Positions 1 through 64,000 of a stretch of 64,000 nt of DNA are shown piece by piece. How positions within the stretch are numbered: position 1 is the first letter of the stretch; each line of letters opens with the position of its first letter. This DNA comes from Pseudomonadota bacterium. Its GTDB lineage: Bacteria; Desulfobacterota; Desulfovibrionia; Desulfovibrionales; Desulfovibrionaceae. The notes under the pieces are model-generated. The model saw only the letters and a program-made list of their open reading frames with translations. It did not search any database and was not told where the DNA came from. The DNA lies in assembly GCA_018822105.1 (NCBI GenBank), contig JAHJLB010000011.1:1-64000 (forward strand). Reading direction: 5' to 3'. Position numbers and translations under genes: made by a program.

Positions 1-78
1 ACCACCGCCGCCGCCGGAACCACCGCCGCCGCCGCCAGAACCACCGCCACCGCCGCCAGAACCACCGCCGCCGCCGGA
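1..78. repeat. 18-21 bp tandem repeats encoding Ser-Gly5/6
   Basis: Four imperfect copies of an 18 or 21 bp unit (accaccgccgccgccgga type) lie at the left edge. On the minus strand they encode Ser followed by five or six Gly. Copy lengths in order are 18, 21, 21 and 18 bp, and the array continues beyond the window. It is a low-complexity coding repeat, prone to expansion and contraction. Confidence 0.85.
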
Positions 79-813
79 ATTGCTGCCGCCGGAATTGCCG
101 CCAGCGGAATCGCTGTTGCCAGATGGGCCGGAGCCGCTCTTCCCGGACTTGCCAGAGTCTTTCTCGCCGGACTTGCCGGGACCATCGGCCCGGGAACCGT
201 CAGAACGCTCGCCAGATTTGGCATTTGCAGACTGCTCGCCGGTTGTGCGCGCCACGCCAGCGCGCGGGGTGCCCATCTCGCCAAGCTGCGCGCGGGTGGC
301 CGGCGTGAAGCCCGTGCGCGTGGCTGCCGCGCTCCAGGAACTGGCGACCATGGCACTTCTCCCGCTGCGGTCGCTGACCGAAACGACGCCTTGGGACACG
401 CTGACCGTCGAGGTTCCGGCCGTGACCGCCGTCTCAAACTCGGTGCCGCGCACGGATGCCACAAGGTGCGGGGTCTCCACATCCAAATGGTTTCCAGGGA
501 CCACGCTGAAGCGAACCTTGCCCTTGCTGACCTTGAATTTCTGCGTGCCCGAAGCGTGAACGCCCTGGTACGTCAACTCGCTCTTCGGCTCCGCCTCGAC
601 GATGAGGCCGGCTTCCGCCATGAGGAGCGTGGCCTTGCCATCCAGGCCGGTGGAGATCCGGTCGCCGGAGACGAGGCCGGTGGGGTTGGCACCATGAACA
701 GACACCTTGCCGGAGGAGTCCGAAATCACGGGGCCTGCGGCCAGCAGCGGGCAGGCCAAAGCCGCCCAGAGCAGTGCCGCGCTGAAGCTGACGAAAAATT
801 TACGAGATATCAT
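1..813 (-). CDS. FecR-domain secreted protein with glycine-rich tail (partial, runs off left edge)
   Basis: This ORF is absent from the track because it has no stop inside the window. Reading the minus strand from ATG at 813 gives a signal peptide (MISRKFFVSFSAALLWAALA) and then a FecR-type beta-rich domain with the typical region TPHLVASVRGTEFET at about residues 117-131. A Ser/Gly/Lys-rich stretch follows, and then repeats of one Ser and five or six Gly to the edge. A strong AGGAGG lies 9 nt before the ATG, and the gene overlaps the 3' end of the CHASE2/HD-GYP gene by 14 nt, so translation is probably coupled. FecR-like proteins often sit beside CHASE2 receptors. A role as periplasmic partner or ligand-binding surface protein is inference. 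The C-terminus is not visible. Confidence 0.85.
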   Translation of the reverse strand, partial: MISRKFFVSFSAALLWAALACPLLAAGPVISDSSGKVSVHGANPTGLVSGDRISTGLDGKATLLMAEAGLIVEAEPKSELTYQGVHASGTQKFKVSKGKVRFSVVPGNHLDVETPHLVASVRGTEFETAVTAGTSTVSVSQGVVSVSDRSGRSAMVASSWSAAATRTGFTPATRAQLGEMGTPRAGVARTTGEQSANAKSGERSDGSRADGPGKSGEKDSGKSGKSGSGPSGNSDSAGGNSGGSNSGGGGGSGGGGGGSGGGGGGSGGGGG

Positions 814-2989
814 CGCCTTCAGCCTCCTGATTTGTCGTACCCGCTGCATCCGCTGCCAGCAGATCCAGAAATATTTGCAGAACGGTTGGGTCGAAATGTC
901 CGTCCTCAGCATTCTTCATGATTCGAAGCACCTCGTCAACAGGCTGCCCCTCGCGATAGGGCCGCGCATGCCGCATGGCGTCATAGACGTCTGCCACGGC
1001 GACAATCCGTCCAGCAAGGCTGATTTCCTCGCCTTTCAGGCCATTGGGGTAGCCGGTGCCGTCATAACGCTCGTGGTGGTGGTAGACGGCCTCAAAGGCT
1101 GCCAAAGGGAGCTCCACGGAGGCCATGATCCTTTGGGCGATGTTCGGGTGGCTGCGGATGGTCGTGAACTCCTCTCTCGACAGGGAAGCCTTCTTGTTCA
1201 GGATGTTGTCTGGAATACCTATCTTTCCAATGTCATGGATCAAGGCGCCGAGGTGGATATCTTCGTAGAGCTGCGGTGAGAGGTCCATGCGGTCCATGAT
1301 GCGCAGGCACATCTCCGAGACGCGGGTGGAATGCCCGCCCGTGGTCGGATCGCGAAAGTCCAGAGCGGTGAACACGGCCTTGATGGTGTCCGTAAGCATC
1401 TTCCGCTGGCGCTTGCCGGTATCCTGGACATGAAAGAACCATGTGGCGGAAATGGCCAGGGCTGCCGCCGCGCGCGCGCTGTCTGCGCTGATGCGCCGGT
1501 TCCAGTCGAACAAGGCGTAGGTCGTGCCTGCGTCGAGCTTCAACGGGACGGCCATGCGCCGGTAACTCCCAGGCCCGGCAAGGATGAGCACGCCCTCCTT
1601 GTTCGCCACAACGCGGCTGAATTCCTCAGGCAGATCCACCTTGAGCAGAGGGCCCCCAAAAAATCGTATGCCGGTCTCCGACTCCACCCTTTTCCACAAG
1701 GCCTTCAGGTAGGAATTGAGGGTCGTATGCGGACGGGCTTCCTCTGCGTCAAGATAGACGATGTTCCCCAAGGAAATGTGCTGCACATGCCAGCTCTCGT
1801 GCAGGGAGACAAAGCGCGAAAGGAGCATGAGCGTGCCGACGCAGACAGCTCCGACAACAGGCGTGAACCCGGCGGTCCACAACAGCTGCCGCGTCAGCAG
1901 GTACCAGGCGATGGCCAGCCAGAGCGCGCAGAGCCCCATCAGCACAAGCCAGCCGCGCACGGGCCGCATCTGGGTCATGGCCAGCCCGCAAAGCAGGGCG
2001 AGAACCAGCGCCAGCACGGCATCGGCCCAGGAGGGGGCCAGGCGCACGCAATCACCTGTCAGCAGGGCCCGGAGCTCCTCGGCATTGAAATGAACCCCCG
2101 AAATGACCTTACTGCCAAAGGCCTTGGGCACGATCTGGAAATCCGAAGCACCAGAGGCCGAAGCGCCGACGAGCACGATGACATCCCTGAATGTCTCCGG
2201 CGGAACCCTGCCCAGCAGGACATCCACATATTCGTATGCGGGCGGGCCTTTGGCCAAGGGGACAAACCAAAGCCTGGCCTCGGCATCCAATGCAATGGAA
2301 TGCTGCGTGAATTCGATGCGGTAACCGCTCCCGTCATTCCGGATGCCCCCCTCCTCCTGCAAGGCCTGACGGGCCAGGGAGAACGCCAGGGAGGGGAGCA
2401 CCTCCGTCCCTGCGCTGCGGATGGGCCGGGCGAAGCGGATCAGCCCGTCGACGTCCTTGTCCACGTTCGTGTAGCCGATATCCGAAGCGGCCTGAAACAG
2501 GACCGAAACCGGCAAAATTGCCGTCTGCTCGCCACCGGCCTGGGCGGAGTCGGAGATGGTGTGCGCCGCCAGAACCACGTTGCCATGCGCTGCCATGGCC
2601 TGGGCCAGGGCAAGATCCTCTTCAGGCCGGCCTGATGGTTCGGGGAAGAGGATGTCCAGGCCCACCAGGCGCGCCTGCCGCAGCTGCAGGAGCAGGGCCG
2701 CATGGTGGCTGCGCGGAAAGGGCCAGGCCCCGAGGGCGGCCAGGGTCCGCTCTCCGATCAGGACGATGGCGATCCGCGGGGAGGGCGAGTGGGAAATGGA
2801 CTGCGCGTTGACATCGTAGAGCATGCGTTCGCCCTGGCGCAGAAGATACGGCTGCATGTACCCGGCAACGCCGGCCAGCGCAGCCGCGGACGCCAAAAGC
2901 AAAAACATCCACAGGGGCATGAGCCACGCCCGGCGAAAGGTGCGCTTGCAATCGTCCCAACGTCTCTTCATGCGCAATACACAACCCAC
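800..2989 (-). CDS. CHASE2 sensor with HD-GYP output domain (putative cyclic-di-GMP phosphodiesterase)
   Basis: The 729-residue protein has an N-terminal membrane segment (about residues 24-45) and an extracytoplasmic CHASE2 domain to about 320. A cluster of transmembrane helices (about 325-405) and a linker follow, then a C-terminal HD-GYP domain. The catalytic signature is intact: HDIGKIGIPD for the metal-binding HD and HHHERYDGTGYP for the GYP loop, so cyclic-di-GMP hydrolysis is expected. The ORF opens at GTG 2989, but ATG at 2971 (residue 7) is also possible and neither has a clear ribosome site. The downstream FecR-domain gene overlaps it by 14 nt, indicating one transcription unit. The signal sensed by CHASE2 is unknown. 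Confidence 0.9.
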   Translation of the reverse strand: MGCVLRMKRRWDDCKRTFRRAWLMPLWMFLLLASAAALAGVAGYMQPYLLRQGERMLYDVNAQSISHSPSPRIAIVLIGERTLAALGAWPFPRSHHAALLLQLRQARLVGLDILFPEPSGRPEEDLALAQAMAAHGNVVLAAHTISDSAQAGGEQTAILPVSVLFQAASDIGYTNVDKDVDGLIRFARPIRSAGTEVLPSLAFSLARQALQEEGGIRNDGSGYRIEFTQHSIALDAEARLWFVPLAKGPPAYEYVDVLLGRVPPETFRDVIVLVGASASGASDFQIVPKAFGSKVISGVHFNAEELRALLTGDCVRLAPSWADAVLALVLALLCGLAMTQMRPVRGWLVLMGLCALWLAIAWYLLTRQLLWTAGFTPVVGAVCVGTLMLLSRFVSLHESWHVQHISLGNIVYLDAEEARPHTTLNSYLKALWKRVESETGIRFFGGPLLKVDLPEEFSRVVANKEGVLILAGPGSYRRMAVPLKLDAGTTYALFDWNRRISADSARAAAALAISATWFFHVQDTGKRQRKMLTDTIKAVFTALDFRDPTTGGHSTRVSEMCLRIMDRMDLSPQLYEDIHLGALIHDIGKIGIPDNILNKKASLSREEFTTIRSHPNIAQRIMASVELPLAAFEAVYHHHERYDGTGYPNGLKGEEISLAGRIVAVADVYDAMRHARPYREGQPVDEVLRIMKNAEDGHFDPTVLQIFLDLLAADAAGTTNQEAEGDDIS

Positions 2990-3487
2990 CTAGAGCAGGA
3001 TTCCAGACCATAAGCGCATAGTGGTCAGCAGGCAGAGAACCAAAGCCTCGGCCCATGCCACCCCATGCGGCAGCCAAGCACAATAACCGTAAATCGCCAA
3101 AAATTCTTTTGCAATACCGCAGCATCCCCAGCCGGTCAGAAACAGCCGATGCTCGCCAGCGGGGTGTGGCCAGACTTATCCAGGACACCACGATGACGGG
3201 GTCATGCTGCAGGCGGCCTGGGAAGTTCGTGACGCACGCTCAATGACCTGCACGACTACCGCCAACTCAGTCCTCTGCTTGCCATGCCGAAAGCATATGC
3301 TCCCCTTCATCCACAATGCGCAGACATACGCCAGAATACAATCACAAACTCAACCATGTTCATACCAGTCGAGATGGTCGCTGCTGCAAGGCAATCCGGC
3401 TTGACAAACAGGACCGAACAGACAATGCTTAGCCAGACAAGCAGAACAGGAAACCGCGCCCACGGGCGCATTTTTTGTTCCAAGGCC
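2990..3487. other. Noncoding gap upstream of the CHASE2/HD-GYP operon and tmRNA
   Basis: No convincing gene lies here. ORFs on both strands lack ribosome sites and recognisable content. A weak minus-strand promoter candidate (TTGCAA at 3114-3109, 17 nt spacer, TACGGT at 3091-3086) could serve the CHASE2 operon. A plus-strand TTGACA at 3401 has no good -10 partner. Confidence 0.5.
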
Positions 3488-3515
3488 TTGCCTTTGGCGT
3501 TTGAGATCATATCAT
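3488..3515 (+). promoter_or_regulatory. Candidate promoter of ssrA
   Basis: TTGCCT and TATCAT are separated by 16 nt and would start transcription about 15 nt before the mature tmRNA 5' end, which RNase P would then trim. The call rests on spacing and position; the -35 box is weak. Confidence 0.45.
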
Positions 3516-3537
3516 CAAAGCTGACGATCTTTGACAT

Positions 3538-3892
3538 GGGGGCGCACCGGTTTCGACGGGGACAGTCGATGCCTAGGTTGCAGGTCGAGGCGCCGCTGGC
3601 CTCGTAAAAAGCGGCAAGCACTCAAGTGCCAACGACTACGATTACGCCCTGGCTGCTTAATAACCAGTCACGATCCTTTTCACTGACGTCCGATACGTTT
3701 TAAGGATCGACAAACCCCATCGGGACGGCGTGCAGATGGAGTCTGCCGTATGCACGCGGCACAAGGCGGACATGTCGTCATAATACCTGTTCGGGGGCAC
3801 GCATGACGACGAGAACTAAACCCGGACTAAACCTGTAGACGCCTTGCGCAAAGCGTTCTCGGACGAGGGTTCGATTCCCTCCGCCTCCACCA
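3538..3892 (+). ncRNA. ssrA: tmRNA (transfer-messenger RNA)
   Basis: The one-piece tmRNA rescues stalled ribosomes by trans-translation. Its tRNA-like ends pair GGGGGCG at 3538-3544 with CGCCTCC before the discriminator A and encoded CCA at 3890-3892. The 5' region carries the conserved GGTTTCGACGGGGAC block and the 3' end the T-arm GGGTTCGATTCCC. The tag frame begins at the resume codon GCC (3628) and reads ANDYDYALAA followed by TAA TAA at 3658. The 355-nt length is normal. The tag resembles those of Desulfovibrio relatives, which supports the host assignment. Confidence 0.97.
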
Positions 3893-3926
3893 GAAGATCG
3901 TCCGACCAAGCATGATGAAGTCCACA

Positions 3927-3951
3927 AAGCCCCGCGAAAGCGGGGTTTTTT
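3927..3951 (+). terminator. Rho-independent terminator of ssrA
   Basis: The hairpin pairs CCCCGC and GCGGGG around a GAAA tetraloop and is followed by six T residues, 35 nt beyond the tmRNA CCA end. Confidence 0.9.
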
Positions 3952-4316
3952 GTTGCCTTATGGTCTAATGCGGCCCCAAAAGGTATCTTGACATCTGGGG
4001 GCAAGTGGGGCGAAGTTTTGCACAGGCACAGACGATAAGGGAGAGTGTGCTTGCGCGTTCTGCGTTGATGGCATCAAGGCCAAAAGTCTGCTCGCTGATC
4101 TCGGCAATGAAGCGAGCCGTCGTGACTTGTCCAGGCGGCAGCGCCAACAGGCCTGAGGCCGAGGCCAGGGCTGGCTTCATCTTCTGCTGGATGCTCCAAG
4201 GCGGTTCTCGTCACCTGAACCTGCGGCTCCCAGAGGATGTCCTGGCGCTTCAACACACTCCCGTGGGCAGCCATATCGGTTCGTCCGGGTGAGCTTTCAA
4301 AACGAGGTAGGATCCC
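3952..4316. other. Noncoding gap downstream of tmRNA
   Basis: Short ORFs on both strands (up to 95 codons) show no ribosome site, no recognisable domain and unremarkable composition. The 3' side of ssrA is a common island insertion point, but I see no integrase fragment and no second copy of the tmRNA 3' end. Confidence 0.5.
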
Positions 4317-4499
4317 ATGAACCACAGCTTCCTCTTTTTTCTCTTCCTTGTCCTCTTGATCATGATCGCCACCACCGTGGACATCTTGTCCTGGAGCAAG
4401 ATTTTACGGATGCGGATTGTCAGGACGCGACAACGCCTCCAGATGATCAGCATGGATATGTTCAACAAGAGATCGGCGGAGGATCGGAAAAAGCAATAA
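4317..4499 (+). CDS. Small single-pass membrane protein, unknown function
   Basis: The 60-residue ORF begins with a strongly hydrophobic segment (FLFFLFLVLLIMIATT, about residues 5-20) and ends in a basic tail rich in Arg, Lys and Met. A good ribosome site (GAGGTAGGA) lies 5 nt before the ATG. It stands alone between tmRNA and the ClC gene. I recognise no family. The membrane segment plus ribosome site make a real small protein plausible, but there is no independent support. Confidence 0.5.
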   Translation: MNHSFLFFLFLVLLIMIATTVDILSWSKILRMRIVRTRQRLQMISMDMFNKRSAEDRKKQ

Positions 4500-4768
4500 T
4501 GATTGCGCATCCGGGCCGCTTCGTCTGCTGAAGAACCTTCAGGCTGAGGTCTGCCGCAATCGTCTCCTCGGCCAGACTTCGCCCTTGCCAAACTCCGCTT
4601 CCCCCCTGCCGCACTGGCTATCCGCGTGTCTTCCAACCCAGTGCAATGCTCATTGCGTTCAGCCCCTTCCAGGAGATCCCGGCAGCCCGCCTCACGAAAC
4701 CAGTTCCCAAGGCGCCGACAGTCTGGAGGCGTTGACGCTCGTCAAATCAGGGCGTAGCCAAGTGAACC
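4500..4768. other. Gap upstream of the ClC gene
   Basis: No gene is evident. I looked for a fluoride riboswitch, which controls some ClC genes, and saw none of its conserved core. A TTGACG at 4732 with TAGCCA 17 nt downstream would place the start of transcription at the very start of the ClC ORF, so it is doubtful. Confidence 0.4.
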
Positions 4769-6649
4769 ATGTTTATGAATGCCGTAAAACGATTGGCCCT
4801 TGGCCTGACAGAAGTCCTGACGGCCTTGCGCCACGCCCATTCCTGGCGCTGGCTCACCTACGGCATCGCCGTGGGCATGGCCACAGGCCTGGCCGCCGCC
4901 GCCTATTTCGTTTCCGTCGAATACCTGCAGACGTTGCTCCTGCACCGTTTCGCCGGGTTCTCCATCCCCAACCCTGCGGGGGAGCACCTCTTTGACATGG
5001 AACTCGGGGAGTACCGGCCCTGGCTGGCCCCGGTGTTCACCTCCCTGGCCGGGCTCATCACGGGTTACTTCATCCAGCGCTATGTGCCGGAGACGGTCAC
5101 CGCCGGCACGGACGGCACGGACGCCACGACCCGGGCCTTCCACCGTCTGGGCGGGCGGGTGCCTCCGCGCGTGCCGATCATTCGGGGCCTGGCCTCCATC
5201 CTGACCATCGCCTCCGGCGGCAGCGCAGGACGCGAAGGTCCCATCGCCCAGATCGGAGGCGGCATCGGCTCCTGGCTGGCGCAGCGCTTCCACTTCAGCG
5301 CACGTGAACGCCGCCTGCTCCTGCTGGCAGGGGCCGCCGGAGGCATGGGCGCCATTTTCCGGGCTCCGCTGGGCGGCGCTCTTACAGCGGTGGAGGTCAT
5401 CTACCGCGAGGATTTCGAGGCCGAGGCCATCCTGCCCGCAGTCATGTCCTCGGTGACGGCCTATTCGGTGTTCACCTTCTTCTTCGGCACGGAGCACATC
5501 CTCGCCGCCCCGGCCTTCCAGTTCCGGGACCCTCGCGAGCTCATCTTCTACGCCATCCTGGCCGTTGTCTGCTCCGGGGCTGGCTGGCTGTTCATCGGCA
5601 CCTTCCGCGTGTGCAAGTCCAGGCTTTTCACCCCCATACGCGAACGCCTGGGCATCATGTGGACCCTGGCCGTGGGCGGACTTCTGGCCGGCAGCATCGG
5701 CGCCGTGTTCCCGCCCGCGCTTTCCGGCGGCTACGGCTGGCTGGAGATGGCCATTCTGGGCCAGGTGCCCACCATGATGCTGTTGGCCATCGTCCTGGGC
5801 AAGACCTTGGCCACGTCCATGACCATCGGCTCGGGCATGAGCGGCGGCATGTTCGCCCCGGCGCTGCTGGTGGGCGGCATGAGCGGCGGCGTCGTGGGTC
5901 GCCTTGCCCACGACCTGTGGCCGAACATCGCGGTCGAGCCCGGCAGCTACGTGCTGGTCGGCATGGCGGCGTTCTTCTCCGGCATCGCCAAGGCGCCCAT
6001 CGGCCCGCTGGTCATGGTCTGCGAGCTCTCCCGTGGCTATGGCCTGCTGGCGCCGCTCATGCTGGCTTCGGCCCTGTGCATCGCCCTGTGCCGCAAGGTT
6101 TCCCTGTACGACAACCAGGTGGAGACGAAGTTCGACTCCCTGGCCCACGCCGCAGACGCCACGGTGAACGTCCTGGAGGAGCTGTCCGTGCGCGAACGCT
6201 ACACTCCCGGCACGCCTGGAGTGCTGGAGGCCGGGTCCACCCTGAAGGTCATCGCGGACCTGATCCGCCACAGCGAGGGCCGCAGTTTCCCGGTGCGCGG
6301 ACCCGACGGACGCATCCGCGGAGTGCTGGACATCCACAGGGTGCGCTCCCTGGTTTTTGAGGAAACCCTCTTTGACCTCGTCCTGGCACACGATGTCATG
6401 GGGCCGCTGGTTTTTGTGACTCCCGAGGAGGACCTCTACTCCGCGCTGCTCAAATTCGCCGAATCCGACTACGCCCAGCTCCCGGTGTTCGCTTCGGAGG
6501 ACCAGGACGCCGAACTCGTCGGCATGCTGGACCGCTCCTCCGTGTTCACCGCCTACGCCAGCGGCATTCAGAAGGTCCGGGCCATGCAGGAGCATGGCGA
6601 AACAGGGCTGCCCGCGACGGCAGAAGGCCCGCGGCGCGACTCTATCTAA
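4769..6649 (+). CDS. ClC-family chloride channel/antiporter with C-terminal CBS pair
   Basis: This 626-residue integral membrane protein is a voltage-gated-type ClC protein moving chloride, probably with proton exchange. The anion filter and gate motif GSAGREGP is present with the gating glutamate at about residue 156. The later GGMFAP motif (SGGMFAPALLVGG) is also intact. Ten or more hydrophobic helices span about 25-450, and two CBS motifs occupy about 465-620. CBS domains usually bind adenine nucleotides and regulate the channel. The gene is monocistronic by spacing. Its ATG at 4769 lacks a clear Shine-Dalgarno; the second ATG at 4775 is an alternative. The GREGP form argues against a fluoride-specific CLC-F. 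Confidence 0.93.
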   Translation: MFMNAVKRLALGLTEVLTALRHAHSWRWLTYGIAVGMATGLAAAAYFVSVEYLQTLLLHRFAGFSIPNPAGEHLFDMELGEYRPWLAPVFTSLAGLITGYFIQRYVPETVTAGTDGTDATTRAFHRLGGRVPPRVPIIRGLASILTIASGGSAGREGPIAQIGGGIGSWLAQRFHFSARERRLLLLAGAAGGMGAIFRAPLGGALTAVEVIYREDFEAEAILPAVMSSVTAYSVFTFFFGTEHILAAPAFQFRDPRELIFYAILAVVCSGAGWLFIGTFRVCKSRLFTPIRERLGIMWTLAVGGLLAGSIGAVFPPALSGGYGWLEMAILGQVPTMMLLAIVLGKTLATSMTIGSGMSGGMFAPALLVGGMSGGVVGRLAHDLWPNIAVEPGSYVLVGMAAFFSGIAKAPIGPLVMVCELSRGYGLLAPLMLASALCIALCRKVSLYDNQVETKFDSLAHAADATVNVLEELSVRERYTPGTPGVLEAGSTLKVIADLIRHSEGRSFPVRGPDGRIRGVLDIHRVRSLVFEETLFDLVLAHDVMGPLVFVTPEEDLYSALLKFAESDYAQLPVFASEDQDAELVGMLDRSSVFTAYASGIQKVRAMQEHGETGLPATAEGPRRDSI

Positions 6650-7109
6650 GCGCACGGCAACAATCCCGCACGAGCGCCTGGGCAATTCGGCCTCCTTTTT
6701 GAGCCCTCCATCGGGCTTCCCCCTTTGCTTCTCGAATGCTGCCCGGCTCCTGCATGTCCTCGCCTCCCATACTTGGTCCATGCCGGGCTTGGCCGTCGAC
6801 AGGGCGAATCATAATGCTGTGCATGACAGATGCGCCTGCAATGCATGCCGCAACGCTGTCAATCTGCAGTACCTGCCCCCAGGAGGCCGCAGTGAATGAG
6901 GCCTCGTGCAGGACAGGCGCCGGTGGAACAATGGTGACACCAACGCTTCGCCAACGGCCCCAGGCGCCCGTCTGCACCATGGCGCAGACGACGCTTGACG
7001 AAAAATCCTAACGCCTCGGCAAAGCCCGCCTGCAAATTATCGCGGCTCGCCGCGTCGCCCCGAAGAAACGCAGAAGGGCTGACCAGAACCTGGGCGAGAG
7101 CTTAAGACA
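6650..7109. other. Gap between ClC and carbonic anhydrase genes
   Basis: No supported gene. A short weak hairpin (AGCCC, 8 nt, GGGCT) around 6699-6716 could be a modest terminator for the ClC gene. ORFs here are low-information and lack ribosome sites. Confidence 0.4.
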
Positions 7110-7138
7110 TTGACTCTGCAGCATTCTTGAGCCATACT
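7110..7138 (+). promoter_or_regulatory. Sigma-70-like promoter of the carbonic anhydrase gene
   Basis: TTGACT (7110-7115) and CATACT (7133-7138) are spaced by exactly 17 nt and lie about 70 nt before the carbonic anhydrase start codon. Confidence 0.6.
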
Positions 7139-7205
7139 CTGCTACACTTGCACGCAGTCGGCCCAAGGTCATACGCAACGGCACCACCTACACACGAAGC
7201 AGCAC

Positions 7206-7850
7206 ATGAGCGACATCACGAAATTCATCTTTGGATTCAAGCGTTTTCAAAAAGACTACTTTTGCGACGACTCCTCGGTCTTCGAGAACCTGAAGGAGGA
7301 GCAGAAGCCCCGGGCCCTGCTCATCGGCTGCTCCGACTCCCGGGTCGATCCGGCCACCCTCATGGGCTGCGCCCCCGGCGATCTCTTCGTCGTGCGCAAC
7401 GTGGCCAACCTGGTGCCCCCCTGCGAGAACGACAACGGCCACCACGGCGTCAGCGCCGCCGTGGAGTTCGCAGTCTGCTCCCTGGAGGTCGAACACATCA
7501 TCGTGCTGGGCCACTGCAACTGCGGCGGCATAAAGGCCCTGATGCGCAAGCGCGGCGGCGAGCCTTCCGGCGTGTTCATCGACCCGTGGATGGACATCGC
7601 GTCCAAGGCCCGCGACCAGGTCCTCACGGAACTGGCCGGACGCGAACCACAGGTGCAGGAGCGCGCCTGTGAGCAGGCGGCCATCCTCATCTCCCTGGAG
7701 AATCTGCTGACCTTCCCCTGGGTGCGCGAACGCGTCGAGGCGCGCAAGCTGTACCTGCACGGCTGGTACTTCGACTTCGAGACCGGCGAGCTGTTCAGCT
7801 ACCTGCCCGAGACGCAGCAGTTCGAACCCCTGGTCCCGCGCTGTCGGTAG
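7206..7850 (+). CDS. Beta-class carbonic anhydrase, cytosolic
   Basis: The enzyme interconverts CO2 and bicarbonate, which would feed the pyruvate carboxylase encoded further downstream. The zinc-site motifs are intact: CSDSR (Cys at residue 42 with the Asp-Arg dyad) and GHCNCGG (His and Cys at about 102 and 105). The 214-residue length is usual for beta-class enzymes, and there is no signal peptide. The start codon has no strong ribosome site but follows a good promoter. A second, exported beta-carbonic anhydrase is encoded at 33602-34459. Confidence 0.95.
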   Translation: MSDITKFIFGFKRFQKDYFCDDSSVFENLKEEQKPRALLIGCSDSRVDPATLMGCAPGDLFVVRNVANLVPPCENDNGHHGVSAAVEFAVCSLEVEHIIVLGHCNCGGIKALMRKRGGEPSGVFIDPWMDIASKARDQVLTELAGREPQVQERACEQAAILISLENLLTFPWVRERVEARKLYLHGWYFDFETGELFSYLPETQQFEPLVPRCR

Positions 7851-7912
7851 AGAGCTGGGAAAAGGCTTCCAGGAACGCTTCTTGCTTCTTCTCCGGGAAG
7901 ACTGGAGGCAGG

Positions 7913-8791
7913 ATGCAGCGACCCTTTGTGAACATCACGGTGGTCACCCACAACCGGCTGGAAACCACCCGCCGGACCATTGAGTCCGTGCTGCGCCACA
8001 CCCGCGCGCCGTATGCCCTCTGCGTGGTGGACAACGCCAGCGACGACGGCACGCGCGATTATCTTCTCGCCCTGCAGGCCAAGGGAAGCATCCGCCACCT
8101 GACGCTCTTCGCCAAGAACATGGGCGTGGCCTGCGCCTGCAACACCGGCTGGGCCGCGCAGGACGCGGATTTTTTCCTCAAGCTCGACAATGACATCGAA
8201 ATCCTGCACCAGGGCTGGCTTGAGAACCTGACCCAGTTCTTCCGGCCCGGCTCCAGGGTCGGCGCGGTGGCCTACAAGGTCATCGCCGATGGCGCGCCGC
8301 CCGCCATGCGCATCGGGGCCACAGCCATCTACGAGGTCGAGTTCTGCGGCGGGGCCTGCCTGCTGACCTCGCGCGCGGTGCGCATGGAACTGGGGAATTT
8401 CTGCGAGGACTACGGTGTGTATGGCGAGGAGGACGCGGACTTCGGGGTGCGCGTGGGGCTTTCCGGGCGCCAGAACATCTTCGTGGACGGCGCTGGCCAC
8501 GTTCTGCACAACGCCGACCAGGACTACGACGCGCGCATGAGGCCCATCAAGTCCCGCTCGGCCCGCAAACGGAACATCGAGCAGTTCCAGACCAATATCC
8601 ATTCCTACGACACCGGGCTGCGCCCGCTGCATGTGGGGCGAAAATTTCTGCCCGTCCGCGTTGGAATGCACTCTTGCTGCGTTCTCTGCGAGTCCTACAA
8701 GCAGAATTCGCTTGTCTGGAACAGGTTCAAGAAGGTCATCCGCTACGCCACGCAGGACATCGTCGCCGAGCACCTTGCCCAGGCCATGTAG
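7913..8791 (+). CDS. Family 2 glycosyltransferase
   Basis: The 292-residue protein has a GT-A fold signature: NITVVTHNR at the N-terminus, VVDNASDDGT at about 40-49 for nucleotide binding, and the metal-binding DND in FFLKLDNDIEI at about 86-96. No membrane helices are evident, so it is probably cytosolic. GGAGG lies 7 nt upstream of the ATG. The gene follows carbonic anhydrase by 62 nt and precedes a DUF900-type hydrolase, with no polysaccharide cluster around it, so donor and acceptor cannot be inferred. Confidence 0.88.
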   Translation: MQRPFVNITVVTHNRLETTRRTIESVLRHTRAPYALCVVDNASDDGTRDYLLALQAKGSIRHLTLFAKNMGVACACNTGWAAQDADFFLKLDNDIEILHQGWLENLTQFFRPGSRVGAVAYKVIADGAPPAMRIGATAIYEVEFCGGACLLTSRAVRMELGNFCEDYGVYGEEDADFGVRVGLSGRQNIFVDGAGHVLHNADQDYDARMRPIKSRSARKRNIEQFQTNIHSYDTGLRPLHVGRKFLPVRVGMHSCCVLCESYKQNSLVWNRFKKVIRYATQDIVAEHLAQAM

Positions 8792-8902
8792 CGGCAAAGG
8801 CCACTGCATTTTCCTGGAGCATACTGGACAACGGTGCGACATTAGGCGTATATTCCAGTGAAGAAATACGCTGTTTTGTGTTCAAGCCTCAAAGGAGCAC
8901 GC

Positions 8903-9886
8903 ATGTTTTTCATCACCAACAGGCCATTCATCGAGGGCAACAAATCCTCTGAAATGCGCAAGGTGAGCTTCGATCTCGACAACAACGAAGCCGCCCAATC
9001 CGTGTACTTCTGCTGGCGCGACGGCACGAAGAAAGCCTACGTTGAGTTGGGCAGCGAGAACTTCATGAAGGCCCTGCGCAAATCTCCGGCCCGGCAAATG
9101 CTCTTCTACATCCACGACTCGGCCCAATTCCCGGAGGAGCACATCTTCCCCATGGCCGAGACCCTCCAAAACCTCTTCGACGAGCAGGACAAGGGGCTCG
9201 TGGATGTGGTGCCGGTCATCTGGCCCTGCGACAGCGGCACGTCCATTCTCAAAGACTTCCACGAGGACCAGATAGCCGCGGAAGCCAGCGGCGTCGCCTT
9301 TGCCCGCGCCCTGGAAAAATTTCTTGTCTGGCGCGAATCCGTGAAAAGCACCGAGGCCCCCTGCCTGAAACGCATGAGCGTGCTGGCCCATTCCATGGGC
9401 AACCGCGTCCTGCGCCAGGCCCTGTTCTGCTGGTCGCGCTTCCACCGCAAGGGGCAGGTGCCGCTCATGTTCCGCAACATCTTCATGACGGCTCCGGACG
9501 TCTTCAACGAGGCCCTGGAAAACAGCCGCGAGGGCCGCTTCATCTGCCACAGCACCCGCAACGTCCTCGTCTACTATGCTTCCGATGACCGCATCCTCGG
9601 GGCGGGCACCGTGGGGCCGCTCGGTGCGGACTCCGCCTCCCGCAGATTGGGCCACACCGGCCCGGAACACATCAATCTGACCCCCAAGAATGTCTTTTCC
9701 GTCGACTGCGACGACATCAACAACAAATACGACCGTCCCAATGGCCACACCTATTTCTTGAACGACGAGAAAGGCGAGCCGGGCCGGGTGTTCCTTCACA
9801 TGTTCGACGCCATGAAGAAAGGCCGCATCGAGGGCCACGACGAGCAGCGCAACCTCATCGTGGATCTGAACTTCCGCTCCTGCTAG
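8903..9886 (+). CDS. DUF900-type alpha/beta hydrolase
   Basis: I chose ATG 8903 over the track's GTG 8858 because AAAGGAGC precedes it by about 7 nt and the protein then opens with MFFITNRPF. The 327-residue product contains the nucleophile elbow AHSMGN (SVLAHSMGNRVL) about halfway, followed by an Asp-containing stretch and a late His, as in alpha/beta hydrolases of the DUF900 type. No signal peptide is seen, and the substrate is unknown. It ends just before a long perfect inverted repeat that should terminate transcription from both sides. Confidence 0.82.
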   Translation: MFFITNRPFIEGNKSSEMRKVSFDLDNNEAAQSVYFCWRDGTKKAYVELGSENFMKALRKSPARQMLFYIHDSAQFPEEHIFPMAETLQNLFDEQDKGLVDVVPVIWPCDSGTSILKDFHEDQIAAEASGVAFARALEKFLVWRESVKSTEAPCLKRMSVLAHSMGNRVLRQALFCWSRFHRKGQVPLMFRNIFMTAPDVFNEALENSREGRFICHSTRNVLVYYASDDRILGAGTVGPLGADSASRRLGHTGPEHINLTPKNVFSVDCDDINNKYDRPNGHTYFLNDEKGEPGRVFLHMFDAMKKGRIEGHDEQRNLIVDLNFRSC

Positions 9887-9900
9887 CCCGGTCCGCCGAC

Positions 9901-9942
9901 GGCCAAAACAAAGGCGCCCCTGGGGGCGCCTTTGTTTTGGCC
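9901..9942. terminator. Bidirectional terminator, perfect 20-bp inverted repeat
   Basis: Two 20-nt arms (GGCCAAAACAAAGGCGCCCC and its exact complement) flank a 2-nt TG loop. Each strand presents a GC core followed by a T-rich run. It separates the convergent DUF900-type and motB genes and can serve both. Confidence 0.9.
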
Positions 9943-9954
9943 ATCGCGTGAAGC

Positions 9955-10731
9955 CTACCAGGCTTCGGTTTCGGGGCTGTGGTAGTAGAATTCAACGCGC
10001 CTGTTGGCCGCACGGTTGGCCGCATCGATGTCGGGCAAAAGCGGGCGGCTGTCGGCGTAGCCAACCGCGCGCATGCGCGTCGCCGCGATGGCCCCGTTGC
10101 CCTTGGCCAGGATGTAACGCAGGGAGGCGGCGGCCCTGGCGGCGGAAAGCTCCCACTTGGAGGGATACAGGCCGCTGCCGTTCTCCGTGTCGTCCGTATG
10201 GCCGCGGATGACCAGATTGACCTTCTGGGCCAGGAGGATGTCGGCCACGCCATCCAGGATCTTGGCGGCCTCCGGCTTGAGCACGGCGGAATTCTGGGCA
10301 AACATCACAGAGTTGTTGACCTGCATGAGCACCCCGGCGTTGTCGGAGCTCAGGCCGGAGTTGTTCTGCATGTCCTGGCTCTGGGCCAAGAGCTCCTTGA
10401 CGAGCATGGCCACCTCGTACTTGAGCTGGTCCTTCTCGGAAAGCTTCATCTCGGCCATGCCCAGCTTGGCGTCCGAGGGGATGAAGCTCACGGGCGCCAC
10501 ACCCTGCTTGATCTCAGTGGGGTTGCCCTTGACGTCCTTGAAGACAAAGGCCAGGGATTCCTTCTGCTGCGGCTTTAGCGCGGCAATGAGCCACATGAGC
10601 AGAAAGAAGGCCATCATGGCGGTGACAAAGTCGGCGTAGGCCACCTTCCAGCTGCCGCCGTGGTGCGCCGCGTGCCCTTCGCCACCCTTCTTCTTGATGA
10701 CGATCGTGCTGCCGCCCTTATTTTTGGCCAC
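9955..10731 (-). CDS. motB: Flagellar motor protein MotB
   Basis: This stator subunit anchors MotA to peptidoglycan. The N-terminal cytoplasmic part is basic, and the single membrane helix VAYADFVTAMMAFFLLMWL carries the proton-binding Asp at about residue 34. The C-terminal OmpA-like domain includes RGHTDDT. The 258-residue length is normal. The start is GTG, overlapping the end of motA by 14 nt, with AAGG a few nt upstream, so translation is coupled. The gene ends at the bidirectional terminator. Confidence 0.95.
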   Translation of the reverse strand: MAKNKGGSTIVIKKKGGEGHAAHHGGSWKVAYADFVTAMMAFFLLMWLIAALKPQQKESLAFVFKDVKGNPTEIKQGVAPVSFIPSDAKLGMAEMKLSEKDQLKYEVAMLVKELLAQSQDMQNNSGLSSDNAGVLMQVNNSVMFAQNSAVLKPEAAKILDGVADILLAQKVNLVIRGHTDDTENGSGLYPSKWELSAARAAASLRYILAKGNGAIAATRMRAVGYADSRPLLPDIDAANRAANRRVEFYYHSPETEAW

Positions 10732-11575
10732 CCTTCAGGGCTCCTTCCAGTTCCTCGAAGCTGGGCCGGGCCGGGCCGGAAACCGCACGGCGCGCGGCCT
10801 CCACGGCCAGCATGGGCGGAAATCCGCTGGCGAATCCCACCAGCCCGGACTTGACCACCTCCAGCATGGAGTGGGTTTCCTTGACCTGGTATTCAAGGTT
10901 CTGGGCCATGGGTCCGGCGAAGCCGTAGCACATGAGGATGCCCAGGAAGGTGCCCACCAGCGCCGCGCCGATGGAATGCCCCAGCACCTCGGGCGGCTCG
11001 TTGATCTTGCCCATGGTCAGGACAACGCCGAGGACCGCGGCAACGATGCCCAGGCCGGGCAGGGAGTCGGCCACCTTGTTGATGGCGTTGGGGGTGTTTG
11101 ATTCGTGCTTGTGCGAGGCCGCCATGTCGATGTCCATGACCGACTCGAACTGATAGGGCTCGATGTTTCCGGCCAGGAGCACCTTGAAGTTGTCGCAGAT
11201 GAAGTCGCGGACCTCATGGTTCTTGAGCACCGCCGGAAAGCGGGTGAACACGGCGCTGCCCTCGGGCTTGTTCACATGAGCCTCGATGGAGACGATGCCG
11301 TCGCGCCGGGCCATGTTCATGAGCGTGTAGAGCACGATGAGGATGTCCAGATAGGCCTGCTTGCCGGCCTCTGTGGCGGTGAAGACCTTGAAGGCCTTGG
11401 ACATGGTGCCGAAAATAATGCTCTTGGGCGAGGCGATGAAAAAGGAGCCGATGGCCGCTCCGCCAATGATGAGCAGTTCAATGGGCTGCCAGAGCACCCC
11501 CAGTGGGCCGCCCTCCAGCATATAGCCACCGACGACGCAGCCGATGACAACAAAAACTCCTATGATCGCAAACAT
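10718..11575 (-). CDS. motA: Flagellar motor protein MotA
   Basis: This 285-residue stator subunit forms the ion channel with MotB. It starts with hydrophobic MFAIIGVFVVIGCVVGGYML, has a large cytoplasmic loop, and carries a second pair of membrane helices around 175-230 (PGLGIVAAVLGVVLTMGK). GAGGAG lies 11 nt before the ATG. The gene leads the motA-motB operon. I saw no sigma-28 or sigma-54 promoter in the 280 nt upstream. Confidence 0.95.
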   Translation of the reverse strand: MFAIIGVFVVIGCVVGGYMLEGGPLGVLWQPIELLIIGGAAIGSFFIASPKSIIFGTMSKAFKVFTATEAGKQAYLDILIVLYTLMNMARRDGIVSIEAHVNKPEGSAVFTRFPAVLKNHEVRDFICDNFKVLLAGNIEPYQFESVMDIDMAASHKHESNTPNAINKVADSLPGLGIVAAVLGVVLTMGKINEPPEVLGHSIGAALVGTFLGILMCYGFAGPMAQNLEYQVKETHSMLEVVKSGLVGFASGFPPMLAVEAARRAVSGPARPSFEELEGALKGGQK

Positions 11576-11854
11576 TGCCTATGGATCTCCTCAGGGTCGC
11601 CAGCACTGGCTGGCAGCATGCATCTTCGTTGAAATTCCCAGCAGACGCCGCCGGGAATACTTATTGAATCATATGCCGCCCGTTTGTAAAGCATTCATTT
11701 GAAGTGATTCACATAATTCTAGTTATTGCATAGCGTTAAGAATTGTCTAGACCCGTGGCCTGCCGCCTTCTGCCCCGGTGGACAAAGCCTGAAAACATGC
11801 TACGTTTGGCCACACCAGACAAGACTTTGCCCATCAGCCGCCATGGAGGTGCGT

Positions 11855-13255
11855 ATGAAAATCCTGCTCCTTGCAGCAATGCTGCTTGCCCTGTGCCCCG
11901 CGCCGCTCAGCGCCCAGGAGGCCCGGAAAGTGCGCCTGGTGGTCCAGCAAAACGGCCAGGCCCTCGTCACCGAGGTCAGGGGGCTGACCTTGCCCAGGGG
12001 CGCGGGCAACGTGCTCTTGCCTGACCTTCCGACCACCATCGATCCCCAGACCCTGCAGGTGCGCTCCAAGACAGCCCCGCGCGAATTCTCCATCCGCGAC
12101 CTGACCCTGGACGACGACCTGCTGACCCCGTCGAACCTGCTGCGCAAGCACCTGGGCAAGACCATCACGCTCATCCTGCCCGACGGCAAGACCCAGGGCG
12201 GGCGCATCCAGAAGGAGGCCACCCTCCTGTCCACAGACGAGGCCCCGGTCTTCCTCGTCGACGGCGCGGTGTACGCGGGGCCGTACGAAGCCATTATCTA
12301 CCCCGAACTGCCCCAGGGCCTCTCCTCACGCCCCAGGCTGTCCCTGAACGTGGACAACTCCGGTCCGGCCAAGCAGGACATCGAGCTGACCTACATCGCC
12401 AGGGAGCTGAACTGGCGCATGGACTACGTCCTGGCCATGAACAAGGCTTCCACCAGCGCCACGCTCTCGGGCTGGGTCACGGTCCAAAACCGCTGCGGCG
12501 TCGACTACCTCGAGGCCGTTGTCGAGCTCCTGGCCGGGGAGCCGCGCAGCGTCGCGCACGCCTCCCGGGCCATGTACGCATCAGACTCCCTGGCCGCGCC
12601 CAAGGCCATGGCCCTGGGCGGGGCAAGCGACCCGGAGGAGCTCTTCGAATACCACCTCTACCGCCTGAAGCGGCCCGTGACGCTGGCCAACCAGCAGTCG
12701 CGACAGGTGCAGCTCTTCGCTTCCGCAAGCCTCGACATCACGCGCAAGCTGATGGGACGCGCCAACGCCCTGCCCTCAGGACGTGAGTCCGAGCCCATCA
12801 AGGAACGGCTCGATTCCTTCATCTCTTTTCGGAATTCCGGGGCGTTAGGTTTAGGCCTGCCCCTGCCAAAAGGAACCCTGCGCGCCTTCCAGGAAGACGG
12901 CGAATCCAAGCACTTCCTGGGCGAAGCGCCTCTGGAGCGCACCCCGGTGGGCGGACAGGTGGAGCTGCGCCTTGGGCAGGCCTTCGACATCACGGCGGAG
13001 CGCGTGGCCACGGACTTTGAGAAGACCGGCAAGAGCAGCTACAAAGGCAGCTGGGAGCTGCGCCTGAGCAATGCCAAGAAGCAGGCCCAGCGGGTGGTGC
13101 TGCAGGAATTGATGCCCGGCAACTGGAAGATCCAGAACGCCACCCAGAAGTGGACGAAACCCTCTTCCGGCGTGCTGGAGTTTGTGGTGGAGGTGCCGCC
13201 CAACGCCGACCAGGAGCCGCTCGTGCTCAAGTACTCCTTCACCACGGAGCTGTAG
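11855..13255 (+). CDS. Exported DUF4139 domain protein
   Basis: The track ORF begins at 11726, but the gene most likely starts at ATG 11855. GGAGGT precedes that ATG by 4 nt and the protein then opens with a clean signal peptide (MKILLLAAMLLALCPAPLSA, cleaved before QEA). The 466-residue product has a beta-rich N-terminal part and a DUF4139 region in which a paired-strand segment, ELTYIARELNWRMDY, is recognisable. It is probably periplasmic or outer-membrane associated, and its biochemical role is unknown. It is divergent from motA and followed by the EamA gene 71 nt on. Confidence 0.85.
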   Translation: MKILLLAAMLLALCPAPLSAQEARKVRLVVQQNGQALVTEVRGLTLPRGAGNVLLPDLPTTIDPQTLQVRSKTAPREFSIRDLTLDDDLLTPSNLLRKHLGKTITLILPDGKTQGGRIQKEATLLSTDEAPVFLVDGAVYAGPYEAIIYPELPQGLSSRPRLSLNVDNSGPAKQDIELTYIARELNWRMDYVLAMNKASTSATLSGWVTVQNRCGVDYLEAVVELLAGEPRSVAHASRAMYASDSLAAPKAMALGGASDPEELFEYHLYRLKRPVTLANQQSRQVQLFASASLDITRKLMGRANALPSGRESEPIKERLDSFISFRNSGALGLGLPLPKGTLRAFQEDGESKHFLGEAPLERTPVGGQVELRLGQAFDITAERVATDFEKTGKSSYKGSWELRLSNAKKQAQRVVLQELMPGNWKIQNATQKWTKPSSGVLEFVVEVPPNADQEPLVLKYSFTTEL

Positions 13256-13326
13256 CCCCCAGTTGCGCCTTGCCCTGCCAGCGATCTTCAGGTAGCGGAC
13301 TGCCACGCTGTTCATGGAGGTCCATT

Positions 13327-14238
13327 TTGAGCCAGGGGATCAAAGGGTTCATCTACGCCGCTGTGTCCGCGGCCTGCTTCGGAACCCTCGCCGTGCTGGG
13401 GAAATTCGCCCTGGCGCGCGGCTTTGTGGCTGCTGAGATCCTGCAATACCGCTTCGGGTTTGCCAGCCTCATGCTGGTCTGCTGGTACGCCGCCACCGAC
13501 CGCGCAGTGCTGCGCGCCGGCCCCAGGACCCTGCTCAAGGCCGCCTTTCTGGGCCTCGGCCTGTACCCGGTGCAGAGCCTGTGCTTCATGACCTCGCTGG
13601 AGTATATTCCGGCCTCCACCACCTCGCTCATCCTCTATTTCTACCCCGTGGCGGTGACGCTGCTCTCCGCCCTGCTCTTCAAGACCCGCCTGAACCGCCT
13701 GGTGGCCTTCTCCCTGGCCCTCCTGGTGGCGGGCTGTGGCCTGGTCTTCTACGATGCCTTCCTGCGCAGCATCAGCCAGACCGGCCTCCTGCTGGCCGTG
13801 ACGGCCATGCTCGTCTTCTCGCTCTACCTCATCTGCCTGCAATATCTTCTCAAAGACGAAAACCCGCGCAGTATCTCGCTCTATGTGGTCATCGCAACCG
13901 CCCTGGTCTACACCATCATGGCCCCGCCGACGCGCTTTACGGAGCTGGACGCAGCCTCCCAGGCCCTGACCGTTGTCCTGGGCCTGGTGCCCACGGCCCT
14001 GGCCGTGACCCTGCTCTACAGGGCCGTGGAGCTCGTGGGCAGCGCCAAGGCCTCCATCTGCTCCACCATCGAGCCCATCACCACTGTGCTGGGCTCGGCC
14101 CTGGTTCTGGGCGAGACCATCGTGCCCATCCAGTTGGCCGGCATGGCCTTGATCCTCCTTGGCATCACCCTGCCCAACTCAAGCCTGCTGCGCGCCCCGG
14201 CCCTTGCCATTTTGCCCAAGAAGCGGCCCCCTTCTTGA
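13327..14238 (+). CDS. EamA/DMT-superfamily transporter
   Basis: About ten hydrophobic helices in two EamA repeats (roughly residues 5-140 and 150-290) indicate a drug/metabolite transporter of the inner membrane. The likely start is TTG 13327, 6 nt after GGAGG, giving 303 residues beginning MSQGIKGFIY. The track's longer ORF reads back into the previous gene. The second repeat contains the usual GSAKASICSTIEPITTVL segment seen at the end of these proteins. The substrate cannot be predicted. Confidence 0.88.
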   Translation: MSQGIKGFIYAAVSAACFGTLAVLGKFALARGFVAAEILQYRFGFASLMLVCWYAATDRAVLRAGPRTLLKAAFLGLGLYPVQSLCFMTSLEYIPASTTSLILYFYPVAVTLLSALLFKTRLNRLVAFSLALLVAGCGLVFYDAFLRSISQTGLLLAVTAMLVFSLYLICLQYLLKDENPRSISLYVVIATALVYTIMAPPTRFTELDAASQALTVVLGLVPTALAVTLLYRAVELVGSAKASICSTIEPITTVLGSALVLGETIVPIQLAGMALILLGITLPNSSLLRAPALAILPKKRPPS

Positions 14239-14300
14239 CGGCAGCGGCCATTTCGACCTAGGGAGATGCTAAGGGAGCATTCTTCTTACGGGAGAACAGC

Positions 14301-14660
14301 ATGGACGAGAACCGCCGCCGCCGCAGCAGAGTGCCAACGCACTTTCGGGCCACCTTCACCCGGCCTGGAGACGAACCCGTGCCGCTGGTGACCCAGAACA
14401 TCAGCCTCAAGGGCCTGCTCGCCGAATCGGCCCACCGGTTGGCTGGCGGCGAAATCGGCCACGTGCACATCGTCCTGGCCGAGGACGCGGCCATCTCCAT
14501 CGAGAGCCGGGTCATCCGCAGCGACCCATCCGGCGTGGCCATCGACTTCCTGCCCATGGATGAGGAAAGCTTCTTCCACCTGCGCAACCTTGTGCGCTAC
14601 AACGCCTCCGACGCCGACCAGATCGACTCCGAACTTGCCTCTCCTGCCTTCAAGGACTGA
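14301..14660 (+). CDS. PilZ domain protein (cyclic-di-GMP binding)
   Basis: This 119-residue single-domain protein carries the two PilZ ligand motifs. The Arg-rich start ENRRRRSRVPT supplies RxxxR, and NISLKG at about residues 34-39 fits (D/N)xSxxG. It should bind cyclic-di-GMP and act as a small receptor. It is the second cyclic-di-GMP gene in the window after the HD-GYP receptor. GGAGA lies upstream of the ATG. Confidence 0.9.
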   Translation: MDENRRRRSRVPTHFRATFTRPGDEPVPLVTQNISLKGLLAESAHRLAGGEIGHVHIVLAEDAAISIESRVIRSDPSGVAIDFLPMDEESFFHLRNLVRYNASDADQIDSELASPAFKD

Positions 14661-14677
14661 CCCCCGCCCACAAGAAA

Positions 14678-14703
14678 ACGGCGGCCCGTCTCCAGGCCGC
14701 CGT
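14678..14703. terminator. Terminator between PilZ and PEP synthase-like genes
   Basis: ACGGCGGCC and GGCCGCCGT pair around an 8-nt loop. On the minus strand the stem is followed by TTTTCTT, so it best terminates the pps gene; on the plus strand CCGTTTC follows and termination would be weaker. Confidence 0.8.
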
Positions 14704-14732
14704 CCGTTTCATGCGTGCGTGTATTGCGCCGG

Positions 14733-17700
14733 CTACCACTGCATGGAGCGCTTCACGGCCATGGCCTTGGCCTGCTCCTCGTAGGTGACGAACCCGGCAT
14801 GGTGCATGGCGTTCTCCACGGTGTAGGTCCAGTCCCAGCTCGAGTAGATCACCGGCTTGTGGAAGGTGGAGCGGAAGTGCTCCATCTCCTGGCGGTAGAA
14901 GGCTTCCTTGGGGTTCTCGATGTTGTCGCGCAACTGCTCGCTGAAGCGGTCGAGCTCTCCCTCGTACCATTCCATGATGTCCTCGGCGGTGTTGTAACGC
15001 TTGAGGATGTGCCCGTAGCCGTTCTCGTCGAGCAGGGCCCGCAGACGCTCGAAGTGCTGCTCCTTGAGCCACTCGCCCAGCTTGCTCACCGGGATGTCCA
15101 GGGCCTCGACCTCGGCCATCTGCACCTTGGTCTTGCGATAGGTGTCGGGGACCACGGAGGCAGAGTCGATGCCGGCGATGGCCACCAGTCCGCGCAGGAT
15201 CACGCTGTTGGACACGCCCTGGCCGCAGAAGCCGACCTTCTTCACATACTTCTGGCCGGCGAAGATGGTCACCAGGATGGTCCAGACCACCGCCGGGTCC
15301 TCTTCGTCGTAGATGTGCTGCAGGCGGGGATTGTCGCGGTCCGTGGCCAGGACCATCTGGGTCATGTCGTTGGAGCCGATGGAGAACCCGTCCACCTCCT
15401 GCAGGAACTCCTTGCAGAGGATGGCGTTGCTCGGAATCTCGGCCATGAGGATGAGCTTGACCCCGTCCTTGCCGGACTCGATGTTGTGCACCTGCTTGAG
15501 GTAGCGCTTCATGCTGCGCGACTCTTCCAGGGTGCGCACAAAGGGCAGCATGATCTGCAGGTTCTTGCCGCCGAAGATGCCCCTGGCCAGCTTGAAGGCC
15601 TCCAGCTCCCAGTCGTGGATGTTGCGCGAGACCCCGCGGAAGCCCAGCATGGGGTTGTCCTCGTGCTGCTCAAAGAGCAGGCCGCCGATGAGGTTGCGGT
15701 ACTCGTTGGTCTTGAAGTCCGTGGTGCGGTAGACGATGTTCTTGCCATAGAAGGCCATGGCGAACAGGGCCAGCCCCTGGGCCAGGGTCTGGATGTAGTG
15801 CTCCTTGCCGGTGCGGAAGCCGCGCGACTCCAGCAGCTTGCGGATGCGCTCAGGCAGGGTTCTGACCTCGTCCATCTCGATCTTGAGGCCCATCTTGATG
15901 GCCACTTCCTCGCGCAGGGCAGCAATGCGCTCCAGCACGTCGAGGACACCCGGATCGTCCTTGAGGCGCTGGACCATCTTTTCGATCTCGCGTTCGTGGT
16001 CCTGCCTGGTCTTCTGGGCTTCGGCGTAGGTGTCGCCGATGCCGTCGAGCACATCAAAGTAGCCCATGATGACGGCGATATGCGTCTTGAGGGAGACCGA
16101 GGTCTTGAGGGTCTCCAGGCGCTCCGTGGCGAAGCCGATGTGCTCGTCGAGCTTCTTGTCCAGCTCGCGCAGCCGGCGATGCAGGGCCAGCACCTCGTCC
16201 GTGCCCTTGGTGTTCTCGCGCTCGGACAGGGAAGCCAGCTCCTTGCCCAGGCCGGTGACCAGCCCCACATAGTCGCGCAGCTTGATGCGCATGCTGATGA
16301 GCCCGGAGGCCAACTGCTCCTTCATGACCTTGGAGAGGATGCCGTCCAGCTCGCGCAGCTTGGCCTCCACCAGGGTGCCCAGCACGCCGCGGTCATAGGC
16401 CTCCAGGGCCAACGGATGCACGCTGATGTTGCCGAGCATGAACTCGGCGCGCAAGAGGCCCACCTCGAAGTCAGGCACGCTGCGCAGGCGCGAAAGGAAC
16501 AGGGACTGGCCGACATCGGCCAGGATGAGGCCGACCTTGGTCTTGGTGGCCGGGAGCTTGCTCACGTCGATCTCGCCGCCCACATCCACCAGGGGCAGGC
16601 TGCCGCGGTACACGCGCCCGCGCGAACCGTCCACGGTGATCTCGTGGCCGTCGAGGGAGCGGATGACCTCCAGGCGCTGCAGGCCGATGACCGCCGGGAT
16701 GCCCAGCTCGCGGGAGGTGATGGCCGCATGGCTCGTGTCGCCGCCCACGTCCGCCAGGATGGCGCTGGCGATGCGCATGCCCGGCACCATGTCCGGATCC
16801 GTGCGCTCGGCGGCCAGGATGTCGCCCTTGTTGACCTTGTTCAGCTCAAGGGCGGAGCGCAGGAACTTCACCACGCCCTGCCCGGCCCCGCGGGAGGCGC
16901 CATTGCCCTCCAGCAGGAGCTCGGCGTCAACCAGGGCCTTGGGGTCCACTTCCTTGCGGCGCATGAAGATGGTGTCCGGATGGCGGTCAAAGTCCTCGTT
17001 CCAGCGCGTCTCCGGCCGGGCCTGGACGAACCACAGACGGTCGGATGAATCGATGCAGAACTCGGTGTCCATGATGATGCCGCCGTAAGCCTTGGAGATG
17101 CCGCGCACGCCGCGCGCCACCTCCTCGGCCTGGGCCAGGGAAAGGGCCCAGCGGTAGACCTCGTTCTCGTCCACCGGCACGTCCTTGGTGCCGCCCAGAT
17201 CCTCGTCGTAGACGATCTTCTTGTCCTTGCAGCCCATGAAGCGGACCACGACCTCGGAATTGTCGTCGCGCTGGAAGACATAGAACTTGTCCGGGGTGAC
17301 CATGCCGCCCACAACGGCCTCGCCCAGTCCGTAGCTGGCGTCGATGGACACCAGGTCGTTCCTGTCCGTGCCGCGGCAGCCCGTGGCCGTGTCGGCGCTG
17401 AAGGCCGTGCCGGAGATGAGCGGGTTGATCATGCGCATGATGCACACCGAAAGCGAGGTGTTCTCGATGGCCCATTCCTTCTTGGCCGTCTCGGCGATGA
17501 GGTCGTCGCCGGTCTGTTCGGCCTTGTGCACGGCGTCCAGAATGGCCTCGCGGCGGTAGGTCATACTGCGCAGGTTGTAGGCCGAGGCGCAGTCCCAATG
17601 GTAGGCCTCCACGCAGCGCTCGTCGCCCACGATGTTGAGATAGGTGTCCTGCAGGCCCGCAAAGGCCTTCTGGCGGCTGTCCTCGCCCGCCGCGGAGGAG

Positions 17701-18329
17701 CGCACGGCCACGGGCTCGTTCTCCAGGCCGGCCTCGCTGCAGATGGACAGGTAGGCGTTGCGCACGGAGTCCACGACCAGTTGGGGCGGCTCCACGGAAA
17801 GGATGGCGGCCTGCACGAGGACGGAACGCTTGCGCAGCTGGTCGATGCCTTCAGGCGAGGTGGCGAAGCCCTCCACGACGTTGTTCACAAATGTGCGCAG
17901 CTTGATGAGGGTGCCGGTGTTTTTGGCCATCTCGGCGGTGATGCGCTTGGCGATGCGGCGGGTGAACTTGCGCAGGAACTCGGGATCCCGGTTGACCTCG
18001 TCGTCGTTCCAGTCCGTGGAGTTGTATTCCTTGTCCACGATGGAGCGCACGAGGGCGGCGTTGACCTTGGTCTCGTCGAGCAGCATGTGGAAGGCGATGG
18101 AGGAAATGGCGCGGAACTGGGGGGCGCGAATTCCCGGGACTTGGCTGATGATGGCTGTGTTGTAGTTCTTGCCGCCGACCAGCAGTTCTGCGTCAGGGCC
18201 GATCTGTACAATCTCGGCGCCGTTGAGCACGATCTGTTTTGTCAGGTCAGGCTTGGCGGCAGCCTTGTTCTTGGGCTCGGCTGCCACGCCTGCGCTATGG
18301 GCGCTCTGGTCCTTCTGGGTCTTGGCCAT
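14733..18329 (-). CDS. PEP synthase-like enzyme (PEP/pyruvate-binding, enlarged)
   Basis: The product resembles pyruvate, water dikinase, which makes PEP from pyruvate and ATP. ATG 18329 is preferred over the track start because AAGGAGGAG lies 3 nt upstream; the product is then 1198 residues, against about 800 for ordinary PpsA. An N-terminal PEP/pyruvate-binding ATP-grasp region comes first. The phosphohistidine domain follows, with GGDTSHAAITSRELG and its His at about 533. The C-terminal TIM barrel carries GLLRAEF at about 626, EDNPMLGFRG at about 890 and SIGSNDMTQ. An extra helical, coiled-coil-like stretch of very roughly 170 residues sits between the first two barrel motifs. It lies 159 nt downstream of pyruvate carboxylase on the same strand. 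Regulatory or altered activity is possible. Confidence 0.88.
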   Translation of the reverse strand: MAKTQKDQSAHSAGVAAEPKNKAAAKPDLTKQIVLNGAEIVQIGPDAELLVGGKNYNTAIISQVPGIRAPQFRAISSIAFHMLLDETKVNAALVRSIVDKEYNSTDWNDDEVNRDPEFLRKFTRRIAKRITAEMAKNTGTLIKLRTFVNNVVEGFATSPEGIDQLRKRSVLVQAAILSVEPPQLVVDSVRNAYLSICSEAGLENEPVAVRSSAAGEDSRQKAFAGLQDTYLNIVGDERCVEAYHWDCASAYNLRSMTYRREAILDAVHKAEQTGDDLIAETAKKEWAIENTSLSVCIMRMINPLISGTAFSADTATGCRGTDRNDLVSIDASYGLGEAVVGGMVTPDKFYVFQRDDNSEVVVRFMGCKDKKIVYDEDLGGTKDVPVDENEVYRWALSLAQAEEVARGVRGISKAYGGIIMDTEFCIDSSDRLWFVQARPETRWNEDFDRHPDTIFMRRKEVDPKALVDAELLLEGNGASRGAGQGVVKFLRSALELNKVNKGDILAAERTDPDMVPGMRIASAILADVGGDTSHAAITSRELGIPAVIGLQRLEVIRSLDGHEITVDGSRGRVYRGSLPLVDVGGEIDVSKLPATKTKVGLILADVGQSLFLSRLRSVPDFEVGLLRAEFMLGNISVHPLALEAYDRGVLGTLVEAKLRELDGILSKVMKEQLASGLISMRIKLRDYVGLVTGLGKELASLSERENTKGTDEVLALHRRLRELDKKLDEHIGFATERLETLKTSVSLKTHIAVIMGYFDVLDGIGDTYAEAQKTRQDHEREIEKMVQRLKDDPGVLDVLERIAALREEVAIKMGLKIEMDEVRTLPERIRKLLESRGFRTGKEHYIQTLAQGLALFAMAFYGKNIVYRTTDFKTNEYRNLIGGLLFEQHEDNPMLGFRGVSRNIHDWELEAFKLARGIFGGKNLQIMLPFVRTLEESRSMKRYLKQVHNIESGKDGVKLILMAEIPSNAILCKEFLQEVDGFSIGSNDMTQMVLATDRDNPRLQHIYDEEDPAVVWTILVTIFAGQKYVKKVGFCGQGVSNSVILRGLVAIAGIDSASVVPDTYRKTKVQMAEVEALDIPVSKLGEWLKEQHFERLRALLDENGYGHILKRYNTAEDIMEWYEGELDRFSEQLRDNIENPKEAFYRQEMEHFRSTFHKPVIYSSWDWTYTVENAMHHAGFVTYEEQAKAMAVKRSMQW

Positions 18330-18488
18330 GCTCTCCTCCTTGACATCTTGATGCATCAGGGCCTTTCGGGCCATATCATGAGGACGCAAACGCGCCCCAT
18401 CCCCGTCACGATCAACTCGTGCGTATGGGAGCAGGACGCGCCACGACAAAATCTCTTACTACCAGGTACCTTGCCTCTTCACCCTTCG

Positions 18489-21400
18489 TCAATCACCCTG
18501 TGCGGGCAGACCTGTAAAGCCCGCGCCGGATTCGATCTTCTGACCGCAGGCTGGACAGAACTTGAAGTCCTCGCCGGCCACCGGGGCCTTGCAGGTGGGG
18601 CAGCAGGACTGCACAGGGCCGAGCTCCACAAGCAGTTCGCCCTCCTTCACCGGAACCATGATCTTGTCTTCTTGGAAGTTGGCGTTCTTGAGCACGCGCT
18701 TCACCATGCCGGAGACCTGGGCGTACACGCTCTTCTCCTGCTTCATGATGGAGATGTTGCAGATCTCCTCGCCCGCCTGGACATGATCGCCCACACGCAC
18801 ATGCATGACCCAGAGGTCACCGTTGCTGGGCGAGCCGATGTGGAGCTCGTTCTTGGGATCGGCGAGCTCAACGGCATCACGTTCCGAGGCCGAGCCCTCG
18901 CGCACCTTCACCTGGTGGCCCACAGTCTCGTTGTCCAGGGTGTAGCGCACCATGCTCATGCCGTTCTCGTCAGGCTCGGAGATGTCGTGGATGCGCATGA
19001 CGTGCGGCTTGCCGGAACCGCTCTGGAAAAGCAGGGTCTCGCCCTTCTCCAGGCCCTCGAACCAGACGTCCACGGGCAGGTTGTTGGCGTCGCCAAACTG
19101 CTCGCAGAAGTCGATGGTCTTGAGGGCATCGCCCGGATGGTTCAGATAGAGGACAAACTCTTCCGCCGTGGCCGGACGCCCCAGACGCTGGTTCAGGTTC
19201 GCCTTCTCGGCGGCCAGATCCATGTCCGGCAGGGTCTCCAGGGGCGAGGCCTCGGTGCGGCTTTCCACAGCCACCTTCCAGTCCGCGCCGAAGGCGCTCT
19301 GGTAGACCCAATCCGCCGGGAAGCCCAGGGGCAGCTTGCCGTACTTGCCGAGCAGCAGGTTGCGGAAGGCGTCGTTGCTGTCGCGGTAGACGTCAAGACG
19401 GGCCTCGCGCTCCAGCTCTGTCTGGTCCTTCTCCGGCACCAGGTTCACGATGTCCAGGACGCTGAGCAGCCGGCGCACCTCGCGCTCGCCACCGCGCTTG
19501 AAGGCCCCGGTCACGGCCAGAAACGCCGTGTTCCAGGTGATCTGCGAGCCCGGAGTGACGTCGTGGTAGCGCACGATCTTGCGGGTTCCGGCCAGGAACT
19601 TAAGCATGTAGGGCAGGAGGTGGATGTAGCCCTGCTTCATGGCCCCTTCCTGGGAGGAGGAGGTGGCGCCCCCGGGCATGCCGTGCATGACCACGTCGTG
19701 GTCGATGCCCCGGAAGTACGGCGCGCAGTACCGGTCATAGTAGGGCATGATCTGCTTGAGCGTGAAGTTGGCGGAGCGGATGCGCTCCTTGTCGAGCAGG
19801 GTGGAAAGGCCCATCTCCTCCTCAATGTAGGCCGAGGTGGACAGCACATCGCCCTGCCCGTACCAGCGCACCGAGGAGCCGATGGCCGTGTCCACGATGT
19901 GCGCGCCGGCCAGGGCCGCCGCGCCCATGGTGGGCACGAAGAGCCCGTCTGTGTAGTGCCGGTGGCTGTGGATGACCAGCTCCGGGTATTTGGCGACGAT
20001 GGCCGTGATGAGTTCGCGCATGAACCTGGGCGGACACACGCCGGCCATGTCCTTCAGGCCCAGGCTGATGGAGCGGCTGGCCTTGTCCTTGGACACGCCC
20101 ATGACGTCGGCGCACATGGCCACGATGCTGTCCGTGACGCCCAGGTAGTGCTCGACATCAAAACCCTTGGCCCAGGAAAGGGACAGGGCGGGCTCGAAGA
20201 TGTGCTTCTGGGAATTCAGCACCACCTCGGCGAATGGGCGCATATTCTCGGTATGGTTGAGGAAGTCGAAGCAGCGGATGACGTCGTAATGCTCGCAGAT
20301 CATCTCGCCGGTCAGGCGCATGAGGTTTTTGGGCTGGGGCTTGTAGCCCAGCACGTTGGTGGAGCGGATGAGAATCTGCTTCAGGGTGACCGGGGCAAAA
20401 CGGTTCCACTCCCTGGCCTCGGTGAAGGGGTAGGTCATGTTGGCCAGCATGGCCACGTGGAAATGCGCCCCGCCGCCGTTCTCCAGGGAAAAGAAGCCGC
20501 AGCGGTCCAGGTACGGGCCGATGATGCGGTCCTCGGCCAGGCGGAAGCGGTTGCCGCTGTTGCTTTGCGTGATGTCGCGCGTGGTGGTGTCGCTGAAGTG
20601 CACGATGCCCTTGCTGCGGTCCTCGCGCAGGGCGTCCAGGATGGCGTCGCGCTTCATGGAGCGGGTGAAGCGCGGCTCAAACGCCGCATCCGAGGTTTCC
20701 GGGGCCTTCACCAACTGGAAGCGGCCCATGCGCTTGTCGGCGCGTCCGCGGTACTCGCCCAGGGAAACATAGGGATTGTAGCCCCTGGCCGAGATCTCGG
20801 CCACCAGGCGCGGCAGGCGCACGCGTTCCGGCTCCTGGTCCGAGTAGGCCATGAGCTCGTTCTTCTTCACCCGCACGAAGTTGGTGTCGTAGTCGCCGGA
20901 GACGAAGTCCGGGTGCTTGATGACCTGGCGGTGGAAATTGATGGTCGTCTTGACCCCGCTGATCATGTATTCGCGCAGGGCGCGGCGCATGAGCATGACG
21001 GTCTTGTCCCAGGTGCTGCCGTAGGTGATGAGCAGGGCCGCGGCGGAGTCGTAGCGCGAGGGGAAGCGGTAGCCGGCGCAGATGCAGGAATCGATGCGCA
21101 CGCCCTGGCCGCCGGGAGACACGTAGCGGGTGATGGTGCCGGCGTTGGGCGAGAAGTCGTCCTGCGGGTCTTCGCAGTTCACGCGCACCTGCATGGCGTG
21201 CAGGTATGGCTTGGTGACCTTCTCATTGAAGCGGAGCTTGGAGCCGAAGGAGATGGCGATCTGCTCCTCCACCAGGTCGATGCCGTAACGGCATTCGGTG
21301 ATGCCGTGCTCCACCTGCAGGCGGGTGTTGACCTCAATGAGGTAGGGGCGGCCGGTCTTGTCCACCAGGAACTCCACCGTGGCCAGGGAATGGTAGCCCA

Positions 21401-22235
21401 CGGCCTTGATGAGCTTCTCGGAGTAGCCCTTCAGCTCCTTGCGCAGCTCCGGCGTGAAGACCGGCCAGGGCGAAGGGGTGATCTCGATGAGCTTCTGGTG
21501 GTTGCGCTGCACGGAGCAGTCGCGCTCGTCAAAGACAAAGACGTTGCCGTACATGTCGGCCACGGTCTGGAACTCGATGTGGCGCACCGAGGTGAGCAGC
21601 TTCTCCACATACAGGCGTGGATTGCCGAAGCTGGCCTTGGCCAGGGCCGAGGCCTTGGTGAAGGCGTTCTCCAGCTGGGATTCCTCGTAGACCTCGTAAA
21701 TGCCGCGTCCGCCGCCGCCGCCCTCGGCTTTGAGCATGATGGGGAAGCCGATCTCCTTGGCGATCTTGCGGGCCTCGGGAATGCTCACGGCCTCTGGGGA
21801 GCCGGGCACCACGGGCACGCCGATCTCCTCGGCCAGCTTGCGCACGGCGACCTTGTTGCCCAGAAGGCGCATGGGGCCCTGGTTGGGGCCGATGAAGATG
21901 ATGCCCGCGTCTTCGCATTTCTTGGGAAAGGAGTCGTCCTCGCTGCCGAAGCCCCAGCCGGGGTGGATGGCCACGATGCCCCGGTCCTTGGCCATCTTGA
22001 TGATGCGGTCGAGGTCGAGATAGGCGCGCGGATCCTCGCCCAGCAATAGGAGCTCATGGGCGCCGGTGGTGGCGGGCGAGGTTTTGTCCACATCGGTGGC
22101 GGTCATCACGGCCACGGCCTCGAACATCTCCGTGATGGAGCGGCAGATCCGCCGTCCAGGAATGCCCCGGTTGGCCACCAGGATCGGCTTGCCCTTGACT
22201 ACTTCCAGAACCTGCTCGAACGACATCGGCTTCAT
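18489..22235 (-). CDS. pyc: Pyruvate carboxylase with C-terminal zinc ribbon
   Basis: The enzyme carboxylates pyruvate to oxaloacetate using biotin, bicarbonate and ATP. From ATG 22235 (AGGGGGAA about 10 nt upstream; the track start is 22274) it has 1248 residues. The biotin carboxylase domain shows GWGFGSEDD and the ATP-grasp loop KAEGGGGGRG. The carboxyltransferase domain begins with SDTTTRDITQS. A biotinyl domain near the C-terminus has ISIMKQEKS, with Lys in place for biotin but Gln after it instead of the common Met. The last residues form a zinc ribbon, CCPTC then CPAC, not typical of the family. The gene lies between birA and the PEP synthase-like gene. Confidence 0.93.
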   Translation of the reverse strand: MKPMSFEQVLEVVKGKPILVANRGIPGRRICRSITEMFEAVAVMTATDVDKTSPATTGAHELLLLGEDPRAYLDLDRIIKMAKDRGIVAIHPGWGFGSEDDSFPKKCEDAGIIFIGPNQGPMRLLGNKVAVRKLAEEIGVPVVPGSPEAVSIPEARKIAKEIGFPIMLKAEGGGGGRGIYEVYEESQLENAFTKASALAKASFGNPRLYVEKLLTSVRHIEFQTVADMYGNVFVFDERDCSVQRNHQKLIEITPSPWPVFTPELRKELKGYSEKLIKAVGYHSLATVEFLVDKTGRPYLIEVNTRLQVEHGITECRYGIDLVEEQIAISFGSKLRFNEKVTKPYLHAMQVRVNCEDPQDDFSPNAGTITRYVSPGGQGVRIDSCICAGYRFPSRYDSAAALLITYGSTWDKTVMLMRRALREYMISGVKTTINFHRQVIKHPDFVSGDYDTNFVRVKKNELMAYSDQEPERVRLPRLVAEISARGYNPYVSLGEYRGRADKRMGRFQLVKAPETSDAAFEPRFTRSMKRDAILDALREDRSKGIVHFSDTTTRDITQSNSGNRFRLAEDRIIGPYLDRCGFFSLENGGGAHFHVAMLANMTYPFTEAREWNRFAPVTLKQILIRSTNVLGYKPQPKNLMRLTGEMICEHYDVIRCFDFLNHTENMRPFAEVVLNSQKHIFEPALSLSWAKGFDVEHYLGVTDSIVAMCADVMGVSKDKASRSISLGLKDMAGVCPPRFMRELITAIVAKYPELVIHSHRHYTDGLFVPTMGAAALAGAHIVDTAIGSSVRWYGQGDVLSTSAYIEEEMGLSTLLDKERIRSANFTLKQIMPYYDRYCAPYFRGIDHDVVMHGMPGGATSSSQEGAMKQGYIHLLPYMLKFLAGTRKIVRYHDVTPGSQITWNTAFLAVTGAFKRGGEREVRRLLSVLDIVNLVPEKDQTELEREARLDVYRDSNDAFRNLLLGKYGKLPLGFPADWVYQSAFGADWKVAVESRTEASPLETLPDMDLAAEKANLNQRLGRPATAEEFVLYLNHPGDALKTIDFCEQFGDANNLPVDVWFEGLEKGETLLFQSGSGKPHVMRIHDISEPDENGMSMVRYTLDNETVGHQVKVREGSASERDAVELADPKNELHIGSPSNGDLWVMHVRVGDHVQAGEEICNISIMKQEKSVYAQVSGMVKRVLKNANFQEDKIMVPVKEGELLVELGPVQSCCPTCKAPVAGEDFKFCPACGQKIESGAGFTGLPAQGD

Positions 22236-22290
22236 GCGAAAGAGTTCCCCCTTGTAGTACATCACCCTGTGCACGTCCGTTCACGCGGAC

Positions 22291-23214
22291 TCACAGAGGC
22301 GTCACATCCCCGGCCAAGAGGAGAACCTCCCTGCCGTCCTGATCCAAAATCAACTCGCCCTTTCCGGAAATGCCCGCGATTCTCGCCTCGTACCGAACGC
22401 TTGAACCTTCCTGCACCAGAACACGGCGGCCCATCCAGGCCAGCCGCGATTGGAAAATCTTCAAAAAGTCAGCAGGAGAAAAGGACTGAAGTAGAGTTTT
22501 GTAACCCGTTTCGAGCCGATTTACAAGCCTGAGCCACAGCCCCAGGGGGCCAGACGCACCGAAATCACCCGGAAAGACGCCGGCGCTGGCGCCATGCCCG
22601 TCGCGCAAGTCCTCGTCACCCGGGGCCCAGACCAGATTCAGGCCAATGCCCGCAAGAATGCAGCCCGCGCGTTCTTCCACAAGCATGCCGCCGATTTTGC
22701 GGTCATGGAGCAGAAGATCGTTCGGCCATTTCACGCGCACGCCGCAGCATGCCCCCTCCAGGGCCTCGGACAAGAGGTGCCCCAGCACCAGGGGACGCAG
22801 ATCGTTCCAGAGCCCCTCCGCAGGGGGACACACAAGGGTGGCCAGGACGTTGCCCGGGGCCGAAAGCCAGGCCCGGCGCAGCTGCCCGCGCCCGGAGCTC
22901 TGCACAGGCGCAAGGACGCTGCCCCAGGGCCGCAGCTCGCCACCCTGCACCAGCGCACGGGCCACATCCATGGTGGAGCCGCACGAACCGCACACGGCCA
23001 CGCCGGACACCGTCAGGGTCTCCGGCAGCGACTCCGGCAGCCAGACGGGGTCGGCCCGGCCAGGCCCGGCCTCCAGCCGCCACGGGCCAAGGGCCAGGAC
23101 GTCCGCTGCCCAGACAGGGTGCATGGCCGCAAGGGACGGCGGGTCCAGGGGCTCTGCCAAACCGGGCAGGCCACCGGCCAGAATGCGCAGGGCAGCCTCG
23201 GGCTCAGCGCCCAT
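22291..23214 (-). CDS. birA: Biotin-[carboxylase] ligase
   Basis: The 307-residue protein activates biotin as biotinyl-AMP and transfers it to carrier lysines, presumably including that of the adjacent pyruvate carboxylase. Family motifs are seen: GSTMD, SSGRGQLRRAW for the biotinyl-AMP loop, VKWPNDLLL, and KIGGMLVE. The first 80 residues do not look like the winged helix of repressor-type BirA, so this is probably a ligase only. It is the first gene of the birA-pyc-pps run and is divergent from cca across 59 nt. Its ATG follows a G-rich stretch rather than a classical ribosome site. Confidence 0.92.
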   Translation of the reverse strand: MGAEPEAALRILAGGLPGLAEPLDPPSLAAMHPVWAADVLALGPWRLEAGPGRADPVWLPESLPETLTVSGVAVCGSCGSTMDVARALVQGGELRPWGSVLAPVQSSGRGQLRRAWLSAPGNVLATLVCPPAEGLWNDLRPLVLGHLLSEALEGACCGVRVKWPNDLLLHDRKIGGMLVEERAGCILAGIGLNLVWAPGDEDLRDGHGASAGVFPGDFGASGPLGLWLRLVNRLETGYKTLLQSFSPADFLKIFQSRLAWMGRRVLVQEGSSVRYEARIAGISGKGELILDQDGREVLLLAGDVTPL

Positions 23215-23273
23215 GGGCGCCCCCGGAACATGCCGGCACTTTCCATCCGAGGCTCAAGCTGCTAGTCTTGGGC

Positions 23274-24389
23274 ATGCGAATTCTCCTGGTCGGCGGGGCC
23301 GTGCGCAACCTGCTCCTCGGACTCCCCGTCCGGGACAGGGATTATCTCGTCCTTGACGCCACTGTCGAGGATTTCCTGCGCGCCCATCCGGACGCCAAGC
23401 CCGTGGGCAAAACCTTTCCCGTGTTCATCCTCAAGGGCGAGGAGTACAGCTTTCCGCGCGCCCAGAGCCTGGAGCAGGACCTAGCCCGCCGCGACTTCAC
23501 CATCAACGCCCTGGCCCAGGATGCAGACGGGGGCCTTGTCCACCACCCCCTGGCCTTAGAGGACATCCGGGCGGGCGTGCTGCGCCCGGCCTCGCGGCAT
23601 TCCCTGTCCGACGATCCGCTGCGCGTTTTCCGTGCGGCGCGCTTCCTGGCCGAGCTGCCAGGGTTCGCGGCGCACCCGGAACTGCTTGAGGCCATGCGCC
23701 GCGCCGCCGCCAGCGGGGACCTGGCCAAGCCCTATGCCGAGCGCGTCGGGCAGGAGGTCCTGAAGGCCTGCGCAGCGCAGCGGCCCGGCGACTTCTTGCG
23801 CCTCCTGGACCAGGGAGGCTGCCTCGCCCCATGGCTCGCGGAGCTGGACGGCGCCGCGCGCATCCCGGCCGGGCCGCCCAAATATCATGACGCCAGCGTG
23901 CTGGAGCACACCGCCCGGATCATGGACGCCCTGGCCGGCGATGCCCTGGGCGTGTGGATGGGGCTGTGCCACGACCTGGGCAAGGTGCTCACGCCCAGCA
24001 GCATGCTGCCCCGGCACATCGGGCACGAGATTCGGGGCGAAAGGGCCGCAAGAACCCTTGGCGAGCGGCTGCGGCTGCCCACGCGGCTCATCCAGGCCGG
24101 GTCCGACGCCGCACGCTGGCACATGCTCAGCGGGCGCTACCCCGAGCTGCGCGACGCCACACGCGTGGACCTTTTGTTCAGGCTCAAGAGCCGGGGAGTG
24201 CTGCGCGAACTCTTCCGCCTGAGCGCAGCCGACACGGGCCAGAACCACCTGCCCGAGGCCCAGGCCGATCTTGCTGCCGCCCTCACCGCCGTCCTGCCCG
24301 CCCAGGCCCGGGACCAGGGCGAGGAGTCCGGAGCCCTGCTGCGCACCCTGCGCATCCAGGCCCTGCGTGCCCTCCGCTCTTCCCGTTGA
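23274..24389 (+). CDS. cca: CCA-adding tRNA nucleotidyltransferase with HD domain
   Basis: The track ORF starts upstream in the birA antisense, but ATG 23274 opens the family-typical MRILLVGGAVRN. The 371-residue protein contains the catalytic RDRDYLVLD acidic pair, RRDFTINALA for nucleotide binding, and an HD domain (HDASVLEHT and CHDLGKV) in the C-terminal half. It adds or repairs the 3' CCA of tRNAs. It is somewhat shorter than the E. coli enzyme. The start lacks a clear Shine-Dalgarno. Confidence 0.92.
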   Translation: MRILLVGGAVRNLLLGLPVRDRDYLVLDATVEDFLRAHPDAKPVGKTFPVFILKGEEYSFPRAQSLEQDLARRDFTINALAQDADGGLVHHPLALEDIRAGVLRPASRHSLSDDPLRVFRAARFLAELPGFAAHPELLEAMRRAAASGDLAKPYAERVGQEVLKACAAQRPGDFLRLLDQGGCLAPWLAELDGAARIPAGPPKYHDASVLEHTARIMDALAGDALGVWMGLCHDLGKVLTPSSMLPRHIGHEIRGERAARTLGERLRLPTRLIQAGSDAARWHMLSGRYPELRDATRVDLLFRLKSRGVLRELFRLSAADTGQNHLPEAQADLAAALTAVLPAQARDQGEESGALLRTLRIQALRALRSSR

Positions 24390-24435
24390 GCCATCGGCCC
24401 GCCCCTGCGCGCCAGGCAGTAACACAAATTTCATT

Positions 24436-24445
24436 ATCGTACGAT
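24436..24445. promoter_or_regulatory. 10-bp palindrome upstream of the metal transporter promoter
   Basis: ATCGTACGAT is a perfect palindrome 8 bp before the -35 of the candidate promoter of the CbiM/NikM-type gene. It may be a regulator site for metal-responsive control, but it does not match the NikR consensus I know. Confidence 0.3.
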
Positions 24446-24452
24446 TTTTCCG

Positions 24453-24481
24453 TTGACGGGAATCAAAGTCGTGTGCATAAG
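24453..24481 (+). promoter_or_regulatory. Candidate promoter of the nickel/cobalt transporter operon
   Basis: TTGACG and CATAAG are separated by 17 nt, about 48 nt before the first gene of the operon. Confidence 0.55.
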
Positions 24482-24528
24482 GAACGGGACTGCACAGCAA
24501 CCACCCGTTTCCTCAGGAGGACCAGCCC

Positions 24529-25587
24529 ATGCACATGGCCGACGCACTCATCTCCCCTGCAGTTGGGGGCATCATGTGGACCGCTTCCGCAGGCCTGCTG
24601 GCCTATTCCTCACAGCGTTTGAAATCCAGCCTGGACGACAGCCGCGTGCCCCTCATGGGCGTGCTGGCGGCCTTTGTCTTCGCCGCGCAGATGATCAACT
24701 TCAGCATCCCCGGCACCGGCTCCAGCGGACACCTGGGCGGCGGCCTCATCCTGGCGGTGCTCCTGGGCCCCCACGCGGCCTTCCTGTCCATCGCCTCGGT
24801 GCTGGCCGTGCAGGCCCTGTTCTTTGCCGACGGCGGCCTGCTGGCCCTGGGCTGCAACATCTTCAACCTGGGCTTCTTCCCCTGTTTCCTGGCCTATCCG
24901 CTCATCTTCAAGCCCCTGGCCGGACAAACCCCGGACAAGGCCAAGCTCATGGCCGCCTCCGTCATCGCCGCCGTTGTCGGCCTCCAGCTCGGAGCCTTTG
25001 GCGTCGTCATGGAGACCGTGGCCTCAGGCATCAGCGACCTGCCCTTCAGCTCCTTCGTGCTCCTCATGCAGCCCATCCACCTGGCCATCGGCCTTGTGGA
25101 AGGCGTGGTGACGGCCATGCTCCTGGTGTTCCTGCACAAGGCCCGCCCCGAACTCTTCGGCGCCATCCAGCCCGGCGCCCAGGTCCGCTCCCTGCGCCCG
25201 GTGATCATTGGCCTGGCCCTTGCGGCCTTGGTCTGCGGCGGAAGCTTCAGCTGGTTCGCGGCCAGCGACCCGGACGGCCTGGAATGGGCCATGGGCAAGG
25301 TCAGCGGCAAGGAGGAGCTGGAAGCGCCGGAGCACGGCATCCACGCCACCTTGAGCGCCCTGCAGAAGCGCTTCGCCTTCCTGCCGGACTATAATTTCAA
25401 GGAGCCTGAGGCAGCCGGACGGGAAGCTGCCCCTGCCGAAGCCGGGCTTGAGGGCAAGCAGGCCGAATCCTGGCCCAACGTCAGCGCCGGAACGAGCCTT
25501 GCCGGGGTGCTCGGCGGGTTCATGACCCTGTGCCTGGCCGGTATCGTGGCCCTGCTTCTGCGTCGCCGGGCGCCGGACAAGGCCTGA
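24529..25587 (+). CDS. ECF-type Ni/Co transporter substrate component, CbiM/NikM fused to PDGLE domain
   Basis: The 352-residue membrane protein begins MHMADALIS, the N-terminal His-containing metal-binding start typical of CbiM/NikM. About six helices follow to residue 215. The C-terminal part carries DPDGLEWAM, the PDGLE (NikN/CbiN-like) domain, and a last helix before the basic end. The two normally separate small subunits are therefore fused. GGAGG lies upstream of the ATG. It is the first gene of a three-gene operon with T component and ATPase. Nickel is likely in a hydrogenase-rich anaerobe, but cobalt cannot be excluded. Confidence 0.9.
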   Translation: MHMADALISPAVGGIMWTASAGLLAYSSQRLKSSLDDSRVPLMGVLAAFVFAAQMINFSIPGTGSSGHLGGGLILAVLLGPHAAFLSIASVLAVQALFFADGGLLALGCNIFNLGFFPCFLAYPLIFKPLAGQTPDKAKLMAASVIAAVVGLQLGAFGVVMETVASGISDLPFSSFVLLMQPIHLAIGLVEGVVTAMLLVFLHKARPELFGAIQPGAQVRSLRPVIIGLALAALVCGGSFSWFAASDPDGLEWAMGKVSGKEELEAPEHGIHATLSALQKRFAFLPDYNFKEPEAAGREAAPAEAGLEGKQAESWPNVSAGTSLAGVLGGFMTLCLAGIVALLLRRRAPDKA

Positions 25588-25663
25588 GCTTTCCTGGGCG
25601 CATCCTGAGCAAGCATTGGCGCGGGCAGGGCTCTCCCTGCCCCGCTCTTTTCCGGGGGATGGC

Positions 25664-26488
25664 ATGGGCATAGACAACGCGCTGCACGATATCCGCTGCC
25701 TGGACGACCTAGCCGCGCAGGACACGCCCCTGCACCGGCTGGATGCCCGGGCCAAGGTCCTGGCGACCCTGTTCTTCCTGGTCTCCATGCTCTCCCTGGG
25801 GCGCTACGAGGTCTCCCGCCTGCTGCCCTTCGCCGCCTTCCCCCTGCTTATGGCGGTGCAGGGCGGGGTGCCTTTGGGCCTGTTGCTCCGGCGCGCCGCC
25901 CTGGCCCTGCCCTTTGTCCTTTTCGTCGGCATCTTCAACCCCCTGCTTGACCGCTCTGTGCATCTGACCCTCGGCACAGTGGCCGTCAGCGGCGGCATGC
26001 TCTCCTTTGCCTCCATCATCCTGCGCTCGCTCCTGGCGGTCACCACGGGCCTGGTCCTCGTGGCCGTCACCGGATTCGACCAGATCTGCCGCGCCCTGGG
26101 CCTACTGGGCATGCCCACGGCCCTTTTGGTGCAGCTCCAGTTCCTGTACCGCTACCTCTTTGTCCTGGCCGACGAGGCCGTGCGCATGCTGCACGCCCGC
26201 GCCCAGCGCTGCGCCCCTGGAACGCGCCCCAGCCTGCGCGAGTACCGCTCGCTCCTGGGCAGCCTGCTGCTGCGCACCCTGGACCGCGCCGGACGCATCC
26301 ACCAGGCCATGCTCTGCCGCGGCTTCAATGGCCAGATGCCCGAGCTGCGGGCAGGCACCCCATTTGGCCCGGCGGAATGGCGTTTTTGCCTGCTTTGGGG
26401 GCTGTTCCTCGTCGCCGTGCGCATCCTCGACCTGCCCATGTACCTGGGCGGCAAAGCCGGAGGTTTGATGCCTGGAGTCCTGCCGTGA
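25664..26488 (+). CDS. ECF-type Ni/Co transporter T component (CbiQ/NikQ family)
   Basis: I prefer ATG 25664, which follows a GGGGGA ribosome site, over the track's 25616. The 274-residue product has about five hydrophobic segments and the two Ala-Arg motifs of T components that couple to the ATPase (HARAQR at about 183 and CRGFNG at about 220). It energises the CbiM/NikM-type subunit. Its stop overlaps the start of the ATPase gene by 4 nt. Confidence 0.9.
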   Translation: MGIDNALHDIRCLDDLAAQDTPLHRLDARAKVLATLFFLVSMLSLGRYEVSRLLPFAAFPLLMAVQGGVPLGLLLRRAALALPFVLFVGIFNPLLDRSVHLTLGTVAVSGGMLSFASIILRSLLAVTTGLVLVAVTGFDQICRALGLLGMPTALLVQLQFLYRYLFVLADEAVRMLHARAQRCAPGTRPSLREYRSLLGSLLLRTLDRAGRIHQAMLCRGFNGQMPELRAGTPFGPAEWRFCLLWGLFLVAVRILDLPMYLGGKAGGLMPGVLP

Positions 26489-27237
26489 GCCATCACATCG
26501 TCGAATTGAAGGGGCTCGGCTTTTGCTACCCGGATGGCACCCCGGCCCTCTGCGGCATCGACCTGACCATCCACCACGGGGAATCCGTGGGCCTGGTCGG
26601 CGCCAACGGCGCGGGCAAATCCACCCTGCTCCAACATCTTTGCGGCAGCCACGTGCCCCAGACCGGGCACGTGCGCGTGGGCGATGTGCCGGTGCTGCGG
26701 GGCACCCTGCGCGAGGTGCGCCGCACAGTGGGCCTGGTCTTCCAGGACCCGGACGACCAGCTCTTCATGCCCACCGTGGCCGAGGACGTGGCCTTCGGCC
26801 CGCTGAACATCGGCCTGCCGCCTGAGGAGGCCGCCGCGCGCGTGGACCAGGCCCTGGCCCAGGTGGACGCCCTGCACCTCAAACACCGACCGCCGCACCG
26901 CCTTTCCGGCGGGGAGAAGCGGGCCGTGGCCATCGCCACCGTGCTGGCCTGCTCCCCGGACATCCTGGTCATGGACGAACCCTCTGCCAACCTGGACCCG
27001 CGCTCGCGCCGCCTGCTCATCGGACTTCTGCGCGGCTTCCAGCACACCAAGATCCTGGCCACCCACGACCTGGACATGGTGCTGGACCTCTGTGAGCGCA
27101 CTGTGGTCCTGCACAAGGGGCGCATCATGGCCGACGGGCCCACGGCGCGGATCTTCGCCGACAAGGAGCTCCTGGCCGCCTGCGCCCTGGAGCCCCCCTT
27201 GCGCATGCAGGGCTGCCCCGTGTGCGGAGCAGCCTAA
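26485..27237 (+). CDS. ECF-type Ni/Co transporter ATP-binding protein (CbiO/NikO family)
   Basis: The start is GTG 26485, overlapping the previous stop as GTGA with GGAG just upstream. The 250-residue ABC ATPase shows Walker A GANGAGKST, Q-loop VFQDPDDQLF, signature LSGGEKR, Walker B ILVMDEP and an H-loop ATHD. The track ORF extends upstream into the T-component gene. The protein ends in CPVCGAA, a Cys pair of unknown significance. Confidence 0.93.
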   Translation: MSHHIVELKGLGFCYPDGTPALCGIDLTIHHGESVGLVGANGAGKSTLLQHLCGSHVPQTGHVRVGDVPVLRGTLREVRRTVGLVFQDPDDQLFMPTVAEDVAFGPLNIGLPPEEAAARVDQALAQVDALHLKHRPPHRLSGGEKRAVAIATVLACSPDILVMDEPSANLDPRSRRLLIGLLRGFQHTKILATHDLDMVLDLCERTVVLHKGRIMADGPTARIFADKELLAACALEPPLRMQGCPVCGAA

Positions 27238-27252
27238 AGAACGGCCAATGAG

Positions 27253-27280
27253 TTGACAGTTTCTTCCGCATCGGGATAAT
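27253..27280 (+). promoter_or_regulatory. Sigma-70-like promoter of the DHH phosphoesterase gene
   Basis: TTGACA (27253-27258) and GATAAT (27275-27280) have a 16-nt spacer, about 49 nt before the start codon. Confidence 0.7.
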
Positions 27281-27328
27281 GGTCTGAACGGTTGAATCAT
27301 TTCCCAAGTGCAACCAAAGGACATCTTG

Positions 27329-28246
27329 ATGCGACTCGTGACTCGGTCCGACTTTGACGGCCTCGCGTGTTCGGTGCTGCTCAAAGAACTGGGGCTCATC
27401 GACGACTACCTTTTCGCCCACCCCAAAGACATTCAAGATGGGCTCATCACCGTCACCACCAACGACATCCTGGCCAACGTGCCCTACCTGGCAGGTTGCG
27501 GCATGTGGTTTGACCATCACACCAGCGAGTTGACCCGCATCGGCAAGGACGTGAAGTTCGAGGGCATGAGCAAACCCCTCAAGAGCTGCGCGCGGGTCAT
27601 CTGGGACTACTACGGCGGAGAGCAGAAATTCTCCAAGCACCTGCTTCCCATGCTTGAGGCCGTGGACAAGGTCGACAGCGCCACACTGACGGCGCAGGAG
27701 ATCGCTGACCCCAAGGGCTGGATACTCCTGGGGGTCATCATGGACCCGCGTACGGGCCTGGGCCGCTTCAAGGATTTCAAGATCAGCAACTACCAGCTCA
27801 TGCTGGACATGATCGACTACTGCCGGGTGCACAAGGCGGAAGACATCCTCAAATTGCCGGATGTGCAGGAGCGGGTGGAGGCTTACCGAGAACAGTCGCG
27901 CATGTTCGTGGACATGCTGCGCCGCACCTCCACCCAGCACGCCAACCTCGTGGTCACCGACCTGCGCGGCGAGAACACCATCTATGCCGGCAACCGCTTC
28001 CTGGTCTACACCCTGTTCCTGAACTGCAACATCAGCATGCAGATCATGTGGGGCGTGCGCAAACAGAACGTGGTCATCACCGTCGGTCACAGCATCCTCA
28101 AGCGCAACTGCAAGACCAATGTCGGCAAGCTCATGCTGGAATATGGGGGCGGCGGGCACGACAAGGTGGGCACCTGCCAGGTGCCCACGGACCGCTCGGA
28201 AGCTGTCATCCAGGAGCTGATCAAGCACATCACCACCACCTGCTGA
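27329..28246 (+). CDS. DHH-family phosphoesterase (exopolyphosphatase/nanoRNase-like)
   Basis: ATG 27329 is chosen because AAAGGA lies 7 nt upstream and the protein then opens MRLVTRSDFDG, the first metal motif. The 305-residue product also has WFDHH, giving the DHH signature, and a C-terminal GGGGHDKVGTC of DHHA1 type. Such enzymes hydrolyse polyphosphate, oligoribonucleotides or cyclic dinucleotides, and the sequence alone does not decide which. It is a single-gene unit with its own promoter and terminator. Confidence 0.88.
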   Translation: MRLVTRSDFDGLACSVLLKELGLIDDYLFAHPKDIQDGLITVTTNDILANVPYLAGCGMWFDHHTSELTRIGKDVKFEGMSKPLKSCARVIWDYYGGEQKFSKHLLPMLEAVDKVDSATLTAQEIADPKGWILLGVIMDPRTGLGRFKDFKISNYQLMLDMIDYCRVHKAEDILKLPDVQERVEAYREQSRMFVDMLRRTSTQHANLVVTDLRGENTIYAGNRFLVYTLFLNCNISMQIMWGVRKQNVVITVGHSILKRNCKTNVGKLMLEYGGGGHDKVGTCQVPTDRSEAVIQELIKHITTTC

Positions 28247-28267
28247 GGCTTCCGCCCTGCTGCCCCG

Positions 28268-28308
28268 AAGGTGCCGCCGACTAGTCCAGGTCGGCGAGCA
28301 CCTTTTTT
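28268..28308 (+). terminator. Terminator of the DHH phosphoesterase gene
   Basis: AAGGTGC-CGCCGAC pairs with GTCGGCG-A-GCACCTT and is followed by T residues. The loop contains the stop codon of the convergent gene ending at 28281. Confidence 0.88.
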
Positions 28309-29048
28309 ATTTGCGGACCATGCAGCTTGAACTGCCGTGCGCAGAACCGGAGGATGTCTTTTTCGCAGGCTTCCACGGGCGGCAGGCTCGGGGCGACCCA
28401 CAACCCCAGGGAGGCGAAGTCCACGGGTTGGAACTGCAGCCCCTTGTCCAGGCTCTCCGCCCCCAGGGAATTGGAGAGGGTCCCATGCCCGGGCTGGTCC
28501 ACCATGCTGATGCTCCGGGCATACTGCAGCACGGAGGACGGCGTCATCTCCGTGTTCAGCCTCCCGATGCGCTCGTTGAGCCGCTGGCACTGCCGCTCGA
28601 CCTGGCGATAATGCAGGCTCAGGCGCTTGCGGCCCTTCTGCACCGGGTCGTCCTCATATTCGCCGGACATGTACACCTCGCAGGCCTGCCGCACCTCGGC
28701 GTAGGCCAGAAGCACGGCCTTGGCGTAGCGGGCGCCGGTGAACAGGGCGAAGGGCAGGCGCTCAGGGTGCCAGGTGCGCGAACCGGAATGGCGGCGCGAG
28801 TCTGCAAACGGCGGGGCAACGCCGATTTCCGCGAACAGCGCGGCCTCGCCCTCCGGCCCGAGCAGCAGCGAGCGGAGGAATAAGGCCCGCGAAAAGACCC
28901 GCGCCTCCATGGAGCGCAGACTTTCCACATCCAGGTGGAAATCCTCCAGATACTCCTCCAAGGCCTTGCGCGCGCCGAAAAAGGTGCCCGCCATTTCGGT
29001 GAGCACCTCGGACTCCAGGGCGTCCGCAAAGGTCTTGTACCTGTCCAT
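28281..29048 (-). CDS. Conserved-looking protein of unknown function
   Basis: The likely start is ATG 29048 (GAGG 6 nt upstream; protein MDRYKTFADALESE), giving 255 residues rather than the 319 of the track. The protein is largely helical, rich in charged residues, with no signal peptide, membrane segment or recognisable catalytic motif. It is convergent with the DHH gene and its stop codon lies within that gene's terminator. It is divergent from the GT4 gene. I do not recognise the family. Confidence 0.7.
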   Translation of the reverse strand: MDRYKTFADALESEVLTEMAGTFFGARKALEEYLEDFHLDVESLRSMEARVFSRALFLRSLLLGPEGEAALFAEIGVAPPFADSRRHSGSRTWHPERLPFALFTGARYAKAVLLAYAEVRQACEVYMSGEYEDDPVQKGRKRLSLHYRQVERQCQRLNERIGRLNTEMTPSSVLQYARSISMVDQPGHGTLSNSLGAESLDKGLQFQPVDFASLGLWVAPSLPPVEACEKDILRFCARQFKLHGPQIKKVLADLD

Positions 29049-29262
29049 GCCGGGCCTCGCGTGACTTGATGTGCCTGATCCTACGTCAATCCAGACCTTG
29101 AAGCAATGCGCGGCGGTCGGCCAAGGCCTGCGATTCCAGGAATGCGCCTTGCCCGCCGGAGGGCAAAGGAGTAAAGAGCAAGGCTGCTGGAAACATGAGA
29201 CCGAACGCACGCCCGCTGCGACGCCGTTTCGTTTCAACATTCACCATAGACAAGGACACACC

Positions 29263-30357
29263 ATGCGGCCTGGGTGCATCTGCTTCTTCAATTCCAACAG
29301 GGCCTGGGGCGGCGGGGAGAATTGGAATCTTGAAAACGCCCTGCTGGCCCGCGACAAGGGCTACCGGGTCTGCGTGGTGGCCAACCGCGAGAGCGCACTG
29401 GCCGACCGGCTTGAAGGCCAGCCTGGCATAACGCTCTTGCGCGTGGCCATCCACACCCTGAGTTTTCTGAACCCCATGACGCTGCTTCGGCTGGCCCGCT
29501 TCTTTCGAGAGCAAGGCGTTGAGGCCGTGATCCTGGCCCTGCCTTCGGACATGAAGGCCGGAGGCCTCGCCGCCAGGATCGCCGGCGTGCGTGACATCAT
29601 CTATCGACGCGGCATCGCCGTTCCCGTGCGCGACCGGTTCATCAACCGGCTTCTCTTCAAGCACGTCCTGACCAAGCTCGTGGTGAACTCCCTGAGCACC
29701 CGCAACAGCGTGCTGGCGGAAAACAAGCGGCTCATGGCCCCTGAACGCATCCACCTGGTCCACTGCGGCTTCAACGTGGCGGCCTTTGACGCCCTGCCGA
29801 CGCGCACCCTTGTCAAGCGCAGGCCCGGCGAGATCCTCATCGGAAACGCCGCCCGCCTGACCAGGCAAAAGGGCCAGAAGCTGCTCCTGGACGCCGCCGC
29901 GCTTTTGAAACGCCAGCCCATACCCTTCCGCATCCTCATCGCCGGCAGCGGGGAGCTTGAGCAGGAGCTCAAGGACTATGCCCGGGCCAGGGACGTCGAT
30001 GATGTGTTGCTGTTCCTTGGCTTTGTCACGGACATGAAATCCTTCCTCAGCAACATCGACATCTTCGCCCTGCCGTCGCTCTGGGAAGGATTTGGCCAGG
30101 CGCAGGTGGAGGCCATGATGCAGAAGATCCCCGTGGTGGCCTGGGATGTCAGCAGCATCCCGGAAGTGGTCGTCCACGAGGAAACCGGATACCTCTGCGC
30201 GGCGCTTGACACCGAGTGCTATGCCGCGCGCCTGCTGGCCCTCATGCAGGATGAAGGCCTGCGCAGAAAAATGGGTGAGAATGGCCGCGCGCGGGTCCTT
30301 GAGCATTTCGAGATGCAGAAGACTTTTGCGGACCTGGAGCGCTGCCTGAGGGCATAA
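29263..30357 (+). CDS. Family 4 glycosyltransferase
   Basis: ATG 29263 (AAGGA upstream) is preferred to the track start at 29071. The 364-residue protein has a GT-B layout. The N-terminal domain contains WGGGENW near residue 15. The C-terminal donor domain shows GNAARLTRQKGQKLL, IAGSGELEQEL and the ExxGxxxxEA-like PSLWEGFGQAQVEAM ahead of SSIPEVV. It is probably involved in cell-surface or lipopolysaccharide glycan assembly. It stands alone upstream of tRNA-Pro. Confidence 0.9.
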   Translation: MRPGCICFFNSNRAWGGGENWNLENALLARDKGYRVCVVANRESALADRLEGQPGITLLRVAIHTLSFLNPMTLLRLARFFREQGVEAVILALPSDMKAGGLAARIAGVRDIIYRRGIAVPVRDRFINRLLFKHVLTKLVVNSLSTRNSVLAENKRLMAPERIHLVHCGFNVAAFDALPTRTLVKRRPGEILIGNAARLTRQKGQKLLLDAAALLKRQPIPFRILIAGSGELEQELKDYARARDVDDVLLFLGFVTDMKSFLSNIDIFALPSLWEGFGQAQVEAMMQKIPVVAWDVSSIPEVVVHEETGYLCAALDTECYAARLLALMQDEGLRRKMGENGRARVLEHFEMQKTFADLERCLRA

Positions 30358-30492
30358 GGCAGAGCACTGGTCAAGCAGGCACCCTTGGCGGCGCTGGCCT
30401 TGGGGCCCCGTACGGGATCACGCTGAACATCGGGCATTTGCCCAACAACCCCATCTGAGGCATATTCCCAGCAGGATTTTGACCGCTCCTTG

Positions 30493-30521
30493 TTGACAAT
30501 GGGAACAGGCGGGGGTAGAAG
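30493..30521 (+). promoter_or_regulatory. Promoter of tRNA-Pro
   Basis: TTGACA and TAGAAG with a 17-nt spacer end 15 nt before the mature tRNA 5' end. Confidence 0.7.
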
Positions 30522-30535
30522 CCCTCTTCGCACGA

Positions 30536-30612
30536 CGGGATGTAGCGCAGCCTGGTAGCGCACCTGAATGGGGTTCAGGGGGCCGGAGGTTCAACTCCTC
30601 TCATCCCGACCA
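30536..30612 (+). tRNA. tRNA-Pro(GGG)
   Basis: CGGGATG pairs with CATCCCG to form the acceptor stem, followed by A and encoded CCA. The anticodon arm CCTGA-ATGGGGT-TCAGG places GGG at the anticodon. The D-loop and the T-arm GGAGGTTCAACTCC are normal. Length is 77 nt. Confidence 0.96.
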
Positions 30613-30620
30613 GAAAGATC

Positions 30621-30653
30621 AAGGGCTTACGGATAACACCGTGAGCCCTTTTT
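30621..30653 (+). terminator. Terminator of tRNA-Pro
   Basis: AAGGGCTTACGG pairs imperfectly with CCGTGAGCCCTT around a 6-nt loop and runs into TTT, 8 nt after the tRNA. Confidence 0.8.
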
Positions 30654-30816
30654 CATTGCCCTGGCAGACCTGCTAGCACAACCAGCCGTCTCTGGCCTGT
30701 CCGCCGATATGCCATCCTGTCCGCCTCCCAACCTGGCGGCGAGCCTCCCGCTCGATACCTCATAGACCATTGACGGCAACTTCCGGCAGGCACCATCGCC
30801 TGTCCTGCTCCTGACT

Positions 30817-30844
30817 TTGACATGTTCGCCGGTTCCAATATACT
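30817..30844 (+). promoter_or_regulatory. Strong sigma-70-like promoter of the GT-like gene
   Basis: TTGACA and TATACT with a 16-nt spacer, the best consensus match seen in the window. It precedes the gene start by about 57 nt. Confidence 0.75.
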
Positions 30845-30865
30845 CAACTCAGTCATTTGAGTGAG
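30843..30865. promoter_or_regulatory. Operator-like inverted repeat at the transcription start
   Basis: ACTCA (30847-30851), six nt, TGAGT (30858-30862), extended by CTC on the left and GAG on the right. It directly overlaps the expected start point and is well placed for a repressor. The regulator is unknown. Confidence 0.4.
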
Positions 30866-30900
30866 CCATCTCATGTCCAGGGCGACAAGGAGTTGTGACG

Positions 30901-31815
30901 GTGAACAAACAGGTCGACGTGATCATCAACGTTTGCGGAAAAGTACATCAAACCGCTTTAGCCTTGTTGACCCTTGAAAAATCGTGCGGCCAGCACATTG
31001 ACCGCATATTTTTCATTGAGGAAAACACAGCTCACCACAATGTCGAAATGCATGGCGGTCATCATGAATTCGTCAGGGAATCATTAAAAGACAAAATAAT
31101 ATACTATATGCCTGAGCAGTGGAATTACTGCTTCGGAATGGACCATGAAAAGCTTGATGATGTGACATACAGGCATTCCGTCAGATATCAATATGGCTGG
31201 GAGATGAGCGACAAGGATTACGTGTTGATCATCCACAATGACGCGACGTTTCATTCCGATGTGATCGGAGCAATGCTCGACGGGATTGGGGATAATATTG
31301 CCATAGGGCATATTGGGCAATGCTGGTATTGCCCGGCGTCATTTACAGGAAAATGCAGTTCAGACACATACATGGACTATCGGCCTTCCTTCGAGGAATT
31401 GCGCGAACTCTACAGAAAAACCAGCGCTCCGGAGGGCTTTTTCACCCGTGCGTACCACCTGCCAAGGATGCATCCGATGTTCCAGCAGCAGCCCTGGCCG
31501 CTTCCAGAGTGCAGGGTCAACGAATGGTGCACGCTCATCGACATGAAAAAGGCCCGGGGCATAACGGCGCCCCAGGGCAGGGTCACCCCGTTCGGGGCGA
31601 TTCTGAGCGTGGGCAAACAAATCCTGGATGTCGGCTGCCAGTGGTTCCGCGATGTCCATGTGCGCGGGTACACATGCAGGAACTTCGACATCTACAAGTA
31701 CATGCACCACGACGTCCCGCCCACGGGACAACCCACGCTCATCGACAAGGAGCGCTACAAGCGCAGTGAACTGGAGGCCTTGTCCCGCCTGCAGGCAGAG
31801 TTCGGGCATCCGTAG
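30901..31815 (+). CDS. Glycosyltransferase-like protein, AT-rich 5' half
   Basis: GTG 30901 has AAGGAG 8 nt upstream; the track's GTG at 30895 would be only 2 nt from it. The 304-residue protein begins VDVIINVCGK and has a central KDYVLIIHNDATFHSDVIG region that resembles the GT-A nucleotide/metal segment, though there is no clear DxD. No membrane helix is seen. The first half is clearly lower in GC than neighbouring genes and the second half is not. Its position after tRNA-Pro, with its own promoter, fits horizontal acquisition. Substrate unknown. Confidence 0.75.
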   Translation: MNKQVDVIINVCGKVHQTALALLTLEKSCGQHIDRIFFIEENTAHHNVEMHGGHHEFVRESLKDKIIYYMPEQWNYCFGMDHEKLDDVTYRHSVRYQYGWEMSDKDYVLIIHNDATFHSDVIGAMLDGIGDNIAIGHIGQCWYCPASFTGKCSSDTYMDYRPSFEELRELYRKTSAPEGFFTRAYHLPRMHPMFQQQPWPLPECRVNEWCTLIDMKKARGITAPQGRVTPFGAILSVGKQILDVGCQWFRDVHVRGYTCRNFDIYKYMHHDVPPTGQPTLIDKERYKRSELEALSRLQAEFGHP

Positions 31816-31915
31816 CCGCTGGATGCTGCGCCCGGGGATGGCGGCCAGGCCCTCCCCGCCATCCGCACAGCACCACCGCGCAATGCCTTTGGGCCGCTCT
31901 GCAGGTTCATAAAGC

Positions 31916-31949
31916 ACAAGGGCTTGCGGGATACCCCACAAGCCCTTGT
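31916..31949 (-). terminator. Hairpin downstream of pyk
   Basis: A perfect 11-bp inverted repeat (ACAAGGGCTTG and its complement) with a 12-nt loop lies between the convergent GT-like and pyk genes. On the minus strand it is followed by TGCTTTAT, a weak T-run, so termination of pyk is likely but not certain. Confidence 0.65.
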
Positions 31950-31985
31950 CATGCCCGCCGTGAGCCGGGCTCCCGGCCGAATATT

Positions 31986-33407
31986 TCACTTATAGTAGAT
32001 CTTCAACTCGTTGGTGTGGGTCGTGTCCTGGCCCGGGGTCGGCTGGCCCGCGGTGATGACCACGCTCTGCTTCGGGGTGAACTGCGGAGAGTCGTGCACG
32101 AACTTCTCGGCCCGCTGGACGTGGCTGGCCAGGGTGGTGTCCACCTGGCGCGGCTCCACGCCCCAGAAGAAGTTCAGGTGCTTGACCACGCGCGGCTCCG
32201 GGGTCAGGGCGTAAATCGGAGACTCCGGGCGGCGGCTGGACAGATAGCGCGCCGTGGCCCCGCTGGCGGAATGCGAGATGATGGCCTCGGACGCGCAGTT
32301 CTGGGCCAGCAGGCAGGCGGAGTAGGCCAGATACTTGGCGGGATTTTTCTCCGGCTTGGGCGCCAGCGGCCCCTTGGAGCGCTCTATGTAATAGGGCTCG
32401 GCATTGGCGGCGATCTCGCTGATGAATTTTACGGCCTCAACCGGATAGTTGCCCATGGCCGTCTCCTCGGAGAGCATGACGCAGTCGGCTCCGTCAAGCA
32501 TGGCGTTGGCCACGTCAGCGGCCTCGGCCCTGGTAGGCAGAGGGTTGTTGACCATGGACAAAAGCATCTGCGTGGCCACGATGACGGCCTTCTGGGCATG
32601 GCGGCAGGCGCGGGTGATGCGCTTCTGGATCACCGGCACGGCGGACAGCGGGCATTCCAGCCCCAGGTCGCCCCGGGCCACCATCACCGCATCGGTGAGG
32701 CTCAGGATGGATTCCAGATTATCCACAGCGTTCTGCCGCTCGATCTTGGCCACCACGGGAATCCACACGCCGTGCCGCTCTATCTCCCCGCGAATGTCGC
32801 GGATGTCGTCCAGGGTCTGCACAAAGGACAGGGCCACGGCGTCCAGCCCGATGTCCAGGCCCTCGTGCAGGTCCTTGCGGTCCTTGGGGGTCAGGGCGGG
32901 CATGGGATGGAACTTTCCGGGAAAGGCGATGCCCTTCTTGGAGGTCAGCATCCCGTTGTTCTTGGCCTCCATGACGTAGAGGGCATCGGTCTTGCGCACC
33001 TCGGTGACCGTGAACTGCAGCATCCCGTCGCTCAGGGACACCGGCATGTTCACCTCAAGCCCCTTGAGCAGTTCCGGCATGTCCAGGCTGACGAAGACCA
33101 TGTCCTTCACCGCGTCGCGGTGCTCCGGCATGCCCAGGGCCAGCAGGTCGCCCTTGCGCACCTGCACGGGCGAGCCGGTGATCTCGCCGATGCGCACCTT
33201 GGGGCCGCACAAGTCGCCCATGATGGTGACGGGCTGGCTCAGGTCGCTCTCAACCTGCCGGATGAGCTTCACCGTGGGCAGAAAGGTCGCGGCATCCGAG
33301 TGCGAGAAATTCAAGCGGAAAATGCGGACCCCGTATTGCACCATGGCCTTCATGGTCTCGTAATTGTTCGAGGCTGGGCCGAGGGTGGCGATGATCTTGG
33401 TGTGCAT
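31986..33407 (-). CDS. pyk: Pyruvate kinase
   Basis: The enzyme converts PEP and ADP to pyruvate and ATP. The 473-residue protein opens MHTKIIATLGPASNN and contains RLNFSHSD, the metal/substrate block AVMVARGDLGLECPL, and MLSEETAMGNYPVEAV. The C-terminal alpha/beta domain is complete. A ribosome site, GGAGCTCC, lies before the ATG. Together with the PEP synthase-like and pyruvate carboxylase genes it covers the pyruvate/PEP/oxaloacetate node. Confidence 0.96.
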   Translation of the reverse strand: MHTKIIATLGPASNNYETMKAMVQYGVRIFRLNFSHSDAATFLPTVKLIRQVESDLSQPVTIMGDLCGPKVRIGEITGSPVQVRKGDLLALGMPEHRDAVKDMVFVSLDMPELLKGLEVNMPVSLSDGMLQFTVTEVRKTDALYVMEAKNNGMLTSKKGIAFPGKFHPMPALTPKDRKDLHEGLDIGLDAVALSFVQTLDDIRDIRGEIERHGVWIPVVAKIERQNAVDNLESILSLTDAVMVARGDLGLECPLSAVPVIQKRITRACRHAQKAVIVATQMLLSMVNNPLPTRAEAADVANAMLDGADCVMLSEETAMGNYPVEAVKFISEIAANAEPYYIERSKGPLAPKPEKNPAKYLAYSACLLAQNCASEAIISHSASGATARYLSSRRPESPIYALTPEPRVVKHLNFFWGVEPRQVDTTLASHVQRAEKFVHDSPQFTPKQSVVITAGQPTPGQDTTHTNELKIYYK

Positions 33408-33541
33408 GGGAGCTCCTCGCGGATTTGGCTTGGGTTACGGGAGAAATATCGATGACTCTACGCGCCAACGCACGCGGCCTCAAGAAGAAAGGTCAACGGC
33501 GCCGCGCTAATCCGCAAATCTTCCATCCCCACGCCCACTGC

Positions 33542-33587
33542 CCAATGGGGGGGGCGGGCGAAGCCTGGCCGCACTCCCCCCCATTGG
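33542..33587. terminator. G/C-tract hairpin after the exported carbonic anhydrase gene
   Basis: CCAATGGGGGGG pairs with CCCCCCCATTGG around a 22-nt loop. It lies 14 nt after the carbonic anhydrase stop, with no T-run. It may act as a terminator or RNA 3' stabiliser. Confidence 0.45.
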
Positions 33588-33601
33588 CCTTGCAAGACAG
33601 G

Positions 33602-34459
33602 CTACGGATGCGCCGGCGCAGCGGCGGCGGGCTGGGCCGGCGGGGCCAGGTCGATCATGGGCCCCTGGTCCTTGGCGTCCTGCGGAGCCGGGGTCGGGGC
33701 TGATGCCGGGGCCGGAGCGCGCTTGGTCTTCACCGGTGCATGGGCCTTGGGCGTTGCGGCGAGCAGCTTGGCCTGCTCCGGGTGGGCGCCCAGCCAGTTC
33801 ACCTGGCCTGAATCCAGGTCATAGATCGCGCCGATGACCAGCAGCTTGCCCTTCTCCACGAACTCGCGGACCTCGACGCTCTTGCGGAACATGTTCTCCA
33901 TGGTCTGCCAGACATTGGCCTTGATGGACTTGCCGAGCAGTTCCTCGCCGCTGGCGGCCGGGTTCCAGGCCTTGGCCTTGGCCACGGCGGGCTTGATCTG
34001 GTTGATCAGGAAGGGAAGGTTGCCATGCACCTTGGCGTTTTGAACGGCAGCCGTCACCGCGCCGCACGAGGTGTGGCCCAGCACCAAAAGCACCGGCGTA
34101 TTCAGATGCCCCACGCCATATTCCACCGAGGCCAGCTCATCCGGCCCGGCCACGTTTCCGGCCACGCGGATGACAAAGATGTCGCCGATGCCCTGATCGA
34201 AGATGATTTCCAGCGGCTCGCGCGAATCCGAGCAGCCAACGATGGTGGCAAAGGGATGCTGGCCACCCTTCACGGTTTCGGCCCGGCGATCGGCGTCCCG
34301 GCGGCTGTGCGTCGACTGCCCGGAAACGAAGCGCGCGTTGCCGTCCTTCAGAAGCTGCAAGGCCTCGTCAGCAGGAATGCCCTGCGACCCGGAAGCGGCA
34401 AAGGCCGGCGCACACAAGCCCAGCGCCAGGGCCAACGCGCCAATAGTCCAGGTTTTCAT
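33602..34459 (-). CDS. Exported beta-class carbonic anhydrase
   Basis: ATG 34459 is preferred (GGGAGG 7 nt upstream; ATG 34462 is nearly as good). The first residues form a signal peptide ending AFAASG, so the enzyme acts in the periplasm. Zinc motifs CSDSR and GHTSCGA are intact. After the catalytic domain a tail of about 60 residues is rich in Ala and Pro (AHAPVKTKRAPAPASAP), a likely flexible linker or wall-interacting tail. A perfect TATAAT lies on the minus strand at 34511-34506, with only a poor -35. Confidence 0.93.
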   Translation of the reverse strand: MKTWTIGALALALGLCAPAFAASGSQGIPADEALQLLKDGNARFVSGQSTHSRRDADRRAETVKGGQHPFATIVGCSDSREPLEIIFDQGIGDIFVIRVAGNVAGPDELASVEYGVGHLNTPVLLVLGHTSCGAVTAAVQNAKVHGNLPFLINQIKPAVAKAKAWNPAASGEELLGKSIKANVWQTMENMFRKSVEVREFVEKGKLLVIGAIYDLDSGQVNWLGAHPEQAKLLAATPKAHAPVKTKRAPAPASAPTPAPQDAKDQGPMIDLAPPAQPAAAAPAHP

Positions 34460-34630
34460 CATCGATCCTCCCTCCTGTCTTGTGGTCAGCACATTGATAT
34501 CTCTCATTATAGCTTATTAGCACAGCCGGATGCAGGAATCAAGGTCGACTTCAAATGTGCCCTGACGCCTTTGTGGCCGCCGAGAGCAGACTTTATCTGG
34601 AAGTATTTCGATTGATTCCGCAGACGGGCC

Positions 34631-34658
34631 TAAAGTTCCGCCTCAGAACATCCGATAA
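34631..34658 (+). promoter_or_regulatory. Sigma-28 (FliA)-type promoter of flaG
   Basis: TAAAGTTC, 12 nt, TCCGATAA closely matches the flagellar sigma-28 consensus (TAAAGTTT, 11 nt, GCCGATAA) and lies 59 nt before the flaG start codon. Confidence 0.75.
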
Positions 34659-34717
34659 CCAAATCGTAAGGGCAGAATCATTCTGCCGCCCCTACACCAA
34701 CGAACGAGGTAATCGCC

Positions 34718-35110
34718 ATGAACATCAGCCCCTCAGACGTGGAAGTCCGGCAGGGGTATTCCCCTGCAGACGAAGTCGCAGCGGTGATGCAGTCCGCAGC
34801 TTTGCCACAGAAGCCCGTGGTCCGGGAAGCGCTGAGCCAGCCGGAGCAGGACCCGCAATCAATGGCCGCAATCGCTGCAGCCGACAGGCAGGTTGCCAAG
34901 GATACGGCCGAAAAACTCTCCAAGCATCTTGAAGGGACGGACACCGCCCTCAAGATCCGCTTGATCGACAATTCGCAGAACGGCGTGCAGGTCGAGATCC
35001 TGGACAAGGGGAGCAACAAGGTCCTGCGCAAGATTCCGCAGGACGAATTGATCAAGCTCTCCGCCTCCATCAAGACCATGACCGGAGTGTTCCTGAACAA
35101 GTCGACCTAA
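34718..35110 (+). CDS. flaG: FlaG family flagellar protein
   Basis: The 130-residue protein has a variable N-terminal half and the conserved FlaG C-terminal region (VEILDKGSNKVLRKIPQDEL, then KLSASIKTMTG). FlaG proteins affect filament length and assembly. The gene sits alone behind a sigma-28-type promoter, matching expression late in flagellar assembly. CGAGGT precedes the ATG. Confidence 0.9.
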   Translation: MNISPSDVEVRQGYSPADEVAAVMQSAALPQKPVVREALSQPEQDPQSMAAIAAADRQVAKDTAEKLSKHLEGTDTALKIRLIDNSQNGVQVEILDKGSNKVLRKIPQDELIKLSASIKTMTGVFLNKST

Positions 35111-35134
35111 GAATAGCCGAACAAATGCCCGTGC

Positions 35135-35155
35135 GAAGCCCCTCCCGGGGGCTTC
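35135..35155 (+). terminator. Weak terminator candidate after flaG
   Basis: GAAGCCCC and GGGGGCTTC can pair across a tight loop 25 nt after the flaG stop, but no T-run follows. Confidence 0.4.
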
Positions 35156-35556
35156 CTGCGTTGCCGTGCGCAACACCCACCAGGACTGTGCAGACCGCCA
35201 CCGCGGTTCCTGGCCTGGCAAAACGCCAAGGCATCTCGCGGGCACAACCCCAAGCCTGCGCTCCACACCTCTTGACCAGCGGCGCAGCCCGCAAGCACGC
35301 ATTCGGCGCCGCAGCCAGGCCGGAGGGCCCTTGCGCTGAGCCGAATGCGGAGCGCTTGCGCCTCCTAGAATGGACTCCGCCTGCAGATGGACTCTCAGCC
35401 AAGAGGGAGCCACATCAGGTCCGCGTGATTCATTTTGACCGGCACATAGGACTGTGATATCTCTGGATGCACTGAATAGAGGACCATTTTGCGCTGCACG
35501 GCAATGCCCGGAACAAGCCCCATGCCGACCCTGCCCATCAACTGCGGAGGCACGAA
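35156..35556. other. Gap between flaG and the CHASE2 cyclase gene, with a large stem-loop
   Basis: No gene is supported. The notable element is a long hairpin at 35290-35360: CGCAAGC and GCATTCGGC pair with GCCGAATGC and GCTTGCG across a small internal loop, enclosing 32 nt. No promoter was convincing. Confidence 0.5.
35290..35360. repeat. Interrupted inverted repeat (7 + 9 bp)
   Basis: Outer arms CGCAAGC/GCTTGCG and inner arms GCATTCGGC/GCCGAATGC are separated by 2 and 5 unpaired nt. It may be a structured RNA, a REP-like unit or a transcription attenuator. Confidence 0.55.
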
Positions 35557-37779
35557 ATGGTCAAATTTCTTAAAAAAATAATTTCAAACGACAAGGCCAT
35601 CCTTGTCTTTTCAGGCATCCTGGGCTCCCTCATCATGGCCAGCCTGTACATCGCCCAGCCCAGGGTGCTGAGCTTTCTTGATTTCAAGATCTATGACCAC
35701 CTGCTGCGCCGGCAGCACACCACAAAGACCTCCGGCGTGCCGGTCATCGTCGACATCGACGAGAAGAGCCTCGCCAGCCTTGGCCAATGGCCCTGGCCGC
35801 GCTACCGCCTGGCCCTGCTGCTGGAGAAGACCCGCGCAGCGGGCGCTGTTTCCGTGGGCCTGGACATCCTGCTGGCCGAACCGGACCGGACCTCTCCGGC
35901 GTTACTGCGCCAACAGATAAAGAAGGAGCTCAACGTCGATGTGGACTTCCGGGGACTGCCTGCGGCCCTGGAGGACAACGACTCCCTCCTGGCGAACGTC
36001 CTTCTGGGCAAGCCCTACGTCCTGGGCTTCTACTTCTCCTTTTCCATGTCCGAGGCCGACCGGCAGATCCAGTCCTGGGACTGCTACGTCAAACCCGCCC
36101 AGGTGACCCTGCTTGAGGCTCCGGGGGCCATGAAGGCGGATGGCGCCCTGCACTCTGCCTTCAGCACCGTGTGCCCCCTGCCGGAACTGACCCAGTCGGC
36201 CACGAACACGGGATTCTTCAACGCCACTCCGGACCAGGACGGCATCCTGCGCCGCGTGGCCCTGCTCATCAACTACAAGGGCCGGATCTTCCCCAGCCTG
36301 GCCCTGGCCACGCTCATGGAGGCCACGGGCGACCGCGACATCCTGCTCAGGCTCGAATCCCAGGGCGCGGAATCGTTGCGCTACGCCGGCACCATCGTCC
36401 CCGTGGACCGGGCCGGACAGATGCTCTTGAACTACCGTGGCTCCACCGGAGCCTTCCCCTACTTCAGCGCCGTGGACGTCATCGAGGGCAGGGTCGGCCC
36501 GGAAAAGCTCGACGGAAAGATCGTGTTCATCGGCACCTCGGCCGCGGGCCTTCAGGATCTGCGCGCCACGCCCTTCACGGCGGTATTCCCAGGCGTCGAG
36601 GCCCATGCCACCGTGGTGGACAACATCCTGACCCAGGAATTCATCTCCGTGCCGGACTATGCCCCTGCGGTGGAGCTTTTGGGCACCATCCTCGCGGGCA
36701 TCAGCATCACCCTGCTGGTGACCTGGGCCCGCGCCGTGTGGCTGATCCTGCCCCTGGCGGGCATGGCCCTGGGCATGTGGGAGGGCTCGGCCTACATGAT
36801 GTCGCACTTGCGCGTCTACATTTCGCCGCTCTATGCCTACATCATCCTGGCGGCCAACTTCACCCTGCTGACCATGCTCAAGTTCTGGCGCGAGGAGAAG
36901 CAGAAGAAATTCATCCACGGCGCCTTCTCCCACTACCTGGCCCCGGCGGTCATCAAGCAGATCTACGACTCTCCCGAGTCCTTGAGCCTGCAAGGCCAGG
37001 AGAAGGACATCACCATCATGTTCACCGACGTGCGCGGGTTCACCACCATGTCCGAACAGCTCACCCCCACCCAGGTGACGGACCTCCTGCACGACTACCT
37101 GACCCCCATGACCCGCATCATCACAAGCAACCTGGGCACCCTGGACAAGTTCATCGGCGACGCCATCATGGCCTTCTGGAACGCGCCGGTCGATGTGCCG
37201 GAGCACCAGAAAAAGGCCCTGGCCTCGGCCATGCAGATGCTCGACCACATCCAGATCCTGAACGAAGGTTTCCAGGTCAAGTACGGCCTGACCATCAAGA
37301 TCGGCATAGGCCTGCACTACGGCCTCGTGCGCGTGGGCAACATGGGCTCCATCGACCTTTTCGACTACACCCTCATCGGCGACAACGTGAACCTGACCTC
37401 GCGCCTGGAGAGCCTGACCAAGTATTACGGCCAGGTGCTGCTGGTGAGCCAGGCCATGAAGGAGGCCTGCGGCGACGATTACGCCTACGTGGAGATGGAC
37501 AGCGTGCGCGTCAAGGGCAAGCACGAGCCCATCACCATCTACACGGCCATGACCCATGAGGCGCGCGCCGCCAGGAACGAGGATTTCCAGCGCTATGAGA
37601 AGGCCCTGAACCTGTACAAGAACATGCGCTTCAGCGAGGCCGCCGGCATCTTCGCGCGACTCCAGAGCAAGTCCTTTGAGGAGGTGCTCTGCGGCATGTA
37701 TGAGGAACGCTGCCTGCACCTGATGGAGGAGCCCCCCGGCGGGAGCTGGGATGGGGTGTACACCCACAAGAGCAAGTAG
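35557..37779 (+). CDS. CHASE2-domain class III adenylate/guanylate cyclase
   Basis: The 740-residue receptor has an N-terminal helix (about 18-34), a periplasmic CHASE2 domain to about 365, three membrane helices (about 370-440) and a cyclase domain from about 480. Catalytic metal Asp residues are present in IMFTDVRGFT and KFIGDAIMAFW, and the transition-state Asn/Arg in DNVNLTSRLE. The Asp before Asn-Val-Asn fits adenylate over guanylate specificity, tentatively. About 90 helical residues follow. GGAGG lies before the ATG. It shares the CHASE2 sensor class with the HD-GYP receptor at 800-2989 but has a different output. Confidence 0.93.
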   Translation: MVKFLKKIISNDKAILVFSGILGSLIMASLYIAQPRVLSFLDFKIYDHLLRRQHTTKTSGVPVIVDIDEKSLASLGQWPWPRYRLALLLEKTRAAGAVSVGLDILLAEPDRTSPALLRQQIKKELNVDVDFRGLPAALEDNDSLLANVLLGKPYVLGFYFSFSMSEADRQIQSWDCYVKPAQVTLLEAPGAMKADGALHSAFSTVCPLPELTQSATNTGFFNATPDQDGILRRVALLINYKGRIFPSLALATLMEATGDRDILLRLESQGAESLRYAGTIVPVDRAGQMLLNYRGSTGAFPYFSAVDVIEGRVGPEKLDGKIVFIGTSAAGLQDLRATPFTAVFPGVEAHATVVDNILTQEFISVPDYAPAVELLGTILAGISITLLVTWARAVWLILPLAGMALGMWEGSAYMMSHLRVYISPLYAYIILAANFTLLTMLKFWREEKQKKFIHGAFSHYLAPAVIKQIYDSPESLSLQGQEKDITIMFTDVRGFTTMSEQLTPTQVTDLLHDYLTPMTRIITSNLGTLDKFIGDAIMAFWNAPVDVPEHQKKALASAMQMLDHIQILNEGFQVKYGLTIKIGIGLHYGLVRVGNMGSIDLFDYTLIGDNVNLTSRLESLTKYYGQVLLVSQAMKEACGDDYAYVEMDSVRVKGKHEPITIYTAMTHEARAARNEDFQRYEKALNLYKNMRFSEAAGIFARLQSKSFEEVLCGMYEERCLHLMEEPPGGSWDGVYTHKSK

Positions 37780-37941
37780 CCGGCCTGGCAAGGAGCCAGG
37801 GCCGCCGGCAGGGCTCAGCGCGCCAGGAGGGCGCTCGGCTTGACTTCCGGCCCGCTATGCCCCAAGTTACCCCCTTCCATTGATTCCGGCTTGCACGCCC
37901 AATTGCGGCGAGATTCACCCCAGCGGAGGACATACAAGGCC

Positions 37942-40755
37942 ATGAGCGACTATAAAAGCACCCTCAAGCTGCCCCAGACCGGCTTTCCCATGAAGGCCAA
38001 CCTGAAGCAGAAAGAGCCGGAAACCCTCAAGTTCTGGGCGGAAATCGACGCCTACGGCAGGATGGTGGCGGCCAACGAGGGACGCCAGACCTACGTCCTG
38101 CATGACGGCCCTCCCTACGCCAACGGCCACATCCACATGGGCACGGCCATGAACAAGGTCCTGAAGGACATCGTGGTCAAGTCGCGCAACATGGCGGGCC
38201 AGCGGGCCGAGTACGTCCCCGGCTGGGACTGCCACGGCCTGCCCATCGAGCACAAGGTGGAAACCGAGCTCAAGAAAAAGAAGAAGGACCTGCCAGCGGT
38301 GACCATCCGCAAGCTCTGCCGGGACTACGCCCTCAAGTTCCTGGACATCCAGCGCAGCGAGTTCAAGCGCCTGGGCGTGCTGGCCACCTGGGACAAGCCT
38401 TACAAGACCCTGGACCCGGCCTACGAGGCCGCCACGGCCCGGGAGCTGGGCAATTTCATGGCCAAGGGCTCGGTGGTGCGCGGCAAGAAGCCCATCTACT
38501 GGTGCTGCTCCTGCCACACCGCCCTTGCCGAGGCCGAGGTCGAGTACGCCGACCATGCCTCCCCGTCCATCTTCGTGCGCTTCCCCCTGGCCGACAAACG
38601 CGTCAAGGAGCTGCTGCCCCAGGGCGCCAAACACGACCCCTCGAAGACCTTCGTGGTCATCTGGACCACCACCCCCTGGACCCTGCCGGACAACATGGCT
38701 GTGGCCGTGCATCCGGAGTTCGACTACGTCTTTGCCGAGGCGGCGGGCAACCTCTACCTCATGGCAGCGCGCCTGCTCGCTCCCTGCGCAGAGATCTTCG
38801 GCTGGGACGCGCCCAAGGTGCTGGCCACCGTGCCGGGCCTGAAGCTGGAAGGCCTGGAGGCCAACCACCCCTTCTACAAGCGCAAGTCCCCCATCATCCT
38901 GGGCGACCACGTGACCCTCGAAGCGGGCACCGGCTGCGTCCACACCGCGCCGGGCCACGGCCGCGAAGACTATGAGGTGGGCCTGAAATACGGGCTGGAA
39001 GTGTATTCGCCGCTGGACGACGCCGGCCGCTTCCTGACGGACGTGGAGTTCTTTGCGGGCCTCAACGTCTTCGAGGCCAACCCCAAGGTCATTGAGAAGC
39101 TCAAGCAGACGGGCAACCTCATCATCCAGGAGCGCATCACGCACTCCTATCCGCACTGCTGGCGTTGCAAGGAGCCGGTCATCTTCCGCGCCACCACCCA
39201 GTGGTTCATCAGCATGGAGGCCAACGACCTGCGCAAGAAGGCCCTGCACGCCATCCACGACGAGGTGCGCTGGATTCCGGCCTGGGGCGAGGAGCGCATC
39301 GCCAACATGATCGAGAACCGCCCGGACTGGTGCATCTCGCGCCAGCGCAACTGGGGCGTGCCCATCGTGGCGCTCATCTGCGAGGACTGCGACGAGGCCT
39401 ATTTCGAAACCTCCTGGGTCATGAGCATGGTGGAGCGCTTCGCCGCCCACCCCACGGGCTGCGACTACTGGTTCGCGGCGGAGCTCTCGGAGATCGTTCC
39501 CGCCGGCCTGGCCTGCCCCAAGTGCGGCCGCAGCCACTGGCGGCGCGAGACCGACATCCTGGACGTCTGGTTCGACTCCGGCACCAGCTTCGCCGCAGTG
39601 CTGGAGCAGCGCCCGGAGCTGTCCTGCCCGGCCGACCTCTACCTGGAAGGCTCGGACCAGCATCGGGGCTGGTTCCACAGCTCGCTTCTGGCCTCCGTGG
39701 GCACGCGCGGCATGCCACCCTACAAGGCCGTGCTCACCCACGGCTACGTGGTGGACGGCGAGGGCCGCAAGATGTCCAAGTCCATCGGCAACGTCATCGC
39801 GCCCCAGGAGATCATCGACAAATACGGCGCGGAGATCTTGCGCATGTGGGTCTCCGCGGTGAACTACCAGGAGGACGTGCGCATCTCCGACGAGATCCTG
39901 AGCCGCCTGGTGGACGCCTACCGCCGCATCCGCAACACCTGCCGCTACATCCTGGGCAATCTGGCGGACTTCGATCCCGCAGGCGACATGCTGCCCGCGG
40001 ACAAGCTGCTGCCCCTGGACCGCTTCGCCCTGGACCTGGTGGAGCGCCGCCACAAGACCCTGGCCCAGGCCTACGAGGAATTCGAATTCCACAAGGTCTA
40101 CCACACCCTGCATGGGCTGTGCACCACGGACCTTTCGGCCTTCTACCTGGACATCATCAAGGACCGGCTCTACGTGTGCACAGGCCACGAGCGGCGCTCG
40201 GCCCAGACCGTGCTCTGGCGCGCCCTGCTGGTGATCCTGCACGACATGGCCCCGGTGCTCAGCTTCACGGCCGAAGAGGTTTACGGCTACCTGCCCGCCA
40301 CCAGCCGCCCCGGCGGGGACAGCGTGTTCTCCATGCGCCTGCCCGAAGGCCCGGCGCCCATGCCGGAGCAGGCCAGGCAGACCTTTGAGCTGCTCCAGAC
40401 CATCCGCGGCGAGGTGACCAAGGCCATCGAACCCGTGCGCAAGTCCGGCGGGGTCGGACACTCCCTGGACACCCACGTGACCCTGCACGTTTCCGGCGAG
40501 GCGGCCAACGCCCTGTCCACGCCGGGCCTGGACCTCTGCGAATTCCTCATCGTGTCCAGGGTCAGCCTGGACGAGTCCGGAGCTGTTCCGGAAGGCGCCT
40601 ATGTGTCCGAGGAGGTCAAGGGGCTCGGGGTCTCCGTGGCCAAGGCCCCTGGGGAGAAATGCCAGCGCTGCTGGCGCTATGAGGAGAATCTGGGTTCCCA
40701 CGACGAGCACCCGGAGATCTGCCCGCGCTGCACGGCAGTGGTCCAGGGCCTGTAG
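37942..40755 (+). CDS. ileS: Isoleucyl-tRNA synthetase
   Basis: ATG 37942 gives 937 residues starting [17 protein letters not shown]; the track start at 37840 adds upstream noncoding codons. The class I motifs are [10 protein letters not shown] (HIGH) and [10 protein letters not shown] (KMSKS), with an editing domain between. The C-terminal zinc finger has CQRCW and CPRC. It charges tRNA-Ile. lspA follows after 10 nt, a common pairing. Confidence 0.97.
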
Positions 40756-40765
40756 GGAGTCCGGC

Positions 40766-41281
40766 ATGGACCAGCGACTCAAGACCGCTGCGCTTTTGGC
40801 CGCCGCCATCATCCTGCCCGACCAGGTCACCAAGGCGGTGATCCAGCAGAAATACGCACTGTGGTCCTCGGAGTCCGTCATTCCGGGCTTCTTCAACATG
40901 GTGCACGTGCTGAACAAGGGCGCTGCCTTCGGGTTCCTCAACAGCCCGGACACCAACTGGCAGATCTGGTTCTTCGTGGCCGTGACCTGTGCCGCCGTGG
41001 GCTTCATCTACTACCTGCTGACCACCGCGAACCAGGGCGACCGCTTCTTCATCTGGGGGCTGGGGCTCATCCTGGGCGGGGCCCTGGGCAACCTCATCGA
41101 CCGCCTGCGCACCGGCTTCGTCGTCGACTTTCTGGACTTCTACATCGGCACCTACCACTGGCCGGCGTTCAACGTGGCCGACATCGCCATCTCCTGCGGG
41201 GCCTTTGCCGTGCTCATCTCCATGTACCAGCAGAACCGCCGCGCCAGGCCGACACCCGCAAAGCCGACGGCGGTGCAGTAG
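40766..41281 (+). CDS. lspA: Lipoprotein signal peptidase (signal peptidase II)
   Basis: ATG 40766, with GGGAG upstream, gives 171 residues with four membrane helices. The two catalytic Asp regions are visible: GALGNLIDRLRTGFVVDFLD and AFNVADIAIS. It cleaves prolipoproteins at the lipid-modified Cys. The lipoprotein CpoB-like product encoded 245 nt downstream is a plausible client. Confidence 0.95.
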   Translation: MDQRLKTAALLAAAIILPDQVTKAVIQQKYALWSSESVIPGFFNMVHVLNKGAAFGFLNSPDTNWQIWFFVAVTCAAVGFIYYLLTTANQGDRFFIWGLGLILGGALGNLIDRLRTGFVVDFLDFYIGTYHWPAFNVADIAISCGAFAVLISMYQQNRRARPTPAKPTAVQ

Positions 41282-41304
41282 TTTTGCAACCAAGGGAGCG
41301 TTCC

Positions 41305-41529
41305 ATGTTCTTCTCCATGCCAGACCTGTCGCCGCTGCAGTGGACCGCCATCCTTGGCGGCGCCGCCCTGTTTGTCGGCGTCAGCTGCTACAGCATCCAC
41401 GACGCGCTCAACCGCGACTTCGGTTCAACCAACGCCAAACTCGCCTGGGTCCAACTCGCCGTGCTTGTCCCCTTTTTCGGCGGCTTGGCCTATCTTTTCT
41501 TCGGTAGAAATAGAGGGAGGAAAATATGA
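41305..41529 (+). CDS. Small membrane protein, PLDc_N type
   Basis: ATG 41305 (AAGGGAG upstream) gives 74 residues with two hydrophobic helices and a short basic end. The pattern WVQLAVLVPFFGGLAYLFFG resembles the phospholipase D N-terminal (PLDc_N) membrane module found as a stand-alone protein. Its stop overlaps the next gene's start (ATGA). Function unknown. Confidence 0.75.
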   Translation: MFFSMPDLSPLQWTAILGGAALFVGVSCYSIHDALNRDFGSTNAKLAWVQLAVLVPFFGGLAYLFFGRNRGRKI

Positions 41530-42434
41530 TGGTTAGATTCTGCCGCAACACCGTCCTCTGTCTCGTTTGCGCCGGGCTGCTTGGCGCATGCGCCACAAAG
41601 AGCGACCTGGAGACCGTCCAGAATCAGGCCTACCGTGAGCGCCAGGAAAACCGCAAGACCGTGCAGCGCCTTGAGGATGACCTCGCCAAGAGCCAGGAGG
41701 CACTGCGCGAGGAGATCCAGAAGTCCACCTCGCCGGTCCAGGCCCGCCAGGCCAACACCTGGGCGGAGCTTGAGGCTCTGCGCGTGCAGGTGGCCAGGCA
41801 GCAGGAGAAGCTCGACACCTTGATCATGAAGTTCAACGCCCTGACCAGCAGCCAGGAGGGCGGACCGAGCCTTGCCGACACGGTCAGGGACGTGCAGAAC
41901 ATCAAGACCGCCCTGCAAAGCCAGTTCGGCCTTGAGCTCGACGGCCCGGCCGCAGCCCACGCCGAGGCCCCTGCGGCCGCGGACAAGGGCTCCTCAAGCG
42001 CCAAGGCCGACAACGCCAAGGCCAGGGACGCCGAACAGCCCAAGGCCGACGTGAAGACCAACACCGCCGACGCCCTGTTCGCCAAGGCGGACGCTGCCTT
42101 CAAGGCCAAGAAGTACGAGGAGGCGCGGCAGTACTATTCCGAATTCGTGTCGGCCTTCAAGAAGCACCCCAACACCTCCCAGGCCGTGTTCTGGGTGGGC
42201 GAATGCGCCTACAACCTCCAGGACTACGGCAAGGCCGTGCTGGCCTACCAGGAAGTCATAGAGAAGTACCCAAAGAGCACCAAGTACAAGCCTGCGGTCC
42301 TCAAGCAGGGCATGGCCTTTTTCAAGATCGGCAAGGACAAGGCCGGCCGCGCTGTCCTGCAGGATCTCATCGACCGCTTTCCGAAGGATCCCGAATCCAT
42401 CCGGGCCAAGCAGTTCCTCAAGCAGCACAAGTAG
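41526..42434 (+). CDS. Tol-Pal-associated lipoprotein CpoB/YbgF-like
   Basis: The 302-residue protein has a lipoprotein signal with lipobox LGAC, a coiled-coil segment (about 25-110), an Ala/Lys-rich linker and three C-terminal TPR units (ADALFAKADAAFKAKKYEEA and onward). This matches CpoB/YbgF, which coordinates cell-wall synthesis with outer-membrane constriction. No tol or pal genes are nearby. The usual family member has a cleavable non-lipidated signal, so the lipobox is a variation. Confidence 0.88.
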   Translation: MMVRFCRNTVLCLVCAGLLGACATKSDLETVQNQAYRERQENRKTVQRLEDDLAKSQEALREEIQKSTSPVQARQANTWAELEALRVQVARQQEKLDTLIMKFNALTSSQEGGPSLADTVRDVQNIKTALQSQFGLELDGPAAAHAEAPAAADKGSSSAKADNAKARDAEQPKADVKTNTADALFAKADAAFKAKKYEEARQYYSEFVSAFKKHPNTSQAVFWVGECAYNLQDYGKAVLAYQEVIEKYPKSTKYKPAVLKQGMAFFKIGKDKAGRAVLQDLIDRFPKDPESIRAKQFLKQHK

Positions 42435-42471
42435 CCCCGGCTCCCCGGCCGGACCTTCTTTGGAGCACAGC

Positions 42472-42915
42472 ATGACTGAAGACGCCAAGAGCTTCCGCAA
42501 GATCGTCTACCTGTCCTTCCCGCCGGAGGTCTCCGGTCGTCCGGTGGTCTGCAATCTCGCGCTCTTGTTCAACTTAAGCTTCAATATCCTCAAGGCGGAC
42601 ATCAGCCCCCGGCACGAGGGCGCCCTGACCCTGGAGCTGGCGGGACAGGAGGTGGACTACCACAAGGGCATCTCCTATCTGAAGCAGAACGGGGTCAAGA
42701 TCACCCCGGCTTCGCAGAAGATCTTCCGAGACGAGGACCTGTGCATGCACTGCGGCCTGTGCACCTCCCTGTGCCCCACCAAGGCCCTGAGCGTGAACCT
42801 CGACAACCGGCTGGTGGAATTCGATGTGGAGAAGTGCTCGGCCTGCGGCATGTGCACCCGCGTTTGCCCGGTGCGCGCCATGATTGTGGACATGAACGAG
42901 AACGACCTGCGCTGA
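42472..42915 (+). CDS. NIL-domain plus two [4Fe-4S] clusters ferredoxin-like protein
   Basis: ATG 42472 has GGAG 6 nt upstream. The 147-residue protein has an N-terminal NIL-like domain (about 8-75) and two cluster motifs, CMHCGLCTSLCP and CSACGMCTRVCP. NIL-ferredoxin proteins act with DUF39 proteins in homocysteine formation from aspartate semialdehyde in methanogens and sulphate reducers. No DUF39 gene lies in this window, so that role is only inferred. It sits between cpoB and cheZ. Confidence 0.88.
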   Translation: MTEDAKSFRKIVYLSFPPEVSGRPVVCNLALLFNLSFNILKADISPRHEGALTLELAGQEVDYHKGISYLKQNGVKITPASQKIFRDEDLCMHCGLCTSLCPTKALSVNLDNRLVEFDVEKCSACGMCTRVCPVRAMIVDMNENDLR

Positions 42916-42935
42916 AGACGACCGTGGAGAAGCCC

Positions 42936-43667
42936 ATGACCGATGAGACCAGGATCACTCAGGAGCTCATGCAGAAGGTGGCCACACAGATTTCGGCTGA
43001 ACTGCGCGAAGCGCTCACCTCCACAGTGGAGCGCGAGGTCGCCAAGCTTCTCTCCGGCGCGCTGGAGGAGGGGGAGTTCTACCGCCGGGTCAACGAGGAC
43101 CTCCAGAAGGGCTTCAAGGAAATCTACCAGGAGATCAAGCACGCCAAATCGAGCAACGGCCTGCCTGTGCTGAGCGAGGACCCCAGCGAGCTTTTCAGCC
43201 GCGCCTCCAACCAGCTCGACGCCATCCTGCAGACCACGGAAACGGCCACGGTCAAGATCATCGACACCATCGAAAACCTGCAGAGCCTCTCGGACACCCT
43301 GGCCGAGATCGTCCATTCCTTCGCCACAGGCGGCGTGTCCAAGGCCAAACGCGAGAGACTGGCCGAGATCAACGGCGCGCTGGGCCAGGACCTCATGTCC
43401 ATCATGACCACCCTGAGCTTCCAGGACCTCACCGGGCAGCGCATCAAAATCATTATCGAGACCATCAAGAAAATCGAGAAGATCGTCCTGGACGTCTACG
43501 TGACCAGTGAGCTCATGATCAAGGCCCACGCCGAGTCGCCCGGCGGCAAGACCGACTTCAGCCATCTGCAGGCCCAGGCCAAGAGCCAGCTCTCGGAGCT
43601 CCAGGGGCCCCAACTGGACAGCAGCCAGGGTTCCGTGGACGACCTGCTGGCCAGCATGGGCCTCTAG
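42936..43667 (+). CDS. cheZ: CheZ-family CheY-P phosphatase
   Basis: ATG 42936 with GGAG upstream yields 243 residues. The long helical body contains the catalytic segment LSFQDLTGQRIKIII, which includes the Gln that attacks CheY-P. The end, SVDDLLASMGL, resembles the CheY-binding C-terminal helix of CheZ. It should dephosphorylate CheY-P and control motor switching. It is 20 nt downstream of the NIL-ferredoxin gene. Confidence 0.92.
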   Translation: MTDETRITQELMQKVATQISAELREALTSTVEREVAKLLSGALEEGEFYRRVNEDLQKGFKEIYQEIKHAKSSNGLPVLSEDPSELFSRASNQLDAILQTTETATVKIIDTIENLQSLSDTLAEIVHSFATGGVSKAKRERLAEINGALGQDLMSIMTTLSFQDLTGQRIKIIIETIKKIEKIVLDVYVTSELMIKAHAESPGGKTDFSHLQAQAKSQLSELQGPQLDSSQGSVDDLLASMGL

Positions 43668-43683
43668 GCCCGCCGGTTTCGCC

Positions 43684-43712
43684 TTGACAGGCGCACGTCG
43701 ACACGGTAGCGA
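43684..43712 (+). promoter_or_regulatory. Promoter of tRNA-Arg
   Basis: TTGACA, 17 nt, TAGCGA, ending 12 nt before the tRNA. Confidence 0.6.
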
Positions 43713-43724
43713 ATCATCCCTCAC

Positions 43725-43801
43725 GGGCAATTAGCTCAGCTGGATAGAGCGTCGGCCTCCGGAGCCGAAGGTCGTGGGTTCGAATCCCGCATTGCCCACC
43801 A
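43725..43801 (+). tRNA. tRNA-Arg(CCG), probable phage integration target
   Basis: GGGCAAT pairs with ATTGCCC; the discriminator is A with encoded CCA. The anticodon arm TCGGC-CTCCGGA-GCCGA gives anticodon CCG. The T-arm is GTGGGTTCGAATCCCGC. Phage genes begin within 500 nt downstream, so the 3' half is a likely att core. The second copy would lie outside the window. Confidence 0.95.
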
Positions 43802-44282
43802 ATCATTTCAAGAGGTTGCGCCAGCGATGGTGTAACCTCTTTCCATTTCCTGCTACTCCCTTGCTACCCACCCCATGGCCACAATTTCGCTTCACTCACC
43901 TGGACTGCATCCTATGGAGGAGCGGCCGAGGCCGCACGCACGAGGCGGCGCGGACATCCACGCGACCATCAAGAGTGGGAGGGTGGCGCGGTCTCGGCCG
44001 CCTCCTCTAGCCGCGAGCTTGCGAGCGGCTGCGGGGAGACCGCCTCCCGCCCCCCTCTCCCCCACCCTGTAAGGATTCAAGCCACAAGGTCCCATCGGCA
44101 CACTGGGGATGCATCAATGCCCCTTCGCCTCGCGGGTCCTTTTGGCGAGGGTGCCTCTATGCGGCGCCTACGTGCCTCGAGAGTCGGCGGATTTTTTTGG
44201 AATAGTTTTCGCGGAAAAACGGAAGCCTCTGCCGACGCAACTGCCTACTCTGCCAGCGTAATTCCTGCCGCGCGGGGTGCCC
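43802..44282. other. Structured noncoding leader between tRNA-Arg and the first phage gene
   Basis: No gene is supported. The stretch is rich in inverted repeats: GCGGCC/GGCCGC at 43922-43935, nested repeats at 43980-44068, and GTCGGC/GCCGAC at 44183-44236 around a T7 run. It probably holds the att boundary and leader RNA of the first phage gene. Confidence 0.55.
43980..44068. repeat. Nested inverted repeats
   Basis: Three concentric pairs: AGGGTGG (43980-43986) with CCACCCT (44062-44068); GCGGTCTC (43988-43995) with GAGACCGC (44036-44043); AGCCGC (44009-44014) with GCGGCT (44025-44030). Together they would fold into one long stem-loop. Confidence 0.7.
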
Positions 44283-45965
44283 ATGTCTAGTGGTGCCCCC
44301 CCGCCAGCGGCCGCCGCCGGAACTGCCCCGGCCTCGCCCGAGGAAATGGCCAGGCGCGTCCATGCCCGCGTGGAGCAGGAGGCCGCAGCTGCTCCTCCGC
44401 CCAAGCCCGCCGAGCCGCTCAAGGACAGCTTCGTGCTTGACTGCCTACGCGCCAACCGCGTGGGCGACGCCATCCTGTTCAACACCCTGCACCGGGGAAA
44501 GTTCATCTACGTCAAGCGCTGGGGCCGGTTCCTGCGCTGGGCCGGGCACCACTGGGCCGAGGACATGGACAATGCCAGTGCCCTGGCCGAGGTCGAGGCC
44601 GTGTGCGAGGAGTACCTGCGCGTCATGGCCAACCTGGCCGACGAAATGGCCGGGGCCGTGAAGGACGAAAAGAAGGCCCTCGAAGCCCAGCGCGAGGCGC
44701 TTCACAAGCGCGTGTTCCTGCTGCGCGACGTGTCCGGCCGCGAGCGGCTGCTGGTCGGCACCCACACCATCCGCGATCCGCTCTCCATCGACAGCGAGGA
44801 GCTGGACAAGCAGCCCTACCTGCTGGCCTTCAAGAACGGCGTGGTGGATCTGCGCAGCGGCTCCTTCCGGCCCGGCCGCCCCGAGGACTACATCCTCAAC
44901 GCCTGCCCCATCGAGTGGGAAGGCATCGACGCTCCCTGCGAGCCCTGGGTGCAATTCCTGCTCTCCTGCCATGACGGCAACGAGGAGGTGGTGGCCTTCC
45001 TCCACCGGCTCCTGGGCTACGGCGTTTTGGGAACTCGGGATGATTCCATCTGGACTGTATTTTACGGGGCGCGGGGGCGCAACGGCAAGGATACTCTCCT
45101 CAAGATCATGACCGCCGTCCTCGGCGGGGAGCTCTCGGGCATCATCCCTATCGAGATGCTGCTCGAAAGCAAGATGCCGAAGAACTCCGCTGCGCCCAGC
45201 CCGGACATGCTGGCCCTGCGCGGCCGCCGCATGGCCTTCGCCTCCGAGGGCGAGAGCAACCAGCGCATGGCCATGGCCAAGATCAAGGCGCTGACGGGCA
45301 ACAGCTTCCTCCAGGGGCGCGGCCTGCAAGATAAGCTCTTCACCACCTGGAAGCAGTCGCACCTGTTGTTCCTGCTCACCAACGAGATCCCGCGCTCCAA
45401 GGCCGACGACGACGCCTACTGGACGCGCTTCTTGGCCGTGCCCTGGAAAATCCGCTTCGTCGACAACCCCACCGCGCCAGATGAGCGCCCGCGCGATCCG
45501 CACATGGAGCAGAAGCTCATGCAGTGCCTGCCGGGCATCGCGGCCTGGCTGGTGCGCGGCGCGCTCGAGTATCAGACCCAGGGCCTGAACCCGCCCGAGG
45601 TCATCCTGGCCTGCGCGCGCGAGCAGCGGGACTCCGTTGACGATGTGGGCCTGTTCCTGCGCGAGTGCTGCGAGCTGGAGCTGGCCGCCGATGGCAAGGA
45701 ACCCGAAACCCGCACCGGCGCCACCGAGCTGCTCGAGGCCTTCAATTGGTGGTTCCACAAAGAGCGCGACTCCTCCTACTCCTACTCCGCACGCCGCTTC
45801 GGCGAGATCATGACCAAGAAGCAATTCCAAAAGAAGAAGTCCAACGGCAACGTGTACCTGGGCGTGTCGCTCAAGGACGACGTGGCCGCCGACTTCCTGG
45901 CCTGGCAGGACGCCTCCGACTCTCGCGGCGAGGACAAGCCCAAGAGGAGGAAGCTCTTTGGCTAG
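44283..45965 (+). CDS. Phage D5-type primase/helicase (SF3 helicase, P4-like)
   Basis: ATG 44283 is preferred over GTG 44277. The 560-residue protein has a Pro/Ala-rich N-terminus, a D5_N region (about 150-270) and an SF3 ATPase with Walker A YGARGRNGKDTLL at about 260. AFASEGES and FLLTNEIPRS supply the later ATPase motifs. It would unwind DNA at the phage origin. The separate Toprim primase gene follows. The C-terminus ends RRKLFG. Confidence 0.92.
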   Translation: MSSGAPPPAAAAGTAPASPEEMARRVHARVEQEAAAAPPPKPAEPLKDSFVLDCLRANRVGDAILFNTLHRGKFIYVKRWGRFLRWAGHHWAEDMDNASALAEVEAVCEEYLRVMANLADEMAGAVKDEKKALEAQREALHKRVFLLRDVSGRERLLVGTHTIRDPLSIDSEELDKQPYLLAFKNGVVDLRSGSFRPGRPEDYILNACPIEWEGIDAPCEPWVQFLLSCHDGNEEVVAFLHRLLGYGVLGTRDDSIWTVFYGARGRNGKDTLLKIMTAVLGGELSGIIPIEMLLESKMPKNSAAPSPDMLALRGRRMAFASEGESNQRMAMAKIKALTGNSFLQGRGLQDKLFTTWKQSHLLFLLTNEIPRSKADDDAYWTRFLAVPWKIRFVDNPTAPDERPRDPHMEQKLMQCLPGIAAWLVRGALEYQTQGLNPPEVILACAREQRDSVDDVGLFLRECCELELAADGKEPETRTGATELLEAFNWWFHKERDSSYSYSARRFGEIMTKKQFQKKKSNGNVYLGVSLKDDVAADFLAWQDASDSRGEDKPKRRKLFG

Positions 45966-46053
45966 GTCAACATCCCACAACCTCCCTGCCCGTTTCAACC
46001 ACGCGCAACCCGAAACCCGCCGCAGCAGTAGGGTGGATGAGTGCGCCGGGAGG

Positions 46054-46221
46054 TTGGGACGTTCCAGCTACATTGTCGCCGCATGCACGTGTATTGCGTT
46101 TACGGTTGCACAATCACGTCTTGTGTCTGTCCCATCCTCCCATATCCAAATTTTAATGAATGAAATTGAGTTTATAAAAGCAAAAGGACTATTGGGACAT
46201 TCTGGGAGTTTGGGATGTTCT
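46054..46221. repeat. Iteron-like repeats TTGGGAYRTTCY
   Basis: Copies lie at 46054-46065 (TTGGGACGTTCC), 46192-46203 (TTGGGACATTCT) and 46210-46221 (TTGGGATGTTCT); the last two are 18 bp apart. A partial inverted copy (AACATCCCA) lies near 45969. They flank an AT-rich patch (46150-46190) between helicase and primase genes, so replication origin or operator are the leading options. Confidence 0.55.
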
Positions 46222-46235
46222 TTGAGGGGGCGCGC

Positions 46236-47792
46236 ATGAACCTCCTCGATCTGCTCCGCTCCCGTGGTTTGACTCCTGTCCACGTCTCCGGCGCCAAGGG
46301 CGGGGAGTGGGCCAGCCCCTGCCCGCTGTGCGGCGGCAAGGACCGCTTCCACAGCTTCCCCGAACAGGAGGGCGGGCCGCTGTGCCAGGAGGCCGGAACC
46401 CCCGGCACCTTCTGGTGCCGGAAGTGCGGCGCCGCGGGCGACCTGCTCGAGTACCTCACCAGCGTGGAGAACATGGGCTTTGGCGACGCCTGCCAGGATC
46501 TCAAAGTCCAGCGCAAGGCCCGGCCCCTCACACTGCCCAAGCCGCCCAAGTCCGCCCTGCCCCCGGCCTTCGTGCCCCAGGCCTGGCCCCTGCCGTCCGA
46601 CATCTGGCGCGAACGCGCCGCCCGCCTGGCCGACAAATGCCACAAGCGCCTTGTCTCCGAGCCGAACAAGGCCCTGGACTGGCTGGCCGCGCGCGGGCTC
46701 GACCTGGTCGCCGTGCGCCGCTACCGCCTGGGCTACCTGGTGGAAGAGCCGAGCAAGCGCGGCCCGTCCACCGGCATCTTCCGCAACCGCAAGGCCTGGG
46801 GCCTGGAGCCGCAGGAGAAGAAGAACCCGGACGGAACTCTCACCGTCAAGCACAGCCTCTGGATCCCCCGCGGCATCGTCATCCCGGACTATGTCCCGGA
46901 CGGCTACACCGAGGGCGCGCTGCCCCTGCGCATCCGCATCCGCCGCCCGGACAAGGACGTGGCCGGGACCGACTTCCCCAAGTACCACGTGATCCCCGGC
47001 TCGGGCATGGCCCCCCTGCTCCTGGGCGCGGCCGCCCGCGCCTTCGTGGTGGTGGAGGCGGAGCTGGACGCCATGCTGGTGCACCACCTGGCGGGCGACC
47101 GCGTCGGCGCCCTGGCCGTGCTGACCAACCGGGGCAAGCCCGACGTGGCCGCCCATGCCGCCCTCTCCCGCGCGTTCACCACCCTGGTGGCGCTGGACTA
47201 CGACAAAGCCGGGGCCGAGGGCTGGGCCTGGTGGCAGGACAACTGCCCCACGGCCAGGCGCTGGCCCGTGCCCGCGGGCAAGGATCCCGGCGACGCCTTC
47301 AAGGCGGGTGAGGATCTGCGCACCTGGGTGCTGGCCGGGCTGCCGCCGGTACTGCGCGCGGCCGCGCTGCAAACGCCCGCCCCGCAAGGCCCCGCGATTT
47401 CGCCCGCGCCTGCACCGGCCCCAGCACCGACGCTTTCCGTCGGAGCCCAGCCCGAACCTTTGGGACCCTCGCTTGCTGGCGAGGCCGCGCCCCAGGGGGA
47501 GGGGGCACAGGCCAGGCAGCCGCAGGCCACCCCGCACACCCTGGCCCGGCCCTCGGCTCCTGCGATGACGCGGGAGTTGCGCCAGCAGCTGGTGCGCCTG
47601 GCCGCCTGCATGCGCCGCCACGCCGTGGAGTTCCGTTCCGGGTCCTGGCGCACTCCCGGCCACCTCACCGACGCCCAGGAGGCCACCCTCTGGGCCGACC
47701 TGCTGCCCCTGCTCACCCCGGAGGTTGACCAGCTGCTCCGCGCCCACCCGGCCGAGCTGGTCACCGCCGAGAACCTTTCCCAGCCGCTGTAA
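46236..47792 (+). CDS. Phage primase: CHC2-type zinc finger plus Toprim domain
   Basis: ATG 46236 follows GAGGGGG by 5 nt. The 518-residue protein starts with a zinc finger (CPLCGGKDRF and later FWCRKCGAAGDLLEYL). A Toprim-like part follows in the middle (FVVVEAELDAML, then LVALDYDKAGAEG). A long Pro/Ala-rich linker and a short helical C-terminal domain complete it. It would synthesise primers for phage replication with the D5 helicase. The last two-fifths have no recognised domain. Confidence 0.88.
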   Translation: MNLLDLLRSRGLTPVHVSGAKGGEWASPCPLCGGKDRFHSFPEQEGGPLCQEAGTPGTFWCRKCGAAGDLLEYLTSVENMGFGDACQDLKVQRKARPLTLPKPPKSALPPAFVPQAWPLPSDIWRERAARLADKCHKRLVSEPNKALDWLAARGLDLVAVRRYRLGYLVEEPSKRGPSTGIFRNRKAWGLEPQEKKNPDGTLTVKHSLWIPRGIVIPDYVPDGYTEGALPLRIRIRRPDKDVAGTDFPKYHVIPGSGMAPLLLGAAARAFVVVEAELDAMLVHHLAGDRVGALAVLTNRGKPDVAAHAALSRAFTTLVALDYDKAGAEGWAWWQDNCPTARRWPVPAGKDPGDAFKAGEDLRTWVLAGLPPVLRAAALQTPAPQGPAISPAPAPAPAPTLSVGAQPEPLGPSLAGEAAPQGEGAQARQPQATPHTLARPSAPAMTRELRQQLVRLAACMRRHAVEFRSGSWRTPGHLTDAQEATLWADLLPLLTPEVDQLLRAHPAELVTAENLSQPL

Positions 47793-47809
47793 TCCAAGAG
47801 GAGGACGCC

Positions 47810-48076
47810 ATGAGTAAGACCTTGCGAGCCGAGATAGCCGCCCTGCACGACCAGCTGCGCGCGCTGCTCGCCCACCCGGAGACCACCCAGCAGGACAAGG
47901 CCAGCATCGTCCTGGCCGGAACCTGCTTGTCCGAGATCGAGCGCCGCCATATGGGCCGCTGGACCCCGGTCAACCCGGCCACCCTGCCCCCGCGCAGGCC
48001 TGGCCAGCCGTACCCGCCCCTGCCCAAGGGCTGGGCGCTCGACTGGGAAGAGCAGAAGGAGGCGGCCAATGCGTAA
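47810..48076 (+). CDS. Small phage protein, unknown
   Basis: The 88-residue protein has a helical first half (LRAEIAALHDQLRALLAHPE) and a Pro-rich end. GAGGAGG precedes the ATG. The stop overlaps the next start by 8 nt (ATGCGTAA). No family is recognised. Confidence 0.8.
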   Translation: MSKTLRAEIAALHDQLRALLAHPETTQQDKASIVLAGTCLSEIERRHMGRWTPVNPATLPPRRPGQPYPPLPKGWALDWEEQKEAANA

Positions 48077-48386
48077 GGACCATCTGACCGGCATCGGCCT
48101 CATTGCCCAGGAGCGCAGCCGCCAGGTCCATGAGAAAGGTTTTTCGTTGGAGCATGACGCCCAGCACACGAGCGGAGAGCTGGCCCAGGCTGCGGCGTAC
48201 TACTGCTGGCCTGCAGCGGACGAGAAGCTCTCCCGCAAGCTGCTTTTCCCCGACGAGTGGGAGTGGCGCTGGGCCAAACGTGAAGGCGACCGGAAGCCCA
48301 CCCTGCGCGACCTTGTGAAGGCCGGGGCACTCATCGCCGCCGAGCTGGACCGGCGCCTTGCAAGTGGCGAGGTGCCCAATGCGTAG
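48069..48386 (+). CDS. Phage early protein of the ERxRQ...EHD type, unknown function
   Basis: The 105-residue protein has the pattern ERSRQVHEKGFSLEHDAQHT then GELAQAAAYY and a later RDLVKAGALI. This recurs in many phage and bacterial small proteins, often near nucleotide-metabolism genes. A nucleotide pyrophosphohydrolase-like role is sometimes suspected but not shown here. It overlaps both neighbours by 8 nt. Confidence 0.8.
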   Translation: MRKDHLTGIGLIAQERSRQVHEKGFSLEHDAQHTSGELAQAAAYYCWPAADEKLSRKLLFPDEWEWRWAKREGDRKPTLRDLVKAGALIAAELDRRLASGEVPNA

Positions 48387-48921
48387 CGCCAACCCCTCCT
48401 CGCCCCTGGCCGTGCTCGAGGCCCAGGTGCGAGCCGCCTGCCCAGATGCGGACTACCTGGCCCCGGTCATCGCCCCGGCCCCGCACCCCTGCGCCGACAT
48501 GGGGGGGGGCAGCGCCACCATCTCGCAGTGCGTGAACCTGGTCGCCAGCGCGGGCAAGAGGCAGCTCAAGCGCTGCCTGGCCTGCCCCCAGGGCCAGCGC
48601 CTGGCCGCCACCAGCCCGTTCCACCGGCGCCCCAGACAGGTCTATGCCTCCACCCCGAAGCCGCGCCCGGACCTGCCCGCCGAGGATCCCGCCCTGGGCA
48701 CCCTGGCCGCGACCCTGCGCGACCTCACCGCCGACGGCCGCGTGCGCGTGTCCCTGCTCGACGTCATGACCGGCCTTGGCCTGCGCCAGTACGACGACGC
48801 CATGCGGCTGGTGCGCCGGGCCGGGCTCACCACGGGCCGCCCCTTCGGCTCTGTCCCGGCCATCGCAGTGAACCATAGCCTGCGCGAGTTCCTGGCGCGG
48901 AGTGAGGGGGTGAGGGCATGA
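48379..48921 (+). CDS. Phage protein with Cys-containing centre and G9 tract, unknown
   Basis: ATG 48379 overlaps the preceding stop (ATGCGTAG) and has GCGAGG upstream. The 180-residue protein has a central KRCLACPQG segment and a C-terminal part (SLLDVMTGLGLRQYDDAMRLVRRAG) that could be a small helical DNA-binding fold. A run of nine G (48501-48509) encodes Gly-Gly-Gly after a Met and may be unstable. No family recognised. Confidence 0.75.
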   Translation: MRSANPSSPLAVLEAQVRAACPDADYLAPVIAPAPHPCADMGGGSATISQCVNLVASAGKRQLKRCLACPQGQRLAATSPFHRRPRQVYASTPKPRPDLPAEDPALGTLAATLRDLTADGRVRVSLLDVMTGLGLRQYDDAMRLVRRAGLTTGRPFGSVPAIAVNHSLREFLARSEGVRA

Positions 48922-49166
48922 GCACGACGACTGATTACGCTGGCCGTGAAGTGGAGAACCTTGAGGGGAAGGACGTTGTTCGCTGGAAAGATTGCCCTGA
49001 CTGCAAGGGGCGCGGCTGGTTCCTCATCCGGCCATTTGAGACTGGCGGGGGCGGAGCTGGCGGACCGAGGAACATGACGCAATGCCCGCGCTGCAAGGCG
49101 ACGCACGCATTCTACGTGCAGCACGGCAGGCTGCCCGAAGTCGGGGAAGTCGAGGCCTCCGCATGA
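48918..49166 (+). CDS. Small zinc-binding phage protein
   Basis: The 82-residue protein carries CPDCKGRGW and CPRCKA separated by a Gly-rich stretch, like the zinc repeats in DnaJ. It overlaps the previous gene by 4 nt (ATGA) and the next by 4 nt. It is probably an RNA, DNA or protein adaptor; the partner is unknown. Confidence 0.8.
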   Translation: MSTTTDYAGREVENLEGKDVVRWKDCPDCKGRGWFLIRPFETGGGGAGGPRNMTQCPRCKATHAFYVQHGRLPEVGEVEASA

Positions 49167-49606
49167 TCCCCGCCCCCGTCACCGCCCCGCCCGAGCTGCG
49201 CCCGGCCCTGGAGTGCATGCTGGACGAGCTGGCCGCCTCCGGTCTGGACGTCGGGCTTGTTCCGGCGCAGGAGCAGCGGCACCCCGGCCACTCCGTGCGC
49301 ATGGTGCTCCAGCGCAACCCAGCCTGGTACCGCGAGCTGGCCGCCGCCAACCAGCGCCACCGCCGCGTGCGCGCCGCCCGCTTCGCCGATCCGCGCTTCA
49401 AGCGGGCAGACGTGGTGGACGTGCTCCAGCGCCTGCTCACCACCGGCTCGCGCTCCTACCTGGCCAGGCCGCTGTTGGCCGTGGCCGAGGCCGGGCGCAG
49501 CGCCTTCGAGGCAACCAACCCCTGGGCGGCCGCCCCGGCCCACCAGCCCGAGAACTTTCCTTATGACCTGCCCGCCGACACGGCGGCAAGGATGGTGAGC
49601 CTGTGA
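49163..49606 (+). CDS. Phage protein, unknown
   Basis: ATG 49163 overlaps the preceding stop. The 147-residue protein is basic and helical (AANQRHRRVRAARFADPRFKR) and ends near PADTAARM. No domain recognised. It is part of the overlapping early operon. Confidence 0.75.
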   Translation: MIPAPVTAPPELRPALECMLDELAASGLDVGLVPAQEQRHPGHSVRMVLQRNPAWYRELAAANQRHRRVRAARFADPRFKRADVVDVLQRLLTTGSRSYLARPLLAVAEAGRSAFEATNPWAAAPAHQPENFPYDLPADTAARMVSL

Positions 49607-49737
49607 GCACTCTCGCCCGATTTTTCTTCCCGGTCGTCGTGTCCGTGTGCGTGAAGTTCGAGTGGTACGACTATGCGGCCCTGTTCGCGTTGTCGGGCGT
49701 CATGGAAGCAATCCGTATGCACGGGGTGCGTCAGTGA
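49603..49737 (+). CDS. Very small phage protein (44 aa), missed by the ORF track
   Basis: GTG 49603 overlaps the previous stop (GTGA) and the frame runs to TGA 49735-49737, which overlaps the next GTG start in the same way. The product has a hydrophobic first third (RFFFPVVVSVCV), possibly membrane-interacting. Support is the two 4-nt overlaps; there is no homology evidence. Confidence 0.6.
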   Translation: MSTLARFFFPVVVSVCVKFEWYDYAALFALSGVMEAIRMHGVRQ

Positions 49738-49973
49738 CCGCCCTCGAGATCCTCTCCACCCTCCTGGCCCTGGTGGCCGTGTGGCGCATCGGCAAGCTGG
49801 ACGTGCGCGGCCAGTATCTCATGCTTGTGGCCCAGGTGGGCTGGGCGGCCTTCGCGGCCTTGGGCAGCCATTGGGCGCTGCTGGCGCAGAGCCTGGTGCT
49901 CATCGTCCTCACGCTCAAGGCCATCCGGCACTGGCGGGCGGAGCAGTTCCGGCGGGTTGGGGGTGCGAGGTGA
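49734..49973 (+). CDS. Small phage membrane protein
   Basis: GTG 49734 overlaps the previous stop by 4 nt, giving 79 residues. Three hydrophobic segments (LEILSTLLALVAVW, YLMLVAQVGWAAFAALG, ALLAQSLVLIVLTL) alternate with basic ends. It could be an antiholin-like or exclusion protein. It ends 2 nt before the oppositely oriented moron. Confidence 0.75.
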   Translation: MTALEILSTLLALVAVWRIGKLDVRGQYLMLVAQVGWAAFAALGSHWALLAQSLVLIVLTLKAIRHWRAEQFRRVGGAR

Positions 49974-49975
49974 CC

Positions 49976-50434
49976 TTAAACGTAGTCAATCGCTACCGAG
50001 TAGGATTCATCCGTTTGCATAAGGGTGGCCTTGCCGACCATATTTGGAGTATCTGCTATCAAATGTATCTGGAAACGTCTTGTCTCGTAAGCGGGTACAG
50101 GAATTGTGGCATTTTTCATTGGATACTCATCAAGCTCAACAACAACATTCGCTCCGTATTCATCCTGTTTTGTGCCAACAACATCATAAAACTGCCCGCA
50201 ATTAGCATAAATTCTCTTTATAACAATATCCCTGTGCTGTCTGTTTGTAATAACGAGAGTGCATTTAAAAGACGTATCGTAAGATTCTACATCATCAAGA
50301 AATGCATATGGCTTGCGAATTTTTTCCTCCTCTTTCCATCTTCTACATTCAATATATCCAACGATACCAGAAATAATGAGGGCAAAGATAGAAACAATAA
50401 AGGCAAGGCTAGAAACAATATCGCTGTAAACCAT
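49976..50434 (-). CDS. AT-rich membrane-anchored protein on the opposite strand (moron 1)
   Basis: ATG 50434 has AGGAG 6 nt upstream and is preferred to the track start 50452. The 152-residue protein has one N-terminal helix (IVSSLAFIVSIFALIISGIVGYI) followed by a charged stretch and a beta-rich soluble domain (FKCTLVITNRQHRDIVIKRI). Base composition is far more AT-rich than the flanking phage genes, and the orientation is reversed. It is likely a recently acquired lysogeny or exclusion gene. No family recognised. Confidence 0.75.
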   Translation of the reverse strand: MVYSDIVSSLAFIVSIFALIISGIVGYIECRRWKEEEKIRKPYAFLDDVESYDTSFKCTLVITNRQHRDIVIKRIYANCGQFYDVVGTKQDEYGANVVVELDEYPMKNATIPVPAYETRRFQIHLIADTPNMVGKATLMQTDESYSVAIDYV

Positions 50435-50476
50435 AATGTACTCCTGAGGCATGCCACATTATTTTACGGCTAGAGG

Positions 50477-50557
50477 TGGGGGCTGCCCTGTGGTGCGCGA
50501 ACACCACCTGGCGGCCGGATAAGTTGCAGTATCCGACCAGGTGAAACCCAGCCCCCA
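50477..50557. promoter_or_regulatory. Nested stem-loop element between moron 1 and the methyltransferase gene
   Basis: Outer stem TGGGGGCTG/CAGCCCCCA (9 bp), middle CACCTGG/CCAGGTG (7 bp) and inner CGGATA/TATCCG (6 bp, 8-nt loop) are concentric. An alternative hairpin GTGGTG/CACCAC at 50490-50507 overlaps one arm of the middle stem, so the two folds exclude each other. It could act as a leader RNA switch on either strand or as a DNA site. It ends 40 nt before the methyltransferase ATG. Confidence 0.6.
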
Positions 50558-50597
50558 GATCTCGTAGGCGAGTTCGGGGATAGCACAAGAGGGTCGG

Positions 50598-51968
50598 ATG
50601 GAAAACCTCAAAATCGAAGAGTGGCCCGTGGAACGACTCCAGCCCAGCGCAACCCAGCTCCGGCAGCATGATGCCGCCGTTCCCCGCATGGCCGAGGCCC
50701 TGCGCGAGTTCGGCTTCCGCGTGCCCCTGCTGGCCAAGAGCGACGGCGAAGTCATCGACGGCCATCTACGCCTCAAGGCCGCCCTGGCCATCGGCCTGGC
50801 CACGGTCCCGGTCATCCTGGCCGACGATCTCACCCCCACCCAGGTGCGTACCTTCCGGCTGCTGGTGAACCGCTCGGCCACCTGGGCGGACTGGGCCGAG
50901 GATGCGCTGCGCGTGGAGCTTGCCCAGCTGCAGGCGCTGGACGTGGACCTGGCGCTCACCGGCTTCGACGCCCGCGAGCTGGACGCCTTCATCCTGGGCG
51001 CCACCCTGCCGGGCAAGGCCGACCCGGACGCCGTGCCCGAGCCCCCGGCCGAGCCCGTGAGCAAAGAGGGCGACCTGTGGCTCCTGGGCCGCCATCGTCT
51101 GCTCTGCGGCGACTCCCGCTCACAAGCGGACGTGGCCCGGCTCATGGACGGCGAGGCGGCGGACATGGTCTGGACCGACCCGCCCTACAATGTGGCCTAT
51201 GAGGGCAAGGCCGGGCGCATCAAAAACGACAGCATGAGCAGCTCGGCCTTCGATGCCTTCCTGGACGGGCTCTTCACCCAGGCCTGGACAGCCCTGGCCG
51301 ACGGCGGCGCCATCTACGTGGCCCATTCCGAGGCCGGGGGCGGCCTGGCCTTCCGGCAGGCCTTTGCCCGCGCAGGGTTCAAGCTGGCCTCCTGCCTCAT
51401 CTGGCGCAAGCACCAGATGGTGCTGGGCCGGGGCGACTACCACTGGCAGCACGAGCCCATCCTCTACGGCTGGAAGCCCACGGCCGCGCACACCTGGCAT
51501 GCGGACCGCAAGCAGACCACGCTCCTAGAGCACTTCGCCGGGGCCACCGTGCTGGAGGCAGCGCCGGGACAGTGGCAGATCGCCACCGGAGACGCCGTGC
51601 TGCTCGTCACCGGCCAAGGCGTCACCGTGGAGCAGCTCGACTCCAGCGTCCTCTCCGTTCCCAAGCCCGCCGTGAGCGCCCTGCACCCCACCATGAAGCC
51701 CGTGGCCCTGGTGGAGCGCATGCTGGCCAACAGCAGCCCGCGCGGCGGCCTGGTGTTCGACCCCTGCGGGGGCTCCGGCACCACGCTCATGGCGGCAGAG
51801 CGCATGGGGCGGCGCTGCAACACCATGGAACTCGACCCACGCTTTGCCGATGTCATCAAGCAGAGGTGGGAGGACTACACCGGGCAGACGGCCGTGCTGT
51901 CCACAAGCATGGCCTCTTGTCCAGCCGCCCTGCCCGCCACACACCAGGAGGCCGCCCATGCACAGTGA
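50598..51968 (+). CDS. ParB-like nuclease domain fused to DNA N4/N6-methyltransferase
   Basis: The 456-residue protein begins with a ParB-like segment (ERLQPSATQLRQHD, then DGEVIDGHLRLKAA) and continues into an amino-methyltransferase. The catalytic motif is WTDPPYNV and the AdoMet motif FDPCGGSGTT comes later, so the motif order is beta-class. Such fusions are common in phages and modify phage or host DNA. The target is unknown. It overlaps the next gene by 11 nt. Confidence 0.9.
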   Translation: MENLKIEEWPVERLQPSATQLRQHDAAVPRMAEALREFGFRVPLLAKSDGEVIDGHLRLKAALAIGLATVPVILADDLTPTQVRTFRLLVNRSATWADWAEDALRVELAQLQALDVDLALTGFDARELDAFILGATLPGKADPDAVPEPPAEPVSKEGDLWLLGRHRLLCGDSRSQADVARLMDGEAADMVWTDPPYNVAYEGKAGRIKNDSMSSSAFDAFLDGLFTQAWTALADGGAIYVAHSEAGGGLAFRQAFARAGFKLASCLIWRKHQMVLGRGDYHWQHEPILYGWKPTAAHTWHADRKQTTLLEHFAGATVLEAAPGQWQIATGDAVLLVTGQGVTVEQLDSSVLSVPKPAVSALHPTMKPVALVERMLANSSPRGGLVFDPCGGSGTTLMAAERMGRRCNTMELDPRFADVIKQRWEDYTGQTAVLSTSMASCPAALPATHQEAAHAQ

Positions 51969-52746
51969 GCAAGACCTCCTCGCCCTGGCGGCGCAGAGCG
52001 GGAAGAATGACCTGGCCTTTCTGATCAAGGCCAAGGAGGAAGCGAAGCGCCGCATGAGTGACAACGCATCGCCCGAGAACGTCCGGGCCTTCAACACGGC
52101 CAAGGACGCCGTGGAGGCCGAGGCCGCCAAGCTGCAGCCCGCCGCCCCCGGCCTGACCTTCAAGACCCAGCTGGCCGCCGTGGACTGGCTCACGGCCCAG
52201 GGCTTCAAGATCAAGAAGTCCAAGTTCAACGAGGACCTGAAAGGCCGCAAGCGGGGCGGGCCGAAGATCGCCACCAACACGGACGGCCACTTCGAGGCCT
52301 CCGCCCTGCTGGCCTATGCCCAGGTGCACCTGCCCCCCCTGGCTAGGGCCGAGGACGCCAAGAGCAGCGCCGTGGCCAACATGAAAATCACGGCCGACAC
52401 CCGGCTCAAGGAAGTGCAGGCCCAGCGCCAGGAGTTGAAGCTGCAGAAAGAGCAGGGCCAGCTCATGCGCATCAGCGAGCACGAGGCCCAGCTGGCCGCG
52501 CGGGCCATGTTCTTCCGGAGCGAGCTGGAAGGCTTCGGCCTGCGCGCCATCCCGGCCCTGATCCAGCTGGCGGGCGGGGACGAGGCCAAGCTGCCCGAGG
52601 CCCTGGAGTGGTGGGCCGACACGGCGGCAGACCTCATGGACGCCTGGGCGCAGGATCGCGAATTCACCACCGGCGACGAAGTGGAGATCCAGGGCGACGA
52701 ACCCGGCGGCGAGGAGCTGGCCGAGGATGTGGGGGCAGAAGGGTGA
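51958..52746 (+). CDS. Probable terminase small subunit or packaging protein
   Basis: ATG 51958 with AGGAGG upstream gives 262 residues. The N-terminal half resembles a helix-turn-helix DNA-packaging protein (LTFKTQLAAVDWLTAQGFKIKKSK). A helical middle (KLQKEQGQLMRISEHEAQLAARAM) and an acidic C-terminus follow. Its place two genes before the GpA large terminase, with Dam between, supports a small-subunit role. Identity is moderate, not certain. Confidence 0.72.
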   Translation: MHSEQDLLALAAQSGKNDLAFLIKAKEEAKRRMSDNASPENVRAFNTAKDAVEAEAAKLQPAAPGLTFKTQLAAVDWLTAQGFKIKKSKFNEDLKGRKRGGPKIATNTDGHFEASALLAYAQVHLPPLARAEDAKSSAVANMKITADTRLKEVQAQRQELKLQKEQGQLMRISEHEAQLAARAMFFRSELEGFGLRAIPALIQLAGGDEAKLPEALEWWADTAADLMDAWAQDREFTTGDEVEIQGDEPGGEELAEDVGAEG

Positions 52747-53573
52747 GCACTCCGACCCGCCCCGTTCTCCGCTACCATGGCGGCAAGTGGAAGCTGGCCC
52801 CGTGGATCATCAGCCACTTCCCGGCGCATCGGGCCTATGTGGAGCCTTTCGGGGGGGGGGCATCCGTGCTGCTGCGTAAGCCCAGGGTGCCGACAGAGGT
52901 TTGGAATGATCTGGACGGTGAGCTGGTGCACCTGTTCAAGGTGCTCCGTGACCCCTCGAGCGTAGAGGCATTATCCAGATCCTGCGCCCTCACGCCCTTT
53001 GCGCGAGAGGAGTTCGATCTCTCCTACGAGGAAACCGAGGACCAGGTGGAGCGCGCCCGCCGCTTCATCGTCCGTAGCTTCTTTGGCTACGGCAGCAAGG
53101 CATGTATCAGCCATGCCAAGAACGGATTTCGCTGTCTGCGCACAGGCGAGAATTCTCCGGCAGTAGACTGGAGCCGCTACCCGGAGGCCTTGCAAGCCGC
53201 CGCGCGTCGCATGCTTGGCGTGGTCATTGAGCACAAGCCTGCCCTGGACATCATCCGGCGCTTCGACCGCCAAGATACCCTGTTCTATTTGGACCCGCCC
53301 TACGTCCAGGGCCTGCGGAATCTTGAGCAGGGCATCTACCGCCACGAAATGACCGACGATGAACACCGCGAGCTGGCTGCCAGCCTGCTGGAGATCAAGG
53401 GCATGGCCGTAGTGAGCGGCTACCGCTGCGCGCTCTATGACGAGCTGTATTCTGGCTGGCGGCGCTTGGACTGCCGGGCTTATGCCGACAAAGCCAGCCC
53501 GCGCACCGAGTCGCTGTGGATATCGCCGAAGGCCCAGGCCGCAACGCAAGGCAAGCTCCTGGAGGTAGTCTAG
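52743..53573 (+). CDS. DNA adenine methylase (Dam, D12 class)
   Basis: GTG 52743 overlaps the previous stop by 4 nt. The 276-residue protein has YHGGKWKLAPWI at the start, AdoMet motif EPFGGGASVLL and catalytic FYLDPPYVQG. GATC is the usual target of the class, but specificity is not visible here. The FGGGAS codons lie on a run of ten G (52851-52860). Loss of one G would stop the frame at 52965, so the tract could act as an on/off switch. Confidence 0.9.
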   Translation: MSTPTRPVLRYHGGKWKLAPWIISHFPAHRAYVEPFGGGASVLLRKPRVPTEVWNDLDGELVHLFKVLRDPSSVEALSRSCALTPFAREEFDLSYEETEDQVERARRFIVRSFFGYGSKACISHAKNGFRCLRTGENSPAVDWSRYPEALQAAARRMLGVVIEHKPALDIIRRFDRQDTLFYLDPPYVQGLRNLEQGIYRHEMTDDEHRELAASLLEIKGMAVVSGYRCALYDELYSGWRRLDCRAYADKASPRTESLWISPKAQAATQGKLLEVV

Positions 53574-53575
53574 CC

Positions 53576-55447
53576 ATGCGCTTCCGCTTCACCAGCCCCG
53601 AGCGGCATATCTTCCGCCGCCTGCCGCCCCAGAAGCCGTCCGACTGGGCGGCCGAGCACCTCATCGTTCCCGACGGCCCCGGCGCGGGCGGCCGCTGGCG
53701 GCGCGACGTGGCCCCCTACGCCGTGGGCATCATGGACACCTGGGCCGAGCCCAGCGTGGAGGAGGTGCTCGTCTGCGGCACCCCGCAAAGCGGCAAGACG
53801 CTCATCATGTACGCCTGCCTGGGTTACTGCGTTGCCCGGCGGCCCGGCCCGCGCATGCTCTCCATGCCGGACGATCCGGCCCTGGCCAAGGTGCTGGAGG
53901 CCAAGCTCAAGCCCCTGTTCCGCCGCACCCGGCCCGTGGCCCGCCTGCTGCGCAAGTTCCGCTCCGGCGCCATCCTGTTCCGCGACGGCACCGCCCTGCA
54001 CCTGGCCAGCGCGCAGTCCCCCAGCCAGCGCGCCTCCATCTCCATCCAGGACCTGTTCATGGACGAGGAGGATCTGTACAAGCAGTTCGCGGGCGCGGGC
54101 GTGCCCGTGGTCGACCTCATGGAGCGCACGCGCCAGTACCGCCACAAGCGCAAGATCCTGCGCGTCAGCAAGCCCGTGGGCGGCGAGGAGTCGAGCATCT
54201 GGACAGCGGTCCACGCGGCGGACGAGCTGCGCCACTTCGAGGTGCGCTGCCCGGCCTGCTCCGAATTTCAGCCCATGGCCGAGGAAGGCCTGGTCTGCCT
54301 GACCGAGAGCCCCTCATCCAAACAGACAGATACCCAGCGCATCAAGCGCGAGGGCCTGGGGCGCTACAAGTGCCAGTGCTGCGGCTACCTCTGGACCGAC
54401 CACATGCGCGACGTGGCCGTGGCCGCTGGCCGCTGGCGCAGCACCGAGCCCGTTGCCCGGCCGCGCAGCGTGGGCTTCCACCTGCCCGCCATCCTCTCCC
54501 GCGCGGTCAGCCTGTCCGAGATCCTGGCCGACAAGCTGGCGGCCGAGGCCACGGACAGCCCGGACGTGAAGCAGGCCTACGCCAACGGCATGTGGGCCGA
54601 GCCGTACAGGCCCGTGGTGCGCGAGACAAAGGAAAGCGCCATCCTGGCCCTGCGCGACCCGGAGCTGCCAGCGCGCACCATCCCGGCCGGTTACGTGGCC
54701 CTGACCGCTGGCATCGACATGCAGAAGCACGGCTTCTGGTTCCTGGTCTGCGCCTGGACGCCGGGGCTCGAGTGCGCGGTCATCGACTATGGCCGCCTGC
54801 GCGACTGGGAGGACGTGGCCCGCCTGGTGTGGCACACCGCCTACGCCCAGGAATCCGGCGGGCCTGCTCTGCCTGTGTGGCGGGCCGGGCTCGACACCGG
54901 CGGCGGCAAGACCGACGAAGACCTGCTCACCCGCACGGAGGAGGCCTACGCATTCATCCGCCGCCAGCCGCCGAACCGCGTCTTTGCCACCAAGGGCGCC
55001 AGCCGCCAGATGCTCACCCCCGTGGCCTGGAACGTGCTGGACAAGATGCCCCGCTCCCGCGCGCCAATCCCCGGCGGGCTCACGCTCTACTCGCTCGACC
55101 CCAACTATTTCAAGTCCCTGGTGCATGCGCGCCTGCAGGCCGATGCCAGGCAGCCGCTGCGCCTGCACCGCGACTGCGAGGAGAGCCTCGCGCAGCAGCT
55201 CGCGGCGGAGCGCCAGGTGCGCAGCCGCAGCGGCCAGGTGTCCTGGGAGCGCGTTCACCGCGACAACCACTACCTGGATTGCGCCTGCCTGAATTTCGCC
55301 GCCGCCCACGCCAGCTGGACACCCAGCCTGGAGCTGCTTTGCCAGATAGAGGAGCGCCGCCGCCAGCAGGCCGCAGCCCAGCCCAAGCCCCAGGCCCCGG
55401 CCCCGCAGGCCATGAACCCGTACACCGGAGAGGAGCACCGCTCATGA
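53576..55447 (+). CDS. Phage terminase large subunit, GpA family
   Basis: ATG 53576 follows GGAGG by 10 nt and gives 623 residues. The ATPase domain has GTPQSGKT near residue 80. Later, LTAGIDMQKHGFWFLVCAW marks the RNase H-like nuclease domain. It cuts and pumps phage DNA into the prohead through the portal. The next gene starts within its last codons. Confidence 0.94.
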   Translation: MRFRFTSPERHIFRRLPPQKPSDWAAEHLIVPDGPGAGGRWRRDVAPYAVGIMDTWAEPSVEEVLVCGTPQSGKTLIMYACLGYCVARRPGPRMLSMPDDPALAKVLEAKLKPLFRRTRPVARLLRKFRSGAILFRDGTALHLASAQSPSQRASISIQDLFMDEEDLYKQFAGAGVPVVDLMERTRQYRHKRKILRVSKPVGGEESSIWTAVHAADELRHFEVRCPACSEFQPMAEEGLVCLTESPSSKQTDTQRIKREGLGRYKCQCCGYLWTDHMRDVAVAAGRWRSTEPVARPRSVGFHLPAILSRAVSLSEILADKLAAEATDSPDVKQAYANGMWAEPYRPVVRETKESAILALRDPELPARTIPAGYVALTAGIDMQKHGFWFLVCAWTPGLECAVIDYGRLRDWEDVARLVWHTAYAQESGGPALPVWRAGLDTGGGKTDEDLLTRTEEAYAFIRRQPPNRVFATKGASRQMLTPVAWNVLDKMPRSRAPIPGGLTLYSLDPNYFKSLVHARLQADARQPLRLHRDCEESLAQQLAAERQVRSRSGQVSWERVHRDNHYLDCACLNFAAAHASWTPSLELLCQIEERRRQQAAAQPKPQAPAPQAMNPYTGEEHRS

Positions 55448-55677
55448 GCAGCAAGAAAGCCATCGCCGCAGCAATCGCCCTGGCCCAGGCCGGTGTGGAC
55501 TACTCGCCCAAGACCGGGGCCACCTGCCCGTGCTGCAAGGCGGATCATGTGAGTGTGTACAAAACTATGCCATGGGTCGGTAGCATGCGAGTGCGCTACC
55601 ATAAGTGCCAGACCAACTCCTGCATGATTTCAGCAATCGGTGCAGGAATTAAGAGCATTGAGGTTTGTCATGATTGA
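55444..55677 (+). CDS. Ogr/Delta-like zinc-binding protein, possible late-gene activator
   Basis: ATG 55444 overlaps the terminase stop (ATGA). The 77-residue protein has CPCCKADHVSVYKTMP and then YHKCQTNSC. This matches the spacing of the Ogr/Delta phage transcription activators (two Cys pairs around a beta hairpin, the second spaced by four). It could switch on late genes or be a small structural adaptor. The 3' end overlaps moron 2 by 10 nt. Confidence 0.72.
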   Translation: MSSKKAIAAAIALAQAGVDYSPKTGATCPCCKADHVSVYKTMPWVGSMRVRYHKCQTNSCMISAIGAGIKSIEVCHD

Positions 55678-56447
55678 TCATTGCGAATGATGTTCTGAAC
55701 AGCTTCCGAAGAAGCTGCAAACTGCAAAGACGTTGAATCAATTCTTTGTTGACGAATTGAAATACTGAACATCAGCATCTGACGACTATACATATCGCCT
55801 TGCTTCTTATCTGAAATTCCAGTCAGAGGCTTAAGCACTTCGATATACAAATCTGCTTCCGCAATGAGTCTTTGCAACGATCTCCACCAGCACATAAGTG
55901 TTTCAGGTTCAGTAATATGGTCAATATCATTGTTTGCAAGTGCGTTTTCAACGATATCGTAAATACCGGAAGTGTTGTCATACATTGATGTGTACGAGTA
56001 ATGAATTGTGATTGCATTTGCGTCTAGGAGTGACAAGTCCTTAGCATCCATATCGCTAATCGATCCCATAAGATGCTTATCTTTGAGCATTCTTATGTAC
56101 GCAGCAGGTAGCACTGTGGAGCCACCGGGTGCTTTCTTCTGGTTGAAGCTGTCCCTAAACACCGATGAGACAATGAGGCAAAGCGAATGTTCAACTGTAT
56201 AGTTTTCTCCAGATAGTTTTGACCACATCTCCTGTGCGTCGCTCGGTAACAATTCAACTATATAATTACTTACGACTTCTTTCATCGCTTTTATCCACAT
56301 TATCCTTGACAATATTACTAATGCGATCTTCCGCTCTGCCTCGCGTCTTGCGCGTTTTGCCCAATACCCTGTGGACCAGTGCATTGCCAAAGAACCGGCA
56401 ACGGCTCCAAGGCATGCGGACATGATGGCTATGGTTGCTTCGCTCAT
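55668..56447 (-). CDS. AT-rich membrane-anchored protein on the opposite strand (moron 2)
   Basis: ATG 56447 has GGGAGG just upstream and is preferred over the track start 56612. The 259-residue protein starts with a hydrophobic segment (ATIAIMSACLGAVAGSLAMHW) followed by a basic patch and a mostly helical soluble part with Trp-rich LMCWWRSLQRL. Base composition is much lower in GC than all flanking phage genes. As with moron 1, topology and orientation suggest a lysogenic conversion, exclusion or defence gene. No family recognised. Confidence 0.75.
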   Translation of the reverse strand: MSEATIAIMSACLGAVAGSLAMHWSTGYWAKRARREAERKIALVILSRIMWIKAMKEVVSNYIVELLPSDAQEMWSKLSGENYTVEHSLCLIVSSVFRDSFNQKKAPGGSTVLPAAYIRMLKDKHLMGSISDMDAKDLSLLDANAITIHYSYTSMYDNTSGIYDIVENALANNDIDHITEPETLMCWWRSLQRLIAEADLYIEVLKPLTGISDKKQGDMYSRQMLMFSISIRQQRIDSTSLQFAASSEAVQNIIRNDQS

Positions 56448-56550
56448 GAGCCCTCCCGATCTTCCCGTGCAGATAGCATGGGGAATATCATAGCGCAATG
56501 TCGCGTTCACATATGTTGTCAATGTGTTACGCCTTGCTGCGCATAGTAAA

Positions 56551-56566
56551 TTACCACCCCTGGTAA
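56551..56566. promoter_or_regulatory. 16-bp palindrome TTACCA-CCCC-TGGTAA
   Basis: A perfect 6-bp inverted repeat with a 4-nt centre, 104 nt upstream of moron 2 and 65 nt upstream of the connector gene. It suits a repressor dimer controlling one or both divergent transcripts. Confidence 0.4.
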
Positions 56567-56608
56567 CGACACCCTTCCATTCCGTTTCCGTGCGGAAGTA
56601 AAACGGAC

Positions 56609-56630
56609 GCAAATCTTACGGAGGATTTGC
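56609..56630 (+). promoter_or_regulatory. Hairpin enclosing the ribosome binding site of the connector gene
   Basis: GCAAATC (56609-56615) and GATTTGC (56624-56630) pair around TTACGGAG, enclosing the GGAGG ribosome site. The stem ends directly at the GTG start codon, so it could limit translation of the gpW-like gene. Another hairpin (TCCGTT...AACGGA) lies just before. Confidence 0.55.
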
Positions 56631-56846
56631 GTGGCCACACTCGCGGAACTTCACGCCAAGCTTGCCACCTACCAGAACGCCGAGGACGCCATCGTCATGG
56701 GCGCGCAGTCCTACGAGATTGCCGGGCGCAAGGTTACCAAGGCCAACCTCCCCGCCATCCAGGCCAAGATCGCAGAGCTGGAGCAGCGCATTGCCGCCCT
56801 CCGGGGCAACCGCCACGGCCAGGCCGTGTTCGCGGGGCGCAGATGA
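56631..56846 (+). CDS. Head-tail connector, gpW-like small protein
   Basis: The 71-residue protein (GTG start) has the gpW/head-joining pattern: helix, short strand (GAQSYEIAGRKVTKANL) and a final helix (KIAELEQRIAAL). It precedes portal by a 4-nt overlap as in many lambda-like phages. It would join DNA-filled heads to tails. Confidence 0.82.
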   Translation: MATLAELHAKLATYQNAEDAIVMGAQSYEIAGRKVTKANLPAIQAKIAELEQRIAALRGNRHGQAVFAGRR

Positions 56847-58423
56847 ACGAGCCCGCCATCATCAACGCCAACAGCGGGCGCACCCTGGGCCGCAGGGTCT
56901 TTGACTTCTGCACCAGCCTGCAGGCCCAGCTCATCGGCCTGCGCAACCCCCAGGCCGCCATGTCCTACATCCGTGGCCGCCAGGCCCTGCTCTCCTACAC
57001 CGCCGGGACCAAACGCGGCCCCAACCGCAACTTCCGCCCGAAGAACACCACGGCCGACGACCTCATCCGCAAGGACTGGCCGCTTGTCGTTGCCCGCGCC
57101 CGCTACCTGGCCCGCAATTCCGGCTACGTGTCCGGCGCGCTCAAGAAGATCTGCGACAACGTGGTCAGCGACACCGGCATCCGCCCCCAGGTGCAGTTGC
57201 GCGGCCAGAACAAGAAGCTCGACCGCGACCGCAACCGCGCCCTGGAAGCCATCTTCCGCAAGTGGGCCGAGCATCCGCGCGTGCGCTTTTTCGAGAAGCA
57301 GAAGCTGGCCCTGCGCCACAACTGGGTCGACGGCGAGTGCATCCTGCACCTGTACGAATCCCCCACGCTCTACCGCGAGGGCATCGTGCCACTCGGCCTG
57401 GAGCTGCTCGAGGCCGACCACCTGGACAGCAGCGTCAACGGCCAGCAGGCCAACGGCTTTGTGGCCATGCGCGGCATCGAGTTCGACGCCGAGGGCTTCC
57501 CCGTGGCCTACCACCTGTTCACCGAGCACCCGGGCGCGAGCATGACCGGCCTGCGCAGCATCTCGCTGGGCAAGAGCGTCCGCGTCGACGCCTCTCGCAT
57601 CATCCACCCGTTCGAGCGCACCCGCGCCTCGCAGTCGCGCGGCATGTCCTGGCTGGCTCCGGTCGTCATGGAAATGCACGACTTGAACGAGTACCAGGAC
57701 AGCGAGCGCATAGCCGCCCGCCTCACTTCGGCCTTCGGCTTCTTCATCGAGACGAACAACCCGGACCTGACCGCAGCGGGCCTGCTTGGCGCTGGCCTGC
57801 CCGGCGTCACCCCTGCCGCCCCGGAGCTGCCCGGCGCCAAGATTCCCACCCACGTGGAAACCGGCGGCGTCCACGTGCTGCCCCAGGGGACCAAACTCCA
57901 CGGCGAGGGCTTCAACCGTCCGGGCAGCAACTACGATGCCTACGTCCGGTCGCAGCTCAAGGGCGTAAGCGCCGGTTTCGGCATGAGCTACCACGCCTAC
58001 TCGAACGACTACTCCGACGCCTCCTACTCCGCCGCGCGCTCCGCCTCCCTGGAGGAGCGCCGCAGCTACAAGAACCAGCAGGCCTTCCTGGTGAGCCAGC
58101 TCTGCACGCCCGTGTGGAACACCTGGCTGCAGTTCCTGGCGCTCTCCGGTCTGGCCGAGGGCATCGTCGCCCCCGGCGCGGATATCCCCGTCACCTGGCA
58201 GACCCCCGGCTGGCCCTGGGTCGACCCGCTGAAGGACGCCAAGGCCAGCCAGACGGAGCTGGAGATGGGCGTCACCTCCCGCAGGCGCATCGCCGCCAGC
58301 AAGGGCGACGACATCGACGACATCATGGCCGAGCGCGCCGAAGAGGACGAGACCTACGGTCCACTGGCCGCTGCCAAACCCAACGACAACAAAGGAGCGA
58401 GCGATGCCCCCGAAGAAGGGTGA
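56843..58423 (+). CDS. Portal protein, lambda family
   Basis: ATG 56843 overlaps the connector stop. The 526-residue protein shows portal features: RARYLARNSGYVSGALKKI, a central LLEADHLDSSVNG, and a helix rich in RIAARLTSAFGFFIETN. It forms the ring through which DNA enters and leaves the capsid. Its end overlaps the protease-capsid gene by 20 nt. Confidence 0.92.
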   Translation: MNEPAIINANSGRTLGRRVFDFCTSLQAQLIGLRNPQAAMSYIRGRQALLSYTAGTKRGPNRNFRPKNTTADDLIRKDWPLVVARARYLARNSGYVSGALKKICDNVVSDTGIRPQVQLRGQNKKLDRDRNRALEAIFRKWAEHPRVRFFEKQKLALRHNWVDGECILHLYESPTLYREGIVPLGLELLEADHLDSSVNGQQANGFVAMRGIEFDAEGFPVAYHLFTEHPGASMTGLRSISLGKSVRVDASRIIHPFERTRASQSRGMSWLAPVVMEMHDLNEYQDSERIAARLTSAFGFFIETNNPDLTAAGLLGAGLPGVTPAAPELPGAKIPTHVETGGVHVLPQGTKLHGEGFNRPGSNYDAYVRSQLKGVSAGFGMSYHAYSNDYSDASYSAARSASLEERRSYKNQQAFLVSQLCTPVWNTWLQFLALSGLAEGIVAPGADIPVTWQTPGWPWVDPLKDAKASQTELEMGVTSRRRIAASKGDDIDDIMAERAEEDETYGPLAAAKPNDNKGASDAPEEG

Positions 58424-60536
58424 GAGCAAGCAGGACTTTCTTGGCCGCTGCGCGCGCGAGAAGCGCGCCACAGGCATGAGCGAGGACAAGGCCATGGCCG
58501 CCTGCGCGGCCGACTGGAACCAGGCCCGCATGGCCGCCGTGGTGGACGACAACATGCTGCACCTGGCCGGAGCCGTGGACATCACCCTGGCCGACCAGGC
58601 GAACGACGGCGAGGCGCAGGCCCCGGACCGCTTCGTCATCCTGGCCTACACCGGCAAGCTCATCGACTGGGGCTGGCACCGCTTCATCATCGACCTCAAG
58701 GGCATGAAGCTGGCCAAGGCCAAGGTGCCCTGCCTGCACGGCCACTACAGCGGCGGCATCGTGGGCACCATCGACAAGAGCAGCCAGGACGCCAACGGCT
58801 TCTACGTCACCGGCGAGTTCTCCCGCGTGCCCACGTCCAAGGGGCCGGAGGTGCTGGAGCACGCCCGCGAGGGCTTCCCCTGGCAGGCGTCCGTCGGCGT
58901 GCAGGGCGTCAAGGTGCTCCACGTGGACAAGGGCGCAACCCACAAGGTCAACGGCCAGACCGTCGAAGGCCCCTGCGATGTCTGGCTTGAATCCACCGTG
59001 TTCGAGGTTTCCTTCGTGCCCTTCGGGGCCGACGACGACACCGCCGCCATCGCCATGAGCCACGACGGCTCGAGGGGTGACGGCAAAACCATTTCCCCGG
59101 AGGACAACACCATGCCCCATACCGCAGCCCCTGGTTCCCAGGAACTCTCTGGCCAGCAGCCCCCGGCCGCTGTCCCCACCCCTGCCCCGGCCACCGCGCC
59201 GGACGCCGCAGCCCTCGACGCGGCCAAGGCCGAGAGCGCCAAGCTGGCCGCCCAGGCCCAGCAGGACGCCGCAGCCCTGCTCACCCACGGCCAGAACCTG
59301 AACCTGTCCATGAAGGACGTCCAGGGCGTCCTGGCCCTGGGCCTGCCCAAGGCCGCCGCCACGGAGAAGCTCCTCGAGCTTGCCGCCGCCAAGAACCCGC
59401 CCGTGGGCACCGGCGTCCTGGTCATGGGCGCGGACGAGGCCGACAAGGTGCGCCTGGCCGCCACCCACGGCGTCATGCTCCGCATGGGCCTGCAGCCGAA
59501 GGAATCCCTGGCCCCCGGCCATGAAAACTTCCGTGGCCTGCGCATGCACGAGCTGGCCAAGTTCTTCCTGGAGCGCGCGCGCATCAGCACTCTGGGCATG
59601 AGCCCTGCCCAGGCGGCCGAAAAGATCCTGCGCCTCTCTTCTGGCGGCATGTCCACATCGGACTTCGCCGCCGTGTTCCGCGACGTCGCTCACAAGCGGC
59701 TCCTCAAATCCTACATCGCCGCCGGGAGCAACTGGCGGTCCTACTGCAACATCGTGCCCGCCAGCGACTTCAAGACCATTTACGGCGTCACCTTGTCCGA
59801 GGCCCCGGACCTTGACCTGGTGAACGAGCACGGCGAGTACAAGTACGCCAGATTCAGGGAAAAGCAGGAGTCCTACCACATCGCCAAGCACGGCAAGATG
59901 GTTCGTCTCACCCTCGAGATGATCATCAACGACGACCTGCGCGCCTTCCAGAAGCTCCCCCAGCTCTTGGGCGCCGCCGCCTCCCGCCGCGAGTCCGACA
60001 TCATCTACGGGCTCATCAACAGCAACCCGGTCATGGCCGAGGACGGCAAGGCCCTGTTCTGCTCCGACCACGGCAACCTGGCCAGCGGCGGCGACATCGG
60101 CGGCGTGGACTCCGACACCCTCACCGCCGCCCGCCAGGCTGTGTTCCTCCAGCAGGGGCTCAACGGGTCCGATCTGAACCTCGAGCTCAAGCACCTGCTG
60201 CTGCCCAGCACCTACATGACCTCCGCCGAGGTCTTGCTGACCTCCGCCGCCCTGCCTGAAAGCGGCATGAGCGCTGGCGTCAAGAACGTCTGGGCGGGCA
60301 GGCTTGAGCCTCACTTCGACGCCCGCATGGACCGCGCCAGCTCCACCGCCTGGATCGGCGTCGCCGACCCCGCCCAGGCCGACACCGTGGAAGTGGCCTT
60401 CCTGGACGGCGTCGAGGAGCCCGCCATCAGCGAGCACGAGGACTACAAGACCGACTGCATCGACTGGAAGGTGCGCCACATCTTTGGCGCTGGCATCATG
60501 GACTACCGCCCCTTCTACAAGAACGCTGGCGCGTAG
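58404..60536 (+). CDS. Prohead protease fused to major capsid protein, with an internal start
   Basis: The 710-residue protein has an N-terminal prohead protease (about 40-235) with HGHYSGGIVG and PWQASVGVQG supplying the His and Ser regions and EVSFVPFGAD closing the domain. An Ala/Pro-rich scaffold-like linker (about 240-310) and a major-capsid domain to the end follow. A GGAGG with 8-nt spacing precedes in-frame ATG 59112 (residue 237), which would give a separate 474-residue scaffold-capsid product. Both forms may be made. Portal lies upstream and a DUF2190 protein downstream. Confidence 0.9.
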   Translation: MPPKKGESKQDFLGRCAREKRATGMSEDKAMAACAADWNQARMAAVVDDNMLHLAGAVDITLADQANDGEAQAPDRFVILAYTGKLIDWGWHRFIIDLKGMKLAKAKVPCLHGHYSGGIVGTIDKSSQDANGFYVTGEFSRVPTSKGPEVLEHAREGFPWQASVGVQGVKVLHVDKGATHKVNGQTVEGPCDVWLESTVFEVSFVPFGADDDTAAIAMSHDGSRGDGKTISPEDNTMPHTAAPGSQELSGQQPPAAVPTPAPATAPDAAALDAAKAESAKLAAQAQQDAAALLTHGQNLNLSMKDVQGVLALGLPKAAATEKLLELAAAKNPPVGTGVLVMGADEADKVRLAATHGVMLRMGLQPKESLAPGHENFRGLRMHELAKFFLERARISTLGMSPAQAAEKILRLSSGGMSTSDFAAVFRDVAHKRLLKSYIAAGSNWRSYCNIVPASDFKTIYGVTLSEAPDLDLVNEHGEYKYARFREKQESYHIAKHGKMVRLTLEMIINDDLRAFQKLPQLLGAAASRRESDIIYGLINSNPVMAEDGKALFCSDHGNLASGGDIGGVDSDTLTAARQAVFLQQGLNGSDLNLELKHLLLPSTYMTSAEVLLTSAALPESGMSAGVKNVWAGRLEPHFDARMDRASSTAWIGVADPAQADTVEVAFLDGVEEPAISEHEDYKTDCIDWKVRHIFGAGIMDYRPFYKNAGA

Positions 60537-60576
60537 CGCCGCCCACCCCACGAGTATCTAACGCAAGGAGAACGTC

Positions 60577-60948
60577 ATGGCTCTGAACAAAGTCTGCTCC
60601 GGCGCGGTCATGGACTACCTGAACGAGTCCGGCGCCACCATCACCTCCGGCGAGCCCGTGCTCATCGGCGCCACCCTGGGCGTGGCCCTGGTGGACATCG
60701 CCGACGACGCCACCGGCTCCGTGGCCATCGAAGAAGTCTACGAGATCCGCAAGGCCACCGGCGCCATCGGCCAGGGCGATCTGGTCTACTGGGACGCCGA
60801 CGGCAACCCGGCGGGCTCCACCACCGAAAACGGCTGGTCCGGCACCGGCTGCCTCACCACCACCAGCAGCGGCAACACCCTGGCCGGGCGGGCCTACGCC
60901 GCCGCCGCCAGCGACGACACCACCGTGCAGATCAAGCTGAACGCGTAG
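60577..60948 (+). CDS. DUF2190 family protein, putative capsid decoration protein
   Basis: The 123-residue beta-rich protein opens MALNKVCSGAVMDYLN and has the repeated Gly-rich strands of DUF2190 (EPVLIGATLGVAL, GDLVYWDADG). Location just after the capsid gene fits a head-stabilising or decoration role. AAGGAG lies upstream. Confidence 0.82.
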   Translation: MALNKVCSGAVMDYLNESGATITSGEPVLIGATLGVALVDIADDATGSVAIEEVYEIRKATGAIGQGDLVYWDADGNPAGSTTENGWSGTGCLTTTSSGNTLAGRAYAAAASDDTTVQIKLNA

Positions 60949-60956
60949 GAGGCACC

Positions 60957-61505
60957 ATGGGCACCCTCATCCCCATCGGCAACTACGGCCTCGACATCGA
61001 GGGCGAGCTGCCCCAGCGCATCAACGACGTGCTGCTCATCGTGGGCGGCGCGCCCGGCGGCATCGATGCGGCCGTGGCCTTCGCCAAGGACACCAAGTGC
61101 GACGTGGCCGCCGTCAACGGCACCATCGCCAACTACCCCGGATCCCTGTTCCTGGCCGTCAGCCTGCACGAGGATCTGCTGCCCAGCTGGGTGAAGGCCC
61201 GCAAGAACAAGAAGGCCCGGCCCTGCGTCATCGCCAACGACCCGCTGCCCGAGGGCGTGGAAGGCGGCCTGGACGTGGTGATCCGCCTCAACCGCGCCTG
61301 CCCCTCCAGCGGCATCTACGCCGCCCTCATCGGCCGGGCCATGGGCTACCAGCGCATCGTGCTGGCTGGCGTGGAGCTGGCCCGCGAGGGCGAACGCACG
61401 GCCTACGAGCGCATTGTCCAGGCCGCCGTGAAGAAGGGCGCGCTGGCGGGCGTGGAATCCCTCTCCGGCGGCTGGCTGGCCCAGGCGCTCAAGGCCAAGC
61501 ACTAA
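60957..61505 (+). CDS. Phage head-module protein with Rossmann-like sequence (DUF115/MptE-like), unknown
   Basis: The 182-residue protein has a nucleotide-binding-like start (DVLLIVGGAPGGIDAAVAF) and a second motif SGIYAALIGRAMGYQRIVLAG resembling the MptE/DUF115 and phage glycosyltransferase-like pattern. No head protein family is recognised. GGAGG precedes the ATG. It may modify the capsid surface or DNA, or be a structural protein with a recycled fold. Confidence 0.78.
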   Translation: MGTLIPIGNYGLDIEGELPQRINDVLLIVGGAPGGIDAAVAFAKDTKCDVAAVNGTIANYPGSLFLAVSLHEDLLPSWVKARKNKKARPCVIANDPLPEGVEGGLDVVIRLNRACPSSGIYAALIGRAMGYQRIVLAGVELAREGERTAYERIVQAAVKKGALAGVESLSGGWLAQALKAKH

Positions 61506-61591
61506 GAAGCCAAGGAACACACTCCCCCTTGACCAGGCCCGCCCCGGTACCGGCGCATAGCCGGGGCGGGCCGAACCAAAAAGGACGGCGC

Positions 61592-61897
61592 ATGGAGCCC
61601 ACTGGATTCTCTCCCACGAACGTTGCCCTCCTCGCCGCCGTGGTCGCCCTGCTCTCCATCGTCGTCACCGTGCTCGTCACCAAGGGCAACAGCGACGCGA
61701 AGTACGTGACCAAGGAGCAATGCGCCACGGAGCGCCAGCTCCAGTGCGCAGAGCGCGCCGCCCTGCGCGACCAGCTGGACGGGCTCAAGCGGACCATGCG
61801 CGTGGCGCTGAACATGAACCGGGCGCTTGTCACCTACGCCGACATCCCGGACGAGATCAAAACTGCCATCCTGAACAACGACGGAGGAGTCCAATGA
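61592..61897 (+). CDS. Small membrane protein of the lysis module (holin/antiholin candidate)
   Basis: ATG 61592 has AAGGA upstream; the product has 101 residues. One strong helix (NVALLAAVVALLSIVVTVLVT, about 10-30) is followed by a charged helical part (ERAALRDQLDGLKRTM). It precedes another membrane protein and the transglycosylase, so an antiholin or holin role is likely but unproven. Confidence 0.8.
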   Translation: MEPTGFSPTNVALLAAVVALLSIVVTVLVTKGNSDAKYVTKEQCATERQLQCAERAALRDQLDGLKRTMRVALNMNRALVTYADIPDEIKTAILNNDGGVQ

Positions 61898-62208
61898 GCG
61901 TCCTCTCCAAGCTCAAGATGCCCCGCCCCGGCCAGCTGCTGGCCCTCGTGCTCCTGGCCCTGCTGCTGGGCGTGCTGGTGTTCGCCCTGCTGCCCAATGG
62001 CGCGGAGAACATGGTGGTGGCCGCCTACAAGGCCTGGCTCATCAGCATGTTCGTGGCCCTGGGCCTGGCCGTGGATCAGATCGTGTTCCACTACGCCCGC
62101 CCCGGGGCCTTCACGGCCCATGCGGACCGCACGGTCTGGCTGGCCTGCATGCAGCGCCGGGCCATCGTTATCGGGGCCATCGTCCTGGCCGGAGGGCTGG
62201 CGCTGTGA
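61894..62208 (+). CDS. Putative holin, three-helix membrane protein
   Basis: ATG 61894 overlaps the previous stop (ATGA) and has GGAGG upstream. The 104 residues form three hydrophobic helices (LLALVLLALLLGVLVFALL, AWLISMFVALGLAVDQIVF, AIVIGAIVLAGGLAL). It sits directly before the transglycosylase gene with a 3-4 nt overlap, the usual holin-endolysin order. Confidence 0.8.
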   Translation: MSVLSKLKMPRPGQLLALVLLALLLGVLVFALLPNGAENMVVAAYKAWLISMFVALGLAVDQIVFHYARPGAFTAHADRTVWLACMQRRAIVIGAIVLAGGLAL

Positions 62209-62885
62209 TGCTTTCCGGTTGGTCTGACTGGTCCTGGCGTGAGCGTATCCAGGTTATCCTCGCGGTTATTGTGCTCGCATATGTGCTGGGTTTCTGTACC
62301 TGTGCCCACGCCGCCAGCATCCCGCCCCAGGCCGAGCGCTACCGCCCCACCCTTGTGCGCAGCGCGCGCTTCGTGTTCGGCATGAGCGCGCCCGTGGCCG
62401 TGCTGGCGGCCCAGGTCCACCAGGAAAGCGCCTGGAATCCACACGCCCACAGCGCCTACGCCTCGGGCCTGGCGCAGTTCACCCCCGCCACGGTGGACAC
62501 CATGCGCTCCGCCTACGCACCGGAGCTGGGCGGCCTTTCCCGCGCCGCCGCCCCGCTGGACCCGCGCTGGGCGCTCCTGGCCCTGTGCCGCTACGACGCG
62601 CGCCTGCTCTCCATGTTCACCGGCGCAACCCCGGCGGACCGCTGGGCCTTCGCTCTGGCCGCGTACAACGGCGGGCCGGGCTGGATCATCCGCGACCGCG
62701 CCCTGGCCAGGGCCCAGGGCCTGGACCACCAGGCCTGGTTCGGCCAGGTGGAGGCCGTCAACGCGGGCCGCGCGCCCCAATTTTTCCGAGAAAACCGCGA
62801 CTACCCGCGCAGGATCCTGCTGCGCCACCAGGCGCTCTACCGGCCCTGGGGCCCGGGCGTGCACGTGGCGGAGGTGGCCCCATGA
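62205..62885 (+). CDS. Phage lytic transglycosylase (SLT family endolysin)
   Basis: The start is GTG 62205 or ATG 62208. The 226-residue protein has an N-terminal hydrophobic segment (QVILAVIVLAYVLGF, probably a signal or anchor ending near AHA). The SLT fold shows VHQESAWNP (catalytic Glu), ASGLAQFTP and AYNGGPGWI. It cleaves peptidoglycan for host lysis. The signal segment suggests sec export, as in SAR-type or secreted endolysins. Confidence 0.92.
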   Translation: MMLSGWSDWSWRERIQVILAVIVLAYVLGFCTCAHAASIPPQAERYRPTLVRSARFVFGMSAPVAVLAAQVHQESAWNPHAHSAYASGLAQFTPATVDTMRSAYAPELGGLSRAAAPLDPRWALLALCRYDARLLSMFTGATPADRWAFALAAYNGGPGWIIRDRALARAQGLDHQAWFGQVEAVNAGRAPQFFRENRDYPRRILLRHQALYRPWGPGVHVAEVAP

Positions 62886-63466
62886 TCCCCTCTCTGCCCG
62901 GCATCCCCGGCACCAGCAACCGCACGGCCCTGTACATCGTGGCCGCCGTGTGCGCCGTGCTCTTCGCCCTGCTGGCCGGTGGCTACTGGGGCTGGACGCG
63001 CGGCTACGCCAGCGCCGAGAACAAGCTCCAGGCCGAATACAGCGCCAACCTGGCCGAGGCCACGCGCGAGGCCGCCATCAAGCAGCAGGCCGAGACCGTG
63101 CGCGCCAACGGCCTGGCCGCCCAGCTCATCTCCACCAAGCGCACCATCGAGACCGAGCGCAGCTCTCTGCGCGGGAGGATCGTCCATGTCACCCATGAAG
63201 TCCCTGCTGATTGTGGCCTGCCTGCTGACGCTGTGCGGCTGTGGAACCAGGCCTGGGGCCTGCCCGCCGCCGATCTGCCCCAAGCCGCTGGCCCCGGCGG
63301 AGCTGCTGGACAGGCAGCCGCGCCCGGGCGCGCTGGCGCCGGGGTACAGCCAGTCGCAACCGTAGCCGACGCCCTGGCCTGGGTCATCGACGCCGGGGCT
63401 TACTGCCGCCAGGTGGAGGCCCAGCGCGACCAACTGCAGGAGCTGGTCAAGGGGTGGGCGCAATGA
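62882..63466 (+). CDS. Inner-membrane spanin (Rz-like)
   Basis: ATG 62882 overlaps the previous stop. The 194 residues have one N-terminal helix (LYIVAAVCAVLFALLAGGYWG) followed by a long helical periplasmic region (EATREAAIKQQAETVRANG) and a C-terminal part. This is the layout of Rz-type spanins that fuse inner and outer membranes at lysis. A separate lipoprotein ORF lies inside it in another frame. Confidence 0.8.
   Translation: MIPSLPGIPGTSNRTALYIVAAVCAVLFALLAGGYWGWTRGYASAENKLQAEYSANLAEATREAAIKQQAETVRANGLAAQLISTKRTIETERSSLRGRIVHVTHEVPADCGLPADAVRLWNQAWGLPAADLPQAAGPGGAAGQAAAPGRAGAGVQPVATVADALAWVIDAGAYCRQVEAQRDQLQELVKGWAQ
63186..63365 (+). CDS. Outer-membrane spanin (Rz1-like lipoprotein), nested inside the Rz-like gene
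   Basis: The 59-residue ORF lies entirely within the inner-membrane spanin gene in a different frame. Its ATG 63186 has GGGAGG 7 nt upstream. The product has a short signal (MSPMKSLLIVACLLTLCGC) with lipobox LCGC, then a Pro-rich stretch (PGACPPPICPKPLAP), typical of Rz1. Fully nested spanins are known in lambda-like phages. Confidence 0.85.
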   Translation: MSPMKSLLIVACLLTLCGCGTRPGACPPPICPKPLAPAELLDRQPRPGALAPGYSQSQP

Positions 63467-64000
63467 GCACGGCCGCCGCCATGCCGACCATCCGGCCCCG
63501 GCTCGAGCTGTCGCTGTCCTATGACCAGGGCGCGATCCAGGCGGACCTTGCCGCCCTGTCCAGGGTGGCCGATGGCGAGCGCAAGGCGCTGTCCCGCGCC
63601 ATCAATAAGGCCCTGAACGGCACCCGCACCGACATCGTGGCCGACCTGCGCAGCCGCACCGTGCTCAAGGCCGGGACCATCCGCAAGGGCATCTTCGTGC
63701 GCACGGCCTGGTGGAAGTCGCACACGCAGTGCAACGGCATCGTGCGCGTGTCGACCAGCCGCCTGCCCCTCACGGAGTACAAGATCACGCCGCTGCGCCA
63801 GACGGCCCAAAAGCGCCGCCTGCCTGCGCAGTACAAGCACGTCAGCTACCGCCTTTCGCAAGGCGGAAAGAGCTTCGGCAATGAGGCCCAGGTGGACGGA
63901 CGCTCAAGGCTCTTCACCGTCCGGGGTGCCAAGTCCGGCAAGCTCGGCGTCTACTCGCGCCTGGGCGCTGGCCGCCTGCCCATCCTCGCCGAGACCGGCC
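63463..64000 (+). CDS. Minor tail protein Z-like, partial (runs off right edge)
   Basis: ATG 63463 overlaps the previous stop (ATGA). The 179 visible residues include LSRAINKALNGTRTDIVADL and the segment VLKAGTIRKGI, which resemble prophage tail protein Z. No stop is reached before 64000. It would join tail assembly genes to the right. Confidence 0.8.
   Translation, partial: MSTAAAMPTIRPRLELSLSYDQGAIQADLAALSRVADGERKALSRAINKALNGTRTDIVADLRSRTVLKAGTIRKGIFVRTAWWKSHTQCNGIVRVSTSRLPLTEYKITPLRQTAQKRRLPAQYKHVSYRLSQGGKSFGNEAQVDGRSRLFTVRGAKSGKLGVYSRLGAGRLPILAETG

What the first reader, a model, noticed from the sequence alone, without database searches (positions are those of the whole stretch)
52851..52860. 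G10 tract in the AdoMet motif of the phage Dam gene
The codons for Gly-Gly-Gly in EPFGGGAS are ten consecutive G. Loss of one G puts the frame into a stop at 52965. A phase-variable methyltransferase would make mixed populations of modified and unmodified phage.
Basis: partly seen in the sequence, partly recalled or inferred. Interest (0 to 1): 0.55.

Follow-up and report, generated by a model that had tools for sequence, protein, structure and literature searches.

The report
Slippery G-tract switch in phage methylase
A virus integrated in this bacterium carries a DNA-methylating enzyme whose catalytic motif is written as ten G's in a row, and related viruses show that such runs arise repeatedly, often stand one G too long (gene off), and come with a stop signal placed for exactly that off state, so the enzyme is probably switched on and off at random.

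Summary
The G10 tract is exactly at 52851-52860. It encodes Gly-Gly-Gly-(Ala) of AdoMet motif I in a D12-class adenine methyltransferase (GTG 52743 to stop 53573) between the terminase genes of a prophage. By base composition alone one G10 is expected in this window, so the evidence is comparative. Most relatives spell the motif with mixed codons (G2-G5). Runs of G7-G11 occur in about 10-17 scattered lineages. Of 11 family members with at least G9, five are out of frame exactly at the run with the rest of the ORF open; a sixth case is G8 against G7 among 88-99% identical isolate phages. All six are +1. The strongest result is new: long-tract genes use a rare synonymous Arg codon (CGT before AAR), or another device, that creates a stop 1-8 codons after the run in exactly the +1 frame: 13/14, against 2.6 expected from their own codon usage (P=6e-10). 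Of 118 codon tests along the gene, only this one stands out besides the run itself. Best reading: a two-state phase switch, G10 = ON and G11 = OFF. Slippage in this particular prophage has not been observed, and the methylation target is unknown.

The parts
52743..53573 (+). D12-class adenine-N6 DNA methyltransferase gene (276 aa; GTG start overlapping the upstream stop TGA 52744-52746)
   Evidence: ORF and translation; Pfam PF02086 E=4.5e-21; PHROG 56 DNA methyltransferase E=1e-69
52851..52860 (+). G10 tract coding for Gly37-Gly38-Gly39 and the first base of Ala40 in AdoMet motif I (EPFGGGAS)
   Evidence: Sequence; aligned to the EPFVGAGS motif of Dam enzymes with solved structures
52875..52877 (+). 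Rare synonymous Arg45 codon CGT of VLLRK; with the next codon AAG it makes the out-of-frame TAA
   Evidence: CGT at this site in 12/20 long-tract (at least G7) versus 4/93 short-tract genes; codon scan P=7e-10; own-codon-usage test P=8e-9
52877..52879 (+). TAA stop in the reading frame produced by one extra G (G11, OFF state)
   Evidence: Frame check
52963..52965 (+).
53292..53303 (+). DPPY catalytic motif (Asp184-Tyr187), lost in either frameshifted product
   Evidence: Translation, alignment to solved Dam enzymes
51844..52746 (+). Terminase small subunit-like gene directly upstream (start uncertain)
   Evidence: PHROG 57 E=4.5e-11
53576..55447 (+). Terminase large subunit gene directly downstream (GpA type)
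   Evidence: PF05876/PF20454, PHROG 15 E=1e-123

Best explanation
The tract is a contingency locus: slipped-strand mispairing during replication adds or removes a G, so that the methyltransferase gene alternates between ON (G10, full length) and OFF (G11, terminated six codons after motif I by a TAA that selection has put there). A phage or lysogen population would then hold both modified and unmodified genomes. The likely pay-off is bet-hedging: methylation protects against some restriction enzymes but exposes the DNA to methyl-dependent (Type IV-like) restriction. Shown here: the tract, its position, frameshifted alleles of related phages exactly at the tract, repeated origin, and the linked stop codon. 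Inferred: that slippage is reversible and frequent in this prophage, that the enzyme is active, and the benefit.
For: 5 of 11 family members with at least G9 are frameshifted exactly at the tract with 233-248 open codons after it; none of about 150 short-tract members breaks at the motif (Fisher P=5e-7). Among phages 88-99% identical, four have G7 (in frame) and one G8 (out), the only indel in about 800 coding bases. On a 168-row tree the 11 rows with at least G9 need 10 changes, and those with at least G7 need 17, of which well-supported branches force 8; the 14 rows with at least G8 are at most 63% identical to each other. Early stop in the +1 frame: 13/14 long-tract genes against 2.6 expected from their own codon usage, P=6e-10; at GC3>=0.7, 8/8 against 3/97 short-tract. 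Genes that cannot use Arg CGT get the stop another way (L299 GCTAGC, L137 CTTAGA). All six frameshifted family alleles are +1. Poly-G tracts of this length switch at 1e-4 to 1.6e-3 per division in Campylobacter and favour G9-G10 (PMC8355987).
Against: No reads from this strain or phage were seen, so variation at this very tract is not shown. Most frameshifted alleles are single metagenome assemblies, where homopolymer errors are possible; by a rough ORF count tallied by eye, about 15% of other coding G10/G11 tracts in viral contigs also look broken. No -1 alleles were found in the family, whereas simple slippage gives both. The run itself is expected once per window by composition. On well-supported branches only, the tract-stop link rests on six independent pairs, median P=0.06.
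Confidence: 0.68

Rival explanations
1. Slippage acts on RNA and not on DNA: RNA polymerase or the ribosome slips on the G-run, the run sets the enzyme level, and the out-of-frame TAA trims the aberrant product (a dnaX-like device or a local 'ambush' stop).
For: The conserved stop is in the frame that a -1 ribosomal slip would reach. Selection for out-of-frame stops has been argued for bacteria in general (PMC2996987), though it is contested (PMC3700767).
Against: No stimulatory RNA structure after the tract: long-tract genes are, if anything, less structured than short-tract ones. The truncated product ends before the catalytic DPPY motif. It does not by itself explain the G11 and G8 DNA alleles.
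Confidence: 0.15
2. A plain mutable accident: GC-rich codon drift makes GGG-GGG-GGG now and then, it slips, and the frameshifted copies are decaying genes or assembly errors without function.
For: G10 is expected about once per window by composition. Most relatives lack the run. Assemblies can miscount homopolymers.
Against: Does not predict the specific out-of-frame stop, the exclusively +1 alleles, or bodies that stay open for about 240 codons. A harmful run could be broken by one synonymous change, yet G8-G11 is kept in many lineages.
Confidence: 0.13
3. A short DNA cassette (G-run plus CGT-AAG) has been passed between phages by recombination, so the association reflects one event and not repeated selection.
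For: GTGCTGCTGCGTAAG is identical in several long-tract genes.
Against: No other synonymous site along the gene is associated; bases between run and stop differ in L007, L140, L138 and L120; L299, L137 and L134 reach an early stop by different sequences.
Confidence: 0.03
4. An overlapping small gene in the -1 frame (window ORF 52727-52879) uses the TAA as its proper stop.
For: That frame is open for 50 codons from an ATG in the window.
Against: The frame is not kept open in other long-tract members (5 codons in L118, 18 in L115) and is not longer than in short-tract members.
Confidence: 0.01

Closest known systems
Poly-G phase-variable genes of Campylobacter, including the Type IIG enzyme Cj0031 (PMC4889913, PMC8355987)
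   Same: Poly-G of 7-11 inside an ORF, frameshift by one G, a DNA methyltransferase among the targets
   Different: Bacterial genes, not phage; here the tract is inside AdoMet motif I and is paired with a synonymous out-of-frame stop
Hypermutable poly-G tracts of Campylobacter phages (Sorensen et al. 2021, Cell Rep 35:109214; seen only as a citation in PMC9311878 and PMC10877375)
   Same: Phages themselves carrying hypermutable poly-G tracts that create phenotypic diversity
   Different: As I recall (paper not held), the tracts there affect host recognition, not DNA methylation; different hosts
Phasevarion methyltransferases (e.g. Type III mod genes: ModM PMC6902483, ModH PMC5700931)
   Same: Phase-variable adenine methyltransferases that make mixed methylation states
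   Different: Bacterial Type III systems; this is an orphan-looking D12 enzyme of a prophage, with no effect on host genes shown
Phage Dam-like methyltransferases such as that of Pseudomonas phage F116
   Same: Same protein family, about 53% identity
   Different: F116 and the other cultured phages checked have short, mixed-codon motifs and no Arg45 CGT

Membership tests
D12-class N6-adenine DNA methyltransferase (PF02086) | Pfam model above its gathering score; motif I FxGxG/FGGG and DPPY motif | tested here: met
   76.2 bits against cut-off 22; EPFGGGAS and LDPPY present
Dam family (TIGR00571) | Curated score cut-off | tested here: not met
   66.2 bits against cut-off 114.85
Dam family (TIGR00571) | Methylates GATC | not testable with these tools
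   Needs a methylome or an activity assay
Simple-sequence-repeat contingency locus | Repeat tract of mutable length inside the ORF, a one-unit change breaking the frame | tested here: met
   G10; the published poly-G cut-off for phase variation in Campylobacter is at least 7 (PMC6321876); +1 and -1 both frameshift
Simple-sequence-repeat contingency locus | Length differs between close relatives, with ON and OFF states | tested here: met
   Met for relatives: G7 in frame versus G8 out among 88-99% identical phages. Not testable for the window phage, which has no close relative among the genomes searched
Simple-sequence-repeat contingency locus | Reversible, frequent switching of expression | not testable with these tools
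   Needs reads, lineages or reporters
Restriction-modification system | Cognate endonuclease next to the methyltransferase | tested here: not met
   Direct neighbours are terminase small and large subunits
Phasevarion | Switching changes expression of host genes through methylation | not testable with these tools
   No expression data
Programmed -1 ribosomal frameshift site | Slippery run plus stimulatory downstream structure | tested here: not met
   Run present; no extra structure in long-tract genes

The most novel reading that the evidence does not exclude
Temperate phages of many hosts have convergently built a two-state methylation switch into the cofactor-binding motif of their own methyltransferase: a poly-G tract (ON at n, OFF at n+1) plus a purpose-placed out-of-frame stop codon for the n+1 state, so that each phage population carries methylated and unmethylated genomes to get past opposite kinds of restriction.
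Probability: 0.5. Interest if true: 0.82.

Novelty: new variant of a known kind. Interest (0 to 1): 0.7.

Why it matters
Phase-variable methylation is known from bacteria, and poly-G variation from Campylobacter phages. A convergent, phage-owned methylation switch would explain how phages cope with both restriction of unmodified DNA and restriction of modified DNA, and would make phage methylomes population mixtures. The paired out-of-frame stop is also a clean, testable local case of selection on hidden stop codons, and a signature for finding other switches in sequence data without population sampling.

Tried and rejected
Overlapping small gene ending at the TAA: not conserved. Packaging-specific device, because the gene lies between the terminase genes: neighbours of long-tract homologues are unrelated (terminase, queuine transferase, primase-like, integrase, clamp-like protein, NinB, head protease). 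Ribosomal frameshift with a stem-loop: no structure. Shared DNA cassette: no other linked synonymous sites, and stops made by different sequences. Close relatives of the window phage: none in the genus or in a sample of the phylum, and the G9 motif pattern is unique to this genome among 348 of its class. A genome search of another class (369 genomes, G8+ pattern) gave one hit, L420, which is not a methyltransferase. A last viral scan blind to the Arg codon gave no new members, so the fresh test of the stop rule on new long-tract genes could not be done; new short-tract genes mostly fit it, with L422 and L423 carrying CGT without a run. DNA of the G7 phages in E. coli genomes or named phages: none. 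Literature: no report of a phase-variable phage methyltransferase in the searches made; the library lacks most subscription papers, and the Campylobacter phage poly-G paper itself was not held.

Full report
Observation. The tract is ten G at 52851-52860. It lies in an ORF of 276 aa (GTG 52743, stop 53571-53573) whose start overlaps the stop of the gene before it. The tract spells Gly37-Gly38-Gly39 and the first base of Ala40 in EPFGGGASVLLRK. The protein is a D12-class adenine methyltransferase (PF02086; phrog_56). The closest solved relatives are Dam enzymes, where the same position reads VEPFVGAGSVFLN, the AdoMet motif. It stays below the curated Dam cut-off (66 against 115 bits), so 'Dam' should be read as 'Dam-like'. 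The gene sits between terminase small and large subunits, so it is phage. By composition the window is expected to hold about one G10, so the run by itself proves nothing.

Relatives. Of 107 relatives found without regard to the tract, nearly all have G runs of 2-5 at the motif; three have 8, 9 and 11. The G11 one (L101, same contig as L118) is out of frame at the tract, with 248 open codons after it. A scan of 2.9 million viral contigs for E-P-[FY] followed by at least nine G gave nine family members; control scans for any TTC-G10-C or TC-G11-C added L299 and members of other D12 subfamilies; a G6+ scan added the G7-G8 class. In all, among family members with at least G9, in frame are the window, L117, L129/L197 and L299 (G10), L120 (G11, with four Gly) and L031/L123 (G9). 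Out of frame are L115, L116, L118 and L131 (G11, in-frame length G10) and L119 (G9, in-frame length G8). Among G7-G8 members one of 11 is out: L147/L164 with G8, while four phages 88-99% identical in that region have G7, and this is the only indel in the coding region. All six are +1. Short-tract members show no frame break at the motif. A second subfamily (VDLFGGGG) shows the same: L275 (G10) and L399 (G9) out, L400 (G9) in.

Recurrence. On a tree of 168 rows built from the part after the tract, the 11 rows with at least G9 need 10 changes and the 25 with at least G7 need 17, of which starred branches alone force 8 (FastTree, many weak branches). The 14 rows with at least G8 share at most 63% identity, median 46%. 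Gly codons at the motif are mostly GGC; all-GGG is seen in 2 of 52 against 0.23 expected.

The linked stop. Six codons after the tract the conserved Arg-Lys is written CGT-AAR in long-tract genes, giving TAA in the frame that results from one extra G. In the window this is 52877-52879. At GC3>=0.7, all eight long-tract (at least G8) genes use CGT, against one of 65 short-tract genes; among 118 codon tests along the gene nothing else approaches it except the Gly codon of the run. Against each gene's own codon usage, 11 of 13 CGT compares with 1.8 expected (P=8e-9), and 13 of 14 early stops with 2.6 expected (P=6e-10). With 23 fresh short-tract genes added, early stops are 8/8 against 3/97 at high GC3 and 13/14 against 13/174 overall. 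L299, with Gln at the site, has TAG from GCTAGC; L137 has TAG from CTTAGA; L134 has TAG at codon 8. The opposite frame shows no such effect. Phylogenetic caution: on well-supported branches only six independent pairs exist; five agree on average, almost none disagree, and median P is 0.06. I found this association by exploration.

Mechanism. If the run were merely a liability, one synonymous base change would end it; instead the run is kept and a stop is placed for the +1 state. That is what a gene should look like if its lineage repeatedly lives in the +1 OFF state. Published poly-G behaviour fits: switching at 1e-4 to 1.6e-3 per division, insertions favoured at G8 and deletions at G11 or longer, so that G9-G10 dominate (PMC8355987). 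I therefore favour a DNA-level two-state switch (0.68). Slippage at the RNA level with an ambush stop (0.15) and a mutable accident (0.13) remain. Neighbourhoods are not conserved, so the function belongs to methylation itself. Bet-hedging between restriction of unmodified and of modified DNA is inference from general knowledge of restriction systems.

Limits. No reads were available, so nothing shows slippage in this prophage. The OFF alleles with at least G9 are metagenome assemblies; a rough ORF count tallied by eye suggests that about 15% of other coding G10/G11 tracts in viral contigs also look broken, and some of those may be switches too. The target sequence is unknown. No report of a phase-variable phage methyltransferase turned up, but the paper library is partial. 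The closest precedent is poly-G variation in Campylobacter phages (cited in PMC9311878).

Noticed in passing
window 48499-48509: A G9 run that begins with the G of an in-frame ATG (ATG GGG GGG GGC AGC) inside phage ORF 48358-48921: a second candidate slippery tract, perhaps at the true start of that gene.
   Followed up: partly
window 50598-51968: A second DNA methyltransferase (ParB-like N-terminus plus N6_N4 methylase, phrog_498) two genes upstream, so this prophage carries two.
   Followed up: partly
L275, L399, L400, L113, L241: Members of other D12 methyltransferase subfamilies also carry G9-G10 at motif I; L275 and L399 are out of frame at the tract.
   Followed up: partly
L317:6850-8034 and 8069-9280: Two consecutive ORFs of a viral contig each carry a G11 run 13-15 codons from the start of the open frame (SGGGASS): candidate phase-variable phage genes.
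   Followed up: no
short-tract family members: Short-tract genes have fewer stops in the +1 frame just after the motif than their codon usage predicts (7 seen, 24 expected of 151), the opposite of long-tract genes. Not explained.
   Followed up: no
L023 and L102: The methyltransferase homologue matches in two pieces near residue 200, a possible frameshift away from any G tract.
   Followed up: no
G000 contigs C18, C41, C63: Long G runs, those of C18 and C41 right at the contig start, probably assembly or sequencing artefacts of this draft genome.
   Followed up: no
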